A DNA stretch of 64,000 nt, taken from positions 2,108,001-2,172,000 of the forward strand of contig NZ_AP012326.1 of the NCBI RefSeq assembly GCF_001042595.1, read 5' to 3'. Below the pieces are notes generated by a model. That model ran no database searches, had not been told where the DNA came from, and saw only the letters and a program-made list of their open reading frames with translations. Numbering within the stretch: position 1 is the stretch's first letter; the number at the start of each line of letters is the position of its first letter. A program made the position numbers and the translations under genes. Positions 1 to 64,000 of the stretch are shown here, piece after piece. Source of the stretch: Bifidobacterium dentium JCM 1195 = DSM 20436 (GTDB taxonomy: Bacteria; Actinomycetota; Actinomycetes; Actinomycetales; Bifidobacteriaceae).

Positions 1-326
1 TAGTCATATACCAGATTGCGCTTTCCGTTGCTGCAGAGAGTCAGAAGCTTGCGTCCGAATCGATACAGAACGCGTTGCATCGCACTGCAGTCGGAGAAAT
101 CGTTAAGACCGATGGCATAAGCGAAATTCGAGGTGAAACTGCAGTGTCGAACTGTAACCTGGTCAGGGATCATCTTCAGCAGGGGACCTTTGCGTTCAGC
201 CGTCAACAATGTTACGGAGGCTCGACCGTAATCCAACGCACGCAACAGACGGACCAGAGCGATTTCCATGCCGCCGTCGCCGAGACCGCACAAAACAACA
301 ATGCGTGTACGAGATGCATCAAGCAT
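1..326 (-). CDS. Glycosyltransferase family 4, N-terminal part (cut by window edge)
   Basis: The minus-strand frame is open from an ATG at 324-326 to the window edge, giving about 108 residues. The N-terminus resembles the donor-fold start of GT-B glycosyltransferases: a hydrophobic strand (IVVLCGLGDGG), then MEIALVRLLRALD, then VTLLTAERKGPLLKM. The usual GG[AT]E motif reads GGME here. The start codon overlaps the stop of the upstream GT2 gene, so it is translated as part of the same EPS operon. The C-terminal nucleotide-sugar binding domain lies outside the window, so substrate cannot be judged. Confidence 0.7.
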   Translation of the reverse strand, partial: MLDASRTRIVVLCGLGDGGMEIALVRLLRALDYGRASVTLLTAERKGPLLKMIPDQVTVRHCSFTSNFAYAIGLNDFSDCSAMQRVLYRFGRKLLTLCSNGKRNLVYD

Positions 327-1308
327 AATGTTTCCCCTTCTCATGATTCCAGATAGGGTAAAACAATGAAGGGCAAAAGACTCCGCCAAGAATACGCATC
401 CAATAACGAGACGGCCGCAGTCGCTTCAACGCGTGCCACCAGTATTTGCGCAGAATCGCCAGATATTCGTCACGATGCGTCGCATCGTCATTAGCGTAAG
501 TACGTAACAGAAGTTCCTCCGCCAGAATGGCATATGACGCCAGTACCGAAGACTTCGACTCCCTTGGAACAATAGACACCATGCGTTTGTGCGCTTCCAA
601 ACATGTTGCCACTGATTCCAGATCCAACTTATGAGAAGCGGAATTGGGATTATTCCGGTAATTGTACAAACAACGGTCGGTGCCCACCGTCACCGTTGAC
701 AACAACGCGTACTCCACGCTGAACAGCAGATCCTCACACATGGTGATTTTCGAATCAAACCGAAGATTTTGCCGCTCTATCAGCTCACGTGAGAAAAATT
801 TGTTCCACGCATACCCCTTCACTCCGGAGTATGCGAGAATGACGTCCAATGCGTCTTTTCGTGAGAGCACACCGGAAGAGATTCGATAGTCAGACGTTTT
901 TTCACAAACGGTGTAGGGGGTATCTTCGTCCAGTACGCTCCGATAATTGAAAATAGCCATCTGCGCATGCTCACTTTGAACCAACCCGAGCAATCCTTCG
1001 ATGGCCTCTCTTTCGAGCCAGTCATCCGAATCCACAAATTCCAGCCAGTCTCCTTCTGCCGCATCAAGACCGGCATTCCTCGCCGTGGAAACACCACCAT
1101 TGGCTTGGTGAATCACCATGACGCGGGAGTCCTTGTCGGCCCACGCATCGCATAAGTCGGCACTACCGTCGGTGGAACCATCATCTACCAGAATTACTTG
1201 AATGTTGGCATATGTCTGCCGTAACAGGCTGTTGACGCAGACATTCAGATAGTTACCAGTGTTATATACAGGCACGATAATGCTGACCAAAGGAGTGCCC
1301 GTATTCAT
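319..1308 (-). CDS. Glycosyltransferase family 2 (EPS biosynthesis)
   Basis: This 329-residue GT-A enzyme has the family 2 signature at its N-terminus: VSIIVPVYNTGNYL (about 8-21), the nucleotide-binding VDDGSTDGS (about 41-49), and the metal-binding region EFVDSDDWLE (about 90-99). It should transfer a sugar from a nucleotide donor onto the lipid-linked EPS repeat unit on the cytoplasmic face. No membrane segment is evident. Its ATG overlaps the stop of the preceding GT2 gene by 4 bp, so the two are translationally coupled. The acceptor and donor cannot be told from sequence. Confidence 0.92.
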   Translation of the reverse strand: MNTGTPLVSIIVPVYNTGNYLNVCVNSLLRQTYANIQVILVDDGSTDGSADLCDAWADKDSRVMVIHQANGGVSTARNAGLDAAEGDWLEFVDSDDWLEREAIEGLLGLVQSEHAQMAIFNYRSVLDEDTPYTVCEKTSDYRISSGVLSRKDALDVILAYSGVKGYAWNKFFSRELIERQNLRFDSKITMCEDLLFSVEYALLSTVTVGTDRCLYNYRNNPNSASHKLDLESVATCLEAHKRMVSIVPRESKSSVLASYAILAEELLLRTYANDDATHRDEYLAILRKYWWHALKRLRPSRYWMRILGGVFCPSLFYPIWNHEKGKHYA

Positions 1309-2288
1309 GAACGATCTCCAACCACTCGCTGCAGCATATGGTACGCCCTAGGAGCCAAGGACAACAGCGTAAGTCTAACTTTTCTTGAGACTGGGACTGT
1401 TCCGTCGTGCAATGTCGGCCAGAGGTAACGTCTCATGTCACGCGCAATCCGCCGATATATCTCATGCGGGGTATCACTCTGAAAGATGTTGAACAGTACA
1501 TCGGCACGACTCTGCAAGCGAAAGTAATTCAGAGCACTCTGGTTATGGTAGCCATGCCGGGCTAGGTAGTCACAGCATAGATCGGCAATCTGGATTTCAT
1601 CACATGAATGGTCATTAAACGAGTTCATATGCACGATGGAGCCTTGCCGGATGCGGTAATGATACAGCGGTTCCATCCGCACGAAGATCTTATTCATCTG
1701 CAAGAAAACTTGCGCAAGCACATAATAGTCCTCACTATTCAATCCTTCATGGAAGCGAACACCATGCTCACTTTTGAAAAAACGAGCATCGAACATTTTG
1801 CCCCATACCGGCCCGGCCAACGACAGATGATATAGGAACTGAATCATGGCCTCTTCACTGGTCATGATTCCTTCGGGTGTGCATCTTGCATCGGTGACTA
1901 TACTGCCATCCTCTAAATCGTGCATGCATGAGCACATCACTATATCCGCGCCGCTTTGCTCGTGCCAATGCAGCAGTTCGGATACATAGTTCGACTCCAC
2001 ATAGTCATCGCTATCCACGAATGTGACCATGTCGCCAGCGATGACGTCCAGTCCGGCATTCCTTGCCGATGCCAGACCACCGTTCTTTTTATGTACCACA
2101 CGAATGCGGGAATCACGCGCCGCCCACTCGTCACACATCTGGGGACAGTCATCCGGTGAGCCATCGTCCACTAAAACAATGTCCAATCGTTCGTGATCCT
2201 GTCCCACAACACTTCGTATGCAACGGTCAAGATAGGATTCCACTCCGTACACGGGAATTACCACAGATACCACTGTCTGGCTCGTCAT
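1305..2288 (-). CDS. Glycosyltransferase family 2 (EPS biosynthesis)
   Basis: This 327-residue GT2 protein is closely similar in layout to its downstream neighbour. It has VSVVIPVYGVESYLDRC at the N-terminus, LVDDGSPDDCP for nucleotide binding, RNAGLDVIAGDMV, and FVDSDDYVE as the DXD-like metal site. The C-terminal third (about 220-327) matches the helical tail of EpsJ-like bacterial GT2 enzymes. It starts on the base where the upstream GT4 gene stops and ends in a 4-bp overlap with the next gene. The pair may have arisen by duplication. Confidence 0.92.
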   Translation of the reverse strand: MTSQTVVSVVIPVYGVESYLDRCIRSVVGQDHERLDIVLVDDGSPDDCPQMCDEWAARDSRIRVVHKKNGGLASARNAGLDVIAGDMVTFVDSDDYVESNYVSELLHWHEQSGADIVMCSCMHDLEDGSIVTDARCTPEGIMTSEEAMIQFLYHLSLAGPVWGKMFDARFFKSEHGVRFHEGLNSEDYYVLAQVFLQMNKIFVRMEPLYHYRIRQGSIVHMNSFNDHSCDEIQIADLCCDYLARHGYHNQSALNYFRLQSRADVLFNIFQSDTPHEIYRRIARDMRRYLWPTLHDGTVPVSRKVRLTLLSLAPRAYHMLQRVVGDRS

Positions 2289-3388
2289 CAGTCAGCCCTC
2301 GTTCCACTCGAATCAAATGAACGCAACAGCCATCGCCAGCCATCAAAAATCGTCGCCATATCATATCGTTCGGCATTACTGCCGCTCATAGATGAATATT
2401 CGACACGCTTGGCCCTGTCATCAATCAGTGTGTTGATGGTTGCAGCCATGGTGTCAATGTCCCCCAACGGCACGACCGCACCGTTGACTCCATCTTCAAT
2501 GACTTCCGATGGGCCTGTTGGACAATCGAAACTTATCAGCGGCAGACGATGCGCCTTGGCCTCAAGCAGTACCATCGGCAATCCTTCAAAACGGGATGTC
2601 ATCACGAACATGGCAGACCGTCGGTAATATGAGTCCATGTCGTCAACCCGTCCCTCAAGAACCAGCTGGTTATCCAAGCTCGCATCGTGAATCATTTGCT
2701 CTAGGACGGGCCTATCCTCGCCTTCTCCGAGAACCATCCACTGCCAATCTGGATGATTCGGCAAAACCTTGCTCGCAACCTTGACCAGCAAATCGAAGCC
2801 TTTCTGGTAGGTCAGCCGTCCGGAGCTGAGGATCAGGCGGGAGTCAGCATCATAGGAAACCTCGGTAGGGGTTCCCATAGGATTCGCAATCGCCATGATC
2901 GGACATTTCAGCTTGAGGTTGCCTTCATAAAGCTTTCTGTCGGTTTCGGTCAATGTCACGATGGCATCCGCACGTCGTGCCGCCCAACGGCGGGTCAGCT
3001 TACGGTAAGGCACTCCGGGATTCTGTAGGTAATTGAAGTGTTCCCATGACACCACCTTCACGCCGGTACTATGCTTGACCGGTAATGAGTACATATCCAA
3101 GATACCGTCAATGTCAATCAACACATCGATATGCTGGTTATCAACAATGTTCCGCAATCGTCTGCAGGTATCGAAATAGTGTTGCATGCCATGCGTGACT
3201 GTCGGATACAGCTCAAATCGACGGATACTCGGATCAATCGAGAAAAACGGACTATCGTGCTCCTCGAACAAGCTAACGAACGAAATCTCGTAATCGGTCC
3301 GTGCCAAAAGCTCGTTGGCAATCATGATGGACACGTTTTCCGTGCCACCTGATCGGGTGATGTCGCCGGAGAAAAACCCAATATGCAT
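2288..3388 (-). CDS. Glycosyltransferase family 4 (EPS biosynthesis)
   Basis: This 366-residue GT-B enzyme has an N-terminal domain opening with MHIGFFSGDITRSGGTENV and the GT4 core of the C-terminal donor-binding domain: ILSSGRLTYQKGFDLLV (about 182-198) and FVMTSRFEGLPMVLLEAKA (about 262-280), containing the conserved E-x7-E pair (EGLPMVLLE). This places it in the GT4 retaining family. Overlaps of about one base with both neighbours indicate a tightly coupled operon. Confidence 0.92.
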   Translation of the reverse strand: MHIGFFSGDITRSGGTENVSIMIANELLARTDYEISFVSLFEEHDSPFFSIDPSIRRFELYPTVTHGMQHYFDTCRRLRNIVDNQHIDVLIDIDGILDMYSLPVKHSTGVKVVSWEHFNYLQNPGVPYRKLTRRWAARRADAIVTLTETDRKLYEGNLKLKCPIMAIANPMGTPTEVSYDADSRLILSSGRLTYQKGFDLLVKVASKVLPNHPDWQWMVLGEGEDRPVLEQMIHDASLDNQLVLEGRVDDMDSYYRRSAMFVMTSRFEGLPMVLLEAKAHRLPLISFDCPTGPSEVIEDGVNGAVVPLGDIDTMAATINTLIDDRAKRVEYSSMSGSNAERYDMATIFDGWRWLLRSFDSSGTRAD

Positions 3389-4584
3389 CAGGCCTCCATC
3401 TTTCCAGCCACATTCGCATGTCTGCCAATGCGTCCCTTAATCTTACTGATGTCCTGTCTCCATTGGGACAAGCGCTGATTCTGGGAAAATACCAGCAATT
3501 GCAACACTGGGAAGGTAGCCGCCTCATGACGAACCCACGAGCCAAAATCCGGTTCGAATAACACGGACGCAAGCACATAGCCTAGGAAAATCGAAATGGC
3601 CAGAAATTGCGTCTCATCTTCAATCTCGTCAAGTTTGCCGAACAGATGCACCAGATATACGGTCACAGCGACCTGGAAACAGAAGAACGGTATATATTGT
3701 ATGCCTTTTACTGCCAGTTCAAATGGAATCATCATGCGAATCGCATTAATCAGATAATTCAGCAGGAACAATGGCAGATTCGAGGAATTGTCTCCACCAA
3801 CCCAGTTCTTGATGATGGTGACGCTGTCGACGTCATCTTCTCGACCGTTCAGGCTGTAGTCGCGGATGCCCATGATCTGCTCATACTCGTCGTGCATGGC
3901 CACACTAGTCACCACCATCATCACGCACACCAGCGCATACATCGTCACCGTCGTGATGATGATCTTGACCGCAGGAGGAAACTTATGATTCTTGCGGAAC
4001 ATCGTCAAAATGCAGTAAATGGCAAGCACAAGCGCGGCAATCAGCACATAGTAGGAACGGAATACCTTGCTCTCGAAATACAGGATTACCGTTGCAAAAG
4101 CAATCTTCATGGTAGAACTTTCAATCGGCATCAGTAACACCAGATAGACCGCCATGAAGAACAGGAATTGAATAACATCCTTACCGATGCTGAACACGTA
4201 AATATTCAATAGGCCGATGCAGGCCAGCAAAAAGATGGCTTGCACCATGTCGGGTTCGGGAAGCCTGAGCACCATGAAAAACACGATTACGGTCAGCAAC
4301 ATTCCTAGGAACCAACTCCACTGGCTGATGGAGGTGAAACCAAAGATGTTGATGGCCTTGAAGAAGTTCGCCGCGACAATATAGCTACCGGACCAAGCCT
4401 TTACTCTCATATCTTCATTGACCATGCCGACGATGCGGTTATTATCGTAGAAGTATTTTGCCGGAAGCATCATGGTCAGCAGCTTGGCTGCCAGCATCAC
4501 AACGAAAGTGAGAACCAGAACAGCATTCTTGTTACGGCTCTCCCACCAGCTGCCTTTGTTCCCAAGTCCAAGCTCATTGCTCAT
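3388..4584 (-). CDS. EpsG-family polysaccharide polymerase (Wzy-like membrane protein)
   Basis: This 398-residue integral membrane protein has roughly ten hydrophobic segments, beginning with VLVLTFVVMLAAKLL. The pattern of an early loop with DNNRIVGMVNEDMR, followed by WSWFLGMLLTVIVFF and YVFSIGKDVIQFLFF, fits EpsG-type proteins, which are thought to polymerise EPS repeat units at the membrane. It lies between two GT4 genes in one operon. Its family call rests on topology and a few motifs, so an O-antigen ligase/polymerase of another family is possible. Confidence 0.72.
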   Translation of the reverse strand: MSNELGLGNKGSWWESRNKNAVLVLTFVVMLAAKLLTMMLPAKYFYDNNRIVGMVNEDMRVKAWSGSYIVAANFFKAINIFGFTSISQWSWFLGMLLTVIVFFMVLRLPEPDMVQAIFLLACIGLLNIYVFSIGKDVIQFLFFMAVYLVLLMPIESSTMKIAFATVILYFESKVFRSYYVLIAALVLAIYCILTMFRKNHKFPPAVKIIITTVTMYALVCVMMVVTSVAMHDEYEQIMGIRDYSLNGREDDVDSVTIIKNWVGGDNSSNLPLFLLNYLINAIRMMIPFELAVKGIQYIPFFCFQVAVTVYLVHLFGKLDEIEDETQFLAISIFLGYVLASVLFEPDFGSWVRHEAATFPVLQLLVFSQNQRLSQWRQDISKIKGRIGRHANVAGKMEA

Positions 4585-4598
4585 GAATCGTAATCACC

Positions 4599-5756
4599 TC
4601 AAACACGTGTGGATTCGGCCAACGCGTCCACATAGAACCTTTGCAACCATTCCGCGTTGGCCTTGATGTCGAACCCCGCCTTGGTCACCTTGCCCGCGCC
4701 TTCCGTGCGATTGGTTCCGGCGTATTCGGCATACTGGTCCAGAATCCGTTTGGCCCATTCCGCAGGAGTGGCATTCAACCCGATAATCTGCACATTCCCC
4801 GTCACATCGCACTGTTCGGGCACACGATCGGAAATAGTGCACGGCAAGCCGGACGCCTGTGCCTCGATCATGGTCACCGGCAAGCCCTCATACAGGCTTG
4901 GCAAGATAAAGGAATCCATACCTTGCAACAGTCGGTTTACATCGCCGCGCACGCCAAGGAACCCCACGGCATCAGACAAGCCGAAATCGTCAACCTTGGC
5001 TTTAATTTGGTTTTTCAATGCGTCGTTCAGCTCTCCGCCGCCTACGAGCCACAGCACACTGTTCGGATGACGCTTATGCACCTCTGCGAAGATGTCAATC
5101 AGAAATGTATGGTTCTTTTGCGGGAAGAAACGCCCTACATGGCCGAGCACGAAAGTACCCGAATCGGTGACGCCAAACTCCTCACGCACCTGCGTTGCGA
5201 TGGCAGCATCGTATCGGTAGGCCGACGTGTCGATGGCGTTACGTTGCTGAATCACCCTGTCACGGTTCTTCTCACCGTACAGCCAGTCTCCCGCTTCGGT
5301 TCCGCATGCAAACATGTGCGTCACATACTTCGGCAGACGCATACGGAAGTATTCTCGGAAAATGGATTTCAGATTGAAACCGACCGGGCGATTATGCGCA
5401 TGTGCGATACGTACCGGAATGCCTTTTTCAGCCGCGATCCGTAACGGGAAGTAGCTACGTTCCTCAAGATTCGAATGAATGATCCGATATTCCGTGTGCT
5501 GCTCGAGGAAGTTGCGGAATTCACGCTTGTACCGTCCGAAATACTGCGGGTACATTGGGCACATGCGGTAGATGCGTCCGCCAAGCGCCTCGATTTCATC
5601 CTCGTATGCCGCACGGTAATCGCGGTTCACCAGAAAATCGTAGGTGACTTTGCTACGGTCGAAATGGCGCAGATAATTCATCATCATAGTTTCGGCGCCG
5701 CCACGATCCATCACCGTGTCAAGCACCAGCACCCGAAGCGGAGCATGCTCAGTCAT
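4599..5756 (-). CDS. Glycosyltransferase family 4 (EpsF-like)
   Basis: This 385-residue GT-B enzyme starts with LRVLVLDTVMDRGGAETMMM, where RGGAE is the GT4 glycine-rich loop. It continues with FVLGHVGRFFPQKNHTFLID (about 202-221) and FILPSLYEGLPVTMIEAQA (about 276-294), the latter containing the catalytic-domain motif EGLPVTMIE. The arrangement matches EpsF-type glycosyltransferases of capsule operons. The start overlaps the end of the upstream acetyltransferase gene by 8 bp, showing translational coupling. Sugar specificity is unknown. Confidence 0.92.
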   Translation of the reverse strand: MTEHAPLRVLVLDTVMDRGGAETMMMNYLRHFDRSKVTYDFLVNRDYRAAYEDEIEALGGRIYRMCPMYPQYFGRYKREFRNFLEQHTEYRIIHSNLEERSYFPLRIAAEKGIPVRIAHAHNRPVGFNLKSIFREYFRMRLPKYVTHMFACGTEAGDWLYGEKNRDRVIQQRNAIDTSAYRYDAAIATQVREEFGVTDSGTFVLGHVGRFFPQKNHTFLIDIFAEVHKRHPNSVLWLVGGGELNDALKNQIKAKVDDFGLSDAVGFLGVRGDVNRLLQGMDSFILPSLYEGLPVTMIEAQASGLPCTISDRVPEQCDVTGNVQIIGLNATPAEWAKRILDQYAEYAGTNRTEGAGKVTKAGFDIKANAEWLQRFYVDALAESTRV

Positions 5757-6240
5757 GGCGGACCTCTTCTTTGAGCAGCTGCTGTTCCAAGCGGACCACG
5801 GTATTGGAAGGAATGTTCTCGGCTATCACGCATCCGGCGCCAATCACGCAGTTGTCTCCGATGGTGGCGCCTTTGAGAATCGTCACATTGCTGCCGATCC
5901 AGCAATGCTCGCCGATTACCACCGACGCCGTGGAATAGCCTTGGCCTTTGATGGCTTCCTTCTCGTCGGCAAAACGATGATTGTGATCGTACACACGTAC
6001 GTTCTCCCCGAAAATCGTTTCGCTGCCGATCCTAACCTCCTTGATGGCATGCACCGCGCAATCGTTGTTGAAGAAAACATTGTCTCCGATGGTAATGGTG
6101 CCACCCATCTCGGCAGTCAACTGCAACCCCTTGCGGAAATGCAACGATTTGCCCCAGTGGACAGATTTGCCGTAGATAACCTTATAGAGAGACTTCAGCA
6201 GCACTCCGGTAAACCGGTACCACAGCTTCACCACTACCAT
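5749..6240 (-). CDS. Left-handed beta-helix acyltransferase (WcaF/maltose acetyltransferase type)
   Basis: This 163-residue protein carries the imperfect hexapeptide repeats of left-handed beta-helix acyltransferases: GGTITIGDNVFFNNDCAVHA, VRIGSETIFGENVRVYDHNH, VVIGEHCWIGSNVTILKGA and TIGDNCVIGAGCVIAEN. The DHNH histidine is in the position of the catalytic histidine of this family. It probably O-acetylates a sugar in the EPS repeat unit using acetyl-CoA. A GGGGA ribosome-binding site lies just ahead of the ATG. Confidence 0.9.
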   Translation of the reverse strand: MVVVKLWYRFTGVLLKSLYKVIYGKSVHWGKSLHFRKGLQLTAEMGGTITIGDNVFFNNDCAVHAIKEVRIGSETIFGENVRVYDHNHRFADEKEAIKGQGYSTASVVIGEHCWIGSNVTILKGATIGDNCVIGAGCVIAENIPSNTVVRLEQQLLKEEVRHD

Positions 6241-6288
6241 CGGAGTCCCCTTACTATGCAGACATGAACCAGTTACGTAAGCCGTTGC

Positions 6289-7698
6289 TTACTTCTTGGA
6301 GCGAGCGGCACGTGACTTGGACTTCTTCCTAGAGGAGGAGCCGTCTTCGTGGTCTTCGTAGTAGTAATAGCTGGAACGGCCGGCGTTGTTCACAGAGACC
6401 ATATTCAACACCACACCACGAATAGCGGTCTTGGACATGCGGAATTCCTTCACCACTTCACGCAATGCCTTCTTCTGTGCAACGCCCTGCCCCACGACCA
6501 ACAGCAGTACACCACCCTGTTCCGCAAATACGGCTGCATCGTTGGCCACGGTCATAGGAGCAGTATCGATGATTACGTAGTCATAACGTTCAGCGGCCTG
6601 ATCAATGAGCTGGCGCATGACATCAGACCCCAAAATAATGCCAGACGGTGTCTTCTGTTCTTCGGCAGGCAACACATGCAGGAAGGATTTCCAATATGGC
6701 TGGATGGCTTCTTTGGCGGAAACTTCGCCGGCCAGCAACGAAACCAGACCGACGCCACTGTTCATGCCCAAGGCCGGAGCCACGGAGGGATGACGCACAT
6801 CAGCATCAATAAGCAGCACACTCTTGCCTTTTTCAGCGAACGAGACAGCCATGTTCACCGACACCGTCGTCTTACCCTCACGGGGGTTGGCGGAGGTAAC
6901 GATGATAACGTTCGGCTGCTTCAAATCTTTCGGAGTGACAAAAGAGATGTTTGTAGTCAGACGACGGATTTCCTCTGCCGCACGTCCACGAGGCTTGGCA
7001 ATAACAGCAGGAACGCCATCGGACACCGTGTGTGTTCTTGGCACGGAAGCGAGCATCGGATCACGAACGATGGACTGCACATCGGCAACATCATTAATGC
7101 CTTTATCGAACATCTCACGGATGACAGCACCCAACATCGCGATGATGGCACCCGCAACAATACCGATGGCAAGGTTCGCTTTCACGTTCGGAGAAGAAGC
7201 GGAGGTAGGTTCCACCGGGGCTTGGATAACAGCGAAGGAGACGTTAGTGCTGACGCCAGCCATCGCATCAGCTTGTTTTTTCAGCTGCTTCACCAGCTCA
7301 TCGACAATACGCACGGTTTGTTTCGGATCGGAATCCGTAGCATAGATATAGATAATGGACGAAGCGTCGTTAGACACTGCCGAAACGTTGGGGCGCAAAG
7401 CTGATGGCGTGGTGTGGAGTCCCAGATTGTCTATGGTGGCTTGCAATACTTCATCGGACTGTACAAGATTCGGGTACAGGCTGGTCGGAGACGTCCCATT
7501 CGAATACTGCTGGTTCGAAGTAGCCGTATCTCCGCTGGACAATGCGGAACTATACTGTGCCAGTATCTCGGTGCTCGCCGTATACACCGGCGTGGTCGTG
7601 AATGTTTTTCCCGCGACAACGCCCACCACCGCGCAGAACAGCACAATTTCCACGATCCAGTGCTTCTTGATGGCTCTCAGCACGTCCGATATAGTCAT
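6289..7698 (-). CDS. Wzz chain-length regulator fused to BY-kinase (copy 1)
   Basis: This is a polysaccharide co-polymerase of about 469 residues. An N-terminal Wzz domain has two membrane helices (VEIVLFCAVVGVVA near the start and LAIGIVAGAIIAMLGAV in the middle). A cytoplasmic tyrosine kinase follows, with Walker A ANPREGKTT, Walker A' VLLIDADVRHPS, Walker B YDYVIIDTAPM and a C-terminal tyrosine cluster SSYYYYEDHED. It sets EPS chain length and autophosphorylates on the tyrosines. The chosen start at 7698 has GAGAGGGAAC just upstream. An ATG at 7710 and a frame extension to 7785 are alternatives. It is paralogous to the gene at 12053-13543. Confidence 0.93.
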   Translation of the reverse strand: MTISDVLRAIKKHWIVEIVLFCAVVGVVAGKTFTTTPVYTASTEILAQYSSALSSGDTATSNQQYSNGTSPTSLYPNLVQSDEVLQATIDNLGLHTTPSALRPNVSAVSNDASSIIYIYATDSDPKQTVRIVDELVKQLKKQADAMAGVSTNVSFAVIQAPVEPTSASSPNVKANLAIGIVAGAIIAMLGAVIREMFDKGINDVADVQSIVRDPMLASVPRTHTVSDGVPAVIAKPRGRAAEEIRRLTTNISFVTPKDLKQPNVIIVTSANPREGKTTVSVNMAVSFAEKGKSVLLIDADVRHPSVAPALGMNSGVGLVSLLAGEVSAKEAIQPYWKSFLHVLPAEEQKTPSGIILGSDVMRQLIDQAAERYDYVIIDTAPMTVANDAAVFAEQGGVLLLVVGQGVAQKKALREVVKEFRMSKTAIRGVVLNMVSVNNAGRSSYYYYEDHEDGSSSRKKSKSRAARSKK

Positions 7699-7840
7699 GT
7701 TCCCTCTCATTCTCACACTGAAGCGGGCACTCCACCCCACTTGCCGAGAAACGCTCAGTCTTTCGTAGGCTATCTTACCGGCCACTCTGACAAGAACAGA
7801 CCCCTATTTAAAAATCGGATAAACCCCCTCTCATACCAAT

Positions 7841-8001
7841 TCAGCATGCACCCTTACGACCGAGTGCTGCACCGACGGTACCGAACGGCAGTGCCATGTT
7901 GCCCAGCACGGACCAGTTCCACACGTAACTCATATCCAACGCCTCGGACTCCGTAGTACTCAGATCGGAACGGCCAGACACCTGCCATGGACCGGTCATG
8001 A
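7841..8001 (-). pseudogene. 3' remnant of a second priming sugar phosphotransferase
   Basis: About 52 codons match only the extreme C-terminus of bacterial sugar transferases: TGPWQVSGRSDLS, then EALDMSYVWNWS, then TVGAALGRKGAC. The intact gene at 8692-10368 has the aligned segments TGPWQVSGRSDLS and EYLDVSYIENWS, but its ending differs (TVLVVFRGTGSY), so this fragment comes from a different transferase. All catalytic and membrane parts are missing. The frame extends upstream to 8107, but that part runs through a 13-bp-arm hairpin and has no family similarity. Confidence 0.8.
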
Positions 8002-8059
8002 GAGATGACAGCAGAATTGCGATGGAAGAGATAACTAGGTTTAAACACGCGTTTAGCAA

Positions 8060-8102
8060 TGGAGCCTTACCTGGACACGGTTCAATCCGGTAAGGCTCCA
8101 TC
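8060..8102 (-). terminator. Hairpin downstream of the 147-residue protein gene
   Basis: A perfect 13-bp inverted repeat (ATGGAGCCTTACC and its complement) has a 17-nt loop and lies about 50 bp after the stop of the minus-strand gene at 8151-8594. There is no clear T-run after it, so it may be a stabilising 3' structure rather than an efficient intrinsic terminator. Confidence 0.5.
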
Positions 8103-8150
8103 ACCAAAAAACGCCTCGTCTGTCAGATGATCAGACAGCGGAATCGAGCA

Positions 8151-8594
8151 TCAGGCTTCTTCCGATTCGGACTTCTTGCGGCCGCGCTTCTTCATCACAC
8201 CCGCTTTGGCGTCAGCCACGGAGAACATCGCCACACGCTCTTCCGGATAGAAGGTTCCCTGCATGGACTGGAACGTCACCTGTCCGTCCTGAGGCTCATC
8301 AAGCTTGAAATACTTCAACACGGAGTCGAGAACCATGACATCCTTGATGTTCACGGAGGCGGTCTGCTTGCCTTCCGGCTTGCTGAACTTCACGGCATTG
8401 GCATCGGACTGCTTGCATGGTTTGACGGCAAACTGCTTGGTCTTGTCGTTGATCAGCACCTTGACATACGCCGGATATCCGAGTGCGATCGCGGTCGCCT
8501 TGTTGAAACGCACCACATCCTTGGTAACCAACATGGAGAGCTTGCCACGCGGCGCAGTCATATTAACTTCCTCAAAACCCTGTAATACCGACAT
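8151..8594 (-). CDS. Unknown 147-residue protein with basic C-terminus
   Basis: I do not recognise a family. The protein has 147 residues with no signal peptide or membrane segment. It contains KLSMLVTKDVVRFNKATAIA, a middle region with VKVLINDKTKQFAVKP, and a charged tail KKRGRKKSESEEA that resembles an AT-hook-like basic patch. A strong ribosome-binding site (AATAGGAG) precedes the ATG, and its arm can pair with an upstream repeat. It sits between the priming transferase and a transferase remnant in the EPS locus, so a regulatory role is possible but unproven. Confidence 0.75.
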   Translation of the reverse strand: MSVLQGFEEVNMTAPRGKLSMLVTKDVVRFNKATAIALGYPAYVKVLINDKTKQFAVKPCKQSDANAVKFSKPEGKQTASVNIKDVMVLDSVLKYFKLDEPQDGQVTFQSMQGTFYPEERVAMFSVADAKAGVMKKRGRKKSESEEA

Positions 8595-8602
8595 GCTTTA
8601 CT

Positions 8603-8677
8603 CCTATTCGAAAACAGTTTTAAACAAATTTATTAATAAGTGTACTGCTTAATAACGGTAATTCAAATTCGAATAGG
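8603..8677 (-). promoter_or_regulatory. Inverted repeat that could mask a ribosome-binding site
   Basis: Ten-base perfect arms, CCTATTCGAA at 8603-8612 and TTCGAATAGG at 8668-8677, are separated by 55 nt of AT-rich sequence. On the minus-strand transcript the second arm overlaps the AGGAG ribosome-binding site of the 147-residue gene (ATG at 8594). Pairing would hide the site. It could alternatively be a pair of protein-binding half sites in the promoter. Confidence 0.5.
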
Positions 8678-8691
8678 ATTATTTTTTGAAT

Positions 8692-10368
8692 TTAATATGA
8701 TCCCGTTCCACGGAATACCACTAAAACTGTTTTCGCAAGAATGGCCAAATCGCCAGTAATGGACCAATTTTCGATATAGGAAACATCCAAATATTCACTT
8801 TGCTCCTGGGAAAGATCGGAGCGTCCGGAAACCTGCCACGGTCCGGTGATGCCGGGCTTGACCAACAGTCGCGCCGAATATAATGACCCGTACCGCGCCA
8901 CTTCCTCAGGCAGTGCTGGGCGCGGCCCTACCAGCGACATGTCACCTTTCAAGACGTTGAAGAATTGCGGGAATTCATCCAGTGAGGTCTTTCGAATAAA
9001 ATGACCGATTTTGGTAATGCGCGGATCGTCTTTCATCTTGAAAATAAAACGATCGGACTGGCCACTTTCCTCTGCGAGTTTCTTCTTCAACTCCTCGGCA
9101 TTGGTAACCATGGAACGGAACTTATACATTTTGAATGGGCGGCCATGCAATCCGATACGCGTCTGTGAGAAGAACACCGGACCACCATCATCCAATTTGA
9201 TGGCAATGGCCACACCCAACAGCAACGGAGAGAATACGATCAGCGCAAGCGCCGAGCAAACGATATCAAGTACGCGTTTGACCGCATACGCGGAGTTGGT
9301 GTATTGCGGCAGACTGGCCAGCAGCACGGGCTGTTCCGTGGTGTTACGCAGGTACAGGCGATGGCCGCTGATGTCGGCCAACGATACGGACAACGCCAAT
9401 TCCATGCCCAAGGATTCGATGGCCAGGGACATGCCATGCAGCATTTCGGAATCGCGCGACAACACATCGGCTATGTACACCTCCTGAGCACCAAGGCTTT
9501 CGCAAGTGCGCGGAAATGCCGAATTGAACGGGATTACCTTGAGTTTGTCGGCACCGGGAATGTTGGGATCCGGTACGAATGAGGTGACCACGTAGGCGTC
9601 GGGTTCATGCAGATCCGCTTCGATCGGGCAGACTGCGATCGGTTCATAGCCCCAATTGGAATAGTCGGCCATGGTGCGCAGGGCGGTATTGATGCCGACG
9701 GATGATCCGACCAGCACGGTCTTGTATTTGCACCGTCCGTTCCGACGGTTGCGATGCAGGCTCATACGCATCTGCCAACGTTCAATCACCGCCAGAAAGA
9801 ACGCGATGACCGGTGCTGTGATCAGTGCGGTACGGGGCAGGTCGAGATTGAGTGTGAACGACAGGCTGCAGTACAACAGGACGGTGAGCAGCGAAGCATT
9901 GATGATCTTCGCATACAGTTCATAACCATCCGCCATGAGATGTCGATGGTACGTGCCGGCAAGTGCCAGGCACAGCACCCAAATCAAGCTGAAGCAGAAC
10001 AGGAACAGCCCGAACGGCATGGATCGTACGATGGTGACGTATGCTTCACCGTTGACCAGCAGGCTGATCAGCAGCGACAGCAGCATCACCGCGATGTCGA
10101 GGACGACCATGCAACTTACGAAAGCATATCGCCATCGTGGGCGCCGATCCGCGTTGCGTGCCCTCCGACTCCGCATACCACCCTTGTCTCCGGTCGGGAA
10201 CGGCGTATTGGAGAAGGTCATTGGTTCGAAAGACGTGGAAGGTTGGCCGGAATATGCCTGATTCTGAGTTTTTGCATATGTCTGACGGTTCGTATGCGAG
10301 GAAATCATATGAATCTCCTGCGTACGGGCATGCTCGTCGAATTCGATTGCCTCACCCTGCATGGGCAT
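8692..10368 (-). CDS. Polyprenyl-phosphate sugar phosphotransferase (EPS priming enzyme)
   Basis: This protein of about 558 residues transfers a sugar-1-phosphate, probably galactose or glucose, to undecaprenyl phosphate to start the EPS repeat unit. It has several N-terminal membrane helices (YAFVSCMVVLDIAVMLLSLL, then FGLFLFCFSLIWVLCLALAG), a CoA-binding-like middle domain and a C-terminal sugar transferase domain. Motifs in the latter include KRVLDIVCSALALIVFSPLL, MYKFRSMVTNAEE, TSLDEFPQFFNVLKGDMSLV and GPRPALPEEV. I chose the ATG at 10368 because AGAGGACCGT precedes it. The frame is open to 10392. Confidence 0.93.
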   Translation of the reverse strand: MPMQGEAIEFDEHARTQEIHMISSHTNRQTYAKTQNQAYSGQPSTSFEPMTFSNTPFPTGDKGGMRSRRARNADRRPRWRYAFVSCMVVLDIAVMLLSLLISLLVNGEAYVTIVRSMPFGLFLFCFSLIWVLCLALAGTYHRHLMADGYELYAKIINASLLTVLLYCSLSFTLNLDLPRTALITAPVIAFFLAVIERWQMRMSLHRNRRNGRCKYKTVLVGSSVGINTALRTMADYSNWGYEPIAVCPIEADLHEPDAYVVTSFVPDPNIPGADKLKVIPFNSAFPRTCESLGAQEVYIADVLSRDSEMLHGMSLAIESLGMELALSVSLADISGHRLYLRNTTEQPVLLASLPQYTNSAYAVKRVLDIVCSALALIVFSPLLLGVAIAIKLDDGGPVFFSQTRIGLHGRPFKMYKFRSMVTNAEELKKKLAEESGQSDRFIFKMKDDPRITKIGHFIRKTSLDEFPQFFNVLKGDMSLVGPRPALPEEVARYGSLYSARLLVKPGITGPWQVSGRSDLSQEQSEYLDVSYIENWSITGDLAILAKTVLVVFRGTGSY

Positions 10369-10569
10369 ACGGTCCTCTTCTCTTCGCCTCATTCATCGAA
10401 CGGCTGATATCACAGTATCACATAGGTCCCCTGAAATCGGGTGCCTCAACGGTATACGGGTGCATCATCTAAGGAAACACAACAATCCTGCAAGAAAAAT
10501 ACCCCCCTGAAGTCGGTGGTGTGCGACTATGTATCGAGCAAAAAGGGAGGCAGTCGGAATTCATTCACC

Positions 10570-11922
10570 TTAATCCGAAGTGTCGGATTCAGAGGTGTCG
10601 TTGGACGTACCTGAGCTCGATGGTGTGGTGGGGCTTGGAGACGGATCCACAGGAGTCGTCGACGAACTACCGTCATCCTTCGGTGTTTCGGTGGCACTTT
10701 GCGAAGGCGATTCGGATTCGGTGGAGGCCGACGGTTCAGGTACGGTTGTGGTGGCGCCACGTCTGTAGGTGTTCGTGTTGCCGTTCGTATTGGTGTTGGC
10801 CTGGTTTTGCGCGTCAATGGAGGCGTTCACACTGTCGGAAGCGGAGGTTATGCCGCTGACGGCGTCCTGCATGGCCTTAGTGTCCGTGCTGTTGCCGTCA
10901 ATCAGCGCCTGTGCGGTGTCGATGGCGTTTTCCAGCGCCACGCGTGTGGAATTGTCGGCCACCTTGTACAGGCTGCCATCCAGTAGCTTCTGCGCGGCAT
11001 CGATGGCGTCCTGCAGATTCTTACGTGCTTGATCGATGGCGTCCTGCTTCGTTTTGGCCGCCTTGCTGTCAGCCACGGCCGTGGTCGCCGAAGTCAGCGC
11101 TTTGGTGGTCTCCTTGATGCCACTGATCTGTTTGCTCATTGAGCGGGCATGCTGACGTAGCACTGAATCGGACTGTGATGCTTCGCATCCGCCTATGGTC
11201 TTCACGTTTTGCGCTTTAATGATCGCATCGTTGAGCTTCGTCAACGTCTGCGCGTCCATCACTTGATTGGCGGTGGTGCTCTGCAATGCGGTCGCCTTCT
11301 TCAGTGCAGCGGCCATACTTGTATTGGCGGAATCGTACTTGTTTTTGGCTCGTTCGCATGTCGTGACGGCAGCGCGACGTTCCTGTGAGGTCTGACGATT
11401 ATGCCATGTCAGAATCAGACCGATAATCACCGCCACCGTAATGATCGCCGCAATTACTCCTATGATGATCTTTTTGGCATTCGATGGCTGTTTAGGCAGG
11501 ATTGGAACGAGTTTCAGCGGATCATGTTCAGGGTCGTTGGAAATGTCTTCGATGGAGCCAGCCGTCTTGGCTGCGGCATCTGCAGCGTTGTCGGAGGACG
11601 GCACATCGAACGCCAGCGGAATGGATGAATCCGCCAACGGCATGGTTTCAGCGACATCCGTGACCTTGGTAGTCACAACCGGAGTTTCGACGGCAGGTGC
11701 CGTGACGGTCGTCACAGGTGCGGCGTTCTCGGTCTCCGCGTCAAGTTCGGCTTTGCCCATGGAAGAGATGACCCGTCCACTCTCGGAAAGCGGCTCCTCA
11801 GTGGCGAATTCCGACTCGGAGAAGCTCAGCGGCGGAATATCCCAGAACGTATCGACGATATCACGGGAGCGGCTGGCCAACGCACCTTCAACAGGCTTGG
11901 AGTCATGCTCGTCGTTACCCAT
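10570..11922 (-). CDS. Single-pass membrane protein with extracellular coiled coil (unknown function)
   Basis: This 450-residue protein has an acidic cytoplasmic N-terminus, one membrane helix (IIIGVIAAIITVAVIIGLIL, about 152-171), then an Ala/Lys/Asp-rich region of helical repeats such as DAIDQARKNLQDAIDAAQ and ALENAIDTAQALIDGN that suggests a coiled coil. The tail is rich in Ser, Thr and Pro and looks like a wall-spanning segment. There is no sorting signal. Its place between the kinase and the priming transferase of the EPS locus suggests a surface or envelope role. The family is not recognised. GAGG lies just before the ATG. Confidence 0.82.
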   Translation of the reverse strand: MGNDEHDSKPVEGALASRSRDIVDTFWDIPPLSFSESEFATEEPLSESGRVISSMGKAELDAETENAAPVTTVTAPAVETPVVTTKVTDVAETMPLADSSIPLAFDVPSSDNAADAAAKTAGSIEDISNDPEHDPLKLVPILPKQPSNAKKIIIGVIAAIITVAVIIGLILTWHNRQTSQERRAAVTTCERAKNKYDSANTSMAAALKKATALQSTTANQVMDAQTLTKLNDAIIKAQNVKTIGGCEASQSDSVLRQHARSMSKQISGIKETTKALTSATTAVADSKAAKTKQDAIDQARKNLQDAIDAAQKLLDGSLYKVADNSTRVALENAIDTAQALIDGNSTDTKAMQDAVSGITSASDSVNASIDAQNQANTNTNGNTNTYRRGATTTVPEPSASTESESPSQSATETPKDDGSSSTTPVDPSPSPTTPSSSGTSNDTSESDTSD

Positions 11923-12015
11923 ACATCCTCAATTCCGTATGCATCTGCCGATACCGGCTCTTAAGTCACTAGTTTATATTCCGTTGCTCACAATATGCCA
12001 GAACGCATATGAAAG

Positions 12016-12039
12016 GGCTCCCGCCAATCGACGGGAGCC
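12016..12039 (-). terminator. Intrinsic terminator after the second BY-kinase
   Basis: The stem GGCTCCCG/CGGGAGCC (8 bp, 8-nt loop) is followed on the minus strand by CTTTC. It starts 13 bp after the kinase stop codon and separates the rml/kinase genes from the downstream EPS genes. Confidence 0.6.
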
Positions 12040-12052
12040 GCAACAACGGCAA

Positions 12053-13543
12053 TCAGTGCCTCTTGCCCTTATGGGTACTGCGAGGCGCCCCGTCTTCGTA
12101 ATAGTAGTAATAATTCGAATGCGAGTGGACCTTCTTCGGGTCGGCGAAGTTGAAGATGAAGCCGAGCACCGGCACTTCAGCAGTATGAAGCGTATCGGCG
12201 ACCTCCTGCAACTCCTTCTTCTCGCACACACCACGACCGGTGACGAGCACCAAGCCTTTGGCCCAACGACCGAATACGGCACCATCGTTGGATACGCTCA
12301 GCGGGGCGGTATCGATAACCACATAGTCATACTGGGTGAGTGCCTGCTCCACCATAAGCTTCATGGTTTCGGAACCCAGCAACACACCAGCATTGGCCGG
12401 GCGCTTACCCGCAGGCAGAATGTGCAAGCTCTGCTTCCAATAGTTCTGCACCACATCCTTCGGGGTCATCTGGCCGGAAAGCACGTGCGCCAGTCCGGCA
12501 GTGCCTTCGAGTCCAAGATGATGGGCCACGGATGGGTGACGTAGATCGGCGTCGATGAGCAGCACCTTCGCGCCATCTTCGGCCAGAGCGGCCGCAGTGT
12601 TGATGGCAGTGGTGGTCTTGCCTTCGGACGGCGACGTGGAGGTGATGACGATCAGTTGCCCGACGCCACTGGTCTTGTCGGTCTGCAGGAATTCGATATT
12701 CGTGTGGATGCGGCGGAATTCCTCGGCAATGGCACCGTTCGGCTGCGATACGATGACCGGACGCTTTTCGGTAAGAGATTCATCCTGCGGCACGGAGCCC
12801 AATGCGGACGAACCAACCACGCCACGCACGTCGGAAGCATCCTCGACCTTGGTGTTCAGCAAATCCTTGATCAGTGCGGCGAATACACCCACGATAATGC
12901 CCAAAACCACACCGACGGCAAGATACAGCGCGGTCTTCGGCGAACTCTTCGAGGTCGGCGTCTGGGCCTTCTGCACGATGGACATCTTCACCGGCGACTT
13001 GTCGGAGGTGGAGTACAAATCGTTCTGGATGACGTCCTGCAGGGATTCGGCCACCGCGTTGGCGATGTCGGCGGCCTGCTTCGGATCGCCGTCCACTGCT
13101 GAGATATTTACGAACGCCGTATTGGTGGGGTTGGTGACGGTCAGTTGACCGGCCAGTTCCGCAACGGTCTCATCAAGACCGAGCTCGTTGATAACGGGCT
13201 TGAGCACCTTTTCGGTGGTGGCCAGCGTCGGATATGAAGTGATCTGATTGGAAATATAGCTGCCGCCGGTGCTCTGTTGGCTGATGTCGGCGCCTTCCTG
13301 CGAGGCGTTATAGGTAGCCATGGTCTGAGCCGTCGCCGTGTATTTCGGCGGAGCCAGGAAGGTGTAGATGCTCACACCAGCGACTACCACCACGAATGCG
13401 ATAATCGCAGTGACGATATGCTTACGAATGATTGTCAGCAGACCCATAAGGGTGATGCCGTTATCCGTCTCTTCAGATGCCCCTTGCGGCACGACAACCT
13501 GCTGAGCGTTAGTGTTCTCTGCAGAAATCACTGGATTCTCCAT
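12053..13543 (-). CDS. Wzz chain-length regulator fused to BY-kinase (copy 2)
   Basis: This 496-residue paralogue of the protein at 6289-7698 has a Wzz domain with helices IVTAIIAFVVVVAGVSIYTF and LAVGVVLGIIVGVFAAL. Its kinase domain has Walker A STSPSEGKTT, Walker A' VLLIDADLRHPS, Walker B YDYVVIDTAPLS and the C-terminal cluster SNYYYYYEDG. It controls EPS length and export by autophosphorylation. The start at 13543 (MENPVISAEN) is preferred. The frame also runs to 13561. It lies 56 bp after rmlA and is followed by a terminator. Two intact kinases in one locus suggest two assembled EPS systems. Confidence 0.93.
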   Translation of the reverse strand: MENPVISAENTNAQQVVVPQGASEETDNGITLMGLLTIIRKHIVTAIIAFVVVVAGVSIYTFLAPPKYTATAQTMATYNASQEGADISQQSTGGSYISNQITSYPTLATTEKVLKPVINELGLDETVAELAGQLTVTNPTNTAFVNISAVDGDPKQAADIANAVAESLQDVIQNDLYSTSDKSPVKMSIVQKAQTPTSKSSPKTALYLAVGVVLGIIVGVFAALIKDLLNTKVEDASDVRGVVGSSALGSVPQDESLTEKRPVIVSQPNGAIAEEFRRIHTNIEFLQTDKTSGVGQLIVITSTSPSEGKTTTAINTAAALAEDGAKVLLIDADLRHPSVAHHLGLEGTAGLAHVLSGQMTPKDVVQNYWKQSLHILPAGKRPANAGVLLGSETMKLMVEQALTQYDYVVIDTAPLSVSNDGAVFGRWAKGLVLVTGRGVCEKKELQEVADTLHTAEVPVLGFIFNFADPKKVHSHSNYYYYYEDGAPRSTHKGKRH

Positions 13544-13598
13544 CTCATGTGTGCAAATCAAAAGCCTATTTTAGAATGTCCCCTCACAGGGGGTGAAG

Positions 13599-14507
13599 TC
13601 ACCGCTTGTCGGTGTTGGGCACGAGCATGATCTCACCGTCGGCAATACCCTGCAAGTGCTGGCCGTACGGGCTTTTACCGTACCGTTCGGCAGATTCCAC
13701 AAGCTGCCCACGACTAATCCACCCGTTCTCGTAGGCAATCTCCTCGACAATGGCGATTGGCAGGCCCTGCGCATGCTGCACGGTACGCACGAACTCACCC
13801 GCCTCGAACAGCGAATCCATCGTGCCCGTATCCAGCCACGCATACCCGCGGCCCAGCGTACGCACGTTCAACGCGCCCGCATCGAGATACATGCGGTTGA
13901 GGTCTGTAATCTCCAGTTCGCCACGCGGACTCGGCTTGACCTGCTTGGCGAAATCGACCACACGTTCGTCGTAGAAGTACAGGCCCGTCACCGCGTAATG
14001 CGATTTCGGCCTGGCCGGCTTCTCTTCGATCGAGATGGCCTTCTTGTTCTCGTCAAACTCAACTACGCCGTAACGTTCCGGATCGTCCACATAATAGCCG
14101 AATACACTTGCGCCCTCGCCGGACTCCGCCTTGCGTACCGCACCGCGCAGCGTGGCGCCCAAACCGTTGCCGTAGAAGATGTTGTCTCCCAGTACCAGCG
14201 CGCACGGTTCTCCGTCGATGAACTCTTCACCCAGCAGGAATGCCTGCGCCAGGCCATCCGGGCTGGGTTGCACCTTGTAGGAAAAGTTCACGCCATAATG
14301 CGAACCGTCGCCCAGCAGCTTTTCGAAGTTCGGCAGATCCTTCGGCGTGGAGATAATCAGGATGTCACGGATCCCGGCCATCATCAGCACGCTGAGCGGG
14401 TAGTAGATCATCGGCTTGTCATACACCGGCAGCAACTGCTTCGACGTGACCGTGGTCAACGGGTATAGACGGGTTCCGGATCCGCCCGCCAGAATGATGC
14501 CCTTCAT
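13599..14507 (-). CDS. rmlA: Glucose-1-phosphate thymidylyltransferase RmlA
   Basis: This 302-residue enzyme makes dTDP-glucose from dTTP and glucose-1-phosphate, the first step of dTDP-L-rhamnose synthesis. The nucleotidyltransferase signature [18 protein letters not shown] opens the protein and is followed by [28 protein letters not shown] and [17 protein letters not shown], all typical of RmlA. Length is normal for the family. An AAGGAGAAG ribosome-binding site precedes the ATG. It follows rmlCD by 45 bp. Confidence 0.97.
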
Positions 14508-14552
14508 TGACTTCTCCTTACCTATGGCGTCCCTTCGACGAAGGAGACGGGT

Positions 14553-16001
14553 TCAGTTCTTCAGTTCCTTGGTGACATATGCCTTCAGGGATTCTTCCCA
14601 ATCCGGCACGTTCAGACCGGTCCGTTCAATCTTCGCGAGGTTCAGCGCCGAATTGGTCGGGCGCGGACTGACCGGGTTCTTCGCATTCGCGAAATACTGG
14701 TCGGTCGAAATCGGCTTGACCTTGTCGCCGTTGCCATTCGTTTCATCGAACACCGCCTTGGCAATGTCCGCCCAGGACTTCACCGCACCGGAACCGGTCA
14801 GGTTATACGTGCCATATTCGGCGTTCGTATCCAGCAGGTGGAAAATCGCCTCGGCCATATCTGTGGTGAAGGTGAGCCGGCCGTACTGATCGTCCACCAC
14901 GGTCACCTCATTGAGCTGGTCGTTCGGGTCGGCCACGCGATCGGAGAGCATCATCATGGTCTTCACGAAGTTATGGCCTTCACCGATCACCCACGAGCTG
15001 CGTACGATATAGTGGCGAGGCACGTTCGCCACGGCGATGTCGCCGGCGGCCTTGGTCTGCCCGTACACACCCAACGGCGCGAACGCCTCGGTCTCGCTGT
15101 GCTCCTTCTCGACGCCGTCGAACACGTAGTCCGAGCTTACGTGCACGAGCGTGATGTTGTGTTCCTTGGCGATTCCGGCCAGCAGGGCCGGTCCTTGCGC
15201 GTTCGCCTTCCATGCGATGGGTCGGCCTTCGTCGGTTTCGGCCTTGTCCACGGCCGTGTAGGCACCGGCATTGATGATCGTACCGTACAGGCTCCAATCG
15301 AACTGGTCGTATTGGGTCGGGTCGGAGAAGTCGAACGTGTCGATGTCGTTGAATTCAAAGCCTTGCAGACCGTGGGTCTCCACGTAGTCGCGGATTGCGT
15401 GGCCGAGCTGGCCGTTGCAACCGGTCACCATCGTGCGACGCGGCGCCATGGGCTTGGCGTCCTTAAGCATTGGATGATGCAGGTCGGCTTCGCTTCGTTC
15501 GGATTCCTCAAGTGGGATCGGCCACGGAATGTTCAGTTCCGGGTCGGCGAGGTTCACGAAAGTGTAGGTCTTCTTCTGTTCCAGGCTCCAGTGCGCGTTC
15601 ACCAGATACGTATACGCGGTGCCGTCTTCAAGGGCCTGAAAGCTGTTGCCTACGCCACGCGGCACGTAGATCGCCTTCGACGGATCCAATCGGGTCGTAT
15701 ACACCTGACCGAAGCTTTCGCCTGGGCGTAGGTCCACCCACGCACCGAAGATCTCGCCCGTCGCGATGGAGATGTACTTGTCCCACGGTTCGGCGTGGAT
15801 GCCTCGCGTCACGCCCTTCTTCGCGTTGAAGCTAATGTTGTTCTGCACCGGTCCGAAATCCGGCAGGCCCAGTTCCAGCATCTTCGCTCGCTGCCAGTTC
15901 TCCTTGAACCAACCGCGATTGTCTCCATGCACAGGCAGATCAAACACCAGCAGGCCCGGAATGTTCGTCTCCGTGACCTTCAGTTCCTTCTCAAAATCCA
16001 T
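14553..16001 (-). CDS. Fused RmlC-RmlD (dTDP-4-dehydrorhamnose 3,5-epimerase / reductase)
   Basis: This two-domain protein has about 482 residues. The N-terminal half (about 1-180) is an RmlC-like cupin with LVFDLPVHGDNRGWFKENWQ, RGIHAEPWDKYISIATG and IYVPRGVGNSFQALED. The C-terminal half (from about 195) is RmlD: MVTGCNGQLGHAI, INAGAYTAVDKAETDE, VHVSSDYVFDG, and the catalytic YGQTKAAGD (YxxxK). It therefore catalyses the last two steps to dTDP-L-rhamnose. Two in-frame ATGs at 16010 and 16001 follow GGAGAG. I prefer 16001. The frame remains open to 16091 across a tRNA-like fragment. Confidence 0.95.
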   Translation of the reverse strand: MDFEKELKVTETNIPGLLVFDLPVHGDNRGWFKENWQRAKMLELGLPDFGPVQNNISFNAKKGVTRGIHAEPWDKYISIATGEIFGAWVDLRPGESFGQVYTTRLDPSKAIYVPRGVGNSFQALEDGTAYTYLVNAHWSLEQKKTYTFVNLADPELNIPWPIPLEESERSEADLHHPMLKDAKPMAPRRTMVTGCNGQLGHAIRDYVETHGLQGFEFNDIDTFDFSDPTQYDQFDWSLYGTIINAGAYTAVDKAETDEGRPIAWKANAQGPALLAGIAKEHNITLVHVSSDYVFDGVEKEHSETEAFAPLGVYGQTKAAGDIAVANVPRHYIVRSSWVIGEGHNFVKTMMMLSDRVADPNDQLNEVTVVDDQYGRLTFTTDMAEAIFHLLDTNAEYGTYNLTGSGAVKSWADIAKAVFDETNGNGDKVKPISTDQYFANAKNPVSPRPTNSALNLAKIERTGLNVPDWEESLKAYVTKELKN

Positions 16002-16047
16002 ATTTCCCATCTCTCCATCAGACCATTCGAATGCGGATACGACGGAT

Positions 16048-16080
16048 TGGGCGATGAGGGACTCGAACCCCCGACACCCA
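16048..16080 (-). other. tRNA 3'-end fragment (T-arm and acceptor strand only)
   Basis: On the minus strand the sequence reads GGGGG-TTCGAGT-CCCTC followed by ATCGCCC and A. This is a five-pair T-stem, a canonical seven-base T-loop, a seven-base acceptor strand and the discriminator base. No 5' partner (GGGCGAT) or D-arm exists, because the rmlB coding region occupies that side. This is the part of a tRNA usually duplicated by site-specific integration. The tRNA identity cannot be assigned. Confidence 0.7.
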
Positions 16081-16094
16081 ATCCTTGCCAAGCC

Positions 16095-17514
<1,420 letters not shown>

Positions 17515-18783
17515 ATGCAACAATTAATCGCCAATAATCGTATGTTTTTCATGTTCATGATGCTGTGTTGCACCCTTGCGCTGTTTCCTGGCCATACGGC
17601 TGCCGCATGGGCCGACGCTCCTCCATCAGCCGTGGCACAGGTCGGCGGCAACACATATGCCAGCCTGCAGGCGGCAATCCAACATGTCGGCAACGGCGAC
17701 TCGACCATCACATTGCTTACGGACGTCACCGAAAGCATCGATTTCACGCTTCCCGATGATGCCGATACCGCAATTCTGAATCTCGACGGGCATACGCTTG
17801 CGGCAAGCGGTGGCCCCGCAATCAGCATTCCCGCCGATACCACGCTAACCATAACCGGCTCCGGCACCGTCGCCGGAGGCACCGAGTCGGCCATACTGTG
17901 CTGGGGCACGCTGATCGTCGAGAACGGTACGTTCACGTCCAGCCATACACTGATGCAATTCGGCGAAGACAGCGAAGGTACGGCGGAAGCTTACTTGGAG
18001 CACGGCACGTTCAGTGCGCCCACGATTGTCGAACGCGTCGGTGCTGCCGATTATCTCGGATACGTACAAATCGGCGGCGGCATGTTTCACGGAACGTTTC
18101 CCGCAGGATTGGATACGCTGGAGATACTGCACGGATCGTTTTCCGACGTATCGAACCTAACCTCATATCTGCAACTTGCCACTGGTCTGGCTCAGGCAGA
18201 GAACGGCATGTACGAAACCACTGCATTGCGAATCATCAGCGATATTCCGCAACTCGAGCTGACCGCGAGCGCGGATACGCCCGAGTTCACCGCCTCCAGC
18301 TTGCTTGAACAGACCGGTACGAGATTGAATGCACTGGCTGATTACCGACTTGATGTCGATGAGGTTCAGCTTGCGGCGCTTAATAAGCAGATCGGCTTGG
18401 CTGCGCAAGCGGTGCAAGGCGGTACCGCATTCGCCGGAGCGAATCAGGATGTCGACATCACCGCAGCACGCATCACCTCCGAAAAGATGCAGTCGCGCAC
18501 CGCAACGGAAGACCATATCGCCGCCAAGGTGAATGTGATTATCAAGCCGGTTGAAGTACCAGCTCAACCTGAGGAACCCAAGGAGCCAACGACTCCCCCA
18601 GCCGAACCCAGTGAAACCCCTAGGGAGACGCCCGCAGCTCCATCTCAACAATCCATCAGCCGCAGCATGCCGAAAACCGGCATCGTCACGCTCCCGATGA
18701 TCTTTGCGGCCGCGCTTCTTTTGTCCGCAACCGCAATCGTCGCTGTCATCCGAGCTCCCATTTCCCGCCGAAAGCTGAGATGA
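17515..18783 (+). CDS. Secreted cell-wall-anchored surface protein (MPKTG sorting signal)
   Basis: This protein of about 422 residues has a signal peptide (LIANNRMFFMFMMLCCTLAL, cut near HTAAAWA). Its N-terminal half is a beta-rich, parallel-helix-like repeat: TLTITGSGTVAGGTESAILC and WGTLIVENGTFTSS. The tail is proline-rich and ends with a MPKTG motif, a hydrophobic stretch and a basic RRKLR end, which form a sortase signal with M in place of L. The function is not recognised. The pectin-lyase-like repeats suggest a surface or carbohydrate-contact role. The start at 17515 gives a proper signal peptide. Confidence 0.85.
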   Translation: MQQLIANNRMFFMFMMLCCTLALFPGHTAAAWADAPPSAVAQVGGNTYASLQAAIQHVGNGDSTITLLTDVTESIDFTLPDDADTAILNLDGHTLAASGGPAISIPADTTLTITGSGTVAGGTESAILCWGTLIVENGTFTSSHTLMQFGEDSEGTAEAYLEHGTFSAPTIVERVGAADYLGYVQIGGGMFHGTFPAGLDTLEILHGSFSDVSNLTSYLQLATGLAQAENGMYETTALRIISDIPQLELTASADTPEFTASSLLEQTGTRLNALADYRLDVDEVQLAALNKQIGLAAQAVQGGTAFAGANQDVDITAARITSEKMQSRTATEDHIAAKVNVIIKPVEVPAQPEEPKEPTTPPAEPSETPRETPAAPSQQSISRSMPKTGIVTLPMIFAAALLLSATAIVAVIRAPISRRKLR

Positions 18784-18793
18784 TACAGCCGAA

Positions 18794-18834
18794 CGGCCGG
18801 TCAGCAGTATGCATTATGCATACGCCGCCGGCCG
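18794..18834 (+). terminator. Hairpin after the MPKTG surface protein gene
   Basis: Outer arms CGGCCGG/CCGGCCG enclose a perfect palindrome GTATGCAT-T-ATGCATAC, starting 10 bp after the stop codon. There is no T-run, so termination strength is uncertain. Confidence 0.5.
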
Positions 18835-19233
18835 TCGGCGCTTCCCAACTACGCATGAGAGGTGGAGGCGCCGGCGTTACCATCGAATTCCACAAGGCAT
18901 GTCCTCATCGGACACACCCCATTTTAGGAAAAATTCCGGTAAAAAAGCCAACATAACGGCCGTTATCGGCTAATTTTCACTTTATCTAAAAGACTGATGA
19001 AAAAAATTCTACAAACTGTAGTTTTTGCCGAAAATCATTGTGTTTAGAGATGTTCGATGGAATCATTCGTTGTAGTCTCGTCCGGGAAAACCGGAACCAG
19101 ATTCACCCGTCTATAGGGGAAACCATAATGGACATAGTTTACTGAGAGAAGTGCAGTCAGGTCTGGATAGCCTTTGGAGACAAGGGGTTTGGCGCTTTTC
19201 TGAGTATGAAGCAGAGGTCGAAAGGGTTACTGT
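18835..19233 (+). promoter_or_regulatory. Leader region of the second EPS module
   Basis: About 400 bp precedes the first GT gene of the plus-strand EPS module. It contains a perfect 14-bp palindrome ATAACGGCCGTTAT (18953-18966), an A-rich/T-rich small hairpin CTACA-AAC-TGTAG followed by TTTTT (near 19010-19027), a TCCGG-GAAAA-CCGGA hairpin (19081-19095), and a five-codon open frame (MDIVY) at 19128-19145 with AGGGGAAA ahead of it. These suggest a structured leader. I cannot match it to a known riboswitch. Confidence 0.4.
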
Positions 19234-20448
19234 ATGCCGAGCAGCGCCGATAACGGCCGCTATGTAGAGACATCAGACGGCGTTCAACATGTGTTCGTTG
19301 TGGGATCAAAGGGCATCCCGGGTAACTATGGAGGATACGAGACCTTTGTGGATCGGCTGACCGAATACCATCAAAGCGTCCCCCTGCTGAAGTATCACGT
19401 GGCCTGCAAGGCCAAGGACTCCAAGACCTTCGAATACCACAACGCCGACTGCTTCAACGTGAAGGTACCTGATATTGGCCCGGCGCAAGCCATCTATTAT
19501 GACGTGGCCGCACTGCAGCATTGCGTCAACTACATCCGCGCGAATCGCATCCCGCATCCGATTGTTTATGTTCTCGCATGCCGCATCGGACCGTTCGCAG
19601 CCCACTTCCATCGCGTGATCCGCAAGCTCGGTGGCAAGCTGTACATCAACCCGGACGGCCACGAGTGGATGCGCGCCAAGTGGAGCGCACCGGTACGCAG
19701 GTATTGGAAGATCTCCGAACAACTCATGGCCAAGCACTGCGACCTGCTGATCTGTGACAGCAAGAACATCGAGAAGTACATCCACGACGAGTACGGCAAG
19801 TACAATCCGAAAACCACGTTCATCGCATACGGCGCCGAGACCCGCAAGAGCTCACTGGCGGACGATGACCCGAAACTGCTTGGCTGGTATACGGAGAAAG
19901 GCCTCAGCCCGAAGGGCTACTACCTGGTGGTCGGACGTTTCGTGCCGGAAAACAACTACGAGACCATGATCCGCGAGTTCATGCAAAGCGGGTCCGAGCG
20001 CGACTTCGCGCTCATCACCAATGTGAGCGACAGGTTCCTGGAGGAGCTCAAGGAGAAGACCCGTTTCGACCGGGATCCGCGCATCAAGTTCGTGGGCACC
20101 GTATACGACCAGGAACTCCTCATGAAGATCCGCGAGAACGCGTACGCATACTTCCACGGCCATGAGGTCGGCGGCACCAACCCGAGCCTGCTCGAGGCGC
20201 TCGGCTCCACGGACCTGAACCTGCTGTTGAACGTCGGCTTCAACCGCGAGGTTGCCGAGGATTCCGCCCTCTATTGGAGCAAGCAGCTGGGCGATCTGGC
20301 CGGGCTGATCGACCGCGCCGACCGCATGAGCGCTGCGGAGATCACCGAGCTGGGCAGACTCTCCACGCAACGCATCCGGAACGCCTACAGCTGGCAACAC
20401 ATCGCAGACGAATACGAACAGGTATTCGTCAATGGCATGGAGGAATAA
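19234..20448 (+). CDS. Rhamnosyltransferase-like GT4 (DUF1972 N-terminus)
   Basis: This 404-residue GT-B enzyme has the DUF1972 N-terminal domain: VFVVGSKGIPGNYGGYETFV, then VACKAKDSKTFEYHNADCF and IYYDVAALQHCVNY. This is typical of Cps2T-like beta-1,4 L-rhamnosyltransferases acting early on the lipid-linked repeat unit. The C-terminal domain has YYLVVGRFVPENNYETMIRE and HEVGGTNPSLLEALGS. GAAAGGG lies ahead of the ATG. With dTDP-rhamnose genes next door, rhamnose is a plausible donor, though this is inference. Confidence 0.9.
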   Translation: MPSSADNGRYVETSDGVQHVFVVGSKGIPGNYGGYETFVDRLTEYHQSVPLLKYHVACKAKDSKTFEYHNADCFNVKVPDIGPAQAIYYDVAALQHCVNYIRANRIPHPIVYVLACRIGPFAAHFHRVIRKLGGKLYINPDGHEWMRAKWSAPVRRYWKISEQLMAKHCDLLICDSKNIEKYIHDEYGKYNPKTTFIAYGAETRKSSLADDDPKLLGWYTEKGLSPKGYYLVVGRFVPENNYETMIREFMQSGSERDFALITNVSDRFLEELKEKTRFDRDPRIKFVGTVYDQELLMKIRENAYAYFHGHEVGGTNPSLLEALGSTDLNLLLNVGFNREVAEDSALYWSKQLGDLAGLIDRADRMSAAEITELGRLSTQRIRNAYSWQHIADEYEQVFVNGMEE

Positions 20449-20535
20449 CAATTTGAGACAAATCCGCTATTGATTGACGCACTTCCATGCTTGATAAACA
20501 AATAGTTATCTTCCGAACTAGTGAACAGGTATTAT

Positions 20536-21477
20536 ATGTCTAGCGTTGCCATAATGTTGGCTACTTACAATGGTGCCAAATATCTCGAAGAACAAATCGA
20601 ATCGATTGTTTCTCAAACATTCGAAGACTGGACCCTCTATATTCGAGATGACAATTCAATCGATGCTACAGCAAGCATCATTAAACGTTATACAGAAAAG
20701 TACCCAGATAGAATCGTCAATATCGATGATAAAAAATTAAGAGGAGGTAGCTCAAAAGCAAATTTTGCTTCGATTCAAAAATGGGTCACCATACACAATC
20801 CTCATCGCTACTATATGTTTTCCGACCAAGATGACTACTGGAAGCCCGAGAAAATAGAGCTTACTCTCGCAACAATGCAAAAGACGGAAGCGATTTTTGA
20901 CGGACCAATTCTAGTTCATACAGATCTAGAGGTTGTAGATGAAAATCTAAAGACTCTTGGCGACTCTTTTTTTGCCTATAGAGCATTGAACCCTGATGTC
21001 ACAGATTTACCACATCTCCTCGTACAAAATAACGTTACTGGATGTACGATGTGTTGGAATTCCAAGCTCAATGAGTTGCTTGATCTTGCTGATCCTGCGG
21101 TCGCGATGCACGATTGGTGGATTACTCTTGTCGCAGCTACTCTAGGAAAAATCGTCCACGTCTCAGAAACAACGATTAAGTATCGTCAGCACGGAGACAA
21201 TGTTGTAGGCGCCACCAAAGTCAATACCCTAGGTTTTATTTTGAAGAGACTTTCCGGCAGTGCTCACGTACGACAAACCCTGAAAATGGCGCATTCCCAA
21301 GCCGCTGCTTTTAGAAGAAAATACCAAGAAGCACTCTCACAAGTTCAAATTAAAACCTTGGATAAATTCATCGCTTTACCTTCGATGCATAAGGTATCTC
21401 GCGTCAGCAGGGTAATTGAAGGAAGATTCCTCAAACAGGGAATAATCCAAATAATCGGCGAGCTGATATATGTCTAG
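20536..21477 (+). CDS. Glycosyltransferase family 2 (rhamnosyltransferase-like, AT-rich)
   Basis: This 313-residue GT2 protein has VAIMLATYNGAKYLEEQIES, TLYIRDDNSIDATASI and YMFSDQDDYWKPEKIE, the last being the SDQDD metal-binding motif common in putative rhamnosyltransferases. A GTG at 20521 would add five residues. The ATG at 20536 matches the usual family start. Base composition is clearly AT-richer than the neighbouring GT4 gene, suggesting recent horizontal transfer. Its end overlaps the polymerase gene by 8 bp. Confidence 0.9.
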   Translation: MSSVAIMLATYNGAKYLEEQIESIVSQTFEDWTLYIRDDNSIDATASIIKRYTEKYPDRIVNIDDKKLRGGSSKANFASIQKWVTIHNPHRYYMFSDQDDYWKPEKIELTLATMQKTEAIFDGPILVHTDLEVVDENLKTLGDSFFAYRALNPDVTDLPHLLVQNNVTGCTMCWNSKLNELLDLADPAVAMHDWWITLVAATLGKIVHVSETTIKYRQHGDNVVGATKVNTLGFILKRLSGSAHVRQTLKMAHSQAAAFRRKYQEALSQVQIKTLDKFIALPSMHKVSRVSRVIEGRFLKQGIIQIIGELIYV

Positions 21478-22777
21478 TCGTATACACACTAAGCAAATTC
21501 AGAAGGTTTTTATCTATAATGATAAGATATTATTCCTACTTGGACTACTTTCAAGTTTTGTAATCCTGCAGGTCGGCGGAATATCTATTTTTCTTTTAAT
21601 GACCTACGGCTTGCTTGCATGCGGATTCATTACCGGAATAGTCAGGATTGACACTAGGTCCAATTTCCTACCATTTTTGGCTGTTGCGACGATTTCCGCC
21701 ATCATATCGTTATTTTTAGGATTATCTGACGGATATATTCTAAACAATATTAAAGGATTAATCAATTATTATGCAATTTTTGTACTGGCAACCTCTATCA
21801 CATCTGGTAGATCGGACGGTTCTTACATCCACTCTTTACTGGATGGGTTGAAATGGTCTTGCAGGATACAAGTCTTATGGATAATTATTCAAACTTTTTC
21901 CTGGAATTTCTTAAAGATCGATATTAACAAGTTAATCTTTGTTGATATATTCAAAATTGTCGAAAAAGCATCTCAATTTAAGGGTACGGGGTATGTACCC
22001 ACAGGCCTTTGCTGGAATGCAGGAGGAATCGCGCCTATCATATTTCTAGGTTTTTTCTTAGAAGATAAATTAATCACAAAGCTCGCAGTTGTTATCGGCG
22101 CAGTTCTAACGCAAAGTGCAACTCTGACCATCGGAATAACATTGTGCGTCACATTCATGATGCTACAGTATGCCCGTAATTTGGAATCATTAATCAATAA
22201 ACGTAAAAAGATAACTTCAATTCTATTCGGACTTTTACTGTTCTTAGCATTTGTCGTCTTCTTATATCAGTCGTCAGCATTTATAAGTCAGCAGGTCAAC
22301 AGACTCTGGGATGTATTCTCATATCGCATATCAGGTTTATTGAATGAGACATCCTCACTGGACTCGAGTACTTCTGCCCATCTAGGCTACTTCACCAATC
22401 TTTCCAAGGTTCTACTTTTCGGTTCCATTATTACTTTTCTCTTCGGATACGGTATTAACACGTCAGGATTCCCTTACTCCGCAGTCACTGGACAGTACTC
22501 TGGCCAAATTTGGATTGTAGAGTGTGATTTCGTTAACATACTCTTAAATTTCGGAGCAATAGGATTGATTCTCTTTTATCTATGGTTCATCAAAGGAATC
22601 GATAATCTCAGAATAAACAATTCAAAAATCACGGTTGCTTTTATCATTATAGCCTTGATGGGGGCCACATATAACCTGCAATATATATGGTTGGTCTTCG
22701 TTGAGCTCTTACTCTTCTCTCACAAATTCTCAACAACAAATAACGCTCTACAAAAACATATGAGCAACAACACCTAA
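21470..22777 (+). CDS. Wzy-like O-antigen/EPS polymerase (AT-rich)
   Basis: This 435-residue integral membrane protein has about ten to twelve hydrophobic segments (for example ILFLLGLLSSFVILQVGGIS, and LTIGITLCVTFMMLQYA). A large extracytoplasmic stretch with YQSSAFISQQVNRLWDVFSY precedes the last helices. Topology and position in the EPS module fit a Wzy polymerase that joins repeat units at the outer leaflet. Primary sequence in this family is poorly conserved, so the call rests on context and topology. Like the preceding gene it is AT-rich. Confidence 0.82.
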   Translation: MSSRIHTKQIQKVFIYNDKILFLLGLLSSFVILQVGGISIFLLMTYGLLACGFITGIVRIDTRSNFLPFLAVATISAIISLFLGLSDGYILNNIKGLINYYAIFVLATSITSGRSDGSYIHSLLDGLKWSCRIQVLWIIIQTFSWNFLKIDINKLIFVDIFKIVEKASQFKGTGYVPTGLCWNAGGIAPIIFLGFFLEDKLITKLAVVIGAVLTQSATLTIGITLCVTFMMLQYARNLESLINKRKKITSILFGLLLFLAFVVFLYQSSAFISQQVNRLWDVFSYRISGLLNETSSLDSSTSAHLGYFTNLSKVLLFGSIITFLFGYGINTSGFPYSAVTGQYSGQIWIVECDFVNILLNFGAIGLILFYLWFIKGIDNLRINNSKITVAFIIIALMGATYNLQYIWLVFVELLLFSHKFSTTNNALQKHMSNNT

Positions 22778-22815
22778 TTATATACGACGAAATTAACGCA
22801 AAAAGGAGTTACCGA

Positions 22816-24003
22816 ATGAATAAAAACGTTATCCGTATCGTTCTATGCGGTTTGAGCTTCAGTTCCCCTAATCTTGGATGCAGCGCTCTGGCATATGCTT
22901 TCCGTGAACTGCTACTGGAGATGTTTGAGGGTAGCGGAACACAACTCAAACTCGCCGTTCTATCGAATGTTGATTGTGCTGACTATGTTGCCGTCAAAAA
23001 AAGCTGGGTAACCGAAGAAGTAATCAGATACTCATTCAAAAATCTAGCCTCAATGAAACTAGCAAGACAAAAGATCGCGCACAGTGATGTGGTCATTGAT
23101 TTCACGGAAGGAGACAGCTTCTCGGACATCTACGGGCTCAAGAGATTCGCTCTAACCTCATTCTTCAAGGTCGTGGCCATCAGAAAAACAGGATGCCTTG
23201 TCTTGGGTCCACAAACATACGGCCCATTCAACAGTGGGCTGGTCAAAAGGATCGCCCGATGGCTCATAGTATCGGCGGATAGAGTTTATGCGCGCGATAA
23301 GAAATCCGCAAGATTGGTCAAAGACATGACCGGCACGGACGTAATTACCACGACAGATGTGGCTTTTGCCCTGCCAAAAGATCAAATGCAGCTTAAGGAC
23401 CATGGCCCGCGCTTCGGCCTAAATGTATCGGGATTGCTTTGGACTGGCGGATATACGGAGTCCAACCAATTCGGTCTGACGGTTAACTACCGTGAGTACA
23501 TCAAGCAGATCATTCCCGAAATCACCAAGCGGGGCTATACCGTTCACCTCATCCCGCACGTGGTGGGCAGCCTGTATCCGGAGTGCGACTCCCCCATATG
23601 CAAAGAACTGTCAGAACAGTATGAGCATTGCATCCTAGCACCGGACTTCAAATCACCGATGCAGGCAAAAGGCTATATCTCCAACATGGACGTTTTTTCC
23701 GGTGCAAGAATGCATGCCACAGTCGGTGCATTCTCTTCCGGAGTGGCGACCCTGCCCTTCTCGTACAGTCCAAAATTCGAGGGGCTGTATGAGTCAATCG
23801 GATATCCTTTCTCAATCAATGGCAGAAAGCTGTCCACAGAAGAAGCCATCAAGGTGACGCTGCAATATCTCGACAACCCCTCGGAATTGCGCGAGGCACA
23901 ACGTTTCGCTCTCGACAAGGCGAAACAGAATCTTGACGCGTTCTCCACCGACCTCAAAACCTGGCTGGATCACTCCGTATTAGCCGCCGACTCAGGGCGT
24001 TAG
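22816..24003 (+). CDS. Polysaccharide pyruvyl transferase family protein
   Basis: This 395-residue protein fits the WcaK/CsaB type that transfers a pyruvyl group from phosphoenolpyruvate to a sugar to form a ketal. Typical features are GLSFSSPNLGCSALAYAF at the start, VVIDFTEGDSFSDIYGLKR, GPQTYGPFNSGLVKRIARW, RVYARDKKSARLVKDM and SGARMHATVGAFSSGVATL, the last being the conserved R-x-H region. AAGGAG precedes the ATG. The following SDR and MenD-like genes suggest a shared modification pathway. Confidence 0.87.
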   Translation: MNKNVIRIVLCGLSFSSPNLGCSALAYAFRELLLEMFEGSGTQLKLAVLSNVDCADYVAVKKSWVTEEVIRYSFKNLASMKLARQKIAHSDVVIDFTEGDSFSDIYGLKRFALTSFFKVVAIRKTGCLVLGPQTYGPFNSGLVKRIARWLIVSADRVYARDKKSARLVKDMTGTDVITTTDVAFALPKDQMQLKDHGPRFGLNVSGLLWTGGYTESNQFGLTVNYREYIKQIIPEITKRGYTVHLIPHVVGSLYPECDSPICKELSEQYEHCILAPDFKSPMQAKGYISNMDVFSGARMHATVGAFSSGVATLPFSYSPKFEGLYESIGYPFSINGRKLSTEEAIKVTLQYLDNPSELREAQRFALDKAKQNLDAFSTDLKTWLDHSVLAADSGR

Positions 24004-24015
24004 ATTGGGAATCGC

Positions 24016-24879
24016 ATGATCAAACAAGTCGGTAAAGCCGCCCTACGATTGTCACGCGCCTGCTCTGCGTTTGTCCAAACGCTTAAAGCAGGCGGAGTCA
24101 ACACCATCGCGCTCAATCAAATCCAAAATCATGATGCCTTATCGGGAAAACGCATTGTCATCACCGGAGGAGGATCAGGCATCGGATTCGCCATTGCGAA
24201 GCAGTGCGTCGAATCAGGTGCGACAGTTCTCATCACAGGCCGGAACGAGAAGAAACTCAAGACGGCCGCAGCGAAGTTGGATGAAAAACGGATGCGCTAT
24301 CTCGTATGGGACATAGCCGACTCCTCACAAGCCGACGCCAAAGTCGCGCAGTGCGTCGATCTGCTCGATGGACATGTTGACGCAGTCATCAATAATGCCG
24401 GCATGCAACCGCATGAGTTCTTTCCGAACGTAAGTGTCGATGAATGGAATCGGATATACGAGACCAACAGCCGCGGTACGTTCTTCGTCTCTCAGGCTTT
24501 TTGCAAACATTGGATGGAACACCCTTCACATTCCTACCGTCATCTCGTCAATATCTCTTCACAGGGAGGATTCGTCGGCGCCATCTACCCTTATCGCATG
24601 TCCAAATGGGACATACGCGGCCTGACGGTAGGACTCGGTCTTCAGATGGCCCCTTATGGCGTGCTTGTGAATGGCGTTGCGCCAGGCGTGGTGAAAACCG
24701 CAATGCAAGGCTTTGCCATGAAGCAGGGCGATAACGGCTACTGTAATCAGAACCCGCTCGGGCGGGTGGCGCTTCCCGAAGAGATTGCGCAATTCGTTGT
24801 ATTCATGTTGAGCGGCGCCTGCAATTTTATGGTGGGGCAAACCGTTGTGCTTGACGGCGGCTATTCGCTGAAAAACTGA
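24016..24879 (+). CDS. SDR-family oxidoreductase (FabG-like)
   Basis: This 287-residue classical short-chain dehydrogenase has an NAD(P)-binding motif GGGSGIGFAIAK at about 50-61, NNAGMQ, the catalytic serine in LVNISSQGGF and YRMSKWD for the YxxxK pair. It ends with NFMVGQTVVLDGGYSL, typical of FabG-like enzymes. An N-terminal extension of about 45 residues is unusual for the family. It lies 12 bp after the pyruvyltransferase gene and just before the MenD-like enzyme, so it probably reduces a keto-sugar or ketone precursor of an EPS substituent. Confidence 0.88.
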   Translation: MIKQVGKAALRLSRACSAFVQTLKAGGVNTIALNQIQNHDALSGKRIVITGGGSGIGFAIAKQCVESGATVLITGRNEKKLKTAAAKLDEKRMRYLVWDIADSSQADAKVAQCVDLLDGHVDAVINNAGMQPHEFFPNVSVDEWNRIYETNSRGTFFVSQAFCKHWMEHPSHSYRHLVNISSQGGFVGAIYPYRMSKWDIRGLTVGLGLQMAPYGVLVNGVAPGVVKTAMQGFAMKQGDNGYCNQNPLGRVALPEEIAQFVVFMLSGACNFMVGQTVVLDGGYSLKN

Positions 24880-24906
24880 TTCTTTTAGGAACAATTGGAG
24901 AACGCT

Positions 24907-26652
24907 ATGCCAAATAACATGGAAAACATCAGCATCGTAACACGTCTACTGAAAGCAAACGGAATCAACCACGTGGTCATCAGTCCCGGAGGAACCAACA
25001 TCGCCTTCATCAAGGCCTTGCAGAACGATCCGTTCTTCACCTGTCATTCCGTTGTCGATGAACGGAGTGCAGCATACTTTGCCATTGGCATCTATCTTCA
25101 GACCGGCATCCCGGTCGCCTTGTGCTGCACCAGCGCCCAAGCAACGCGAAATTATGTTCCGGGGCTCACCGAAGCCTACTACAAACGCGTTCCGCTGTTT
25201 GTCATCTCCATGCAAAAACATCCTCGTTTCACCTATCAGGAATACATGCAGGCACCCGATCAAGGGTCATTGCCCGCCGACAGCGTCAAGAAATCATTTA
25301 CGCTACCGTATATTTCTGATGTCAACGATGTCTATCACAGCATTCGAATGGCTAATCAGGCCATCCAAGAGCTTACTCACAATGGGTTTGGACCGGTTCA
25401 ATTGTGTGTTCCGTGGCTTGACTTTCCCTTAGGAAACGAGGAGCCGATCCTGCGATGCGTGCAAAGGCACGGAACGGAAGACCGCTGGAATCTGCCGCTG
25501 AAGGGGAAAAAAGTGATGGTCGTCATTGGCGAGCATCGTCCTTTCAACGCACGCACACACAAGCTCATCAACGATTTCTGCGAGCGCTGGGGAGCAGTCG
25601 TATACGCGAATCTGTTGTCGAACTTCCATTCTCCATACTGTGTCGCCACGAACATGCTGATGTCTTCGCTGAGCATGGAGACATTCGGCCAAATGGCGCC
25701 GGATATCATGATTACCATTGGTGGCCAGACCGGCGACTACCCGTTGTACAGAATGATTTCAAAACCGGAGTTCGCCTCCATTGAGCATTGGCGTATCGCC
25801 GAAGATGGCAACGTCGTTGACACATACGACAAGCTTACCGAGGTGTTCCAGTGTTCCGAAGATTTCTTCTTCGAAAGGGCATGCTCTGTCGAGGATGATC
25901 AGGCTCGTAACGACGATGCGTATATCGATCAGTGGCGTGGTCTGCTTTCGAACGTTACGACTCGTGTTCAGGTGCCATTTTCGAATGCCGCCATCGCGCA
26001 ATACATGTCATCGCGTATTCCTGTACAAAGCACCATCCAGCTTTCGATCCTCAATAGCCTGCGCGTATGGGAACTTTTTACGTTCGATGATTCCATAACG
26101 TTTTTCTCGAATGTGGGAGCATTTGGCATCGATGGCGGCATGTCCACGCTTATCGGCCAGAGCTTTGCAACGGAGGATCTGTGCATTATGGTCACCGGCG
26201 ATTTGGCATTCCTGTATGACATCAACTCTCTGTCGATCAGGGGCGTGAAACCCAATGTCAGAATACTGTTGATCAACAATAATGGCGGATTCGAGTTCAA
26301 ATTAGGCGTTGGCCATGACGAGGATGTGGATCGTTACATCGCAGCCGGCGGACATTTCAAGACCGCCTCAGGTTGGGCTAGCGACTGTGGATTCACCTAT
26401 ATGAGCGCTTCATCGATGGATGAATTCGAACAACTGAGCGAAGCGTTCCTCGCAGATTCCTCCAAACCCGTTGTTTTGGAGGTGTTCGTGTCTGACGACA
26501 ATGAGAACGAAGCATATCAGAGATTGATTGAGGCGAATCAGATGCTTTCTTTTTCTGAATCGGTAAAGAAGCGTATGAAGCAATCAATCAAACGAGTGAT
26601 CGGTGCCGGGAACGCACGTCAGGCCGCTTCGTTATTCACCGGACGGAAATAA
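24907..26652 (+). CDS. MenD-like thiamine-diphosphate enzyme in EPS module
   Basis: This ThDP-dependent enzyme of about 581 residues resembles MenD. The N-terminal domain has VVISPGGTNIAFIKALQ and DERSAAYFAIG, where the Glu corresponds to the cofactor-activating Glu of MenD. Next come CCTSAQATRNYVPGLTEAYY and the C-terminal ThDP-binding segment GDLAFLYDINSL with LINNNGGFEF. No menaquinone genes are visible and bifidobacteria generally lack that pathway, so a role in making an EPS building block is likelier. The ATG at 24907 has GGAG six bases upstream. A TTG at 24895 is the alternative. Confidence 0.85.
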   Translation: MPNNMENISIVTRLLKANGINHVVISPGGTNIAFIKALQNDPFFTCHSVVDERSAAYFAIGIYLQTGIPVALCCTSAQATRNYVPGLTEAYYKRVPLFVISMQKHPRFTYQEYMQAPDQGSLPADSVKKSFTLPYISDVNDVYHSIRMANQAIQELTHNGFGPVQLCVPWLDFPLGNEEPILRCVQRHGTEDRWNLPLKGKKVMVVIGEHRPFNARTHKLINDFCERWGAVVYANLLSNFHSPYCVATNMLMSSLSMETFGQMAPDIMITIGGQTGDYPLYRMISKPEFASIEHWRIAEDGNVVDTYDKLTEVFQCSEDFFFERACSVEDDQARNDDAYIDQWRGLLSNVTTRVQVPFSNAAIAQYMSSRIPVQSTIQLSILNSLRVWELFTFDDSITFFSNVGAFGIDGGMSTLIGQSFATEDLCIMVTGDLAFLYDINSLSIRGVKPNVRILLINNNGGFEFKLGVGHDEDVDRYIAAGGHFKTASGWASDCGFTYMSASSMDEFEQLSEAFLADSSKPVVLEVFVSDDNENEAYQRLIEANQMLSFSESVKKRMKQSIKRVIGAGNARQAASLFTGRK

Positions 26653-26799
26653 GGCATTGAACGAGTAACTCGCAATGTCGGATGATCGTGACGCATGACC
26701 AAGAAGCGAAGCATGCATGCCTTCGAGTGTTCTGACGCAATACGTCGACGAATGTTATTGGCTTAATTGACGTTTTATCTGAAATGGCAAGGCTTTAGG

Positions 26800-28242
26800 A
26801 TGGGCAAGTACAGACGGCTGGTTCTCAATACCGTTTTATTCGCGATCAATGCCGTGGCGACAAAACTGATTACTTTTTTCCTGGTTCCCCTATACACCTA
26901 CTACATGAGTGCCGGGGAATACGGTCTTACCGACATGTCCCTCACGGTCATCAACCTTGCAATGCCTCTTGCGACATTCTCCATCGCGGAGGCAGCGGTT
27001 CGTTTTATTGTGGGTGACCAAGATAAAAAGGATGAATATGTTGCGATATCGATTTCGATAACGCTTCTCTCCGTAGTGCTGGTAACGCTTTTCTCTCCGA
27101 TTCTTGACTTGGATGCTTTTGGCGGCCTCGGTAATTACACAGCATGGTTCATCCTTGCCTATGCGACCAGCGCGATTATGAATCTTTGCGGCGAAGTCGC
27201 CCGAGGCATGGGTGAGGTGAAACTCATTCCAATATGTGCCGGGGTTTCCTCTGTCACCACGCTTGTTCTTGCTTGTATTTCCATCGGGCAACTGGGGATG
27301 GGCATCACCGGATACTTTATTTCGGTATCAGTCGGCCCAATGCTTGCAATCATGCTCTACATGAGTTTTGGAGGGCTGGCAAAGGCCTTCCTGAGCGGAG
27401 CCAGGCGTATGACGAAACTCGCCGTGAACGATTCATGGAAGATCATTCGTCCTATGCTCATCTATGCGCTCCCGTTGATTCCCAACAATCTCTTTTGGTG
27501 GTTGAGCTCGGGCATCAATCGACTGTTCATTACCGGAATGCTGGGCATTGCAGCATCGGGCATGTTCGCTGCCGCTTCTAAAATTCCTGGTCTTCTCAAC
27601 ACTGCCTACATGGTGTTTCAGCAAGCATGGCAATTATCCGCATATCAAGAATCCGGCAGCAAAGGACTTGGAAAATTCTTCTCTTCAGTATTCTGCGCCC
27701 TGCAAGCCGCACTTACCGTGATGTGCGCGTTGCTATCGCTTTTCGCGCCTTTCATAGCATCCATCATGCTGCAGGGAGAAACCTATGCTGCATGGCCGAT
27801 GATCAGCATCCTACTGATTTCCAATCTCTTCAGTGTGTTCGCGTCGTTCTATGGAACGGTCTATTCGACCACAATGCACACCTCCTTTGTCATGAAAACC
27901 ACGATGTTCGGGGCAATTGCGTGCGTAGTTCTAACTCCTCTCCTCATTCCCGTATTAGGAACAACGGGAGCGTGCATCGCCTCTGCCTTAGGGCAGATGC
28001 TGGTGTTCATGATGCGAGTCGTTGATGCCGGACGATATATCCGGATTACAGTTGGATGGCGCTATCTGGCACCCACTCTCGCGCTGCTCGTCTTTCAGGC
28101 ATCGGCAATATCTTGGCAGATTACCGGCTGGAATATCGTTTCTTGCGTATGTACGGTATTGGTAACAGCAATTCAGATAACCCACGTTGCCACTAGCCTT
28201 CCTCAAATCAGAGCGATCCGCGGGAATAAGACGCGGGCATAA
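26800..28242 (+). CDS. Wzx-type polysaccharide flippase
   Basis: This protein of about 480 residues has about 12-14 membrane helices, beginning YRRLVLNTVLFAINAVATKL, with the early loop FLVPLYTYYMSAGEYGLTDM typical of MATE/Wzx-like polysaccharide transporters. Further segments include ALPLIPNNLFWWLSSGINRL, characteristic of the Wzx family. It should flip lipid-linked repeat units to the outer leaflet for polymerisation by the Wzy-like protein. The ATG at 26800 is preferred over a TTG at 26767. Confidence 0.92.
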   Translation: MGKYRRLVLNTVLFAINAVATKLITFFLVPLYTYYMSAGEYGLTDMSLTVINLAMPLATFSIAEAAVRFIVGDQDKKDEYVAISISITLLSVVLVTLFSPILDLDAFGGLGNYTAWFILAYATSAIMNLCGEVARGMGEVKLIPICAGVSSVTTLVLACISIGQLGMGITGYFISVSVGPMLAIMLYMSFGGLAKAFLSGARRMTKLAVNDSWKIIRPMLIYALPLIPNNLFWWLSSGINRLFITGMLGIAASGMFAAASKIPGLLNTAYMVFQQAWQLSAYQESGSKGLGKFFSSVFCALQAALTVMCALLSLFAPFIASIMLQGETYAAWPMISILLISNLFSVFASFYGTVYSTTMHTSFVMKTTMFGAIACVVLTPLLIPVLGTTGACIASALGQMLVFMMRVVDAGRYIRITVGWRYLAPTLALLVFQASAISWQITGWNIVSCVCTVLVTAIQITHVATSLPQIRAIRGNKTRA

Positions 28243-28401
28243 TTTCGGCAGCACCCGCCTCTCGATCTTCGTCGACACTGTATCCGACATCTCAGTGCCG
28301 GGTGCAGCCCTGATCCGACCATAACCGGAACACGTTTGAACACGTCATCCATCGACGAATCAGTCCGGCTCTCGCAAACAACAAGCAACGAACTATCGAA
28401 T

Positions 28402-28478
28402 GTTTGGATAATCAAACAAAAAACGATATGTTCGATTATCCAAACATCAAATATATGATAATGTTTGATTATTCAAAC
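28402..28478 (+). promoter_or_regulatory. Three palindromic operators of the hipBA module
   Basis: Three 16-bp palindromes of the form GTTTG-N6-CAAAC occur at 28402-28417, 28430-28445 (one mismatch, GTTCG) and 28463-28478, with centre spacings of 28 and 33 bp. They cover a likely promoter (TTCGAT at 28431-28436, 17 bp, TATGAT at 28454-28459) just ahead of hipB. HipB-type antitoxins bind such repeats cooperatively to repress their operon. Confidence 0.82.
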
Positions 28479-28516
28479 AACAATATGGATGTACGGAAAA
28501 TCGAACAGGACGGAAG

Positions 28517-29095
28517 ATGACCGATTTTCAAACGGAGATCAGCTCTCTCACACAGCTCTCCACGTCACTGCAGGATGCGCGAATCGCCAACAACATGACG
28601 CAGACCGAGCTCGCAACAGCCACAGGAATCCCCCGTCCTTGGATCAACCAGCTGGAACACGGGCATATCGCCAACCCCAGCTTCACCAGAATCCTGAAAA
28701 TCATGGCCGCCCTCAAAATGAGCATATCCGTAAACTATGTCGTCACCGACACCCCACAAGACGGCCCAAGACAGGACGTCAAACAACCTGCACCAACCGA
28801 AACCAGTCCATCAGGCCAAACCTACGCGCAGGTTGCAAAAGGCCTTTCGAGCTCCGTCGAGACACTTCCCATGACCCAATTGAAGGAAGCCCTGGCGAAA
28901 TTCAACAGTTCCTTACAGCCACATTTCACTGAAGAACTTAGCAAAACGATGCAGAACGTCCTCGCATTTTATGACCGTGACTTCTTCGACACCTACAGTG
29001 TCATGCTAGACAGATCAAAACAGGTCACCCAGCAAGCCAAAGATCTTGAGAGAAGCACCCACAACGACTTGGATGACGGAGAAACGCGACAATGA
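28517..29095 (+). CDS. hipB: HipB-like XRE antitoxin/regulator
   Basis: This 192-residue protein has an N-terminal Cro/C1-type HTH (about 18-75): LQDARIANNMTQTELATATG, then IPRPWINQLEHGHIANPSF. It binds HipA and represses the operon through the upstream palindromes. It is much longer than the E. coli HipB of about 88 residues. The C-terminal 100 residues are helical and unfamiliar. Its stop overlaps the hipA ATG by 4 bp (ATGA), the usual toxin-antitoxin coupling. A GGACGGAAG site precedes the ATG. Confidence 0.88.
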   Translation: MTDFQTEISSLTQLSTSLQDARIANNMTQTELATATGIPRPWINQLEHGHIANPSFTRILKIMAALKMSISVNYVVTDTPQDGPRQDVKQPAPTETSPSGQTYAQVAKGLSSSVETLPMTQLKEALAKFNSSLQPHFTEELSKTMQNVLAFYDRDFFDTYSVMLDRSKQVTQQAKDLERSTHNDLDDGETRQ

Positions 29096-30393
29096 CCGAC
29101 AAAACACTTATCGTGCTACTTGAAGGACAAAGAATCGGCGTTTTACAGGAAAACGCTGCCGGGAAACATTCCTTCATTTACGACAAACATGCACCGGGGC
29201 AGCTTTCTCTATCCCTGCCAAGAAGATCGGAACCATGGACCGGCAGTCCGGTCGAAGCCTATATAGACGGCGTTCTACCCGATAATCCAGAAATGCGCAG
29301 GACAATTGGCCGGCTTCACGGAGTCAACGGCAACAATCCTTTCGCTCTGCTCACCGTAATCGGTCTGGATTGCGCCGGTGGAGCACAATTTGTACTACCA
29401 GAGCAACTTGAATCAGTTGAGAATAGCGAATATTCACTCACCCCGATCTCGGAAGAGGAAAGCGAGAAACGTCTCAAAGCCATCACAGATACACATCAAG
29501 CTTCTTGGCAGGTCTCAGACGAACATTGGTCTCTGAACGGTGCACAAGACAAAATCGCACTTCATCATATCGATGAAATTTGGTATGCGGCAAAGGGAGC
29601 CGCACCGACGACACATATCATCAAGCCGGGCATACATACCTTGCATGAGCAGGCGTTCAATGAATACATCTGTTTAAAGACCTTAAATGAAATGGGAATC
29701 CCTGTTGCGCAAACTTCGTTTAAAACGTTTGGCAGCACTCCGGCACTCGTGAGTGCGCGCTGGGACCGTAGGGTCGTGGACCGCAACGGCCGCTCTGTCG
29801 TCGCTCGAATCCATCAGGAAGATTTTTGCCAAGCGACGGCGCATCCAACCGCAAACAAGTACCAATCCGAGGGAGGTCCTTCCGCTCAAGATATCATTCA
29901 GTGCATGCGGGCCAACGGCCTCGATGAAACAGAAATAAAGTTGTTCTACATGGCGCTTGTCATTAATTTCCTCATTGCGGGAACCGACGCCCATGCGAAG
30001 AATTACGCATTGCTTGAGCCGGTTGGCGAAAAACCGACATTTGCGCCACTCTACGACATAGCATCCATGTTCGCTTATCAAACTCAGCGCAAACAGCGCA
30101 AACTGGCCATGAGTATTGGTGGTGAATACAACTACGAAAGAATCGAGCTCAAACATTGGGAAAAGCTCACTACCCCGTTTGGAGCGGATGATTGGGAATT
30201 CTGCCGTTCCGCACTTAAAGCACTCAGCCAGACCCTGCCATTCGCTTTTATAGTAACGGCGCAAAACTGCTTACAAGAAATATCATCTTTTGACCCATCC
30301 CCAGAGACAAAGTCAAATAGAGGAATGCTGATACGGCACATAGCAAACGGAATCATTGGTCAATGCCAACGAGTCGAAGCTTGGTTCGAATAA
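29092..30393 (+). CDS. hipA: HipA-family serine/threonine kinase toxin
   Basis: This 433-residue HipA-like protein has an N-terminal couple domain (ILPDN-like GVLPDNPEMRRTIGR), SLNGAQDKIALH, HIIKPGIHTLHEQAFNEYIC for ATP contact, SARWDRR, the catalytic-loop region TDAHAKNYALL and the metal-binding PLYDIASM. HipA kinases phosphorylate targets such as glutamyl-tRNA synthetase to cause growth arrest. The gene overlaps hipB by 4 bp. Its stop lies 9 bp from the stop of the converging ATPase gene. All expected kinase motifs appear intact, so it is probably active. Confidence 0.92.
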   Translation: MTDKTLIVLLEGQRIGVLQENAAGKHSFIYDKHAPGQLSLSLPRRSEPWTGSPVEAYIDGVLPDNPEMRRTIGRLHGVNGNNPFALLTVIGLDCAGGAQFVLPEQLESVENSEYSLTPISEEESEKRLKAITDTHQASWQVSDEHWSLNGAQDKIALHHIDEIWYAAKGAAPTTHIIKPGIHTLHEQAFNEYICLKTLNEMGIPVAQTSFKTFGSTPALVSARWDRRVVDRNGRSVVARIHQEDFCQATAHPTANKYQSEGGPSAQDIIQCMRANGLDETEIKLFYMALVINFLIAGTDAHAKNYALLEPVGEKPTFAPLYDIASMFAYQTQRKQRKLAMSIGGEYNYERIELKHWEKLTTPFGADDWEFCRSALKALSQTLPFAFIVTAQNCLQEISSFDPSPETKSNRGMLIRHIANGIIGQCQRVEAWFE

Positions 30394-30402
30394 AGTATTC
30401 GC

Positions 30403-31764
30403 CTATTGCCGTAAGGCGCTGAGATCCAAATCGAAGATCATCGATTCCGGCCGACGCTCCGGTTCGAGGAACATGCTCATATATAGCGGAAGGTAGGTAA
30501 TCCGACCATCCTGCCGAACGTTGCCTTTGCACAGCACATATGCTTTGTTCAACGCCCAATCATCAACCGCAAGCACATTATCCAGCGCTTTGTGCTTTGT
30601 CCAATCATTGCCTGACTTCACTTCGACAGGCAACACGATTCTGCCACTCTGCACCATGAAATCGACCTCGCCAAGACGATTCGTATTGAAATAATACAGG
30701 TCGAAACCATGCGCACGTAGCTCCTGGGCCACGACATTCTCCGTGATTGCACCCATATTCACGTCAAGGTTTCCCTGCAGTAAATCATATTGGATGCCGC
30801 CCATGGATGCCGTACATAGCAGACCGGTATCACTGAGAAACAGTTTGAACAGGCTGTGATTGCCGTTGCCTTCCAATGGCGGAACCGGCTCCTTGACGTT
30901 GTAACAGGGCAAGGCCACACCAGCATCCGCCAACCATAGGAAGCTACTGGCATAACGATTCTGCCGAGCATTTTTAGAAAGATCCGCAAGCACGAATCGA
31001 CGATTCTTGTCATCGAGTTGGGAAGGAATGGCATCAAAAATCGACCGAATCTTCGTTCTGTCCTTATCATCCGCATATTTGGCGATGTCAAGACGATACA
31101 AGGCCAACAGGTCGGACTGCAAGGCGATTACCTGCGCGATATCGTGAGTATCCACATACCTTTGAACCACGTCAGGCATGCCACCCACTACAACATACGC
31201 CTGGAACAGGCGCATCATGGTGTCATGCACCGAATCGCTGACGGGTTCGTTCCCGTTGAAGCGGTCTCGAAGCATATCAATGGTCGATTCCTGCACACCA
31301 TTGGCCAAGCAGAATTCTTCGAAGTCCAATGGATACATGCGCAGTTGCTCTTCAAATCCTACCGGGTAAGAAGCCACTTGCTTATTCTTCACGCCCAACA
31401 AAGAGCCCGTTTCCACATAGTCAAAACGACCGTCCTCCACTAGGAACTTGATGGCGGTACGCGCCGATGGGCACTCTTGGATTTCATCCAACAGAATCAA
31501 TGTATGCCCTGGCTCCAGTTGGGTCTGCAGATACGCAGTGAGGTTGGAGATAACGGCATCCGCACTCAGAGATCCGTCGAACACCGATGCGGCTCTGGGA
31601 TCTTCCAGAAAATTCAACTCGGCAAAACGCCTGTAGTGATGTTTAGCGAACTCACGAACCAACGTCGTCTTACCGATCTGCCTGGCACCGGTAATCATCA
31701 ACGCTTTCCGCGCATCGGTCCGCTTCCAGTGCTCCAGACGTTCCCACGCCTTGCGTTTCAGCAT
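30403..31764 (-). CDS. AAA ATPase with DUF4143 domain
   Basis: This protein of about 453 residues has an N-terminal AAA domain with Walker A TGARQIGKTTLV, Walker B HTLILLDEIQECPSA and sensor-like ETGSLLGVKN. The C-terminal DUF4143 domain has YVVVGGMPDVVQRYVDTHDI, LSDTGLLCTASMG and nuclease-like LGEVDFMVQSGRIVLPVEVK, an E-V-D-x10-15-E-x-K arrangement suggestive of a PD-(D/E)xK fold. The cellular role of this family is not established. The start at 31764 is preferred over 31779. It converges on hipA with a 9-bp gap. Confidence 0.88.
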   Translation of the reverse strand: MLKRKAWERLEHWKRTDARKALMITGARQIGKTTLVREFAKHHYRRFAELNFLEDPRAASVFDGSLSADAVISNLTAYLQTQLEPGHTLILLDEIQECPSARTAIKFLVEDGRFDYVETGSLLGVKNKQVASYPVGFEEQLRMYPLDFEEFCLANGVQESTIDMLRDRFNGNEPVSDSVHDTMMRLFQAYVVVGGMPDVVQRYVDTHDIAQVIALQSDLLALYRLDIAKYADDKDRTKIRSIFDAIPSQLDDKNRRFVLADLSKNARQNRYASSFLWLADAGVALPCYNVKEPVPPLEGNGNHSLFKLFLSDTGLLCTASMGGIQYDLLQGNLDVNMGAITENVVAQELRAHGFDLYYFNTNRLGEVDFMVQSGRIVLPVEVKSGNDWTKHKALDNVLAVDDWALNKAYVLCKGNVRQDGRITYLPLYMSMFLEPERRPESMIFDLDLSALRQ

Positions 31765-31831
31765 CACTCCACCTCGCAAAACTTGACTACCGTAACGGAA
31801 TCCGTGTCAACCAGTATATCAACTGCCACGT

Positions 31832-31930
31832 TTTCCGTAACGTTTTACATGGCTTTCGGGTGGCTTTCCGTAACGTTTTACACGGTTTTTAGGTGGCATA
31901 CCGCCACGTTTTACAAGAATGGCTGCCGTC
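31832..31930. repeat. Three tandem 33-bp imperfect repeats
   Basis: Units at 31832-31864, 31865-31897 and 31898-31930 share the core CGTAACGTTTTACA, or CGCCACGTTTTACA in the last. Units 1 and 2 are nearly identical, and unit 3 is more diverged. On the minus strand the period reads as an 11-residue repeat with VKRYGKPP. The array lies in the gap between the ATPase start and the sortase stop. Confidence 0.75.
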
Positions 31931-31970
31931 GAGTCGCTTGCATCTAGCCTTTCGACCGTCGCGCCCGGGT

Positions 31971-32906
31971 TCAGGTACGCTTCCGGCGCTTGCGAATCCA
32001 GCCGACCAGGCACGCAACCACGAGAATACCGATGGCGGCCAACGCCCCGGCAATCGCATAGACCCAAAGATGACGCGGCAACTCGGCAGGCGGCGTCACG
32101 GAACGTACGGATGGTCTTTCGGAGGCATTCCATCCCGCGGGCACCGTGGTGCGTTCGGCATGGACGAGCAGACGATGGGTGTTCACACCGTAGGGCGTAC
32201 AGGTCACGAGCGTCACCAGATCGCGGCCCTCCTCCGTAGTGAGGCTATCCACCTCACTCGGCAGCACGACTTCGGTGGAATAGACCTTATAGGCATGATC
32301 CTCCCCCAAAACGCGGATGATGAACCAATCACCCTTCTTGAGTTCGTCAAGCCGATCGAACAGTCGCGCCGTAGGAAGCCCCGTATGCCCGGCCAGAACA
32401 CTATGGGTGGAGTCACCTCCGATGGGTACCGAAGTGTTCACCACATGTCCCACTCCATGCGAAAGCGGCTCCTCTGTGGTGTAGTGGTAGATGGGCAGGT
32501 CAACGCTGATGGAAGGAATGATCAGCTCCGCCATGACTCCATCACCGGCGACGTTGAGCACACTCTCGTACTCGTCGTTGCCAGGGGAAGCATCATCTTG
32601 GTCGAAAGGGTCGACCACTCGCGAACTACCGTCGCGCAAATGGGCGTTGTATGCTTCCGCCTTCGCCTTTTCCGCGGAGAGATCCGCGGGTTTCAAGGCA
32701 GCGACCGTCTGCTGCTGAGTATTGCTCACAGCATCCTGCGCACGCTGATTAAGCCAGTCACTGACGAATGGGTAGCTTATCAGCGCAAGCCCCGCTAGCA
32801 GAATCAGACTGGCGGCGGCAAGTCGCAGACGGCGCCTTCGTCTCAAGCGTTTTTTGGTACCGGACACGGCAAAAGCAGGGGAACCCGAAGGTCCCCCTGC
32901 TTTCAC
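31971..32906 (-). CDS. Class C sortase (pilus polymerase)
   Basis: This protein of about 311 residues should polymerise the pilins encoded upstream. It has an N-terminal basic stretch, a membrane helix (LAAASLILLAGLALISYPF), the lid motif DPF in RVVDPFDQDD, the catalytic His in VLAGHTGLPTARLF, Cys in LVTLVTCTPYGVNTHRLLV and the nearby Arg. A C-terminal membrane helix (LWVYAIAGALAAIGILVVA) is typical of class C. The start is uncertain: GTG at 32906 has AAGG upstream, but GTG at 32867, just after a strong hairpin, gives the cleanest N-terminus. Confidence 0.93.
   Translation of the reverse strand: MKAGGPSGSPAFAVSGTKKRLRRRRRLRLAAASLILLAGLALISYPFVSDWLNQRAQDAVSNTQQQTVAALKPADLSAEKAKAEAYNAHLRDGSSRVVDPFDQDDASPGNDEYESVLNVAGDGVMAELIIPSISVDLPIYHYTTEEPLSHGVGHVVNTSVPIGGDSTHSVLAGHTGLPTARLFDRLDELKKGDWFIIRVLGEDHAYKVYSTEVVLPSEVDSLTTEEGRDLVTLVTCTPYGVNTHRLLVHAERTTVPAGWNASERPSVRSVTPPAELPRHLWVYAIAGALAAIGILVVACLVGWIRKRRKRT
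32872..32903 (-). terminator. UUCG-loop hairpin between major pilin and sortase (attenuator)
   Basis: A 14-bp stem (AAAGCAGGGGGACC paired with GGTTCCCCTGCTTT, one G-U pair) is closed by a TTCG tetraloop on the minus strand and followed by TTTTG. It begins about 60 bp after the pilin stop. It has the form of a partial intrinsic terminator that would reduce sortase transcript relative to pilin. Confidence 0.72.
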
Positions 32907-32961
32907 GGCGTGCCTTGCATGTTGTGCAGACGACAAGGTCTTCAGCCCGCCTGAGTGCTTC

Positions 32962-34407
32962 TTAGAGCTCTTGCTTGCGAGAGCGCAGGAAGAAGACGAT
33001 ACCCACTGCCAGCAGGGCCACACCGCCGGCGGTCAGGGCAAAGGTGCCCGCCGCACCGGTGATCGGGAGAGCCGGCTGCTTCGGATCGACGACGTTCACC
33101 GACGAAACCAGGTAGTTGTTTTCGACAACGGCGGTGGCCGGGTTGTCCTGGGTGCAGGACGCCTCGTTCAGCGTGAACGTCTGGTCGGCGACCTTGCTGA
33201 AGCCTGCCGGCACCACGGTCTCGGTAACGGTGTAGGTGCCTTCGCCGAGATCCTCGAAGTACACATAGCCGTTCTCGTCGGAGGTGGAGGTCAGCGTAGT
33301 GGTGGAACCATCCTTGTTGGTGACCTTCAGCTCGAAGACGGCACCCTTCAGGGCGTTGCCATCAGAATCGGTCTTCTTGAACACGAAACCGTAGGTCTTG
33401 ACCTTGGTCTTGCTGTCCGGAGTGACGGTCGTGGAGGTGTACGGGTTCGGGTTGAAGGTAACGGTGGCGGTGTTGCCGGTCACGTCATTGGCATCGTGAG
33501 AGAAGGCAGCCGAGGTGAGCTTGGCGTTGTAGGTGACCGTGATAGCCTCACCCGGGTGAGCCAGCACGTAAGCCTTGGCGAACTTGATGGTGTAGCCGTT
33601 GGTAGCCGCAGTGATGGTGTAGTCAGTACCGGAAACGGCAGCCACACCATTGATCTTGATGGACGTGGTGTCGATTTCAAGACCGGCGGTCGGCTGATCG
33701 TTGATTTCGAAGGTGGCATCCTTGGAGTCGGCCGGGTAGTTCGGAACGACGGTTTCCACCTTGAACGGGACCATATCGCCCACGCTGTACTTGTCGGTGG
33801 ACTCCTTGTATTCGGAGCCGACACCCTTCTTGATGGTCACATCGGTCTTCTTGACGTCGATGGTCTGGGCCGGGTGAGCATCATAGGTTCCGGAGGCATT
33901 GGCCACCGGGCTCGCGTCGACGACCATGTTCTGGTAGACGCGGGTCTGGCCGCTCGTGCTCGTCACGCGCACAAGGTAGTAGCCGCTACCAAGCGTAAGC
34001 GTGGCCGAGGTGCCGGAAGCGGTGGCGCTGGCCGCCGCAGTCGTACCGGCGTCAGCGAACGCCTTCGCGATGGCGCTGGCGGCATTCTGCATGTCGCTAC
34101 CCTGATGGAATGAATTGCCATCGGAAGCAACAACCTTGATCTTATCGATCGAGTCATAGGCAGACGGCAGATTGGCGGCCATCGTGTAGGTAAGGTTGTT
34201 CGACGCATCGATATCGGCATCGGCGATGAGGAAGGCCTCCACCGTGTCACCGTCAATCAGATTGTTGATCGTTACCGTGCTATCGGCCACATCGGTCGGG
34301 CTCGTCGGGGTAGCGTGCGCCGCGACCGGAGTGAGCACGAACGCCATGGCGATCGCTGCGAGCAAGCCTACCAGCATGCTCATCTTCTGCTTGAGAACGG
34401 TTCCCAT
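32962..34407 (-). CDS. Major pilin subunit (LPITG, sortase-dependent)
   Basis: This pilin of about 481 residues has a signal peptide (MSMLVGLLAAIAMAFVLTP, cut near VAAHA). Ig-like/CnaB regions include the E-box YTVTETVVPAGF and a pilin-motif-like TVVPNYPADS. The C-terminal sorting signal is LPITG followed by a hydrophobic helix and RSRKQEL. The sortase downstream would link subunits through the lysine-bearing motif. The ATG at 34407 is preferred because AAGGAGAAAAGGAT precedes it. It lies 48 bp after the large pilin gene. Confidence 0.94.
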   Translation of the reverse strand: MGTVLKQKMSMLVGLLAAIAMAFVLTPVAAHATPTSPTDVADSTVTINNLIDGDTVEAFLIADADIDASNNLTYTMAANLPSAYDSIDKIKVVASDGNSFHQGSDMQNAASAIAKAFADAGTTAAASATASGTSATLTLGSGYYLVRVTSTSGQTRVYQNMVVDASPVANASGTYDAHPAQTIDVKKTDVTIKKGVGSEYKESTDKYSVGDMVPFKVETVVPNYPADSKDATFEINDQPTAGLEIDTTSIKINGVAAVSGTDYTITAATNGYTIKFAKAYVLAHPGEAITVTYNAKLTSAAFSHDANDVTGNTATVTFNPNPYTSTTVTPDSKTKVKTYGFVFKKTDSDGNALKGAVFELKVTNKDGSTTTLTSTSDENGYVYFEDLGEGTYTVTETVVPAGFSKVADQTFTLNEASCTQDNPATAVVENNYLVSSVNVVDPKQPALPITGAAGTFALTAGGVALLAVGIVFFLRSRKQEL

Positions 34408-34455
34408 ATCCTTTTCTCCTTTTCTCATCGGGGATGGGAAGATTACATTGATTGC

Positions 34456-36831
34456 TCAGACCCGGCTGTGCAGTCCTGAGCCTGACCGCCGACGAAGCAT
34501 GACCGCACCGCCGCCTCCGATGGCCAGAAGGCTTCCGAGGAAGAGCAGTATGGCTGTCGCACCCGAGCCTGCCGTATGGGGCAAGTTGGGAATGGATTCG
34601 TCAGCGATAGTAATGGCGGCCACCCCGTCTTTGAGGGGCAGCGCAGCGGTTGTTCCGCCGCTGTCTTTGGTACTCACCGTTCCATCATGTGCAACGGAAA
34701 TCAGATGAGCCGCAGTATCAAGGTTGTAGCCAGCCGGGGCCTTGGTCTCTTTGAGCCAGTAGTCGGTACCCGGCATAAGGCCGTAGTAGTGGGCCTCTCC
34801 GTTGCCATCGGTCGTAACGACGGCGCCCGGAATGGCTGCAGTGAGATTGGCGTCGGAATACACGGTAGCGGGCTGGTCATTATCGTCGTAGACACCGTTG
34901 CCGTTATCCTTGTAGAGCGTAAATTCCGCACCGGGAAGCAGGCTACCGTCAGTCGACTTCTTGATGACAGTCAGCGGAATCTTGCGCGTGTTCTTGAATA
35001 CCGGGGCGTTGTCGCCATACGACGGAGTGAGTTTCAGCTTTCCTTCGCCGGCATCCTCCACCGTGACGGTGACGGTCTCGACGTGGGTATCGTACACAAC
35101 GCCCGGGGTGTTCTCCGCCTGTTCCTCAATGGTGTAGGTGAAGGTCTTACCGACATCACTCAGGGTGTACTTGATCTCCTTGAAGGTGACGTTGCCAGAG
35201 GCGTCGTTCTTCTGCGTGTCGAGCTCGGTTCCGTCCTGATCCTTCAATGTGAAGGTGAACTGGCCATCCTGCAAGGTGCCACCTTCAAGGTGCTTAATGG
35301 CCTTGAGCTGAATCGAGCCCTTGGCTTCGTAAGGTACGAACACGTGCACGGTGTTGGTGACCTTGGCGTTGTTGTTGATCGCCACGGAAGCTTGGTTGGG
35401 TACCTTCCAATAAGAAATCCCATTGATGGTCTCACGTTCATACGAATTCAAGTCAGCTGTAGTAGAAACCGGCACCTTGATATGGAATACATGCTCGTCT
35501 TCGGCATATCCATGCCCGGTATTCTTCGCCGTAGCCGTGATGGTCTGACCGGAGATGGCAATGGTCCAGTTGTCCGTGACGTCAACGTAGTTCCCCGATA
35601 CCTTCTTCAATACCTTCACCGTGGCGTGCGATGCATCCAAGGCATTATCCAAGGTATCGGTCATGACGATGGAAGACGCCTTGTTGGTGTCAGCCACATA
35701 GGGGAACTTTTCGGTGACATCGAAATCAGCGACATCACCACGATTATGAATCTGACGTTCCGGTGACTTTACCGGGGCTGGCCATTCAGGATAGACGGTG
35801 ACCGAGGAATCGTACCCCATTCCGGTATCGCATCCTTCTCCAGACCACTCAGTAACGAAACTGGGTCCTGCTTTTGCCACGACGGTGGAGATGTCATCCG
35901 GTACTTTTGAATCATCCTTTTTACTGGATTTGAACCATGTGGTCCCGCCCTCTTCAGAAACCTTAAGCGTGGTGTTGTTTCCAATCAGCGCAGACTTGTA
36001 TCCGCTGACCAGTCCTACGCCCTCTCTTCCTGGATGGGTGAAGTCGGCGATTCGGGGGAAAGCATTGGCGCCGTGATGAATAGGCTGGTCGATATCCCAA
36101 TACGTGACATTGAACTCATTGTCAGATTCGATCGGAGTATCGGTCCCGTCTTTGACCAGCGTGGTCGTGAAGCGCGATTTGATGCCAACATCAAATTCAG
36201 AGCTTCCATATCCGGTAAGTGACACAGGATAGCTGTTGGCAACCGCAGCAGCTGCAGGACCAAAGCGGTCTCCCAAATGGAATGGGCAGACAAAAGCGGG
36301 TTCCTTAAGGCCAACGGAGTCGAGCTGCCATGCATGCACTGAGTTAAACTCAACGATGGAGCTGATCCTCTCACCGGAGGTGGTGTACCCGATATTGTTG
36401 AAGCGCATCTTGAAGCCGCTCCACGTAGAGCCCGAAAGTGTCACTTTGCCGTTATCCGGAGCCCGGTACACCATGTACACACCGCTGTAATACGTATGTA
36501 TCCAGCGCATTTTCCAGCCGTTTTCCAAATCCACAGGATTACCGTCCTGGTTGGCGGGATCAGCAGGCGTCAGATCGGACACATTGTGCCACGATCCGTT
36601 AGCGTAATACTGAGCGGCGCTTTTCCAGTCGATGTTCTTATCGATGTAGACCGTGCCACCAACCGAATTCAGCAAATTATTCGTAGTGGTATACGGCGTG
36701 CCGGCATGCGCCGGAGCAGTCGTAAACAAGCAGGAACCCAGCGCCACGATAAGGCTGATGAGTACAACAATGATGTGCTTGGATATTTGGAAGGGTATTC
36801 GACTACCGAGGTGACGCTCGCCTGCGTTCAT
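34456..36831 (-). CDS. Large ancillary/tip pilin (sorting signal LPHTA)
   Basis: This surface protein of about 791 residues has a signal peptide (IIVVLISLIVALGSCLFTT). A long N-terminal region without clear family match may be the adhesive head. A Spy0128-type pilin isopeptide domain follows (about 540-640; FTFTLKDQDG, FTYTIEEQAENTPGVVYD), then a SpaA/CnaB domain with YWLKETKAPAGYNLDTAAH. The sorting signal LPHTA precedes a hydrophobic helix and RRRSGSG. The ATG at 36831 has AAGGAGAGAAGCG directly upstream. An ATG at 36867 immediately after the poly-G tract is the alternative. Confidence 0.92.
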   Translation of the reverse strand: MNAGERHLGSRIPFQISKHIIVVLISLIVALGSCLFTTAPAHAGTPYTTTNNLLNSVGGTVYIDKNIDWKSAAQYYANGSWHNVSDLTPADPANQDGNPVDLENGWKMRWIHTYYSGVYMVYRAPDNGKVTLSGSTWSGFKMRFNNIGYTTSGERISSIVEFNSVHAWQLDSVGLKEPAFVCPFHLGDRFGPAAAAVANSYPVSLTGYGSSEFDVGIKSRFTTTLVKDGTDTPIESDNEFNVTYWDIDQPIHHGANAFPRIADFTHPGREGVGLVSGYKSALIGNNTTLKVSEEGGTTWFKSSKKDDSKVPDDISTVVAKAGPSFVTEWSGEGCDTGMGYDSSVTVYPEWPAPVKSPERQIHNRGDVADFDVTEKFPYVADTNKASSIVMTDTLDNALDASHATVKVLKKVSGNYVDVTDNWTIAISGQTITATAKNTGHGYAEDEHVFHIKVPVSTTADLNSYERETINGISYWKVPNQASVAINNNAKVTNTVHVFVPYEAKGSIQLKAIKHLEGGTLQDGQFTFTLKDQDGTELDTQKNDASGNVTFKEIKYTLSDVGKTFTYTIEEQAENTPGVVYDTHVETVTVTVEDAGEGKLKLTPSYGDNAPVFKNTRKIPLTVIKKSTDGSLLPGAEFTLYKDNGNGVYDDNDQPATVYSDANLTAAIPGAVVTTDGNGEAHYYGLMPGTDYWLKETKAPAGYNLDTAAHLISVAHDGTVSTKDSGGTTAALPLKDGVAAITIADESIPNLPHTAGSGATAILLFLGSLLAIGGGGAVMLRRRSGSGLHSRV

Positions 36832-36868
36832 CGCTTCTCTCCTTGCATAAAAAAAGCAGTCATTCATA

Positions 36869-36883
36869 CCCCCCCCCCCCCCC
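36869..36883 (-). repeat. 15-nt poly-G tract upstream of pilus operon (phase-variation candidate)
   Basis: Fifteen consecutive C on the plus strand (G on the coding strand) end 38 bp before the preferred pilin start. Sequence ahead of it contains TTTTTGC and just after it TATGAA, so the tract sits where the spacer between promoter elements would be. Slippage would change spacing and so expression. A tract this long is hypermutable. Confidence 0.85.
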
Positions 36884-36914
36884 GCAAAAATCGGAGAGGG
36901 AGGAGGTACGACTG

Positions 36915-36925
36915 ACTGCCAGTCA
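36915..36925. promoter_or_regulatory. Small palindrome upstream of the poly-G tract
   Basis: GACTGGCAGTC on the minus strand is a perfect palindrome around one base, with a further partial repeat CAGTC beside it. It lies about 30 bp upstream of the poly-G tract and may be a regulator site of the pilus promoter. Confidence 0.35.
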
Positions 36926-37721
36926 CACCCGCAATTCTGTTTCTCTACATAACGAGAAGTTGAATTATTTTCTCTATGTAAGAAATATACCCATAAGATT
37001 TTCAGCTCCCCCTCTGCATAATTACAGCATTGACATCTTATTTGCCGTATAAACCGTCATTCAAGAGTGATTCCCGACGGAAAATCGAAGCACCGTCAAG
37101 GGTGTAGCTAGGGGTATGGCACGGCTTGTCGTTTTAGCTCTCAGCGCAACATACTGGCCATTCAAACGCGAGAATACGGAAAATTTATCGCTAGGCACAG
37201 TACCCACAAGGTCATGATGCATAAGGTTTAGGGGCCCCCACGAAATCACCGGCATCTTCGCCGGCAGAACACCCTCCAACTGCGTGCACTATCCGAAAAT
37301 AGAGGCGTATTGCTCAATCGTGCACGGCAATGCCATCCTCAGCACTAGTGCGGCAGTCACGACTTATTGGAAAATGGCCATCTGAACATCATTAAGAAGG
37401 TATGAGAGGCACAACAAACATCGTCTTGAAAACACGAATCGGAAAAACGTTGGTCAATCCGGATTGTGCGCGAAAGAAGGCATTCCTACGAAGCGGCATA
37501 TCAACAAAAGTGACTACAGCCGAGCTTGACGAGAAACTCCCCGAGAGATGCAGGGCATCATCACGAATACCCTTAATGGACGAATCCAGGATTCGGTTTA
37601 TCGAGCAAAAGGCGCCACCGACGAAGCCCGCAAACGTAAGTCCTAAAAACAGCGGGCATCAAGCCTCCCTGCTTCACGAGAAACGGAAGCAAGGAGATTT
37701 GATCCCTGAATGCATGACGCA
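36926..37721. other. Non-coding region with no recognisable gene
   Basis: Roughly 800 bp lies between the pilus operon and the zinc operon. Frames of 72 and 133 codons exist, but they have no ribosome-binding site, no recognisable motif and no codon bias. It looks like a decayed gene or an intergenic spacer. The first 150 bp is AT-rich and probably holds the pilus promoter. Confidence 0.5.
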
Positions 37722-37781
37722 ATGCCGCGCGATGCGTTGGCTCCCGTCATGGTTCACGGGAGCCAACACATCGCGCGGCAT
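37722..37781. repeat. 26-bp-arm hairpin downstream of the zinc-binding protein gene
   Basis: Arms of 26 nt (outer part ATGCCGCGCGATG) match with a single mismatch around an 8-nt loop. It begins 28 bp after the minus-strand zinc-binding protein stop at 37810. There is no T-run on either side, so it may act as an mRNA 3'-end stabiliser, a recombination relic or a bidirectional terminator. Confidence 0.8.
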
Positions 37782-37809
37782 GGACCCCAAACCGATCAGC
37801 TAACCGGCA

Positions 37810-39489
37810 TCAGTGGGCCAGCATTTCCTCGACGATCTGGTCCTTGTTCAGGCTGGACGGATAATACGTCGGCCAGTTATCCATCTCCTTGAGGGTCTCC
37901 TCCTGCGAATCGCCTGCGAAGATGTGGAAATGCGCGGCCTTGCCCGGGGCGATGCCATGGTCGGAGAACTGCACGACCTTGGGGGCGCCGTCAGGCACGT
38001 CACCGACTGCGGAGAACAGGTAGCGCACGCCACGATTGCCCTTCTTGTAGTCGAGGATCTTGTATCCGTCGTACTTGTAGGTGGCGGTGGTGTCCTTGCC
38101 ATTTCGGGTGAAGGTGATCTGGTCGCCCTTGATGGTGATGCGCTCCACATCGGTCTTGTAGCCTGCGTCATAGTACTTCGTATACTCTTCGGCGCTCATG
38201 GTGCCCTTCTTGGCCTTGGCTTCCATGACCTTCTTGAGGCTGCCGTCCTTCAGATACGGGTAGACGGATTGCCACTCCCCCTCATAGTCGGCCATCGAAC
38301 GATTGGCGACATCCTGGGTGAGGAACCAGCCGTTAGTGGTGTCGTTGGCCAGGGCCTGCTTGGCGATGGTCGTAAGCCAGCCCAGCAACGTGTCCTGGTT
38401 CTCGGGCAGCTGTTCGGTGGCGGAAATGATCGTCTTGTTGCTGCTCTTGGCGGCATCGTTGAGTTTTTCGGCGAAACCGTCCATCTCCTGCGGGTTGACG
38501 ACCAGCAGATCCACGTCGGATCCGGAAACGATATCGAGGGTGGATTTGAGATCGGCGGCGGAAGGCTCACCTTCGCTGTTCATGGCATTCGTATAGGATT
38601 CCGGCGTCTTGTCGGTGGCGCCAAGATAGTCGAGCAGGTAGCTGATGATCGATTCGGTGGCCACATACGAGCGCTTCACGCCGGCGGCACGAGCCTTGTT
38701 GACCATGGCGACGAATTCGGCATAGTCCGCATTCCAGGCATTCGAATGACGCTGTGCGGTGGCCGCGGTATCGGTGCCTTCACCGGCCTTAGCGGTGTAA
38801 GCGTCCGTAATGGCGGTCGCGGCTTTGAGTACGGCTTCGGGGCTGAACCACAGGTGAGGGTTCGTGGAACCGTGATGATGGTGGTGGCCGGACTCGCCAT
38901 CGCCGTCCTCATGCTCATGCTCATGCTCCTCGGTGGCGGTGATACCCATGAGATCACCCACATTGACGATGGTCTGCTTGCTCTTGTCGAGCTGCGCCTT
39001 CTCGGCCCAACCGTCGTAGCCGGCTCCGTTGATCACCACGATGTCGGCCTTGGACAGCTTGGCCAGATCGGCTGGCGTAGGCTCATAATCATGCGGCTCC
39101 ACGGAGGTGGAATTAATCAGGGATGTGACCTGCGCGCATTTGCCGCCAAGCTCCTGGGCGAGCGCACCCCACTGGTTGACGGAGGCGACCACGGTGAACG
39201 TGGTGCTGCACGAATCGTTGGCGTCGCTGACCGTGGAGGTCGAACCGTGAGATGCAGCGGAGGCGTTCCTGTCGTTTTTTGCATTGAGGAACGCGAATCC
39301 GCCGACGACGAGTCCGGAAACCAAGGCGCCCACGATGAACGCTACGATGATGGCGATGATACCCTTCCTGCCGATGGCATCCGTGCTCGCTTTCGTCACG
39401 GCCATGGTATCGGACGAATCTCCGGACGGTTCGGATGCCGTATTCTCCGGATTTTTGCTTTCGGGCTGGCTGAGATTGTTCTCGGTCAT
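37810..39489 (-). CDS. Zinc ABC-transporter binding protein, AdcA type (ZnuA-ZinT fusion)
   Basis: This 559-residue protein has an N-terminal membrane anchor (IIAIIVAFIVGALVSGLVVGG). A ZnuA-like domain follows (VVASVNQWGALAQELGG, then STSVEPHDYEPTPADLAKL), with a His/acid-rich loop EEHEHEHEDGDGESGHHHHH. From about residue 385 comes a ZinT domain (MADYEGEWQSVYPYLKDGSL, HFHIFAGDSQEE). It should capture Zn2+ outside the membrane for an ABC importer encoded elsewhere. It has no lipobox and seems anchored by its helix. It is last in the Zur-linked ribosomal operon, 54 bp after rpmF. Confidence 0.94.
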   Translation of the reverse strand: MTENNLSQPESKNPENTASEPSGDSSDTMAVTKASTDAIGRKGIIAIIVAFIVGALVSGLVVGGFAFLNAKNDRNASAASHGSTSTVSDANDSCSTTFTVVASVNQWGALAQELGGKCAQVTSLINSTSVEPHDYEPTPADLAKLSKADIVVINGAGYDGWAEKAQLDKSKQTIVNVGDLMGITATEEHEHEHEDGDGESGHHHHHGSTNPHLWFSPEAVLKAATAITDAYTAKAGEGTDTAATAQRHSNAWNADYAEFVAMVNKARAAGVKRSYVATESIISYLLDYLGATDKTPESYTNAMNSEGEPSAADLKSTLDIVSGSDVDLLVVNPQEMDGFAEKLNDAAKSSNKTIISATEQLPENQDTLLGWLTTIAKQALANDTTNGWFLTQDVANRSMADYEGEWQSVYPYLKDGSLKKVMEAKAKKGTMSAEEYTKYYDAGYKTDVERITIKGDQITFTRNGKDTTATYKYDGYKILDYKKGNRGVRYLFSAVGDVPDGAPKVVQFSDHGIAPGKAAHFHIFAGDSQEETLKEMDNWPTYYPSSLNKDQIVEEMLAH

Positions 39490-39543
39490 GCTCTTCTCTT
39501 TCTATCTATTCCTTATATATAGGTGACAATCTGTGTGACGTCT

Positions 39544-39714
39544 TCAATCGACATGCATGTATCCGCGACGTGCCGCGGCCGCAAGGTTCGAGGGCACCTG
39601 GACCGTGCGCCCGTCGGGCGTGGTGACGGTGGCCAATTGCGGCGCTTCGGTTTTCCAATGCGCGCGTCTGGAACGTGTGCGGGAGCGGGATGTCCTGTTT
39701 TTCGGTGTCGCCAT
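39544..39714 (-). CDS. rpmF: 50S ribosomal protein L32, cysteine-free paralogue
   Basis: This 56-residue protein begins [20 protein letters not shown], matching the N-terminus of L32. No cysteine is present, so this is the zinc-independent form. It is expected to replace the zinc-bound L32 under zinc starvation. The ATG overlaps the rpmJ stop (TGATG), so translation is coupled. Confidence 0.9.
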   Translation of the reverse strand: MATPKNRTSRSRTRSRRAHWKTEAPQLATVTTPDGRTVQVPSNLAAAARRGYMHVD

Positions 39715-39836
39715 CAGCCTTGCCTGCCCTTCCACCGCGGATTCTTCTTGTTGATGACGTAGAGGTGACCGCGGCGTCGCACGATCATCGATCCTTTCTT
39801 GCGAGCCAATGAGCGTATCGAAGCCCTGACTTTCAT
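39714..39836 (-). CDS. rpmJ: 50S ribosomal protein L36, cysteine-free paralogue
   Basis: This 40-residue protein begins [15 protein letters not shown] and ends [12 protein letters not shown]. It matches L36 in length and pattern but lacks the zinc-binding cysteines and histidine of the usual form. It follows rpsN after 89 bp and overlaps rpmF. A GGAATGACC site lies ahead of the ATG. Confidence 0.92.
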
Positions 39837-39925
39837 CGGTCATTCCTTTCCATAGGTGTCGTTTGCTGTGTTTTGCTGGCGTTCGCTTGCCGTATGTTCG
39901 CCGGCGAATCGTCCGAAGAGTCCGG

Positions 39926-40231
39926 TCACCAGCTGGATTTGACGACTCCGGGCAGCTCGCCCGCATGTGCCTTGTTGCGCAGATTGATCCGCGACAGGCC
40001 GAATGCTCGGATGAACGCCCGAGGACGTCCGTCGATCGCGTCGCGATTGCGCAGTCTGACGGGGCTTGCATCGCGTGGAAGCGCATGCAATCGACGCATC
40101 GCCTCCGCCCGCTCCTCTTCACTCAGCCGCATATCGACGGAATCCTTCTTGTATCGTGCGCGGCGTTCCGCGTATTTCGCCACGCTGGCTTCACGCTGGC
40201 GTTGTTTTGCGATGTTGCCGGTCTTCGCCAC
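39926..40231 (-). CDS. rpsN: 30S ribosomal protein S14, zinc-independent form
   Basis: This 101-residue S14 has the long form: [40 protein letters not shown] and [20 protein letters not shown], with no CxxC pair. The short zinc-binding S14 has about 61 residues. The start is GTG at 40231, one base after the rpmG stop. It would substitute for zinc-binding S14 when zinc is scarce. Confidence 0.96.
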
Positions 40232-40232
40232 G

Positions 40233-40400
40233 TCAGCGGACCTCCCGGAACATCACGCGTTTCCTGATTACGGGATCGAATTTCATGAGCTCGAGTCGGT
40301 CGGGATTGTTACGACGGTTTTTGGTGGTGGTGTAGGTGGATCCGGTGCCTGCCGTGGATCGCAGGGTGATAACCGGTCTGATTTCCGTGGTCTTTGCCAT
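40233..40400 (-). CDS. rpmG: 50S ribosomal protein L33, cysteine-free paralogue
   Basis: This 55-residue protein begins [20 protein letters not shown] and contains [20 protein letters not shown], the diagnostic L33 core. There are no cysteines, so it is the zinc-independent form. It is located between rpmB and rpsN in the zinc-responsive operon. The ATG at 40400 lies 18 bp after the rpmB stop. Confidence 0.95.
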
Positions 40401-40418
40401 ACGGTTGTTGTCCTCTTT

Positions 40419-40664
40419 CTATTTGAGATGGCCGATCTCACCGGATTCGATGAGTCGCGCCGCCACTGCTTCGATGCCCTGCCTGTCGATGGTTTTCATG
40501 CCTTTCGGCGTGAGCGTCAGGGTGACCGTGCGTCCAAGCGACGGTACGTAATAACGCTTCCTTTGCAGGTTCGGGCTGAAGGTGCGGCGGGTTTTTCTAT
40601 GTGAATGCGACACCGCGTTGCCGACGTGGGCGCGCGTGCCGAGAACTTGACAATGTTTGGACAT
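40419..40664 (-). CDS. rpmB: 50S ribosomal protein L28, zinc-independent paralogue
   Basis: This 81-residue L28 begins [20 protein letters not shown] and continues [20 protein letters not shown]. It has one cysteine (residue 5) but not the two CxxC pairs of zinc-binding L28. It is the first gene of the operon, 19 bp from the Zur-box-like palindrome. The open frame runs further upstream (to 40877), but the ATG at 40664 gives the family start. Confidence 0.95.
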
Positions 40665-40683
40665 GCCGGTAACTATATCATAA

Positions 40684-40698
40684 TGATAATCATTATCA
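40684..40698. promoter_or_regulatory. Zur-box-like palindrome shared by divergent operons
   Basis: TGATAAT-C-ATTATCA is a perfect 7-1-7 palindrome in the 62-bp gap between rpmB (minus) and the COG0523-like gene (plus). Zur boxes of this shape control cysteine-free ribosomal protein genes and zinc uptake in actinobacteria. It can repress both directions. Confidence 0.85.
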
Positions 40699-40726
40699 AT
40701 AAAAGGATTGTGGAAAGAGCCTGAAT

Positions 40727-41560
40727 ATGCAGCATCCAGTATTGCCATCATTGGGAAACGCCGAAACGGACAAGGAGGCGATCTCCGTAGTATTGCTGAC
40801 CGGCGTACACCGATTGGCGTTGGACGCCACATCATTCTCGTTGGCGGACTCATGCCCGTCGGTCTGCTGCGTGACATACGACTTCGCCACCGACGACACC
40901 GCCGAAACGGGCTTCAGCATGACCCGCACCATCCGCCGACCGGGCGGTCTGGGTCAGTTAAGCGAAGGCGACTGCACGACCTTCCCCATGGAAGCCTGCT
41001 GCCCGACCTGTTCGGTCAAACGGGATCTTGTCGCCGCCCTCGGCCATCTATGCAACCGGGCCGACATGTTCCTCATCACCCTGCCGATCGGCATCGAAGG
41101 AGCACCGGTCGCGCAATATCTGCTGGAATGTTCACTGCTGGGCGGCACCGCGCGCCCCGTGGATGCGGCGACGATCGCCTCCGTGACCGACCCCGAAGGC
41201 TTCGCCTCCAGACTATGCGACGACGAACAGCTGCTATTGGCAGGAACGGATGAACACGACGGCGTATTCGATCCGCGATGCGTGGGCACGGTCCAGGCCA
41301 GACTGATCAGCGAAGCCGAGCATGTGCTGCTGCTTCCCACAGCGCGCCCCGACCATCCCGACACGAAAGCCGTCGCACCGGAACGGAACCACGAACGACC
41401 GTCAAGATCTCATGATCTGGTAGCCGCCCTGGCCTCGCCCGAAACGGTCATCCATCCGAATGCGCATGCCGTCAGCCTGCATACGTTGCTGGAAACAACA
41501 CCCGCGGCAACGATCCCCGAAAGCGCCGATGCATGCGGCCGCGGTAACGGACTCGTCTAG
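40727..41560 (+). CDS. COG0523/CobW-like protein lacking the Walker A motif
   Basis: This 277-residue protein has the layout of a zinc-linked COG0523 GTPase but is degenerate. An opening strand [17 protein letters not shown] stands where the GxxGxGKT loop should be. A cysteine cluster ACCPTC at about 86-91 stands where COG0523 has CxCC. It also has [19 protein letters not shown] and [19 protein letters not shown]. It probably cannot hydrolyse GTP and may be a zinc-binding adaptor or chaperone. Divergence from the ribosomal operon around the Zur box ties it to zinc starvation. A GGAAAGAG ribosome-binding site is present. Confidence 0.72.
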
Positions 41561-41569
41561 TCCATCACA

Positions 41570-42343
41570 TCATTCCATCGCATCATCGGAATCGTCTTCA
41601 CCGTTCCCTATGACGTGCCCCTTCTCATCCCACGGGCATGAGTAGATGACACAGGGCGTCGACGGGGGACGGTTGACGAAAGTATAGATCAGCTCCAGTT
41701 GACGACGTGAAATGCCGATGCGGGCATCCGGTGAGATCAACAATAGCGGCGACGCCAATTGCGTATGGATGAGCGCAGTAATGGTGCGATTATTGATCGC
41801 ACCATCATCCACCCAGATGATCGCGTGGGCGTCATATCCCCGTTCGACACGTTCACGCTGCTTGATGATCTCGTTCATGATCAGGTCGAGCTTCTGCATG
41901 ACCCTGCCTTCATGGGTGTTGGGATCATGCCAGAACACGCTGGATACCACGGAATCGTCCCACCCCAAGCGATCGCCGAGCATCTCCGTATACGGCTGCC
42001 AAGTGGACAGCCAACGCAGATCCAGCATTCCACCCCTCGCCAAGGCATACAGTTTGCCGGCCAGTTCATCGGACCAATGCAGTTCATGGAAACCGCGCCG
42101 CCCGAAATCTATGACCGCCGTCTTGTCCAGCGGGAACGCCCTTTTCGCCGAATACAGGTCCGTACGGTACCCGTCCGGATCGGGAACCAACTCCACATGC
42201 CCGACATCGGAATAATTGACGATTCCGGTGTTGGGGAACGCGTTCAGAACGCCATCAAAATCCAGATACATCACCGGCTTGTTCGCACGGCTCATCTCCG
42301 TCTCACGATTCGCACCATGGACTATCTTGACCATCTTCCTCAT
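41570..42343 (-). CDS. HAD-superfamily protein (similar to RNA-repair-associated HAD domains)
   Basis: This 257-residue protein has the HAD motif I, LDFDGVLNAFP (DxD at about residues 27-29), a WLSTWQPYTEMLGDRLGW middle block and motif IV IIWVDDGAINNR. The block pattern resembles the HAD domain of 'Swiss Army Knife' RNA-repair proteins, a phosphatase-like domain. Its role is inferred only. A strong GAGAGGAG site supports the ATG at 42343. It follows two tandem unknown genes as a probable operon and converges on the COG0523-like gene with a 9-bp gap. Confidence 0.75.
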   Translation of the reverse strand: MRKMVKIVHGANRETEMSRANKPVMYLDFDGVLNAFPNTGIVNYSDVGHVELVPDPDGYRTDLYSAKRAFPLDKTAVIDFGRRGFHELHWSDELAGKLYALARGGMLDLRWLSTWQPYTEMLGDRLGWDDSVVSSVFWHDPNTHEGRVMQKLDLIMNEIIKQRERVERGYDAHAIIWVDDGAINNRTITALIHTQLASPLLLISPDARIGISRRQLELIYTFVNRPPSTPCVIYSCPWDEKGHVIGNGEDDSDDAME

Positions 42344-42384
42344 GACTACTCCTCTCGTTGCGTTTCCTTGGCGAATGCCATCGT

Positions 42385-42855
42385 TCAGCTTCCGGAATCG
42401 GCCTGTCTCCAGATCTGTTCATCCTTGATGAGCTGGGTGCCGTAACGCATCTTGAGCTGGGATACCAGATCGTCGATATGCCGCTGCGCTTCGATGATCT
42501 CGGCACTGTACTTCTGCATTCTCGCCTGATTGAAGGCGATGCCGGTCTCCTCCGGCATCTCACCGACCACATGAGGCTTCTCACCGGACAGCGCATATGC
42601 CGCCGCCTCATCCATCAGTTTCCGGTCGCCGCTCCACCTGCTGATGCAACGCTCGATGCGCTTCGCACCGATCAATTCAAGCGGCATCCCCACACTGGAG
42701 AAAATCTGATAGGGGCGCAATCCGCGCATGTACCAGTACATGCAGTAGACCTGGAATTCATGGGCGTAGGTGATCCGTTTGCTTGTCACATGGGCGATCG
42801 CCGGCAGCGATTCGAGGTAGCAGACCTCTTCCAGCGTGAATTCGACGTTGGTCAT
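42385..42855 (-). CDS. Unknown protein with HTH-like core (tandem paralogue A)
   Basis: This 156-residue protein is not recognised with certainty. Its core, RITYAHEFQVYCMYWYMRG with LELIGAKRIERCISRW, recurs in the next upstream protein. The RPxxIFSxxGxP spacing looks like a transposase-type helix-turn-helix. The C-terminal 50 residues are helical and may form a coiled coil. It lies 12 bp after its paralogue and 41 bp before the HAD gene. Confidence 0.7.
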   Translation of the reverse strand: MTNVEFTLEEVCYLESLPAIAHVTSKRITYAHEFQVYCMYWYMRGLRPYQIFSSVGMPLELIGAKRIERCISRWSGDRKLMDEAAAYALSGEKPHVVGEMPEETGIAFNQARMQKYSAEIIEAQRHIDDLVSQLKMRYGTQLIKDEQIWRQADSGS

Positions 42856-42867
42856 ACCCCATCATTC

Positions 42868-43263
42868 CTAACGTAGATGAGCGATCATCTTGCGGATACG
42901 CTCCTGCAACGTGATGATCGTTCTATTGAGCTCCTGTATTTCGGACAGACTCGAAAGGATGATCTCATCACGCATGGCGGGCTTTCGTCCCTCTTCATCG
43001 AGCTGTCGGACCTCGGCCATGAGCTGGGGGTTGCTCTTCCACCTGCTGATGCACCGTTCGATGCGCTTCGGCCCGATCAAGCGCGAAGGAAGTCCCGCAT
43101 TGGAAAAGATGACGCTCGGTCGTGTGCCATGCACGTATTGGTACATGCAGTACACCTGAAACGCATGCGAGTAGGTGATACGGCTCGTGGTCGCATGTTC
43201 CACAACCGCCAGGGACTCGAGTTCCTCGATCTCCTGATCCGTAAACTTCTTATTGTTCCGCAT
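42868..43263 (-). CDS. Unknown protein with HTH-like core (tandem paralogue B)
   Basis: This 131-residue paralogue of the following gene shares RITYSHAFQVYCMYQYVHG, then RPSVIFSNAGLPSRLIG and KRIERCISRWK. An N-terminal acidic helix (DQEIEELESL) and a C-terminal helical region with ELNRTIITLQERIRK suggest oligomerisation. GGGGAAT precedes the ATG. It is the first gene of a probable three-gene operon with the HAD protein. No known function can be assigned. Confidence 0.72.
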   Translation of the reverse strand: MRNNKKFTDQEIEELESLAVVEHATTSRITYSHAFQVYCMYQYVHGTRPSVIFSNAGLPSRLIGPKRIERCISRWKSNPQLMAEVRQLDEEGRKPAMRDEIILSSLSEIQELNRTIITLQERIRKMIAHLR

Positions 43264-43498
43264 ATGGTATTCCCCGTATCCGTTCTTGCATCGGCATATG
43301 CCGACCTTGAGTTCTTCCGCACGGTCTTGCGTCGTCGCAGACCTTCAGATGCTTGCATTCCTTTCGATAATTTGCCTCACTATACTCTGTTCGGGCAGGA
43401 AATCCGCAGAACGGGGAAGCCTCTCCCCCTATAAGCAAACCGGTACTCCTCAATCCCCTTACGTACCCTTGAAACGAGTGGACGCCAAATACGACACA

Positions 43499-43529
43499 CC
43501 ACCCATCATGCTGAGAGCATAACGGGTGG
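43499..43529 (-). terminator. Hairpin after the ABC transporter operon
   Basis: Outer arms CCACCC/GGGTGG and inner pairs ATGCT/AGCAT form a stem with two mismatches and a 3-nt loop, starting 22 bp after the ATPase stop. There is no T-run, so it is a possible 3'-end structure. Confidence 0.45.
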
Positions 43530-43550
43530 CTGCCATGATATTTCGGGGGC

Positions 43551-44186
43551 TTACGATCGGGTCAGCTTTTTACGCTTCAGATTCAGCACGATATCGGCGG
43601 CATCGGCTACACGCTCGGAATGCGTGACCACGATGACGCACTTGCCCAACTGGTGCGCGGCATCACGCAACAGCGTGATCACATCACCCGTCGTCTTCGG
43701 GTCCAGGCTACCGGTCGGCTCATCGGCCAGAATCACGGAACCCGGGGAGACCAAGGCGCGGCCGACCGCGACACGTTGACGCTGACCACCCGATAGGTGC
43801 ATGATGTTGCGCTTCGCTTCCTCACGGGTGAGACCCAGATCCTCAAGGATCTTCAGATCGGCCTTGGGATTGACCAAACGTAGGTTCTCCACCGGCGTGA
43901 GATAGTCGATCAGATTGTGGTCCTGGAATACCAAGGACACATGCTCACGGCGATGCTTCGAATACCCCGTCTCGGCGATGTTCCCGCCTTCGAAACGGAC
44001 CACGCCCTTCGACGGGGAATCCAACCCTGCCAACAACGACAACAGGGTGGACTTGCCCGCGCCGGACGGTCCGGTTATCGCATACATCTTACCGGCCTCG
44101 AAATCCGCGCTGACATCCGACAGAACGCGTATCTTGGCCGCGCCGTACATGTAATCGACATGATCCAACTGTAGACAAACCGACAT
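43551..44186 (-). CDS. ABC transporter ATPase (MacB/LolD type)
   Basis: This 211-residue ATPase has Walker A GPSGAGKSTLL, the Q-loop in VSLVFQDHNLID, the signature LSGGQRQRVAVGRAL, Walker B VILADEPTGSLD and the switch His in VIVVTHSERV. This is the pattern of ATPases paired with FtsX-type permeases. It is the last gene of an operon with two permeases, 11 bp after the second. Confidence 0.97.
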   Translation of the reverse strand: MSVCLQLDHVDYMYGAAKIRVLSDVSADFEAGKMYAITGPSGAGKSTLLSLLAGLDSPSKGVVRFEGGNIAETGYSKHRREHVSLVFQDHNLIDYLTPVENLRLVNPKADLKILEDLGLTREEAKRNIMHLSGGQRQRVAVGRALVSPGSVILADEPTGSLDPKTTGDVITLLRDAAHQLGKCVIVVTHSERVADAADIVLNLKRKKLTRS

Positions 44187-44197
44187 GATTGTTACTC

Positions 44198-45421
44198 CTA
44201 ACTCATGGAGGAAAGAATGGACTTGGGAGAACGTGCCAGCACCGAGGCGAGCGACACCACCAAGGCGACCGCAATGACCCCGCAGCCAAGCAGCAATATG
44301 AGCGATGTCTGAGCAGGCGGCAAAGCATCCACCTGCAACGACGAGAGGGAGGCATCATCCGCATTGGCCAGCAGCATGGACGACACGAACCCCGATAGCA
44401 AAGCGCCGGTACCAAGCGAGCACAAGGCCGCAACCAACGCCATCAGGCAGGTTTCGATCACGAACTGCCCGACGATCCGGGCCTTGCCGATGCCGATGGC
44501 CAGAAAGACACCTATCTCATGGATGCGGGAACGCACCCAGAAGACCAGCACCATGCCCAGCACCAGAACGCCGACCAGGCAGACGACCGCCAGGATCAGA
44601 CGTACCAGATTACGCACCGTATTCACAGCCTGCAGTACGCCGGAGAAACGGGACGAATTATCCGTGACGTCATATTTCGTCCCGGCCAGCTCCTTGGCCT
44701 TCCGTATCGTGTCAGGCAGGCTTTGCGCGCTGGCCGACAGGCACCGTACCGTATCGATCCGCGGTTCACCGGTCAGTTTGGAAGCCACGTTCATCCCCGC
44801 ATACAGCAGATTCTCCGAGGAATCCGACGGCATGGGACTTTGCGACTGCGTTTTGCCGGAAAATATTCCGGATACGCGTACGGTGGAGTCATGATCGCCT
44901 TGTTTCAACGTGAACGTCGAGCCGACCGACAATCCGTTCCGCTGCGCGAAATCCCGATGCACCAGTACACCATCGCCATCACCGGAGATGTGCTTTCCCT
45001 GTTCGAGCCGGTACAGTCCACTCTGGAATTCCGTGGACAACGAGGAATCCGTGGACCCCAATACGCTGACCTGTGCGGCCACGCCAACGTCCAGACGAGG
45101 CCCCTGTTGGGGAACGACAGGCTGGGCGCCGTCCAGTTCCGCAAAGGTCTTGGTCTCATATGCGGCCTTTTTCACGCCATCGAGATGAGCGAATCGGTCG
45201 GCCTCCTTCGTGCTGATGGGATCTTCGCGCGCCTCGACCGCAAAACCGATGCCCATGCTCCCGCCGATGCGATCGGCCACATCCTGCAAGGCCGCCGAGA
45301 CTCCGGCCTGCGCCACCAGACCGGTGAAGACCAACAGCATCAACAGGCCGATGAGTCCGCTACGGATCGGCTTGCGCACGATGGCCAGCACGGCACGGCT
45401 CCACACATTCACACTCGTCAT
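44198..45421 (-). CDS. FtsX/MacB-type ABC permease
   Basis: This 407-residue protein has an N-terminal helix (GLIGLLMLLVFTGLVAQAGV), a large extracellular MacB-like periplasmic-core domain and three C-terminal helices (LILAVVCLVGVLVLGMVLVF, then VIETCLMALVAALCSLG). The FtsX motif EIGVFLAIGIGKARI is present. Its ATG overlaps the previous permease stop by 4 bp. The pair should export or sense peptides or lipids, and the substrate is unknown. Confidence 0.93.
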   Translation of the reverse strand: MTSVNVWSRAVLAIVRKPIRSGLIGLLMLLVFTGLVAQAGVSAALQDVADRIGGSMGIGFAVEAREDPISTKEADRFAHLDGVKKAAYETKTFAELDGAQPVVPQQGPRLDVGVAAQVSVLGSTDSSLSTEFQSGLYRLEQGKHISGDGDGVLVHRDFAQRNGLSVGSTFTLKQGDHDSTVRVSGIFSGKTQSQSPMPSDSSENLLYAGMNVASKLTGEPRIDTVRCLSASAQSLPDTIRKAKELAGTKYDVTDNSSRFSGVLQAVNTVRNLVRLILAVVCLVGVLVLGMVLVFWVRSRIHEIGVFLAIGIGKARIVGQFVIETCLMALVAALCSLGTGALLSGFVSSMLLANADDASLSSLQVDALPPAQTSLILLLGCGVIAVALVVSLASVLARSPKSILSSMS

Positions 45422-46788
45422 CGCTGCATCCCCAGCAGATCACGCGGCGACTTGTACAGCATCGGCATGCAGGAGACGAGCACGCACACCAACACCACGC
45501 CCAAGAGCCCGAGGGAGACGGGAAGGATGGCGCCCGCATCGACCGATACCGCAAGCGTACTCAACGAGCGAGTCGCCATATTGGATTCGAGATTGCCGCC
45601 GGCCTGCCCCATGCTGCTCAGTTCGCGGGCGGCGGAGGCATTGACCGAACGAAGCGTGGACGAACCGAGCCATTGCGCCACCCCTCGCGCACACAGCCAG
45701 CCAAGCGCCAGGGACGGTATGCCGACCAAAATCATCTCGCTGACATATTGGGCGACCATGGAGGGCTTGCCCACGCCGATGGATACCAGCACGCCCATTT
45801 CCCGGCGGCGGTCATTCATCCACAGCAGCAGCACCAGGCACAGTACGAGGGCCGCGAAGATGAGCACGCCGATCAGGGTGCCGCGCATCATGGAGCGCAC
45901 GCCCTGAGCCGCACTCAGCATGCCGGCCGTGTACTGGTCGTTGCGGGTGATCTGATAGTTCTTCCAATCCACCGGCAGCTTCTTCGCGTCGTTCATGGTC
46001 TTTTCCACATCAACGCCTTTGGCGAGGGTGAAGGTGGCGTCCTGGTAGATCTCCTTATCGGGCTTGTACTGGTACAACTCACGCGTGGTATTCAGATCCG
46101 TGTATACGGTGTTGGAGGTCAGCTCGGCCCTGGTGGCCACCTTCCTGTTGCTGTCGCCCTTGAAAATGCCCGCAATCGTGGTGGTGACGCTTGCCGTGGA
46201 GCCGGATTCGTTGTCGGCATCATACGGATTGGCCCTGAGGGTGAGCGTATCGCCCACCTTGAGGTTATTGGCTTTGGCGAGATCCTCGTGAATCATCGAC
46301 ATGTGCTTGTCGGAAGCCTTCAGATGGCGTCCCTGCGCAATGCTGAGCGCATGCGAGGCGAAGGCATTGAGCTTGGCCGAATCATTCGTACCCTCAAGAT
46401 TCACGGCATTGCCGAATCGCTGCTCCTTCGTCTTGTCGTAATCGTCACCTTCAGGCAGCTTCATCGCATCGGCATCCGTCAGATCGGCGGTGACGTTCTG
46501 ACGGACGACATACGAAGCGATTCCAGGCAGTTTCGCGATGCGCTGTACGTCGGCCGGTTTCACCGTGCCGGCTCCGCGCGGCGTTCCCGAATTGTTCTGA
46601 GGATTGTTGGCCAGCACAAAACCGACGACCGCCTGCTTTTCGATTTGCTCGGCTTCATGCTTTGCCGCTTGCGATACGGCAATCGTGGCAAGCATGCTTG
46701 CGGACACTATGGTCAGGATGACCAGCAGAACCAAGGTCCGTATTCGTTTTCTGAGTACATAGCGTCCCGCTCGTGAGATGAACGTCAT
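45418..46788 (-). CDS. FtsX/MacB-type ABC permease
   Basis: This 456-residue protein has an N-terminal helix (TLVLLVILTIVSASMLATIA), a large extracellular domain (about 50-290), then helices with GTLIGVLIFAALVLCLVLLL and the FtsX motif RRREMGVLVSIGVGKPSM. Two paired MacB-like permeases with one ATPase form a typical heterodimeric exporter. The gene follows a small secreted-protein gene from which it is separated by a hairpin. Confidence 0.93.
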   Translation of the reverse strand: MTFISRAGRYVLRKRIRTLVLLVILTIVSASMLATIAVSQAAKHEAEQIEKQAVVGFVLANNPQNNSGTPRGAGTVKPADVQRIAKLPGIASYVVRQNVTADLTDADAMKLPEGDDYDKTKEQRFGNAVNLEGTNDSAKLNAFASHALSIAQGRHLKASDKHMSMIHEDLAKANNLKVGDTLTLRANPYDADNESGSTASVTTTIAGIFKGDSNRKVATRAELTSNTVYTDLNTTRELYQYKPDKEIYQDATFTLAKGVDVEKTMNDAKKLPVDWKNYQITRNDQYTAGMLSAAQGVRSMMRGTLIGVLIFAALVLCLVLLLWMNDRRREMGVLVSIGVGKPSMVAQYVSEMILVGIPSLALGWLCARGVAQWLGSSTLRSVNASAARELSSMGQAGGNLESNMATRSLSTLAVSVDAGAILPVSLGLLGVVLVCVLVSCMPMLYKSPRDLLGMQR

Positions 46789-46815
46789 GATTTCCTTTCC
46801 TATGAGAAAACAAGA

Positions 46816-46850
46816 AGAGGGCCTTCACACAAGCATTCTGAAGGCCCTCT
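46816..46850 (-). terminator. Hairpin between small secreted protein and ABC operon (attenuator)
   Basis: A perfect 12-bp stem (AGAGGGCCTTCA and its complement) with an 11-nt loop is followed by TCTTGTTTTC on the minus strand. It lies 25 bp after the small protein stop and 28 bp before the first permease. It would let the small gene be expressed more strongly than the transporter. Confidence 0.72.
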
Positions 46851-46874
46851 CACATGAATGGAGGCGGATAGGCG

Positions 46875-47138
46875 TTACTTGCCACCGCGTCGACGCATGA
46901 ACAGCGAGACACCTCCCGCAATCGCCGCCACGACCACCAACGACACCAGCACAACACCCGGTATGACCAGACTCGAACCCGTCGCCGCCATGACCTCCCG
47001 CATCGACGTCGTTCCGCCTGAATCGGCAACGGTCGCACCGGGCAGTTCAGCGGCCTGGGCCGCGGTTTGGGCGAATCCCACGAATAGGCATAGGCCAAAC
47101 GACAGGACCGCACTCATCCATTTCGTCATTCTTCGCAT
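46875..47138 (-). CDS. Small secreted or membrane protein ahead of ABC exporter
   Basis: This 87-residue protein has a signal peptide (MSAVLSFGLCLFVGFAQTAA, cut near QAAE), a short extracellular stretch and a C-terminal hydrophobic segment (LVIPGVVLVSLVVVAAIAGG) ending in RRRGGK. The C-terminus looks like a sortase tail without a clear LPxTG, because LPGATVA lies far upstream. It precedes the ABC exporter operon and could be its substrate, a partner or a surface sensor. The family is unknown. Confidence 0.75.
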   Translation of the reverse strand: MRRMTKWMSAVLSFGLCLFVGFAQTAAQAAELPGATVADSGGTTSMREVMAATGSSLVIPGVVLVSLVVVAAIAGGVSLFMRRRGGK

Positions 47139-47292
47139 TGTGCCGAGGTCTTTCCTATGAGATCTTTTTGCTCAATGGTCGGCTATCGCTCAACCGACCG
47201 ATTATCCTCATGGTAAAAGTCCACGGAATCCCGTCCCCTTCGCTATTCGGCGACGGTATCATGCCATTTCGTTATCGGCGCATGCATCATCA

Positions 47293-47571
47293 TTATTTTT
47301 CGGGTGCGTCTAGGGTATGTTTCGGCCCGTCGTTCACCTTCCGTCCGACCGAATCGATCATGGCGCGACACCGTTCGCTCAACAGCACCGACATGGCGAT
47401 GAGGAACAGGCACAACGCCAGCACGACATCTTCGACCACTCTCCACACCCCGGTCGCCAAATGCCATCTCGTAGCGTCCAGATAAATCACGAAAACGATG
47501 AGAATGTACAGACGGACACACAACTGACGAACGGGAAGCCGTTCCTCATCATGCTGACGATCAGACACCAT
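47293..47571 (-). CDS. Small predicted membrane protein, unknown
   Basis: This 92-residue frame has two hydrophobic stretches (LYILIVFVIYLDA and DVVLALCLFLIAMSVLL) and charged ends. A GAAGGAAAGCGGGGG site precedes the ATG, which supports translation. I do not recognise a family. It lies upstream of the small secreted protein gene, which starts at 47138, and may belong to that unit. Confidence is moderate because no conserved motif is seen. Confidence 0.5.
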   Translation of the reverse strand: MVSDRQHDEERLPVRQLCVRLYILIVFVIYLDATRWHLATGVWRVVEDVVLALCLFLIAMSVLLSERCRAMIDSVGRKVNDGPKHTLDAPEK

Positions 47572-48202
47572 CCCCCGCTTTCCTTCGACGCCGGCCAGCC
47601 CTTTGAAACGCCATGATACCGCCGAACGTGACCATCACCGGCAGTCGGGGGGCATCCATCATCATGGACAAGCCGTCATGCCATCCTTCATCCACCCTAT
47701 TTCAGCGGAAAACGCCAATCGGGACAACGATTATCCGAAGGTACGTCATAGGGGGACTCCAACGAAGACGCCGCACAGACGCGTAACATGATTCTTGCTT
47801 GCGAAAGCAAGTAACGGAGCATAGGGGCTATTGGCCTGTTCGGATTTTATCTTTCTCTCTGTCCGCGCAGGCCATATCCTTTCCGAAACTGCCGGGGTTC
47901 CACGCCTCTCCCCTCTTATCCTTCGTGGAACCCCGGCAGTTTCCTTTCCTCAGCATCGTCATGGCATGCAGCGACGAAGCCGGTCATCCCCGACGACGTG
48001 CCGTCCATGGCACACAGGTTGCCGAAGGCCCGTCGACAGACAACGCTTCACGCCGCGCACCTCCTGTACCCTCCCCGATGGATAGGGTACGTATAGGGGG
48101 ATTATGCGGCTTGTCAACTCCTTGCAGACGCCGGCATCGAGCCATAGCATGCCTTATTATGTGGGGTGCTGATGCGGCCTGCGCAAGAGGATAAGGATTT
48201 CA
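47572..48202. other. Intergenic region with two hairpins and no gene
   Basis: About 630 bp has no convincing coding sequence. It contains a small TTGCTT-GCG-AAGCAA-type hairpin near 47795-47812 and the large inverted repeat at 47885-47943. The remainder is probably the promoter of the secreted protein at 48203. The open frames here lack ribosome-binding sites and family motifs. Confidence 0.45.
47885..47943. repeat. 20-bp perfect inverted repeat with 19-nt loop
   Basis: The arms (left arm 47885-47904, right arm 47924-47943) are perfectly complementary; the right arm is followed by CTTTCC. It is about 260 bp upstream of the next gene and 310 bp from the previous one. It may be a bidirectional terminator or a small RNA element. 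Confidence 0.8.
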
Positions 48203-48814
48203 ATGGACTTGAGTAGGGCATGTATGGCAATATTCTCTGCTGCATTTTTTACGCCACTGGTTTTTTCTCCGATTGCCGCATGGGCATCCGCAGCCCCGAT
48301 AGACACCGTTCCTCCCACCATGTCCGGCATGAACAGATTCCTCAGGCAGGGAGGCAAGAACAAGCTGGTCTTCGATGCCGTCTCGGCCAAACGGGCCGGA
48401 TATTCGGACCGTGACCTGAAAATCGTATCCTCCCAGATCAGGCTGATGAACATGCTGCTGAGCGAGGGGCAGGCCATACTTCACCCGGACGGCTCCCTAT
48501 CGTTGCGGTATTACGCATCCGAAGGTTCTTCACGAACCCTCGCGCGGGGAATCAACAGAATGGTGATCCAATGGTATGGCGTCTTCGAATACTGGTTGGA
48601 CAGCGACAAGGCGCGTGATCTCATCTCGGAAATGAAAATGGGACGATTGCTGCCCGATATCATTCCCGGATGGCTCGGCCCGACGATCGACATCGACTCG
48701 ACATCGTTGCTTCGGGGCGCGCGAGCGGCGGTCAAACCCGATCGAGGCGTGATCGTGTATGCGAGAGCCATGCGGGCCGGTGAACTGAATTCCATCTGGT
48801 TCACCTCCCAATGA
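48203..48814 (+). CDS. Secreted protein of unknown function
   Basis: This 203-residue protein has a clear signal peptide (ACMAIFSAAFFTPLVFSPIA, cut near AWASA). The mature part has a helical middle (RLMNMLLSEGQAI, INRMVIQWYGVFEYWL) and no lipobox, sorting signal or membrane anchor. I do not recognise a family. A good AAGGAT site lies ahead of the ATG. It lies next to, and converges on, the LMW-PTP gene. Confidence 0.8.
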   Translation: MDLSRACMAIFSAAFFTPLVFSPIAAWASAAPIDTVPPTMSGMNRFLRQGGKNKLVFDAVSAKRAGYSDRDLKIVSSQIRLMNMLLSEGQAILHPDGSLSLRYYASEGSSRTLARGINRMVIQWYGVFEYWLDSDKARDLISEMKMGRLLPDIIPGWLGPTIDIDSTSLLRGARAAVKPDRGVIVYARAMRAGELNSIWFTSQ

Positions 48815-48839
48815 TGCCGGACCGGGTCTGAAGGTGTCT

Positions 48840-49427
48840 TCAGGCGACGATCTGCGAGCGAATGGGAGCCGGCTCCACGGCGTAATGCTTGCGCATGCTT
48901 TTCAGCATCGTACGAATGGCTCCGTTGGTCTGGTTCGCAGCCGTACGGAACTTGTCGAAAGTACGACCGTGCGGATCGTCGATATCGTGCGGAGCCGGCA
49001 ACATCGGTCGAATCATCGAAGAGGACCTGATCACCGACTGCAGACGCTCCTGAATGGTCAGACCTTTGATCATGCCGTTACGGGCGCAGTATTCGCACAT
49101 GTTCGCGAAATCGCTTAACAGGAACGTATACCGTACGGCGGCCGGCGCCAAGGCCACAATGTCCTTGCGCTGGCTCTTTTCAAAACACAGGATCAGGTCG
49201 GCCTCGTCCGCCATCTGACGTGTGAGGCGACGGGAGCGGAATCCGCTGGACTCGATGCCCACGCTATCCATCAGACGCGCGCTGGATGGATCGATCTGAT
49301 GCATCGGCAGACCGCGGGTGCCGGCACTGGAGACACGTACCGTGGTACCGGTCAGATATTTCGTCAGCAACAGCTCACCCATAGGCGAACGGCAGATGTT
49401 GCCCGTACAGACGAACATGATATGCAT
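48840..49427 (-). CDS. Low-molecular-weight protein tyrosine phosphatase
   Basis: This 195-residue LMW-PTP has the signature VCTGNICRS at residues 6-14, giving the catalytic C7-x5-R13 loop. The acid Asp lies in DIDDPHGRTFD near residue 150. Enzymes of this type (Wzb, Etp) dephosphorylate BY-kinases and so tune capsule production. It is longer than the usual 150 residues, with an insertion near 110-140. The two Wzz/BY-kinases at 6.3 and 12.1 kb are plausible targets, although it lies about 36 kb away from them. Confidence 0.93.
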   Translation of the reverse strand: MHIMFVCTGNICRSPMGELLLTKYLTGTTVRVSSAGTRGLPMHQIDPSSARLMDSVGIESSGFRSRRLTRQMADEADLILCFEKSQRKDIVALAPAAVRYTFLLSDFANMCEYCARNGMIKGLTIQERLQSVIRSSSMIRPMLPAPHDIDDPHGRTFDKFRTAANQTNGAIRTMLKSMRKHYAVEPAPIRSQIVA

Positions 49428-49710
49428 ACGCTGACCTCTTGCAGTGCGTGTTTCGGTTCCTTATGCCGGCTCCAGGGCCGCCATACCCTATAAATGGATA
49501 TTTTAGCGCAGTCCCTGCCTTCGCCGAACCGCCATCGTGAGGGCTCGGGACGGAAGGCTTCCACCATCACCGTCAAATCACTATATGGACATATCTTGCA
49601 GTGCGAAACGGTTCGGCAATGTGGTTTCGATACACTGCCACGCACTACGTAACAAGCCGTGACCGCCTACGACAGACGGGGCGTACGGCAGGGGTTCCAC
49701 GAAAGGACAC

Positions 49711-50040
49711 ATGATGAGCGAAGAAGACAAGCTCAACAAAAAAGTGGCCGAAGCCGTTGAAGTGGCAGCGAACGAGGCCGCAAAGCGCGAAATCGACGAA
49801 CTGACCGAATTCGAGCACGCGGTCGACGAGATGCTGGCCTCCGGCTATCTGGATGATACGCTGCGCGTAATCGACACGGAAGGCGTGGCACAGGTGCTTC
49901 CGGTACTGGATTCCGAACCGATCTCGCATCTGGTCGAAGGCGTGGAGGCCGTCGGCGGGCGTGCGAACGTGTTCGTTCATACCAGCCAGGGCGTTGTGGC
50001 GCTGAGCGTGTTGGAGTACAAGCCGAACGACGAGGAGTGA
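49711..50040 (+). CDS. Small acidic conserved protein, unknown
   Basis: This 109-residue acidic protein has a helical N-terminus (NKKVAEAVEVAANEAAKREI) and a globular end with VFVHTSQGVVALSVLEYKP. A GAAAGGACAC site lies ahead of two consecutive ATGs at 49711 and 49714. There is no signal peptide or membrane segment. No family is recognised. It is a single-gene unit converging on the MFS gene. Confidence 0.75.
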   Translation: MMSEEDKLNKKVAEAVEVAANEAAKREIDELTEFEHAVDEMLASGYLDDTLRVIDTEGVAQVLPVLDSEPISHLVEGVEAVGGRANVFVHTSQGVVALSVLEYKPNDEE

Positions 50041-50121
50041 CGGCCGTACGAGAGTCGGGCTTGCCGGCTCCCGTACGGCTTTGGCCACGGTTACGGCCAC
50101 GACCAAAGAGGCCCTCAGACT

Positions 50122-51681
50122 TTAATGTGAGATGCGGGCCAAGGCGCGCTGAACGGCTTCGCGTGTGGTGCCGGCGCCGCGTCCACGCACGCCGAAGAAC
50201 ACCATCAGCACCATGATGAAGCAAATGCCGGCACTGATGCGCAGAGCCCACTGAATGCCGAACACATTGGCGACAGCATACGTGCCTTTCGCACCTCCGA
50301 TGGCGGCCCAACGCAACGACGTAAACGTTTCCATCAGAATCACCAGTACCGGAGCACCGACCGCACCGGCAATCTGACGCACGGTATTCGTCACGGCCGA
50401 ACCGGCACTCACCTCCTGCGGCCGCAGACAATTAAGCGACCACGTAGTAATCGGCATGAGCACGAATCCCATGCCGATCTGACGCACGAACTGCCAGATC
50501 GACACCCACCAAATCCAAGACGTCATGGAAATCAAACTCATCATGACCGTACCGAAACACAATGTGATCGTGCCGATCAGAGCAACCGGCCGGGCACCGA
50601 ATCTATCGAGCGCCTTGCCTCCGAAAAACTGCGAAATGCACTGCCCGAGAGCGCCGGGCAACATCACCAGACCGCTGATCGTGGCGGAATAGCCGCGGCA
50701 ATTTTGAATATAGAGCGGCATAATCACCATAATCGAACTGAATGCGAAGAACGACAGGGCCGCAGTAACCGTACCGACCATGAAACTGCGGTTCCTGAGC
50801 ACACCCAGATTGAGCAGCGGCGGCTGAACCGTCCGACGACCATCTTCAGGCCGGGCGGCAGCATACCGGCGAGCGCCATGAATCTGGCGGGCGACGAACC
50901 AGATGATGCCGATGATGCCGATCAGCATCGGCAGCCAGACCATGGGATGCGTATATGCGTACGATTCGATGTTCGTGAAGCCGAACATCAGCCCGCCGAA
51001 ACCGAAGATCGACAGTCCGACGGAGAAGAAATCGGCCTTGGCGGAAGGGTCGTGCACGCCGAAGTTACGTAGTCCGAAGAATGCCAGAAACAGTGAAATC
51101 ACGCCGATGATCGTCAGAGTGAAGAAGATCGAGCGCCAACCGTTCAAATCGGTCTGCACACCGCCCAAGGTAGGGCCGATGGCCGGGGCGACGCTCATGG
51201 CCATGCCCACGGTGCCCATGGCCATGCCGCGGTGGGACAACGGGTAGATCGAAAAGACGGTAATCTGCAGCACCGGCCACATCACACCGGTGCCGACCGC
51301 CTCCAACAGGCGGCCGATCAGCACCAATGCAAAGGTGGAGCCCAGCCAGGCGAACACGGATCCGGCAGTGAAGACGATCATCGAAGCGAGCACGATCTGA
51401 CGGGTCGAAAAACGGCGGGTCAAATATGCCGTAAGCGGAACCATCACGCCCATGACGAGCTGGAAAATCGACGTCAGCCACTGTCCGGTCGTGACGGAAA
51501 TGCCGAAATCGGTCACAATGGTCGGCAGAGCGGCGCTCAATTGCAGCTGCGTGAAGTTGCCGACGAAAGTGATGAACGTCAGAATCGCGATGGAAACGAA
51601 TGCCGCATGCGTCAGATGGCCGTTGGCATAAGCCTCTTCACGTGCGAGCGCCTGCGATGTTCCCTTCATACCATTGTTCAT
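50122..51681 (-). CDS. MFS drug:H+ antiporter (DHA2/EmrB-QacA type)
   Basis: This 519-residue protein has about 14 membrane helices. Typical DHA2 features include AALPTIVTDFGISVTTGQWL, LTAYLTRRFSTRQIVL (motif A-like) and GRLLEAVGTGVMWPVLQI, and IGPTLGGVQTDLNGWRSIFF (motif C-like). It should export toxic compounds or drugs using the proton gradient. GAGGTGAT precedes the ATG. It lies 79 bp after mntH and may be cotranscribed with it. Confidence 0.94.
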   Translation of the reverse strand: MNNGMKGTSQALAREEAYANGHLTHAAFVSIAILTFITFVGNFTQLQLSAALPTIVTDFGISVTTGQWLTSIFQLVMGVMVPLTAYLTRRFSTRQIVLASMIVFTAGSVFAWLGSTFALVLIGRLLEAVGTGVMWPVLQITVFSIYPLSHRGMAMGTVGMAMSVAPAIGPTLGGVQTDLNGWRSIFFTLTIIGVISLFLAFFGLRNFGVHDPSAKADFFSVGLSIFGFGGLMFGFTNIESYAYTHPMVWLPMLIGIIGIIWFVARQIHGARRYAAARPEDGRRTVQPPLLNLGVLRNRSFMVGTVTAALSFFAFSSIMVIMPLYIQNCRGYSATISGLVMLPGALGQCISQFFGGKALDRFGARPVALIGTITLCFGTVMMSLISMTSWIWWVSIWQFVRQIGMGFVLMPITTWSLNCLRPQEVSAGSAVTNTVRQIAGAVGAPVLVILMETFTSLRWAAIGGAKGTYAVANVFGIQWALRISAGICFIMVLMVFFGVRGRGAGTTREAVQRALARISH

Positions 51682-51760
51682 GCATCACCTCTGCCACGTC
51701 ATAAATGACTCCAGAATTCTATGCCTACGGTCGGGCATTGCGCCCCCGGCCAAAGCTGGT

Positions 51761-52987
51761 TCAGACCTTGCCAAGGAGCGTGAGGAAGATAAGGAGAACG
51801 TTGAGTGCGACGATCAGCGCAGCGACGGCGATGTTGAGCGCATGCTTGAACGGACCGTCCGCATATTCGCCCATAAGATCCCTGTCGTGCGTGTAGCGCA
51901 TGAGCGGAATGATTGCGAACGGGATGCCGATCGACAGCACCACCTGCCCGACGATCAGCGCTTCGGTCGGATTGCCGGCAAACCACAGCACAATCAGCGC
52001 CGGCACCAGCGTAACGATTCGGCAGGCCCACATCGGTGCCTTGATCCGCAGCAATCCGTGCATGATCTCGGAACCCGCGTACGTGCCGACGGACGTGGAA
52101 CTCAGACTGGAGGCCAGCAATCCTATGGAGAAAATCGTGCCGACGACCGGCCCCAACACACTCGCAATCGCATGCTGCGCACCTTCGATCGTGTCCGTGC
52201 CGGTCATGCCGTACAACGAATTCGCAGCCAGAACCAACAACGACAGATTCACGGAACCGGCCAACAGCAGCGCCCAAAACACATCGATCTTACTGCCGTG
52301 CAACAGTTGACGGACGGTCGGCTTGCGCTGACCGGGCGCATAATGGTCGTTCACCAGCGTGGAATGCAAGTAGATGGCATGCGGCATGACGGTGGCACCC
52401 AGCATGGAAGTGGCCATCAACACCGTTGCGGAACCTTTGAAACGTGGAATCAGACCGGCCGCCACCGCCTTCGGATCCGGCGGCGCTATGAACAGTCCCG
52501 CGATGAAGCCGAACGTAATCACCAGCAGCAATGCGATGATGAGTTTCTCGAACATGCGATGCGTGGCACCTTTCTGGAAAATCAGCAGAATCGTGGAAAC
52601 CACGCCGATAATGCACCCGCCGAGAAACAGCGGCAGGCCGAACAGCAGATTGAGGGCGATGGCACCGCCGATCACCTCGGCCAAATCGGTGGCGATGGCG
52701 ATGACCTCGGCCTGCATGAAGAACATGAACCGACCGCCGTCGCCCATGCGCTCGCCAAGGATTTCCGGCAGGCTTTTGCCGGTGACGATGCCCAGCTTGG
52801 CGGATTGGTATTGGATCAGTACGCTCATGCAGTTGGCGATTACGAGCACCCAGACCAGCAGATAGCCATATCGTGCGCCGGAAGTGATGTTGGCGGCCAC
52901 ATTACCCGGATCCACATAGGCTACGGCCGCCACGAAAGCCGGCCCGAGAATGCCCGCCAATGCGTGTCCGTGACGTTCCTTGCCCAT
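51761..52987 (-). CDS. mntH: NRAMP-family Mn2+/Fe2+ transporter
   Basis: This 408-residue protein with about 11 helices has the NRAMP metal-binding motif DPGN in AYVDPGNVAANITSG (helix 1), the helix 6 motif MPHAIYLHSTLVND with conserved M-P-H, and the TSVGTYAGSEIMHGLL segment. It imports manganese or ferrous iron with protons. The upstream space is only about 78 bp and shows no recognisable riboswitch or MntR box. Confidence 0.95.
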   Translation of the reverse strand: MGKERHGHALAGILGPAFVAAVAYVDPGNVAANITSGARYGYLLVWVLVIANCMSVLIQYQSAKLGIVTGKSLPEILGERMGDGGRFMFFMQAEVIAIATDLAEVIGGAIALNLLFGLPLFLGGCIIGVVSTILLIFQKGATHRMFEKLIIALLLVITFGFIAGLFIAPPDPKAVAAGLIPRFKGSATVLMATSMLGATVMPHAIYLHSTLVNDHYAPGQRKPTVRQLLHGSKIDVFWALLLAGSVNLSLLVLAANSLYGMTGTDTIEGAQHAIASVLGPVVGTIFSIGLLASSLSSTSVGTYAGSEIMHGLLRIKAPMWACRIVTLVPALIVLWFAGNPTEALIVGQVVLSIGIPFAIIPLMRYTHDRDLMGEYADGPFKHALNIAVAALIVALNVLLIFLTLLGKV

Positions 52988-53065
52988 GGCCTTTCCGTGC
53001 CCTTCCCTGTGACTGGCGATTAACGAGCAACGTTATAGCGCGATTATGTTACCTCGGCCTGTATT

Positions 53066-53815
53066 TCAGCTTTCCGGAATGGATTGTGCGGGGCAACCGT
53101 GGAGCACCGACAACATGGCCCGCTTCTCCTTGGTAGTCACGGTCAGACCGTACTTGTCTTTCACGCCGATCTGACGCGCGACGTAATCGCAACGGTAGTC
53201 GCCGTTCGTGGGCAGCCAATAGGCGGCCGACGCGGAACCCTTCTCCTGATTGGCCGGACCATCGACCGCCAGCAGATTGTACATGTCGTTGCCGTATTCG
53301 TAACGTTTGGCCCTGCTCCATTCGCGCGCGCCGGATTGCCACGCATTCTCAAGCGCCACCACATGGTCGATCTGCACGGCGCTGGACGTATCGCGCCCAC
53401 GCCGGAAATGAATGGTCTTACCCGTGTACGGGTCGTTGAGCGTACCGGATTGCACTTTGCAGCCGCCGGCACTCTGGTACCGCACGTCCGTCAGATCACG
53501 GGCCAGCACATCCTCACGTACGTCGCAACCATTGCCATCCGCGTCCGTCTGACGATAGCCGAACGCGGTACGATCATAACCGGCCTTGCTGGGGTTATCG
53601 TCGACCGTAAGCCGTTCCAGCGTTTCCGCAGCGGTGCCGGTCGCCGTATATTCACCGGTGATCTCACCGACGGTCGGACTGGTTTTCGGCAGAATCAGGC
53701 CAATGGTGATGCCGACCACCGCGGCGATCACCAGTAGGCACAGTATGCGTTCGACCGGTCCTTCCGCGTTGAAACGCTTCTTGCGAAAGTGCGTGGCATT
53801 ACGTCGTCGTGGCAT
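53066..53815 (-). CDS. Secreted/anchored HNH nuclease (GmrSD C-terminal-like, DUF1524)
   Basis: This 249-residue protein has an N-terminal membrane helix (ILCLLVIAAVVGITIGLIL). Its catalytic domain contains QIDHVVALENAWQSGA, then YGNDMYNLLAVDGPANQEKG and YWLPTNGDYRCDYVARQIGV, matching the HNH core of DUF1524/GmrSD C-terminal nucleases. The export signal implies it acts outside the cell, for example in nucleic acid scavenging or defence. A nutritional role is likelier than restriction, because no GmrS/GmrD N-terminal domain is present. Confidence 0.9.
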   Translation of the reverse strand: MPRRRNATHFRKKRFNAEGPVERILCLLVIAAVVGITIGLILPKTSPTVGEITGEYTATGTAAETLERLTVDDNPSKAGYDRTAFGYRQTDADGNGCDVREDVLARDLTDVRYQSAGGCKVQSGTLNDPYTGKTIHFRRGRDTSSAVQIDHVVALENAWQSGAREWSRAKRYEYGNDMYNLLAVDGPANQEKGSASAAYWLPTNGDYRCDYVARQIGVKDKYGLTVTTKEKRAMLSVLHGCPAQSIPES

Positions 53816-53900
53816 GGGAATCCTTAATCATAGGCGCATGGGTCATGGGCCATAGGCAGAATCTCATCGGTAAGCAAGCCGTTTTATGGGCGGCCGACCG

Positions 53901-53934
53901 TCGAATCTTCGGTACAATCGAATCTTCGGTACAT
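53901..53934. repeat. Short direct repeat (17-bp unit, two copies)
   Basis: TCGAATCTTCGGTACA occurs at 53901-53916 and again at 53918-53933, with one spacer base. It lies in the gap between the nuclease gene start and the aldo/keto reductase stop. It is probably incidental. Confidence 0.6.
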
Positions 53935-53960
53935 TGCATCGAACTGCAGACGATTGCGAA

Positions 53961-54824
53961 TCAGGCGTAAGTGAACGTCAGCGGATCGTGACCGGCACGG
54001 GTCGGACCATCAAGCGCATCGATGACCGCATGCTCCTCCTGGGTCAGCGCAAAACCGAACAGGTCAAGGTTCTCCCGCTGACGTTGCGCATGCACCGACT
54101 TGGGGATGATAATGGTGCCATTTTCGATGTGCCAGCGCAGAATCACCTGTGCAGGACTTACATGATGAGCTTCCGCGATACGTTCGATCGCACCGTTTCC
54201 GGCGTTCAGATCGGCACCGCGCGCCATTGGCGAATACGCTTCGACCGCAATGCCATGCTCCTTGCAGTATGCGACGACCTCCCGCTGCTGCCAAGTGGGA
54301 TGCAGTTCGATCTGGTTGACTGCCGGGTATTCGCCGGTCTCATCATGAAGTCGGTCAAGATGCTCCGGAAGGAAGTTGCACACGCCAAGCGTCTTCACGC
54401 GGCCTTCCGCGCGGAACTCGACGAAGGCCTTCCACGTTTCGCCGCTGCGCCAGTCGAACGGAGTCGGCCAATGCAGCATATACATGTCGACATACTCGAG
54501 TTGCAACAGACCGAGCTGACGGTCGAAGGCCTTGCGTGCGGAATCATAGCCCTGCTCGGAATCACGCAGTTTGGTGGTGACCCAGATTGTTTCGCGCTTG
54601 CTGCCGGTATCGTAGCCGGTGTTCGCGAGCGCACGGCCCACGCCAGCCTCGTTGTTGTATCCGGCGGCGCCGTCGATATGGCGGTATCCGGCCGCAATGG
54701 CGCTTTCGACGACCGGCGTCACGCCTTCATCATCGATGCGTAGCACGCCGAGGCCGACCTGTGGAATCTTATTGCCATCGCTCAGCGTGATCGTCGGAAC
54801 GTGCCGTTCCTGTGGTTCCGTCAT
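53961..54824 (-). CDS. Aldo/keto reductase
   Basis: This 287-residue TIM-barrel oxidoreductase has IPQVGLGVLRIDDEG at the start and the catalytic tetrad pattern: GYRHIDGAAGYNNEAGVG (Asp and Tyr), VTTKLRDSE (Lys) and MLHWPTPFDW (His). It probably reduces aldehydes or ketoses with NADPH. The start is ATG at 54824 (MTEPQERHVP). It lies beside one copy of the inverted low-complexity repeat, which occupies its 5' flank. Confidence 0.95.
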   Translation of the reverse strand: MTEPQERHVPTITLSDGNKIPQVGLGVLRIDDEGVTPVVESAIAAGYRHIDGAAGYNNEAGVGRALANTGYDTGSKRETIWVTTKLRDSEQGYDSARKAFDRQLGLLQLEYVDMYMLHWPTPFDWRSGETWKAFVEFRAEGRVKTLGVCNFLPEHLDRLHDETGEYPAVNQIELHPTWQQREVVAYCKEHGIAVEAYSPMARGADLNAGNGAIERIAEAHHVSPAQVILRWHIENGTIIIPKSVHAQRQRENLDLFGFALTQEEHAVIDALDGPTRAGHDPLTFTYA

Positions 54825-54832
54825 TGTGGTTC

Positions 54833-54909
54833 CTTCCGTTCTTTGTGGTTCGGTTCTGGTCCGTTCTGGCCTTGTCTGGTCCGGTTCGGTTCCGTTCTGG
54901 TTCTGTCCG
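54833..54909. repeat. Low-complexity inverted repeat, left copy
   Basis: A region of GGTTCTGGTCCG-like motifs begins CTTCCGTTCTTTGTGGTTC. Its core 54853-54909 matches the reverse complement of 56672-56728 at 55 of 57 bases. It lies directly ahead of the aldo/keto reductase start. Confidence 0.85.
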
Positions 54910-55368
54910 GTCCGGTTCCCGTGGCATTTCCCAGATTAGCCCCGTGCGCCGCCCGACTCATCCGGACCGCATGCCCGGTCCCGGGCCCCTCCGCCAGGCA
55001 CGCTGCCGCCCCGGGTCCCGTGCGCCGCGCACGACCCGCGGCAGGGGCCCTTTCCCCGGATCGTGCGCGGCCGCCCGCCCCCTCGGACCGCCATCCGGGG
55101 CGCATCCCGCCGGCCGGGCGTCCCGCACCGGACCGTACGGGGGTGTCTGCCGGTCCCGTCCGGACGCACGATTCCCCGGGGACGGCCGGACGGCGGGTCG
55201 TGCACGGCTCCCGAGTTCCGGTCTCCTTCCGCCGCGCACGGAGGGATCCCGCCGAATCCGTCGGATCCGCTGGATCCGCTGGCGGCCCGCCAGCCACACA
55301 CCACAACCCGCGGAACACCATATGCCGGCACACACATTTATGGAACGTCACCGAATCCGCCGTCTCCA
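54910..55368. other. Very GC-rich non-coding spacer
   Basis: About 460 bp is strikingly GC-rich and low in complexity (runs such as CGGATCCGCTGGATCCGCTG), so long frames stay open on both strands. None has a ribosome-binding site, family motif or coherent protein composition, and I call no gene. Confidence 0.6.
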
Positions 55369-56421
55369 TCAACGCCTTTTCGCACGCCGACGCGGCCGAA
55401 CCATCTTTCGCCGCCGACGCGCAAGCTCGCTCCACGGTATCGGCGTATTCACGACGATCGGTCGTCCATCAATATTCGACAATGCATGTGCCACATTCAT
55501 GGCGAACGCCGCACGATGCAATTCATCCGAAAGATCCAACTGCGTAATCACCAGAACCACCCAACCGGCGGAAGTAAGGCGCATGCGCTTGTTCTGGTCA
55601 CGCATCCATTGCCGTCTGTCCGTGCGATGATGGTCGCCGTCATATTCCAAGCCAAGTTTGCGAGACGGATCTGCCAGATCGAGCGTTGTCATGGCACCGT
55701 TGCCGAACAGTACATCCGAGACAGTGTAATTGACCCTCATTGGTGGCAAACCGTACCGTTCCAGCACCAATCGCATCTCGGTCTCTTTAGGTGAATCCGA
55801 TCCTTGCCGCACCAGCGAAAGCGCGTCCATACACTTGCTACGGTACGGAATTTGGGCTGTGGATACAAACTTCCGCAACTCGTCCAACGTCAATCGACGG
55901 TGTCGGATCATCGATTCCGCGAGTATGGTCAACTCTCCGACATCCAATGGGCCCGCCATCAACGCCTATGTCGGCGCGGGTGCCAGCACTCGCACCCCGT
56001 CAATCATCAGCACATGTTTGCCATTCAGCCCTTTCCACACATGCATGCGAACATGCTTACGCGCTCTGCGATCGTTGCGATTGTTCAGCACAACATGTAC
56101 CAACGAATTATCCGACACGGTGTTGGTCGAATCATTCCACTTTTCGGTGGATGCATAATCTTCTGCATAGCCATAATCAGAAGACGGAGATTCAGGGTAT
56201 CCGTAGGCAGCCCCTCCTGCAATCTCGGCATGATCAGTCCGCGCGGTTCGTGAGCGTCGATAGCCACTGCCGGAAGGTTGCTCAATACCCCATATTGCGA
56301 GTGCCGTCTCGTGACTGACGGGATGCTGCACCCCAATGGCCTTGCAGTCACGTAGCGCTTGCCGCTGCATCTGCGAAAGCGCGATTCGTTGCATCGGTTT
56401 GTATGTTTCGTTGCCGTTCAT
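55369..56421 (-). pseudogene. DUF559-like/AbiEi-type nuclease gene broken by one in-frame TAG
   Basis: Two minus-strand frames (55966-56421 and 55369-55962) lie in the same reading frame, separated by a single TAG at 55966-55968. The first ends VRVLAPAPT and the next continues ALMAGPLDVGELTILAE. Related actinobacterial proteins usually have Trp (TGG) there, so TAG is probably one substitution. The C-terminal half has a nuclease-like core ETEMRLVLERYGLPPMRV, LDLADPSRKLGLEYDGDHHR and TSAGWVVLVITQLDL. An intact protein would be about 350 residues. Translation could also restart at the TTG or ATG after the stop. Confidence 0.8.
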
Positions 56422-56671
56422 GTTTCGACGCTATGGCAAGGAATGGTACGCCGTCCAGCCGATTCGAGGGTTGTGGTCGAAGGACGCATATTCAGCGTGT
56501 CGCTGTGGATAAGTCGATGCCGCCTCTTCTGACTGTGCATAAGTATGTGAATTATTGGGATTTGATGTTGCTTGAAATTCCCCTTATTTTTCTGACGGAC
56601 TGATACGCGATGTCGTCGAACTGTTGGATTGACGGACGTGTCTTTGGTTGTGGTGTGTGTAGCTGGCAGGT
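56422..56671. other. Intergenic region upstream of the broken nuclease gene
   Basis: About 250 bp lies between the start of the broken gene (56421) and the right copy of the inverted repeat. It includes a CTGTGGATAAGTCG-like segment resembling common origin-proximal or DnaA-box-like sequence, but only one weak copy. No gene is evident. Confidence 0.35.
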
Positions 56672-56877
56672 CGGACAGAACCAGAACGGAACCGAAACGG
56701 ACCAGACAAGGCCAGACCGGACCAGAACAGACCAAACTAGGACAAATCAAGCAAGGCCGGACCCAACCTAACCAAACCAAACCACAGAAACCGAACCAAA
56801 CTGGATCGAACAACACCGGACCAGGCCTAGGCCAGATCGAACCACACCGGCCCAGACGGAACCACAAAGAACGGAAG
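56672..56877. repeat. Low-complexity inverted repeat, right copy (expanded)
   Basis: The core 56672-56728 is the inverted match of 54853-54909. The outer 19-mer at 56859-56877 matches the reverse complement of 54833-54851. Between them about 130 bp of extra ACCAGACCGG-like units is present, so the right copy is expanded. It ends just downstream of the LacI gene stop. Confidence 0.85.
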
Positions 56878-56895
56878 TCTTTCGATCACCAACCC

Positions 56896-57957
56896 TTATG
56901 CTCGGGTGGTGGCGCGTGAAATAACACGCGACTGGGTGGTGATCAGTTCCGGCTCAAGATGACGCCCGTTGATGCGGTCGATAATGCGACTGACTGCAGT
57001 GGGGGCGGTCCAATCAAGGCAGGAATCCATGGTGGTGAGCGGTGGCTGGAAATAAGCGGCTTCTTCGATATTGTCAAAACCGATCACCTGCACCTGATCG
57101 GGCACGCTGATACCGTTGGCCGCCAAAGTGAACAAGGCACCCAACGCCAGCTGATCATTGAAAGCGACAACGCCATCAAACGGCACACCGGAGTCGATGA
57201 GCCACTGCGTCACACGGGCACCGGAGCCGATGGTCCAGTCGTGGCCGGTGTTGCCGAGCAGACGCGAGTCAAAGGCAACGCCGCGCGCATCGCATGCCTC
57301 AAGTACGCCGCGCATACGCAACTGAGCATTGCCCTCCACCGCATCGTGCAAACCATCCAGATCCTCAGGCGCGGTTCTGGCACCTACCACGGCAATTCGA
57401 ATCGCACCGCGGTCGAATAGGTATTCCGTCGCCTGCCTGGCTTCCTGCACATCGTCGGGAGTCACATGATCGGCCTTACCATGCGTGTCCCGCGCACCGA
57501 CACAGACAAGCGGATAGTCAACATCAAGATCCTCCGGAGACAGATCCTCCACTTCGGAAATGGACAGAATCATGCCATCCGACACAGTGGTGTTGAAGCC
57601 TTCGAGCAGTGCACGAGCGCCACTGGCAGAGCCTTCCGCATAAGTGGTGACGTAAACGGAGTAGTCGTGCAGTCGCGCCGCGTCAATCACGCGATTGGCT
57701 AATTCGGCCAGGTATGGCGCGGTGAGGCTTGGCACGGCGAGCGTGATGAACCCCGTATTGCCACGATTGAGATTACGGGCGGCCACGTTCACACGATAGC
57801 CAAGCCGATCGATAACCCCTTGCACTTTCTCTCGCGTGCTTTCGGTCATGCGGCCGCTGTTGTTGATCACGTTGGAGGCGGTTTTCAGCGAAACGCCGGC
57901 TTCTTCGGCCACATCGCGCAGTGTGATGCGCTTCTTGTCCTGCTTCGTTTCGCTCAT
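56896..57957 (-). CDS. galR: LacI-family transcriptional regulator (GalR of galactan operon)
   Basis: This 353-residue LacI/GalR regulator has an N-terminal HTH and hinge (ITLRDVAEEAGVSLKTASNV, then YRVNVAARNLNRG). The periplasmic-binding-like effector domain contains LAVPSLTAPYLAELANRVID and VIGFDNIEEAAYFQPPLTTM. It follows the GH42 gene and so should control the galactan operon, releasing its operator when a galacto-oligosaccharide binds. The name follows the order of the B. breve gal cluster. Confidence 0.9.
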   Translation of the reverse strand: MSETKQDKKRITLRDVAEEAGVSLKTASNVINNSGRMTESTREKVQGVIDRLGYRVNVAARNLNRGNTGFITLAVPSLTAPYLAELANRVIDAARLHDYSVYVTTYAEGSASGARALLEGFNTTVSDGMILSISEVEDLSPEDLDVDYPLVCVGARDTHGKADHVTPDDVQEARQATEYLFDRGAIRIAVVGARTAPEDLDGLHDAVEGNAQLRMRGVLEACDARGVAFDSRLLGNTGHDWTIGSGARVTQWLIDSGVPFDGVVAFNDQLALGALFTLAANGISVPDQVQVIGFDNIEEAAYFQPPLTTMDSCLDWTAPTAVSRIIDRINGRHLEPELITTQSRVISRATTRA

Positions 57958-58205
57958 ATCAGGGCTCCTTGCCTGCCTTTTGGCCTATATGTGGCAGATG
58001 TATCGGTTCTTCCGCAGTTTTCTGGCTTATGTATAGCAGGTATTCAACGAAAACCGAGATATTACCGTTGCCATGATAAGGCTCGGATTCCGAGATTCAC
58101 GATTCACCTGCCATATATAGGACGGATAAAGACGAAAGAAACCGGTAATCCGCCACATGTAAGCGAGATGCCCTCGAATCATGCCGGCGTGCCGACTGAT
58201 TTCGA

Positions 58206-60308
58206 TTATCGTCTGGTAATCAGCATGCCATTGCGATGAATGACGTAGGAACCCGGCCCTTCCGGACCAGCCTCGCTGTGGAATTGGCAGATCGGTTCGC
58301 CTTCGATGCCACGCAATGTAACCTCCTGCTTGCCGCGGGGCATGTAGAAGTCGAAGGTCGCATCAGCGGATTTACGCACGGTATGCAGTACGTCGCCGTA
58401 TCGGGGATCGTCTTCGCCACCTGAAGTAGTGAGATTGGCGCGGACGAACCTGGTCAGATCGGCCACGTTCAGGTCGCAGCCCACAAAATAGGCGGCGCCG
58501 GCACCGTACGGGTTACGGGTGATGGCGGCGGTGCCGTCCAATTCCCATTCGTCCGCGGACTTTCCCGAATAGGTGGCGAGCACTTCGGTGTCAGGGCCTT
58601 CCACGTTCACATCGTTCTGCCACAGGCGGGTCACGGCACCGTCCATGCCGCCTCCCAATTCGATTTCACATGGCTCGCCTTCCGCTTCGCATCCGAGAAT
58701 GTTGAACTCTTCGCCACGGATGCCAAGCATCTTGCGGAGCAAACCATTACCGGCACCCGGATATCCGCCGAGCCAAGTGTGGAAATGCTCGTCGATCAGG
58801 CCGGTCGCATAGCCGATCACCACCTGACCGCCGGCGGCCGTGAAGTCGGCAAGCCGTTGCGTATCGGCGGCGCTCAGCATCAGCACGCTCGGCAGCACCA
58901 CCACGGAATATGCGCTCCAATCGTACTTGAGCGGTACTACGTCGGCCCGCTGCCCTGCGTCCAGAAACGCGCGATACCAGTCACGCACGTCATGCCAATG
59001 GCTGAGTTTCATGCTCGGCAGGGTTTCACTGCGCGTGGCCCATTCGGATTCGGCACTGAACAGAATCGCCGTATCGGAACGTTCGAGCGTGCTTCCCTGC
59101 ATGCCTGCGGCGCTCAAATCCTTGAGCACCGACCCGAGTTCGCACACCTGACGGAACACCCTGGTGTCTTCACCGGCGTGTGGCAGCATGGCGGAGTGGA
59201 AGGCCTCCGATCCGAATGCGGAAGCCCGCCATTGGAAAAAGTTGATGGCGTCGGCGCCCATGGCCACGTGCGCAAGGGAGTCGCGCACGATTTCACCCTT
59301 ACGCTTGCGGATATTGAGCGGCTTCCACTGTACCGCCGAAGTGGAGTGTTCCATCACATACCAAGGCTTGCCGAGCGCCAACGAATCCATGAGCGCATCG
59401 GAACAGGCGAGTTCGTCGAGATGCGATTCGCCTTCATGGAAGTAATGATCGTTGGAGACGAAATCCACTTCTTCAGCCCAATCGGCATAGTCCATGCAGC
59501 ACTGGTCGGTGGAGACCATGAAGTTCGTGGTGAATGGCTTGTCGGGGCAGATTTCGGCGATGGCGTCACGCTCGGCCTTGTAGAAGTCGAGCAGCATATC
59601 GTTGCCGAATCGCTCGAAATCCAGTTTCTGTCCGGGATTGACCATGCTGTCGGTGCCCATGAAGCGCGGAATGAGCACTTCGTCGAAGCCGTTCATCTCC
59701 TGCCCCCAGAAGGTGGTGCCCCAAGCCGCGTTGAGCGCGTCGACGGTGCCGTATTTGCGCTCACACCACTTGCGGAAGGCGGCCAGGGCGTTGTCGGAGT
59801 AGTCTTCGCGGTTGTTCCAGCCATATTCGTTGCCCATGTGCCAAGCCGTCACATATGGATTGTCGCCGTAGCGTTCGGCGAGTTTACGACACATGGTAAG
59901 CGCATATGTTTTGAATACCGGGCTGGTCGGGCTCCACGACTGACGCGAGCCGGCGTTGACCTGATGACCGTATTTGTCTCGCGGAAGGACCTCCGGATGG
60001 CTTTCGTACAGCCAAAGCGGAGCGGTGGCGGTGGCGGAAGCAAGATCGACCGCGATGCCCGCTTTGCCGAGCTTGTCGATGATGCGGTCGAGCCAGCCGA
60101 AGTTCCAGCGGTCCTCGGTGGGCTGGATGCGATCCCAGCTAAAAATCGCCAGGGCCACGGTGTTGACACCGGCCTGCTTCATCAGGCGGATGTCGTCGTC
60201 CCAGATTTCCTCAGACCATTGGTCGGGATTGTAGTCGCCACCGAACGCTATGCCACCGCCATTGCGAGTCAGCAGTCTCGGCCAAGAAAAGGTTCTTCTT
60301 GTCGTCAT
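58206..60308 (-). CDS. galG: Beta-galactosidase, GH42
   Basis: This 700-residue GH42 enzyme starts GIAFGGDYNPDQWSEEIW. The acid/base Glu is in TAWHMGNEYGWN (E161) and the nucleophile in PWYVMEHSTSAVQW (E320), at the expected spacing. TIM-barrel, trimerisation and C-terminal beta domains are all represented by length. It probably cleaves galactobiose and galactotriose from galactan inside the cell. It lacks a signal peptide. The ATG at 60308 has AGGAGG before it. It lies between the permease genes and the LacI gene. Confidence 0.96.
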   Translation of the reverse strand: MTTRRTFSWPRLLTRNGGGIAFGGDYNPDQWSEEIWDDDIRLMKQAGVNTVALAIFSWDRIQPTEDRWNFGWLDRIIDKLGKAGIAVDLASATATAPLWLYESHPEVLPRDKYGHQVNAGSRQSWSPTSPVFKTYALTMCRKLAERYGDNPYVTAWHMGNEYGWNNREDYSDNALAAFRKWCERKYGTVDALNAAWGTTFWGQEMNGFDEVLIPRFMGTDSMVNPGQKLDFERFGNDMLLDFYKAERDAIAEICPDKPFTTNFMVSTDQCCMDYADWAEEVDFVSNDHYFHEGESHLDELACSDALMDSLALGKPWYVMEHSTSAVQWKPLNIRKRKGEIVRDSLAHVAMGADAINFFQWRASAFGSEAFHSAMLPHAGEDTRVFRQVCELGSVLKDLSAAGMQGSTLERSDTAILFSAESEWATRSETLPSMKLSHWHDVRDWYRAFLDAGQRADVVPLKYDWSAYSVVVLPSVLMLSAADTQRLADFTAAGGQVVIGYATGLIDEHFHTWLGGYPGAGNGLLRKMLGIRGEEFNILGCEAEGEPCEIELGGGMDGAVTRLWQNDVNVEGPDTEVLATYSGKSADEWELDGTAAITRNPYGAGAAYFVGCDLNVADLTRFVRANLTTSGGEDDPRYGDVLHTVRKSADATFDFYMPRGKQEVTLRGIEGEPICQFHSEAGPEGPGSYVIHRNGMLITRR

Positions 60309-60374
60309 TTAAGCCTCCTGAAAAATGCGTTTGCCGCTTTCCGATTCTTTGATATCCCATATGATACAACGGTG

Positions 60375-60389
60375 TAGCAACGCTTTCTA
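60375..60389. promoter_or_regulatory. LacI-type operator candidate
   Basis: TAGCAACGCTTTCTA is an imperfect palindrome with the central AACGCTT pattern of LacI-family sites, 67 bp upstream of the GH42 start. It could let the neighbouring LacI protein control an internal promoter. Confidence 0.42.
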
Positions 60390-60448
60390 AATCGATATTT
60401 CGCACAGCATGGCGGGCCACGTCTCCGCCAGGCGCGGCCCGCCCCAGC

Positions 60449-61441
60449 TCATTCCTTGACGGCGCCGGCGGACAGGCCGGACTGCCAATACCTCTGCAAA
60501 CACAGGAACGCGATCACCAACGGCACGATCGTGACCAACGAACCCGTGATCACCAGGTTCTGGATCGCCTGCCCACCCGCCGTGGAGGCCTGGTCCTTCC
60601 ACTGGTTCAACCCGATCGTGAGCGGATACCAATCCGAATCCTTGAGCATGATCAACGGCAGGAAATAGTTGTTCCACGTCGCCACGATCGCGAACAGGGC
60701 CGTGGTCACGATGCCCGGCGCCAGCAAGGGCAGCGACACCTGGAAGAACGTACGGAACTCGCCCGCCCCGTCCACGCGCGCCGCCTCGAGCAGCTCGGTC
60801 GGCACGGCCTGGTCCGAGAAGATCCACATCAGGTACAGGCCGAACGTGGACACCAGGCTCGGGATGACCATGGCCCACGGCGTGTTCGTCAGGTTCAGCT
60901 TGGCGAACAGCAGGAACTGCGGCACCGCCAACGCGATGCCCGGCACGCTGATCGCGCCGATGACCACCACGAACACGGCCCTGCGCCCCGGGAAACGGAA
61001 CTTCGCCAGACCGTAGCCGCCCATGATCGCCAGCAGCGTGGCCCCTCCCGCGCCGGCCACCACGTACAGGACGGTGTTGAGGAACCAGCGTCCGAAGATC
61101 CCGCCGTCATAGGTGAACACGGTGACGACGTTGTCCCACAGGGCGAACGTCTTGCCGAACCCCAGACCGAAGGTCGACGTGAAGTCCGCCTGCGTCTTGG
61201 TCGCGTTGACCAGCAGATAGAAGAACGGGAACAGGCAGTAGACGGCGAAGACCGCGCATACCAGGGTCAGCAGGGCGCTGCGCCTGGGGTTCGCGACGTT
61301 CGCGAACCCCGACCTCGCGGCCCTCGCCCGCTCCGCCCTCTCGTCCCTGGCCACACGCCTGCGGCGTTCCCTCTCCGCCTTCCAGGCGGCCTTCTCCCGC
61401 CCCTTCGGACCCGCCGCGGCGGCGCTGCTTGCATTGCTCAT
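60449..61441 (-). CDS. galE: Sugar ABC transporter permease (MalG type)
   Basis: This 330-residue permease has about six helices (LVCAVFAVYCLFPFFYLLVN, then VLYVVAGAGGATLLAIMGGY) and the EAA loop EAARVDGAGEFRTFFQVSLP. A basic, Ala/Arg-rich N-terminal extension of about 50 residues is longer than in most MalG proteins. It forms the importer with the permease at 61491 and the binding protein at 62614. The name reflects position in the gal cluster and should not be confused with UDP-glucose epimerase. Confidence 0.93.
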   Translation of the reverse strand: MSNASSAAAAGPKGREKAAWKAERERRRRVARDERAERARAARSGFANVANPRRSALLTLVCAVFAVYCLFPFFYLLVNATKTQADFTSTFGLGFGKTFALWDNVVTVFTYDGGIFGRWFLNTVLYVVAGAGGATLLAIMGGYGLAKFRFPGRRAVFVVVIGAISVPGIALAVPQFLLFAKLNLTNTPWAMVIPSLVSTFGLYLMWIFSDQAVPTELLEAARVDGAGEFRTFFQVSLPLLAPGIVTTALFAIVATWNNYFLPLIMLKDSDWYPLTIGLNQWKDQASTAGGQAIQNLVITGSLVTIVPLVIAFLCLQRYWQSGLSAGAVKE

Positions 61442-61490
61442 CTTGATGCTCCTTGAATCCTCATGCCCGTGAGGCGACGCGCCCGCGCGC

Positions 61491-62426
61491 CTACCTCATC
61501 TGCTCTTTCATGCTCCTGAGCTGCACCGCGTACGCGATCGCCATCGTGATCACCGCCATCGTGATCGCCAGGGCGGCCGCGTAGTTGCTCTGGTTGCCCG
61601 CGAAGCTCAGGTTGTACGCGTACATGTTCGGCGTGTAGTACGTGCCGATCGCGTTGCCCGGCACCATGTTCTGCATGATGCTCGGCTCGTTGAACAGCTG
61701 GAACGAGCCGATGATCGAGAAGATCACCGTGATCGCCAGGCTGCCGCGCAGCTCGGGCAGCTTGATGGACCTGACGATCTGCCATTCGCTCGCGCCGTCG
61801 ATCGACGCGGCCTCGTACAGCGAATGCGGGATCGTGGACAGCGAACTGTAGAAGATCAGCATGTTGTAGCCCGTGAACTCCCAGGTTACGATGTTGCCGA
61901 TCGAGGCGAGCAGCACGCCCGGGGCCAGCACGTCCAGATGCGTGCCGAAGAAGCCGTTGAACGAGCCCACCAGCCCGTACTTCGCGCCGTACATGAACCC
62001 CCAGATCAGCGTGGAGACCACGGCCGGCACCGCGTACGGCAGGAACGTGGAGATACGGAAGAACCTGGTGCCGTGCAATTTCATGGAATCCAGGGCCAAC
62101 GCCATCGCCGCGGCCAGGAACAGCATGACCGGCACCTGCACCACCGTGAACAGCGCCACCCGGCCCACCGCGCTCCAGAACTGCCGGTCGTGCAGCAGAC
62201 GGACGTAATTGTCGAATCCCACGAACCGCGTGCCCCCGATCATCCTGTTCTGGAAGAAACTGATGTACACCGCGTACATGATCGGGATGACGAACACGAA
62301 CACGAACACCAACGCGAACGGCCACATGAACTTCCAACCACGCCAATCCGCATGATGCCTATTGACGCGGACCTGGTCGGGAGGTGTATGCAACTGCGTC
62401 GGAACGTTTGCTGTTGCTTGGGTCAT
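61491..62426 (-). CDS. galD: Sugar ABC transporter permease (MalF type)
   Basis: This permease of about 311 residues has six helices (FMWPFALVFVFVFVIPIMYA first) and the EAA loop EAASIDGASEWQIVRSIKLP. It partners the MalG-type protein and the lipoprotein binding protein for uptake of galacto-oligosaccharides; no ATPase gene lies in this cluster, as is common when a shared MsiK-type ATPase serves. The ATG at 62426 (MTQATANV) is preferred, with AGAAAGAAG ahead. The open frame reaches 62531. Confidence 0.93.
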   Translation of the reverse strand: MTQATANVPTQLHTPPDQVRVNRHHADWRGWKFMWPFALVFVFVFVIPIMYAVYISFFQNRMIGGTRFVGFDNYVRLLHDRQFWSAVGRVALFTVVQVPVMLFLAAAMALALDSMKLHGTRFFRISTFLPYAVPAVVSTLIWGFMYGAKYGLVGSFNGFFGTHLDVLAPGVLLASIGNIVTWEFTGYNMLIFYSSLSTIPHSLYEAASIDGASEWQIVRSIKLPELRGSLAITVIFSIIGSFQLFNEPSIMQNMVPGNAIGTYYTPNMYAYNLSFAGNQSNYAAALAITMAVITMAIAYAVQLRSMKEQMR

Positions 62427-62440
62427 GATTGCTTCTTTCT

Positions 62441-62453
62441 GTTGCGCTGCAAC
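62441..62453. promoter_or_regulatory. Small palindrome upstream of permease gene
   Basis: GTTGC-GCT-GCAAC is a perfect 5-bp-arm palindrome 15 bp before the permease start. It may be a weak LacI-type half-site pair, but could be chance. Confidence 0.3.
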
Positions 62454-62613
62454 TGCTGACGCCAACCGCTTCGTCGGCCGTTCAATCGCAGATGGTTGCG
62501 ATTCGGGCATACGGAAGGCGAGGATCCGCACGGGACGTCTCCCCGCCTTGCCTTACCCTGTGCTTGGTTATGCGGTTGGAAGTATGGACGGTCGGCAGAT
62601 ACCGGACCGGAAC

Positions 62614-63966
62614 TCAACCCTTATTGGTGACGGTGTAGCCCTGCTGGGTGCCATGTTCCGCGAGCGCCTTGCCGTAATTGGCGAAGGCTTCCTTCAAGGT
62701 GATCTCCTTGTTGTACGCCTTGGAAATCTGATCGCCGAAAGATGACTGCGCAAACGGATTGTACGGTAGGTAGGAGAACTCGGAGACCTTACGCTGGGCG
62801 GCTTCGGAAAGCACCTCGTTCACATTCTGGCCGCCGAAGTAATCGTTGACCTTCTTGTTGGCCTCGGTGGTCGGGTCGGTGAAGTCCTCGGAGGTGAGAA
62901 TGCTCTTGAGGCTCGGGAAAGTACCGGTGTCGGCCATGGTCTTGGCGCCCTCGCCGTGGGTCAGGTATTCCACGAACTTGTAGGCGGCGGCCTGCTGCTT
63001 GGACTGGGAGACGACGGCGAGCGCAGAGCCACCATCCTCGGCGGAGGCCTCTTCGTCTTCCTCCCACTGCGGCAGCTGGGCCACGCGCCAGTTGCCGGCC
63101 TGGTCAGGAGCGCCGTTCATAAGATTGATCGGCATCCAGCCTCCGATGGTCAGCGAGGCGATGGTGCCGTCGTTGAGCTCTCGGTTCCAGTCGTCGGACC
63201 AGTTGGCGGTCTTGGTGTCGATAAGGTCTTCGTCGATGAGCTTCTGCTGGAATTCGATGTACTTCTTCATGCCGGAATCCTTGGTCATGTCAATGGTGAG
63301 GTTTTCGCCGTCGACCTTCCAAGGCTGGGCGCCGGCCTGCCAGGCTTGCGCGGTGAAGGGCTGGTATTCCATGCTGGAGCCGGAATTGTTGGTCATGTAG
63401 GAGCCGATGGCCCTGACCTTCTTGGCCGCCTCGTAGTAGTCGTCCCAGGTCTTGATTTGAGTGCCATCGACACCGGCCTTCTTGAATACCGCATCGTTAT
63501 AGAAGAACATTTCCGGACCGGAATCGATTGGCAGCGCGTACGGCTTGCCGCCGTACTGCAGCTTGTTCCATGGACCGGCGGAGAAATCGTCGGCGAGCTT
63601 ATCGGCATCGAATTGGCTCAGATCCGCCAAATCTCCGGTTACCGCGAATTGCGTGACGGTCGGGTCCTCGAGCATGACCACGTCGGGTGCGCCCTTCCCC
63701 GCCGCGATGGCATTGCTCAGTGCGGTCTGCGTGTCAGATGCGGTGCCGGTGTTGTTGAACTTCACGGTAATGCCGGGATTTGCCTTCTGGAAGTCTTTGA
63801 TGAGGTCGCTCATGGTATGGCCGGTATCCCAGCCCCAGAACACGAGTTCCGCCTTGTCGGCGTCACCGGCGTTGCCATTGCTGGCGTTTGCATTGCCGCA
63901 AGCGGCCAGACCGGTGAGGGTCATCACCGCGGTCAGAGCCGCAAGAACCTTCTGAGAGTTACGCAT
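62614..63966 (-). CDS. galC: Galacto-oligosaccharide ABC transporter binding lipoprotein
   Basis: This family 1 extracellular solute-binding lipoprotein of about 450 residues has a signal peptide with lipobox LTGLAAC (Cys about residue 23). The mature protein contains LVFWGWDTGHTMSDLIKDFQ and GKGAPDVVMLEDPTVTQFAV, typical of sugar binding proteins. It captures galacto-oligosaccharides for the permeases. A perfect AAGGAGGAAAC site precedes the ATG at 63966. The promoter lies close to the window edge. Confidence 0.94.
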   Translation of the reverse strand: MRNSQKVLAALTAVMTLTGLAACGNANASNGNAGDADKAELVFWGWDTGHTMSDLIKDFQKANPGITVKFNNTGTASDTQTALSNAIAAGKGAPDVVMLEDPTVTQFAVTGDLADLSQFDADKLADDFSAGPWNKLQYGGKPYALPIDSGPEMFFYNDAVFKKAGVDGTQIKTWDDYYEAAKKVRAIGSYMTNNSGSSMEYQPFTAQAWQAGAQPWKVDGENLTIDMTKDSGMKKYIEFQQKLIDEDLIDTKTANWSDDWNRELNDGTIASLTIGGWMPINLMNGAPDQAGNWRVAQLPQWEEDEEASAEDGGSALAVVSQSKQQAAAYKFVEYLTHGEGAKTMADTGTFPSLKSILTSEDFTDPTTEANKKVNDYFGGQNVNEVLSEAAQRKVSEFSYLPYNPFAQSSFGDQISKAYNKEITLKEAFANYGKALAEHGTQQGYTVTNKG

Positions 63967-64000
63967 GTTTCCTCCTTCGAGAGTCAGCATCAGACCGTCT

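Follow-up and report, generated by a model that had tools for sequence, protein, structure and literature searches.

A run of 15 G lies just upstream of a sortase-pilus operon in Bifidobacterium dentium JCM 1195, within the 64,000-nucleotide stretch of DNA analysed here (the window). The tract is confirmed and the locus is already known; what changes is how it is read, and the most likely reading is that of a leader terminator or attenuator with a mutable arm. Judged from the sequence and from folding models, the G15 tract on balance probably forms the 3′ arm, prone to slippage, of an intrinsic-terminator or attenuator hairpin within the 5′ leader that precedes the pilus genes.

The G tract and the start of the pilus operon

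The genes and signals around the tract are as follows (positions of the window).
34456-36831, minus strand: first pilin gene, 791 aa, with a signal peptide and FctA and SpaA domains; its start lies downstream of the tract
32962-34428, minus strand: major pilin gene with an LPITG anchor, a 488-aa frame in which an internal start is possible
31971-33023, minus strand: class C sortase frame, its true start probably further in
36837-36844, minus strand: Shine-Dalgarno sequence AAGGAGAG of ATG 36831, by direct reading
36869-36883, minus strand: G15 tract, whose last 14 G (36882-36869) make up the predicted hairpin's 3′ arm
36864-36926, minus strand: 20-codon GTG frame across the tract, ending at a TGA with 15 G and fusing with the pilin frame with 13 G

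The minus strand reads ...CCGATTTTTGC-G15-TATGAATGACTGCTTTTTTTATGCAAGGAGAGAAGCGATG, or in longer context ...GGCAGTCAGTCGTACCTCCTCCCTCTCCGATTTTTGC-G15-TATGAATGACTGCTTTTTTTATGCAAGGAGAGAAGCGATGAACGCAGG..., by direct reading. The original prediction of 15 consecutive G is thus confirmed, with exactly 15 at 36883-36869, and the TTTTTGC and TATGAA elements that it named are both present as flanks; the ATG at 36867, which it described as abutting the tract, is separated from it by one T. It had also placed the long tract outside the pilin gene and upstream of the sortase-pilus operon, and this is supported, as the Shine-Dalgarno sequence, start codon and signal peptide of the first pilin all come after the tract, with 37 nt between the tract and ATG 36831. 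The two closest pilin homologues (98% and 89%) are 791-aa entries that start at the Met of this ATG. The ATG at 36867 has no Shine-Dalgarno sequence outside the hairpin. When ATG, GTG and TTG starts were scanned from 37300, the only frames that cross the tract began at GTG 36926 and TTG 36887, and a convincing Shine-Dalgarno sequence was found for neither; a tract of 13 G would leave the pilin frame open back to GTG 36926. The previous gene on the same strand, encoding a ZnuA-ZinT protein, ends at 37810, about 0.9 kb upstream of the hairpin.

Tracts of this length are rare. G8 has eight overlapping matches, all within the G15 run, against a mean of 1.65 and a maximum of 6 in 100 dinucleotide shuffles. 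The 2.64-Mb genome holds five tracts of at least 10 G and, among the matches listed, G15 is the sole one of at least 12. At the other pilus locus of the same genome, a G10 tract starting at 629859 lies in signal-peptide codons, after the Shine-Dalgarno sequence and ATG and in frame, whereas the G15 tract lies outside the part of the first pilin gene that runs from start codon to pilin body.

The locus is in print. Table 1 of Penno et al. 2022 (PMC9187656) gives it as a poly-G pilus locus with a frameshift mechanism, and prints 629858-629867 (10 G) and 2144867-2144879 (13 G) for NCTC11816 and 13 G at BDP_1874-76 for strain Bd1. A potentially slippage-prone tract, as the original prediction had it, is supported; the locus stands with 13 G in two B. 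dentium records. The genome coordinates here are 629859-629868 (10 G) and 2144869-2144883 (15 G), and such near-identical positions suggest that the NCTC11816 record is another assembly of the same strain. We take NCTC 11816 to be the type strain. If there are indeed two assemblies of one strain, then 13 versus 15 G reflects either real slippage or homopolymer sequencing error. The motifs that Foroni et al. 2011 print for Bd1 ORF 1875 are present in the second pilin here, and their qRT-PCR table shows '-' for cluster 1874-1876 in all six columns. A 2025 paper on B. dentium (PMC12104195) again proposes slippage at poly-G pilus clusters, its available text naming no hairpin. The pyrimidine partner arm, outer stem and T7 run described below are likewise absent from the available account of Penno et al. 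and from the original prediction.

A predicted terminator-like hairpin in the operon leader

Immediately upstream of the Shine-Dalgarno sequence, the following elements were found.
36855-36920, minus strand: whole terminator-like hairpin, with outer stem GGCAGTCA/TGACTGCT, inner 19-bp stem and 10-nt loop; -49.5 kcal/mol
36893-36906, minus strand: 14-nt pyrimidine arm CCTCCTCCCTCTCC, which pairs with the G tract in the predicted fold
36849-36855, minus strand: T7 run directly after the stem, by direct reading
36904-36930, minus strand: antiterminator-like hairpin GGGTGTGACTG/CAGTCGTACCT, which excludes the outer terminator stem; -12.8 kcal/mol

The G tract (13-15) and the pyrimidine arm (14) are of matching length, and the stem continues beyond them through TCGTA/TATGA and then the 8-bp outer stem. 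A G+C-rich stem followed by a T run, the form of an intrinsic terminator, is therefore present. A 101-nt piece of the leader folds at -51.2 kcal/mol (z -6.0), and none of 200 dinucleotide shuffles does as well; the same holds with the G15 run kept fixed, whether the flanks are shuffled (0/5000) or replaced by random pieces of the window (0/3000). In a 66-nt scan of both strands of the window the site has rank 3, ranks 1 and 2 being the two strands of a palindrome at 37717-37783. With -57.1 and -52.7 kcal/mol on its two strands, that palindrome is the window's strongest fold, and it lies just after the ZnuA-ZinT fusion gene (37810-39489, minus strand). The terminator score was calculated with the formula of d'Aubenton-Carafa, and across the window's 112 T-run hairpins a single value is positive, that of the G15 hairpin (+37.4; the next reaches -10.4). 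A simple terminator scan with a loop limit of 8 did not list the site, where the loop is 10. Rfam gave six weak matches in 36600-37900, all far under their gathering scores.

Only 10 nt separate the hairpin from the Shine-Dalgarno sequence, which leaves no room for a promoter downstream of it, and the operon transcript must therefore either cross the hairpin or start inside it. As the G run is one arm of a strong terminator-like hairpin, the site probably affects how much of the operon is transcribed and not its reading frame. The effect on transcription put forward in the original prediction thus stays likely, through a terminator hairpin and not through promoter spacing.

For the upstream hairpin, as good a fold occurred in 25 of 5000 shuffles, and genomic 11-mers served as well in its 5′ arm in 19 of 20000 trials. 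When successive prefixes of the leader are folded, it forms first, and the outer stem of the terminator wins once complete. Two mutually exclusive hairpins in this order give, in the folding model, an attenuator-like layout. Promoter calling on the minus strand of 30400-38000 returned none, and no convincing promoter was found upstream of the hairpin, the best consensus match being 8/12.

From these observations we propose the following series of events. A transcript begun at a promoter upstream would first fold the 11-bp antiterminator-like hairpin; the emerging poly-G would then zip onto the pyrimidine arm and displace it, and with the 27-bp stem completed, transcription would end at the T7 run, just before the Shine-Dalgarno sequence. 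Expression of the operon would come mainly from readthrough, or from occasions when some factor holds the terminator open. Slippage would alter the length of the arm and in this way may tune the attenuator and, with it, piliation.

Effect of tract length

In ordinary folding, each added G lowers the hairpin energy by about 2.7 kcal/mol, from -14.2 kcal/mol with no G to a peak of -51.3 with 14; with 13 G it is -47.2, and beyond the peak it levels off (-49.5 for 15, -49.0 for 21). Over 13-21 G the energy keeps within -47 to -51 and the terminator score within 31 to 41, and slippage is therefore not predicted to act as a switch; a simple ON/OFF mechanism through hairpin stability is unsupported. 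The terminator score stays above 0 down to 2 G. By this model one-base slips near 13-15 G should have little effect, and large contractions alone would weaken termination. The original prediction had also allowed for an effect on translation initiation, which finds no support here, the predicted accessibility of the Shine-Dalgarno sequence being flat at 0.40 over 4-23 G when quadruplex energies are left out.

With G-quadruplex energies included, the predictions differ. For the tract by itself the energy is -18 with 13 G and -36 with 15, and in ViennaRNA the fold of the leader switches between 14 and 15 G at all three leader lengths; at 15 G, in all three, the terminator is lost to the upstream hairpin and the pyrimidine arm pairs with the Shine-Dalgarno sequence. 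These energies are coarse and the prediction is sensitive to the model: at 16 G the outer stem is kept in one of the three leader lengths, and when the hairpin is folded alone the outer stem by the T7 run stays at 15-17 G. Such folds could describe an RNA switch that counts tract length, with a quadruplex threshold at 15 G and a change in both termination and translation with each one-base slip. At 14 G or fewer, the tract would serve solely as a terminator arm; at 15 or more, its guanines would be enough for a G-quadruplex of three layers (four runs of three, joined by one-G loops); this would remove the arm, let the antiterminator hairpin form and free the pyrimidine arm to cover the Shine-Dalgarno sequence. 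The printed and observed lengths (13, 13 and 15) fall on both sides of this 14/15 threshold. We regard the counting switch as very doubtful.

Comparison within the genus and beyond

Among 112 genomes of the genus, relatives of the leader DNA were found in its own genome alone, and the structure of the G15 hairpin is accordingly proposed from one sequence, with no relatives to provide covariation. A profile of the pilin (E<=1e-60) likewise found its own genome alone among the 112 genomes of the genus and 396 of the order. When 59 relatives were searched with the single protein, 24 of them, its own genome included, showed partial matches, and in genomes of the species five relatives match the pilin over C-terminal stretches only. 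Profile and exact-pattern searches of viral contigs gave no matches.

We surveyed 92 distinct tracts of at least 12 G, taken from among the matches listed and from 60 further stretches and thus fewer than the genus holds in total. The G15 site had the lowest z (-5.9), scored for 88 tract-arm combinations in which at least half of the tract is paired. A positive terminator score was obtained for three of the 92 (45.4, 10.1 and 2.9), the highest belonging to the G15 site with its stem ending before T7. A first hairpin survey, of 68 tracts with other flanks, did not flag the G15 site; the other surveys did. With 11 of the 92 set aside because their flanks were short or a C or G run of at least 10 lay next to them, a pyrimidine run of at least 9 lay within 40 nt upstream in 7 of 81 tracts, compared with 0-2 of 81 at six other offsets. 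The pattern G9-N5-20-T6 occurs in 11 of the 112 genus genomes and its reversed control in 13, and on its own it is therefore uninformative.

A locus of another species (L177, 960-1075) carries a G12-armed hairpin whose tail is T-rich and which lies 56 nt ahead of a signal-peptide protein's start, the previous frame ending about 150 nt upstream of the hairpin; with a z of only -2.2, it is suggestive of a possible second, independent case of a similar leader layout. In a further species (L082), a G13-armed hairpin follows a gene as an ordinary terminator would; G-armed hairpins elsewhere can thus be ordinary end-of-gene terminators.

Some further features of G tracts were seen in passing. One genus genome of about 2.0 Mb (G060; L078, L167-L186) has 28 tracts of at least 12 G among the matches listed; it is in 100 contigs, so assembly artefacts are possible. 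Another (G024) repeats a motif of G9 plus TCGATCTCGGTGCTTTTTT at seven places (L054, L064, L073-L077), one copy being G10 plus CGATCT. Small HTH ORFs recur in the B. dentium genome, on the minus strand of the window at 42388-42855 and 42871-43263 and elsewhere at L001 1602-2087 and L003 1700-2266; the L003 ORF scores above the Pfam cut-off for HTH_Tnp_2 and the two in the window below it. Two small HTH ORFs have a sortase gene as neighbour and a G11 tract immediately upstream (genome 173280 and 356502), and near position 1500 of L003 (genome 356502) the end of the G11 tract forms, by eye, a GGGGGTGC/GCACCCCC inverted repeat with downstream sequence. Similar HTH N-termini, also by eye, occur next to G tracts of other species (L128, L140, L141, L150).

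Alternative explanations

Other readings of the site have to be weighed against a leader attenuator. The hairpin may be a plain terminator of an upstream transcript, ending a small RNA or insulating against readthrough, with its poly-G arm there by chance and pilus expression set elsewhere. The 0.9-kb gap could contain such an unannotated transcript, and the L082 hairpin is a precedent for a G-armed terminator after a gene, but the 10 nt before the Shine-Dalgarno sequence oblige the operon transcript to cross the hairpin or start within it, and Rfam gave no family at or above its gathering score at the site; we consider this reading unlikely. Quite unlikely, too, is the promoter spacing of the original prediction, in which the tract lies between a -35 element and the -10 TATGAA and slippage alters promoter strength. 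Transcription from about 7 nt past TATGAA would yield a short leader that includes the Shine-Dalgarno sequence, and spacer tracts of this kind are known elsewhere. The poly-C repeat of Bordetella fim, for example, lies outside the gene and spaces promoter elements. The repeat of Neisseria meningitidis NadA (PMC2791445) is similarly outside the gene and proposed to change transcription, and for B. breve UCC2003 Penno et al. (PMC9187656) note promoter spacers that contain G tracts. The fim and NadA repeats work by the spacing of promoter or operator elements, however, and convincing ones were not found here: with spacers of 13-20, hexamers around the tract match the -35 at 0-3 of 6 positions and the -10 (TATGAA) at 4 of 6, so that no recognisable -35 and -10 pair flanks it. 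Promoter spacing also leaves the pyrimidine arm, outer stem and T7 run unexplained, and on the poor hexamers we rejected it as the main reading.

Two readings involve translation across the tract. In attenuation coupled to a leader peptide, ribosomes would open the terminator and slippage would move their stop site. This model is established for pil1 of Streptococcus gallolyticus (Danne et al. 2014, PMC3894217), where it depends on a repeat in the leader peptide whether a premature terminator is opened by ribosomes, and the GTG 36926 frame does cross the tract, stopping just after it with 15 G and joining the pilin frame with 13 G. That frame lacks a convincing Shine-Dalgarno sequence, though, and in every frame a ribosome would have unfolded the 5′ arm before arriving at the tract, whose length should therefore matter little; we judge the reading decidedly improbable. 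The intragenic frameshift switch that Penno et al. give for the locus in their Table 1 could likewise draw on the pilin frame being open to GTG 36926 with 13 G. Against it stand the gene start after the tract, the two homologues that begin at the same Met and the contrast with the 629859 locus, which does show the intragenic layout; we rejected it as extremely improbable.

Relation to known systems

The leader attenuator that we favour has points in common with two known groups of pilus loci. Like the B. dentium locus, bbr_0113 and bbr_1889 of B. breve UCC2003 (PMC9187656) have poly-G at the head of a sortase-pilus operon; their tracts lie in the first gene, between signal peptide and pilin body, whereas here the tract stands before the Shine-Dalgarno sequence, in a terminator-like hairpin. 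With pil1 (PMC3894217) the locus shares a sortase-pilus operon, a mutable repeat and a premature terminator hairpin in the leader, the last seen here in sequence and folding. In pil1 the repeat is GCAGA and belongs to a translated leader-peptide gene that precedes the terminator; at the B. dentium locus the repeat itself forms one arm of the predicted terminator. The pil1 system is driven by ribosomes, and the outcome proposed here is similar, although a good leader peptide was not found. A literature search, mostly of brief records, found no description of a homopolymer as a terminator arm, which leaves its absence from the literature unproven.

Implications for pilus variation

The published account of pilus variation by slippage in bifidobacteria is that of a switch in reading frame. 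Should the G15 tract work as one arm of a leader terminator, mutable DNA of this kind would act on transcription too. Frame counting would then give wrong ON/OFF calls at this locus, and surveys of tract length would have to read it differently. Piliation, if this is true, would perhaps be graded and not all-or-none.
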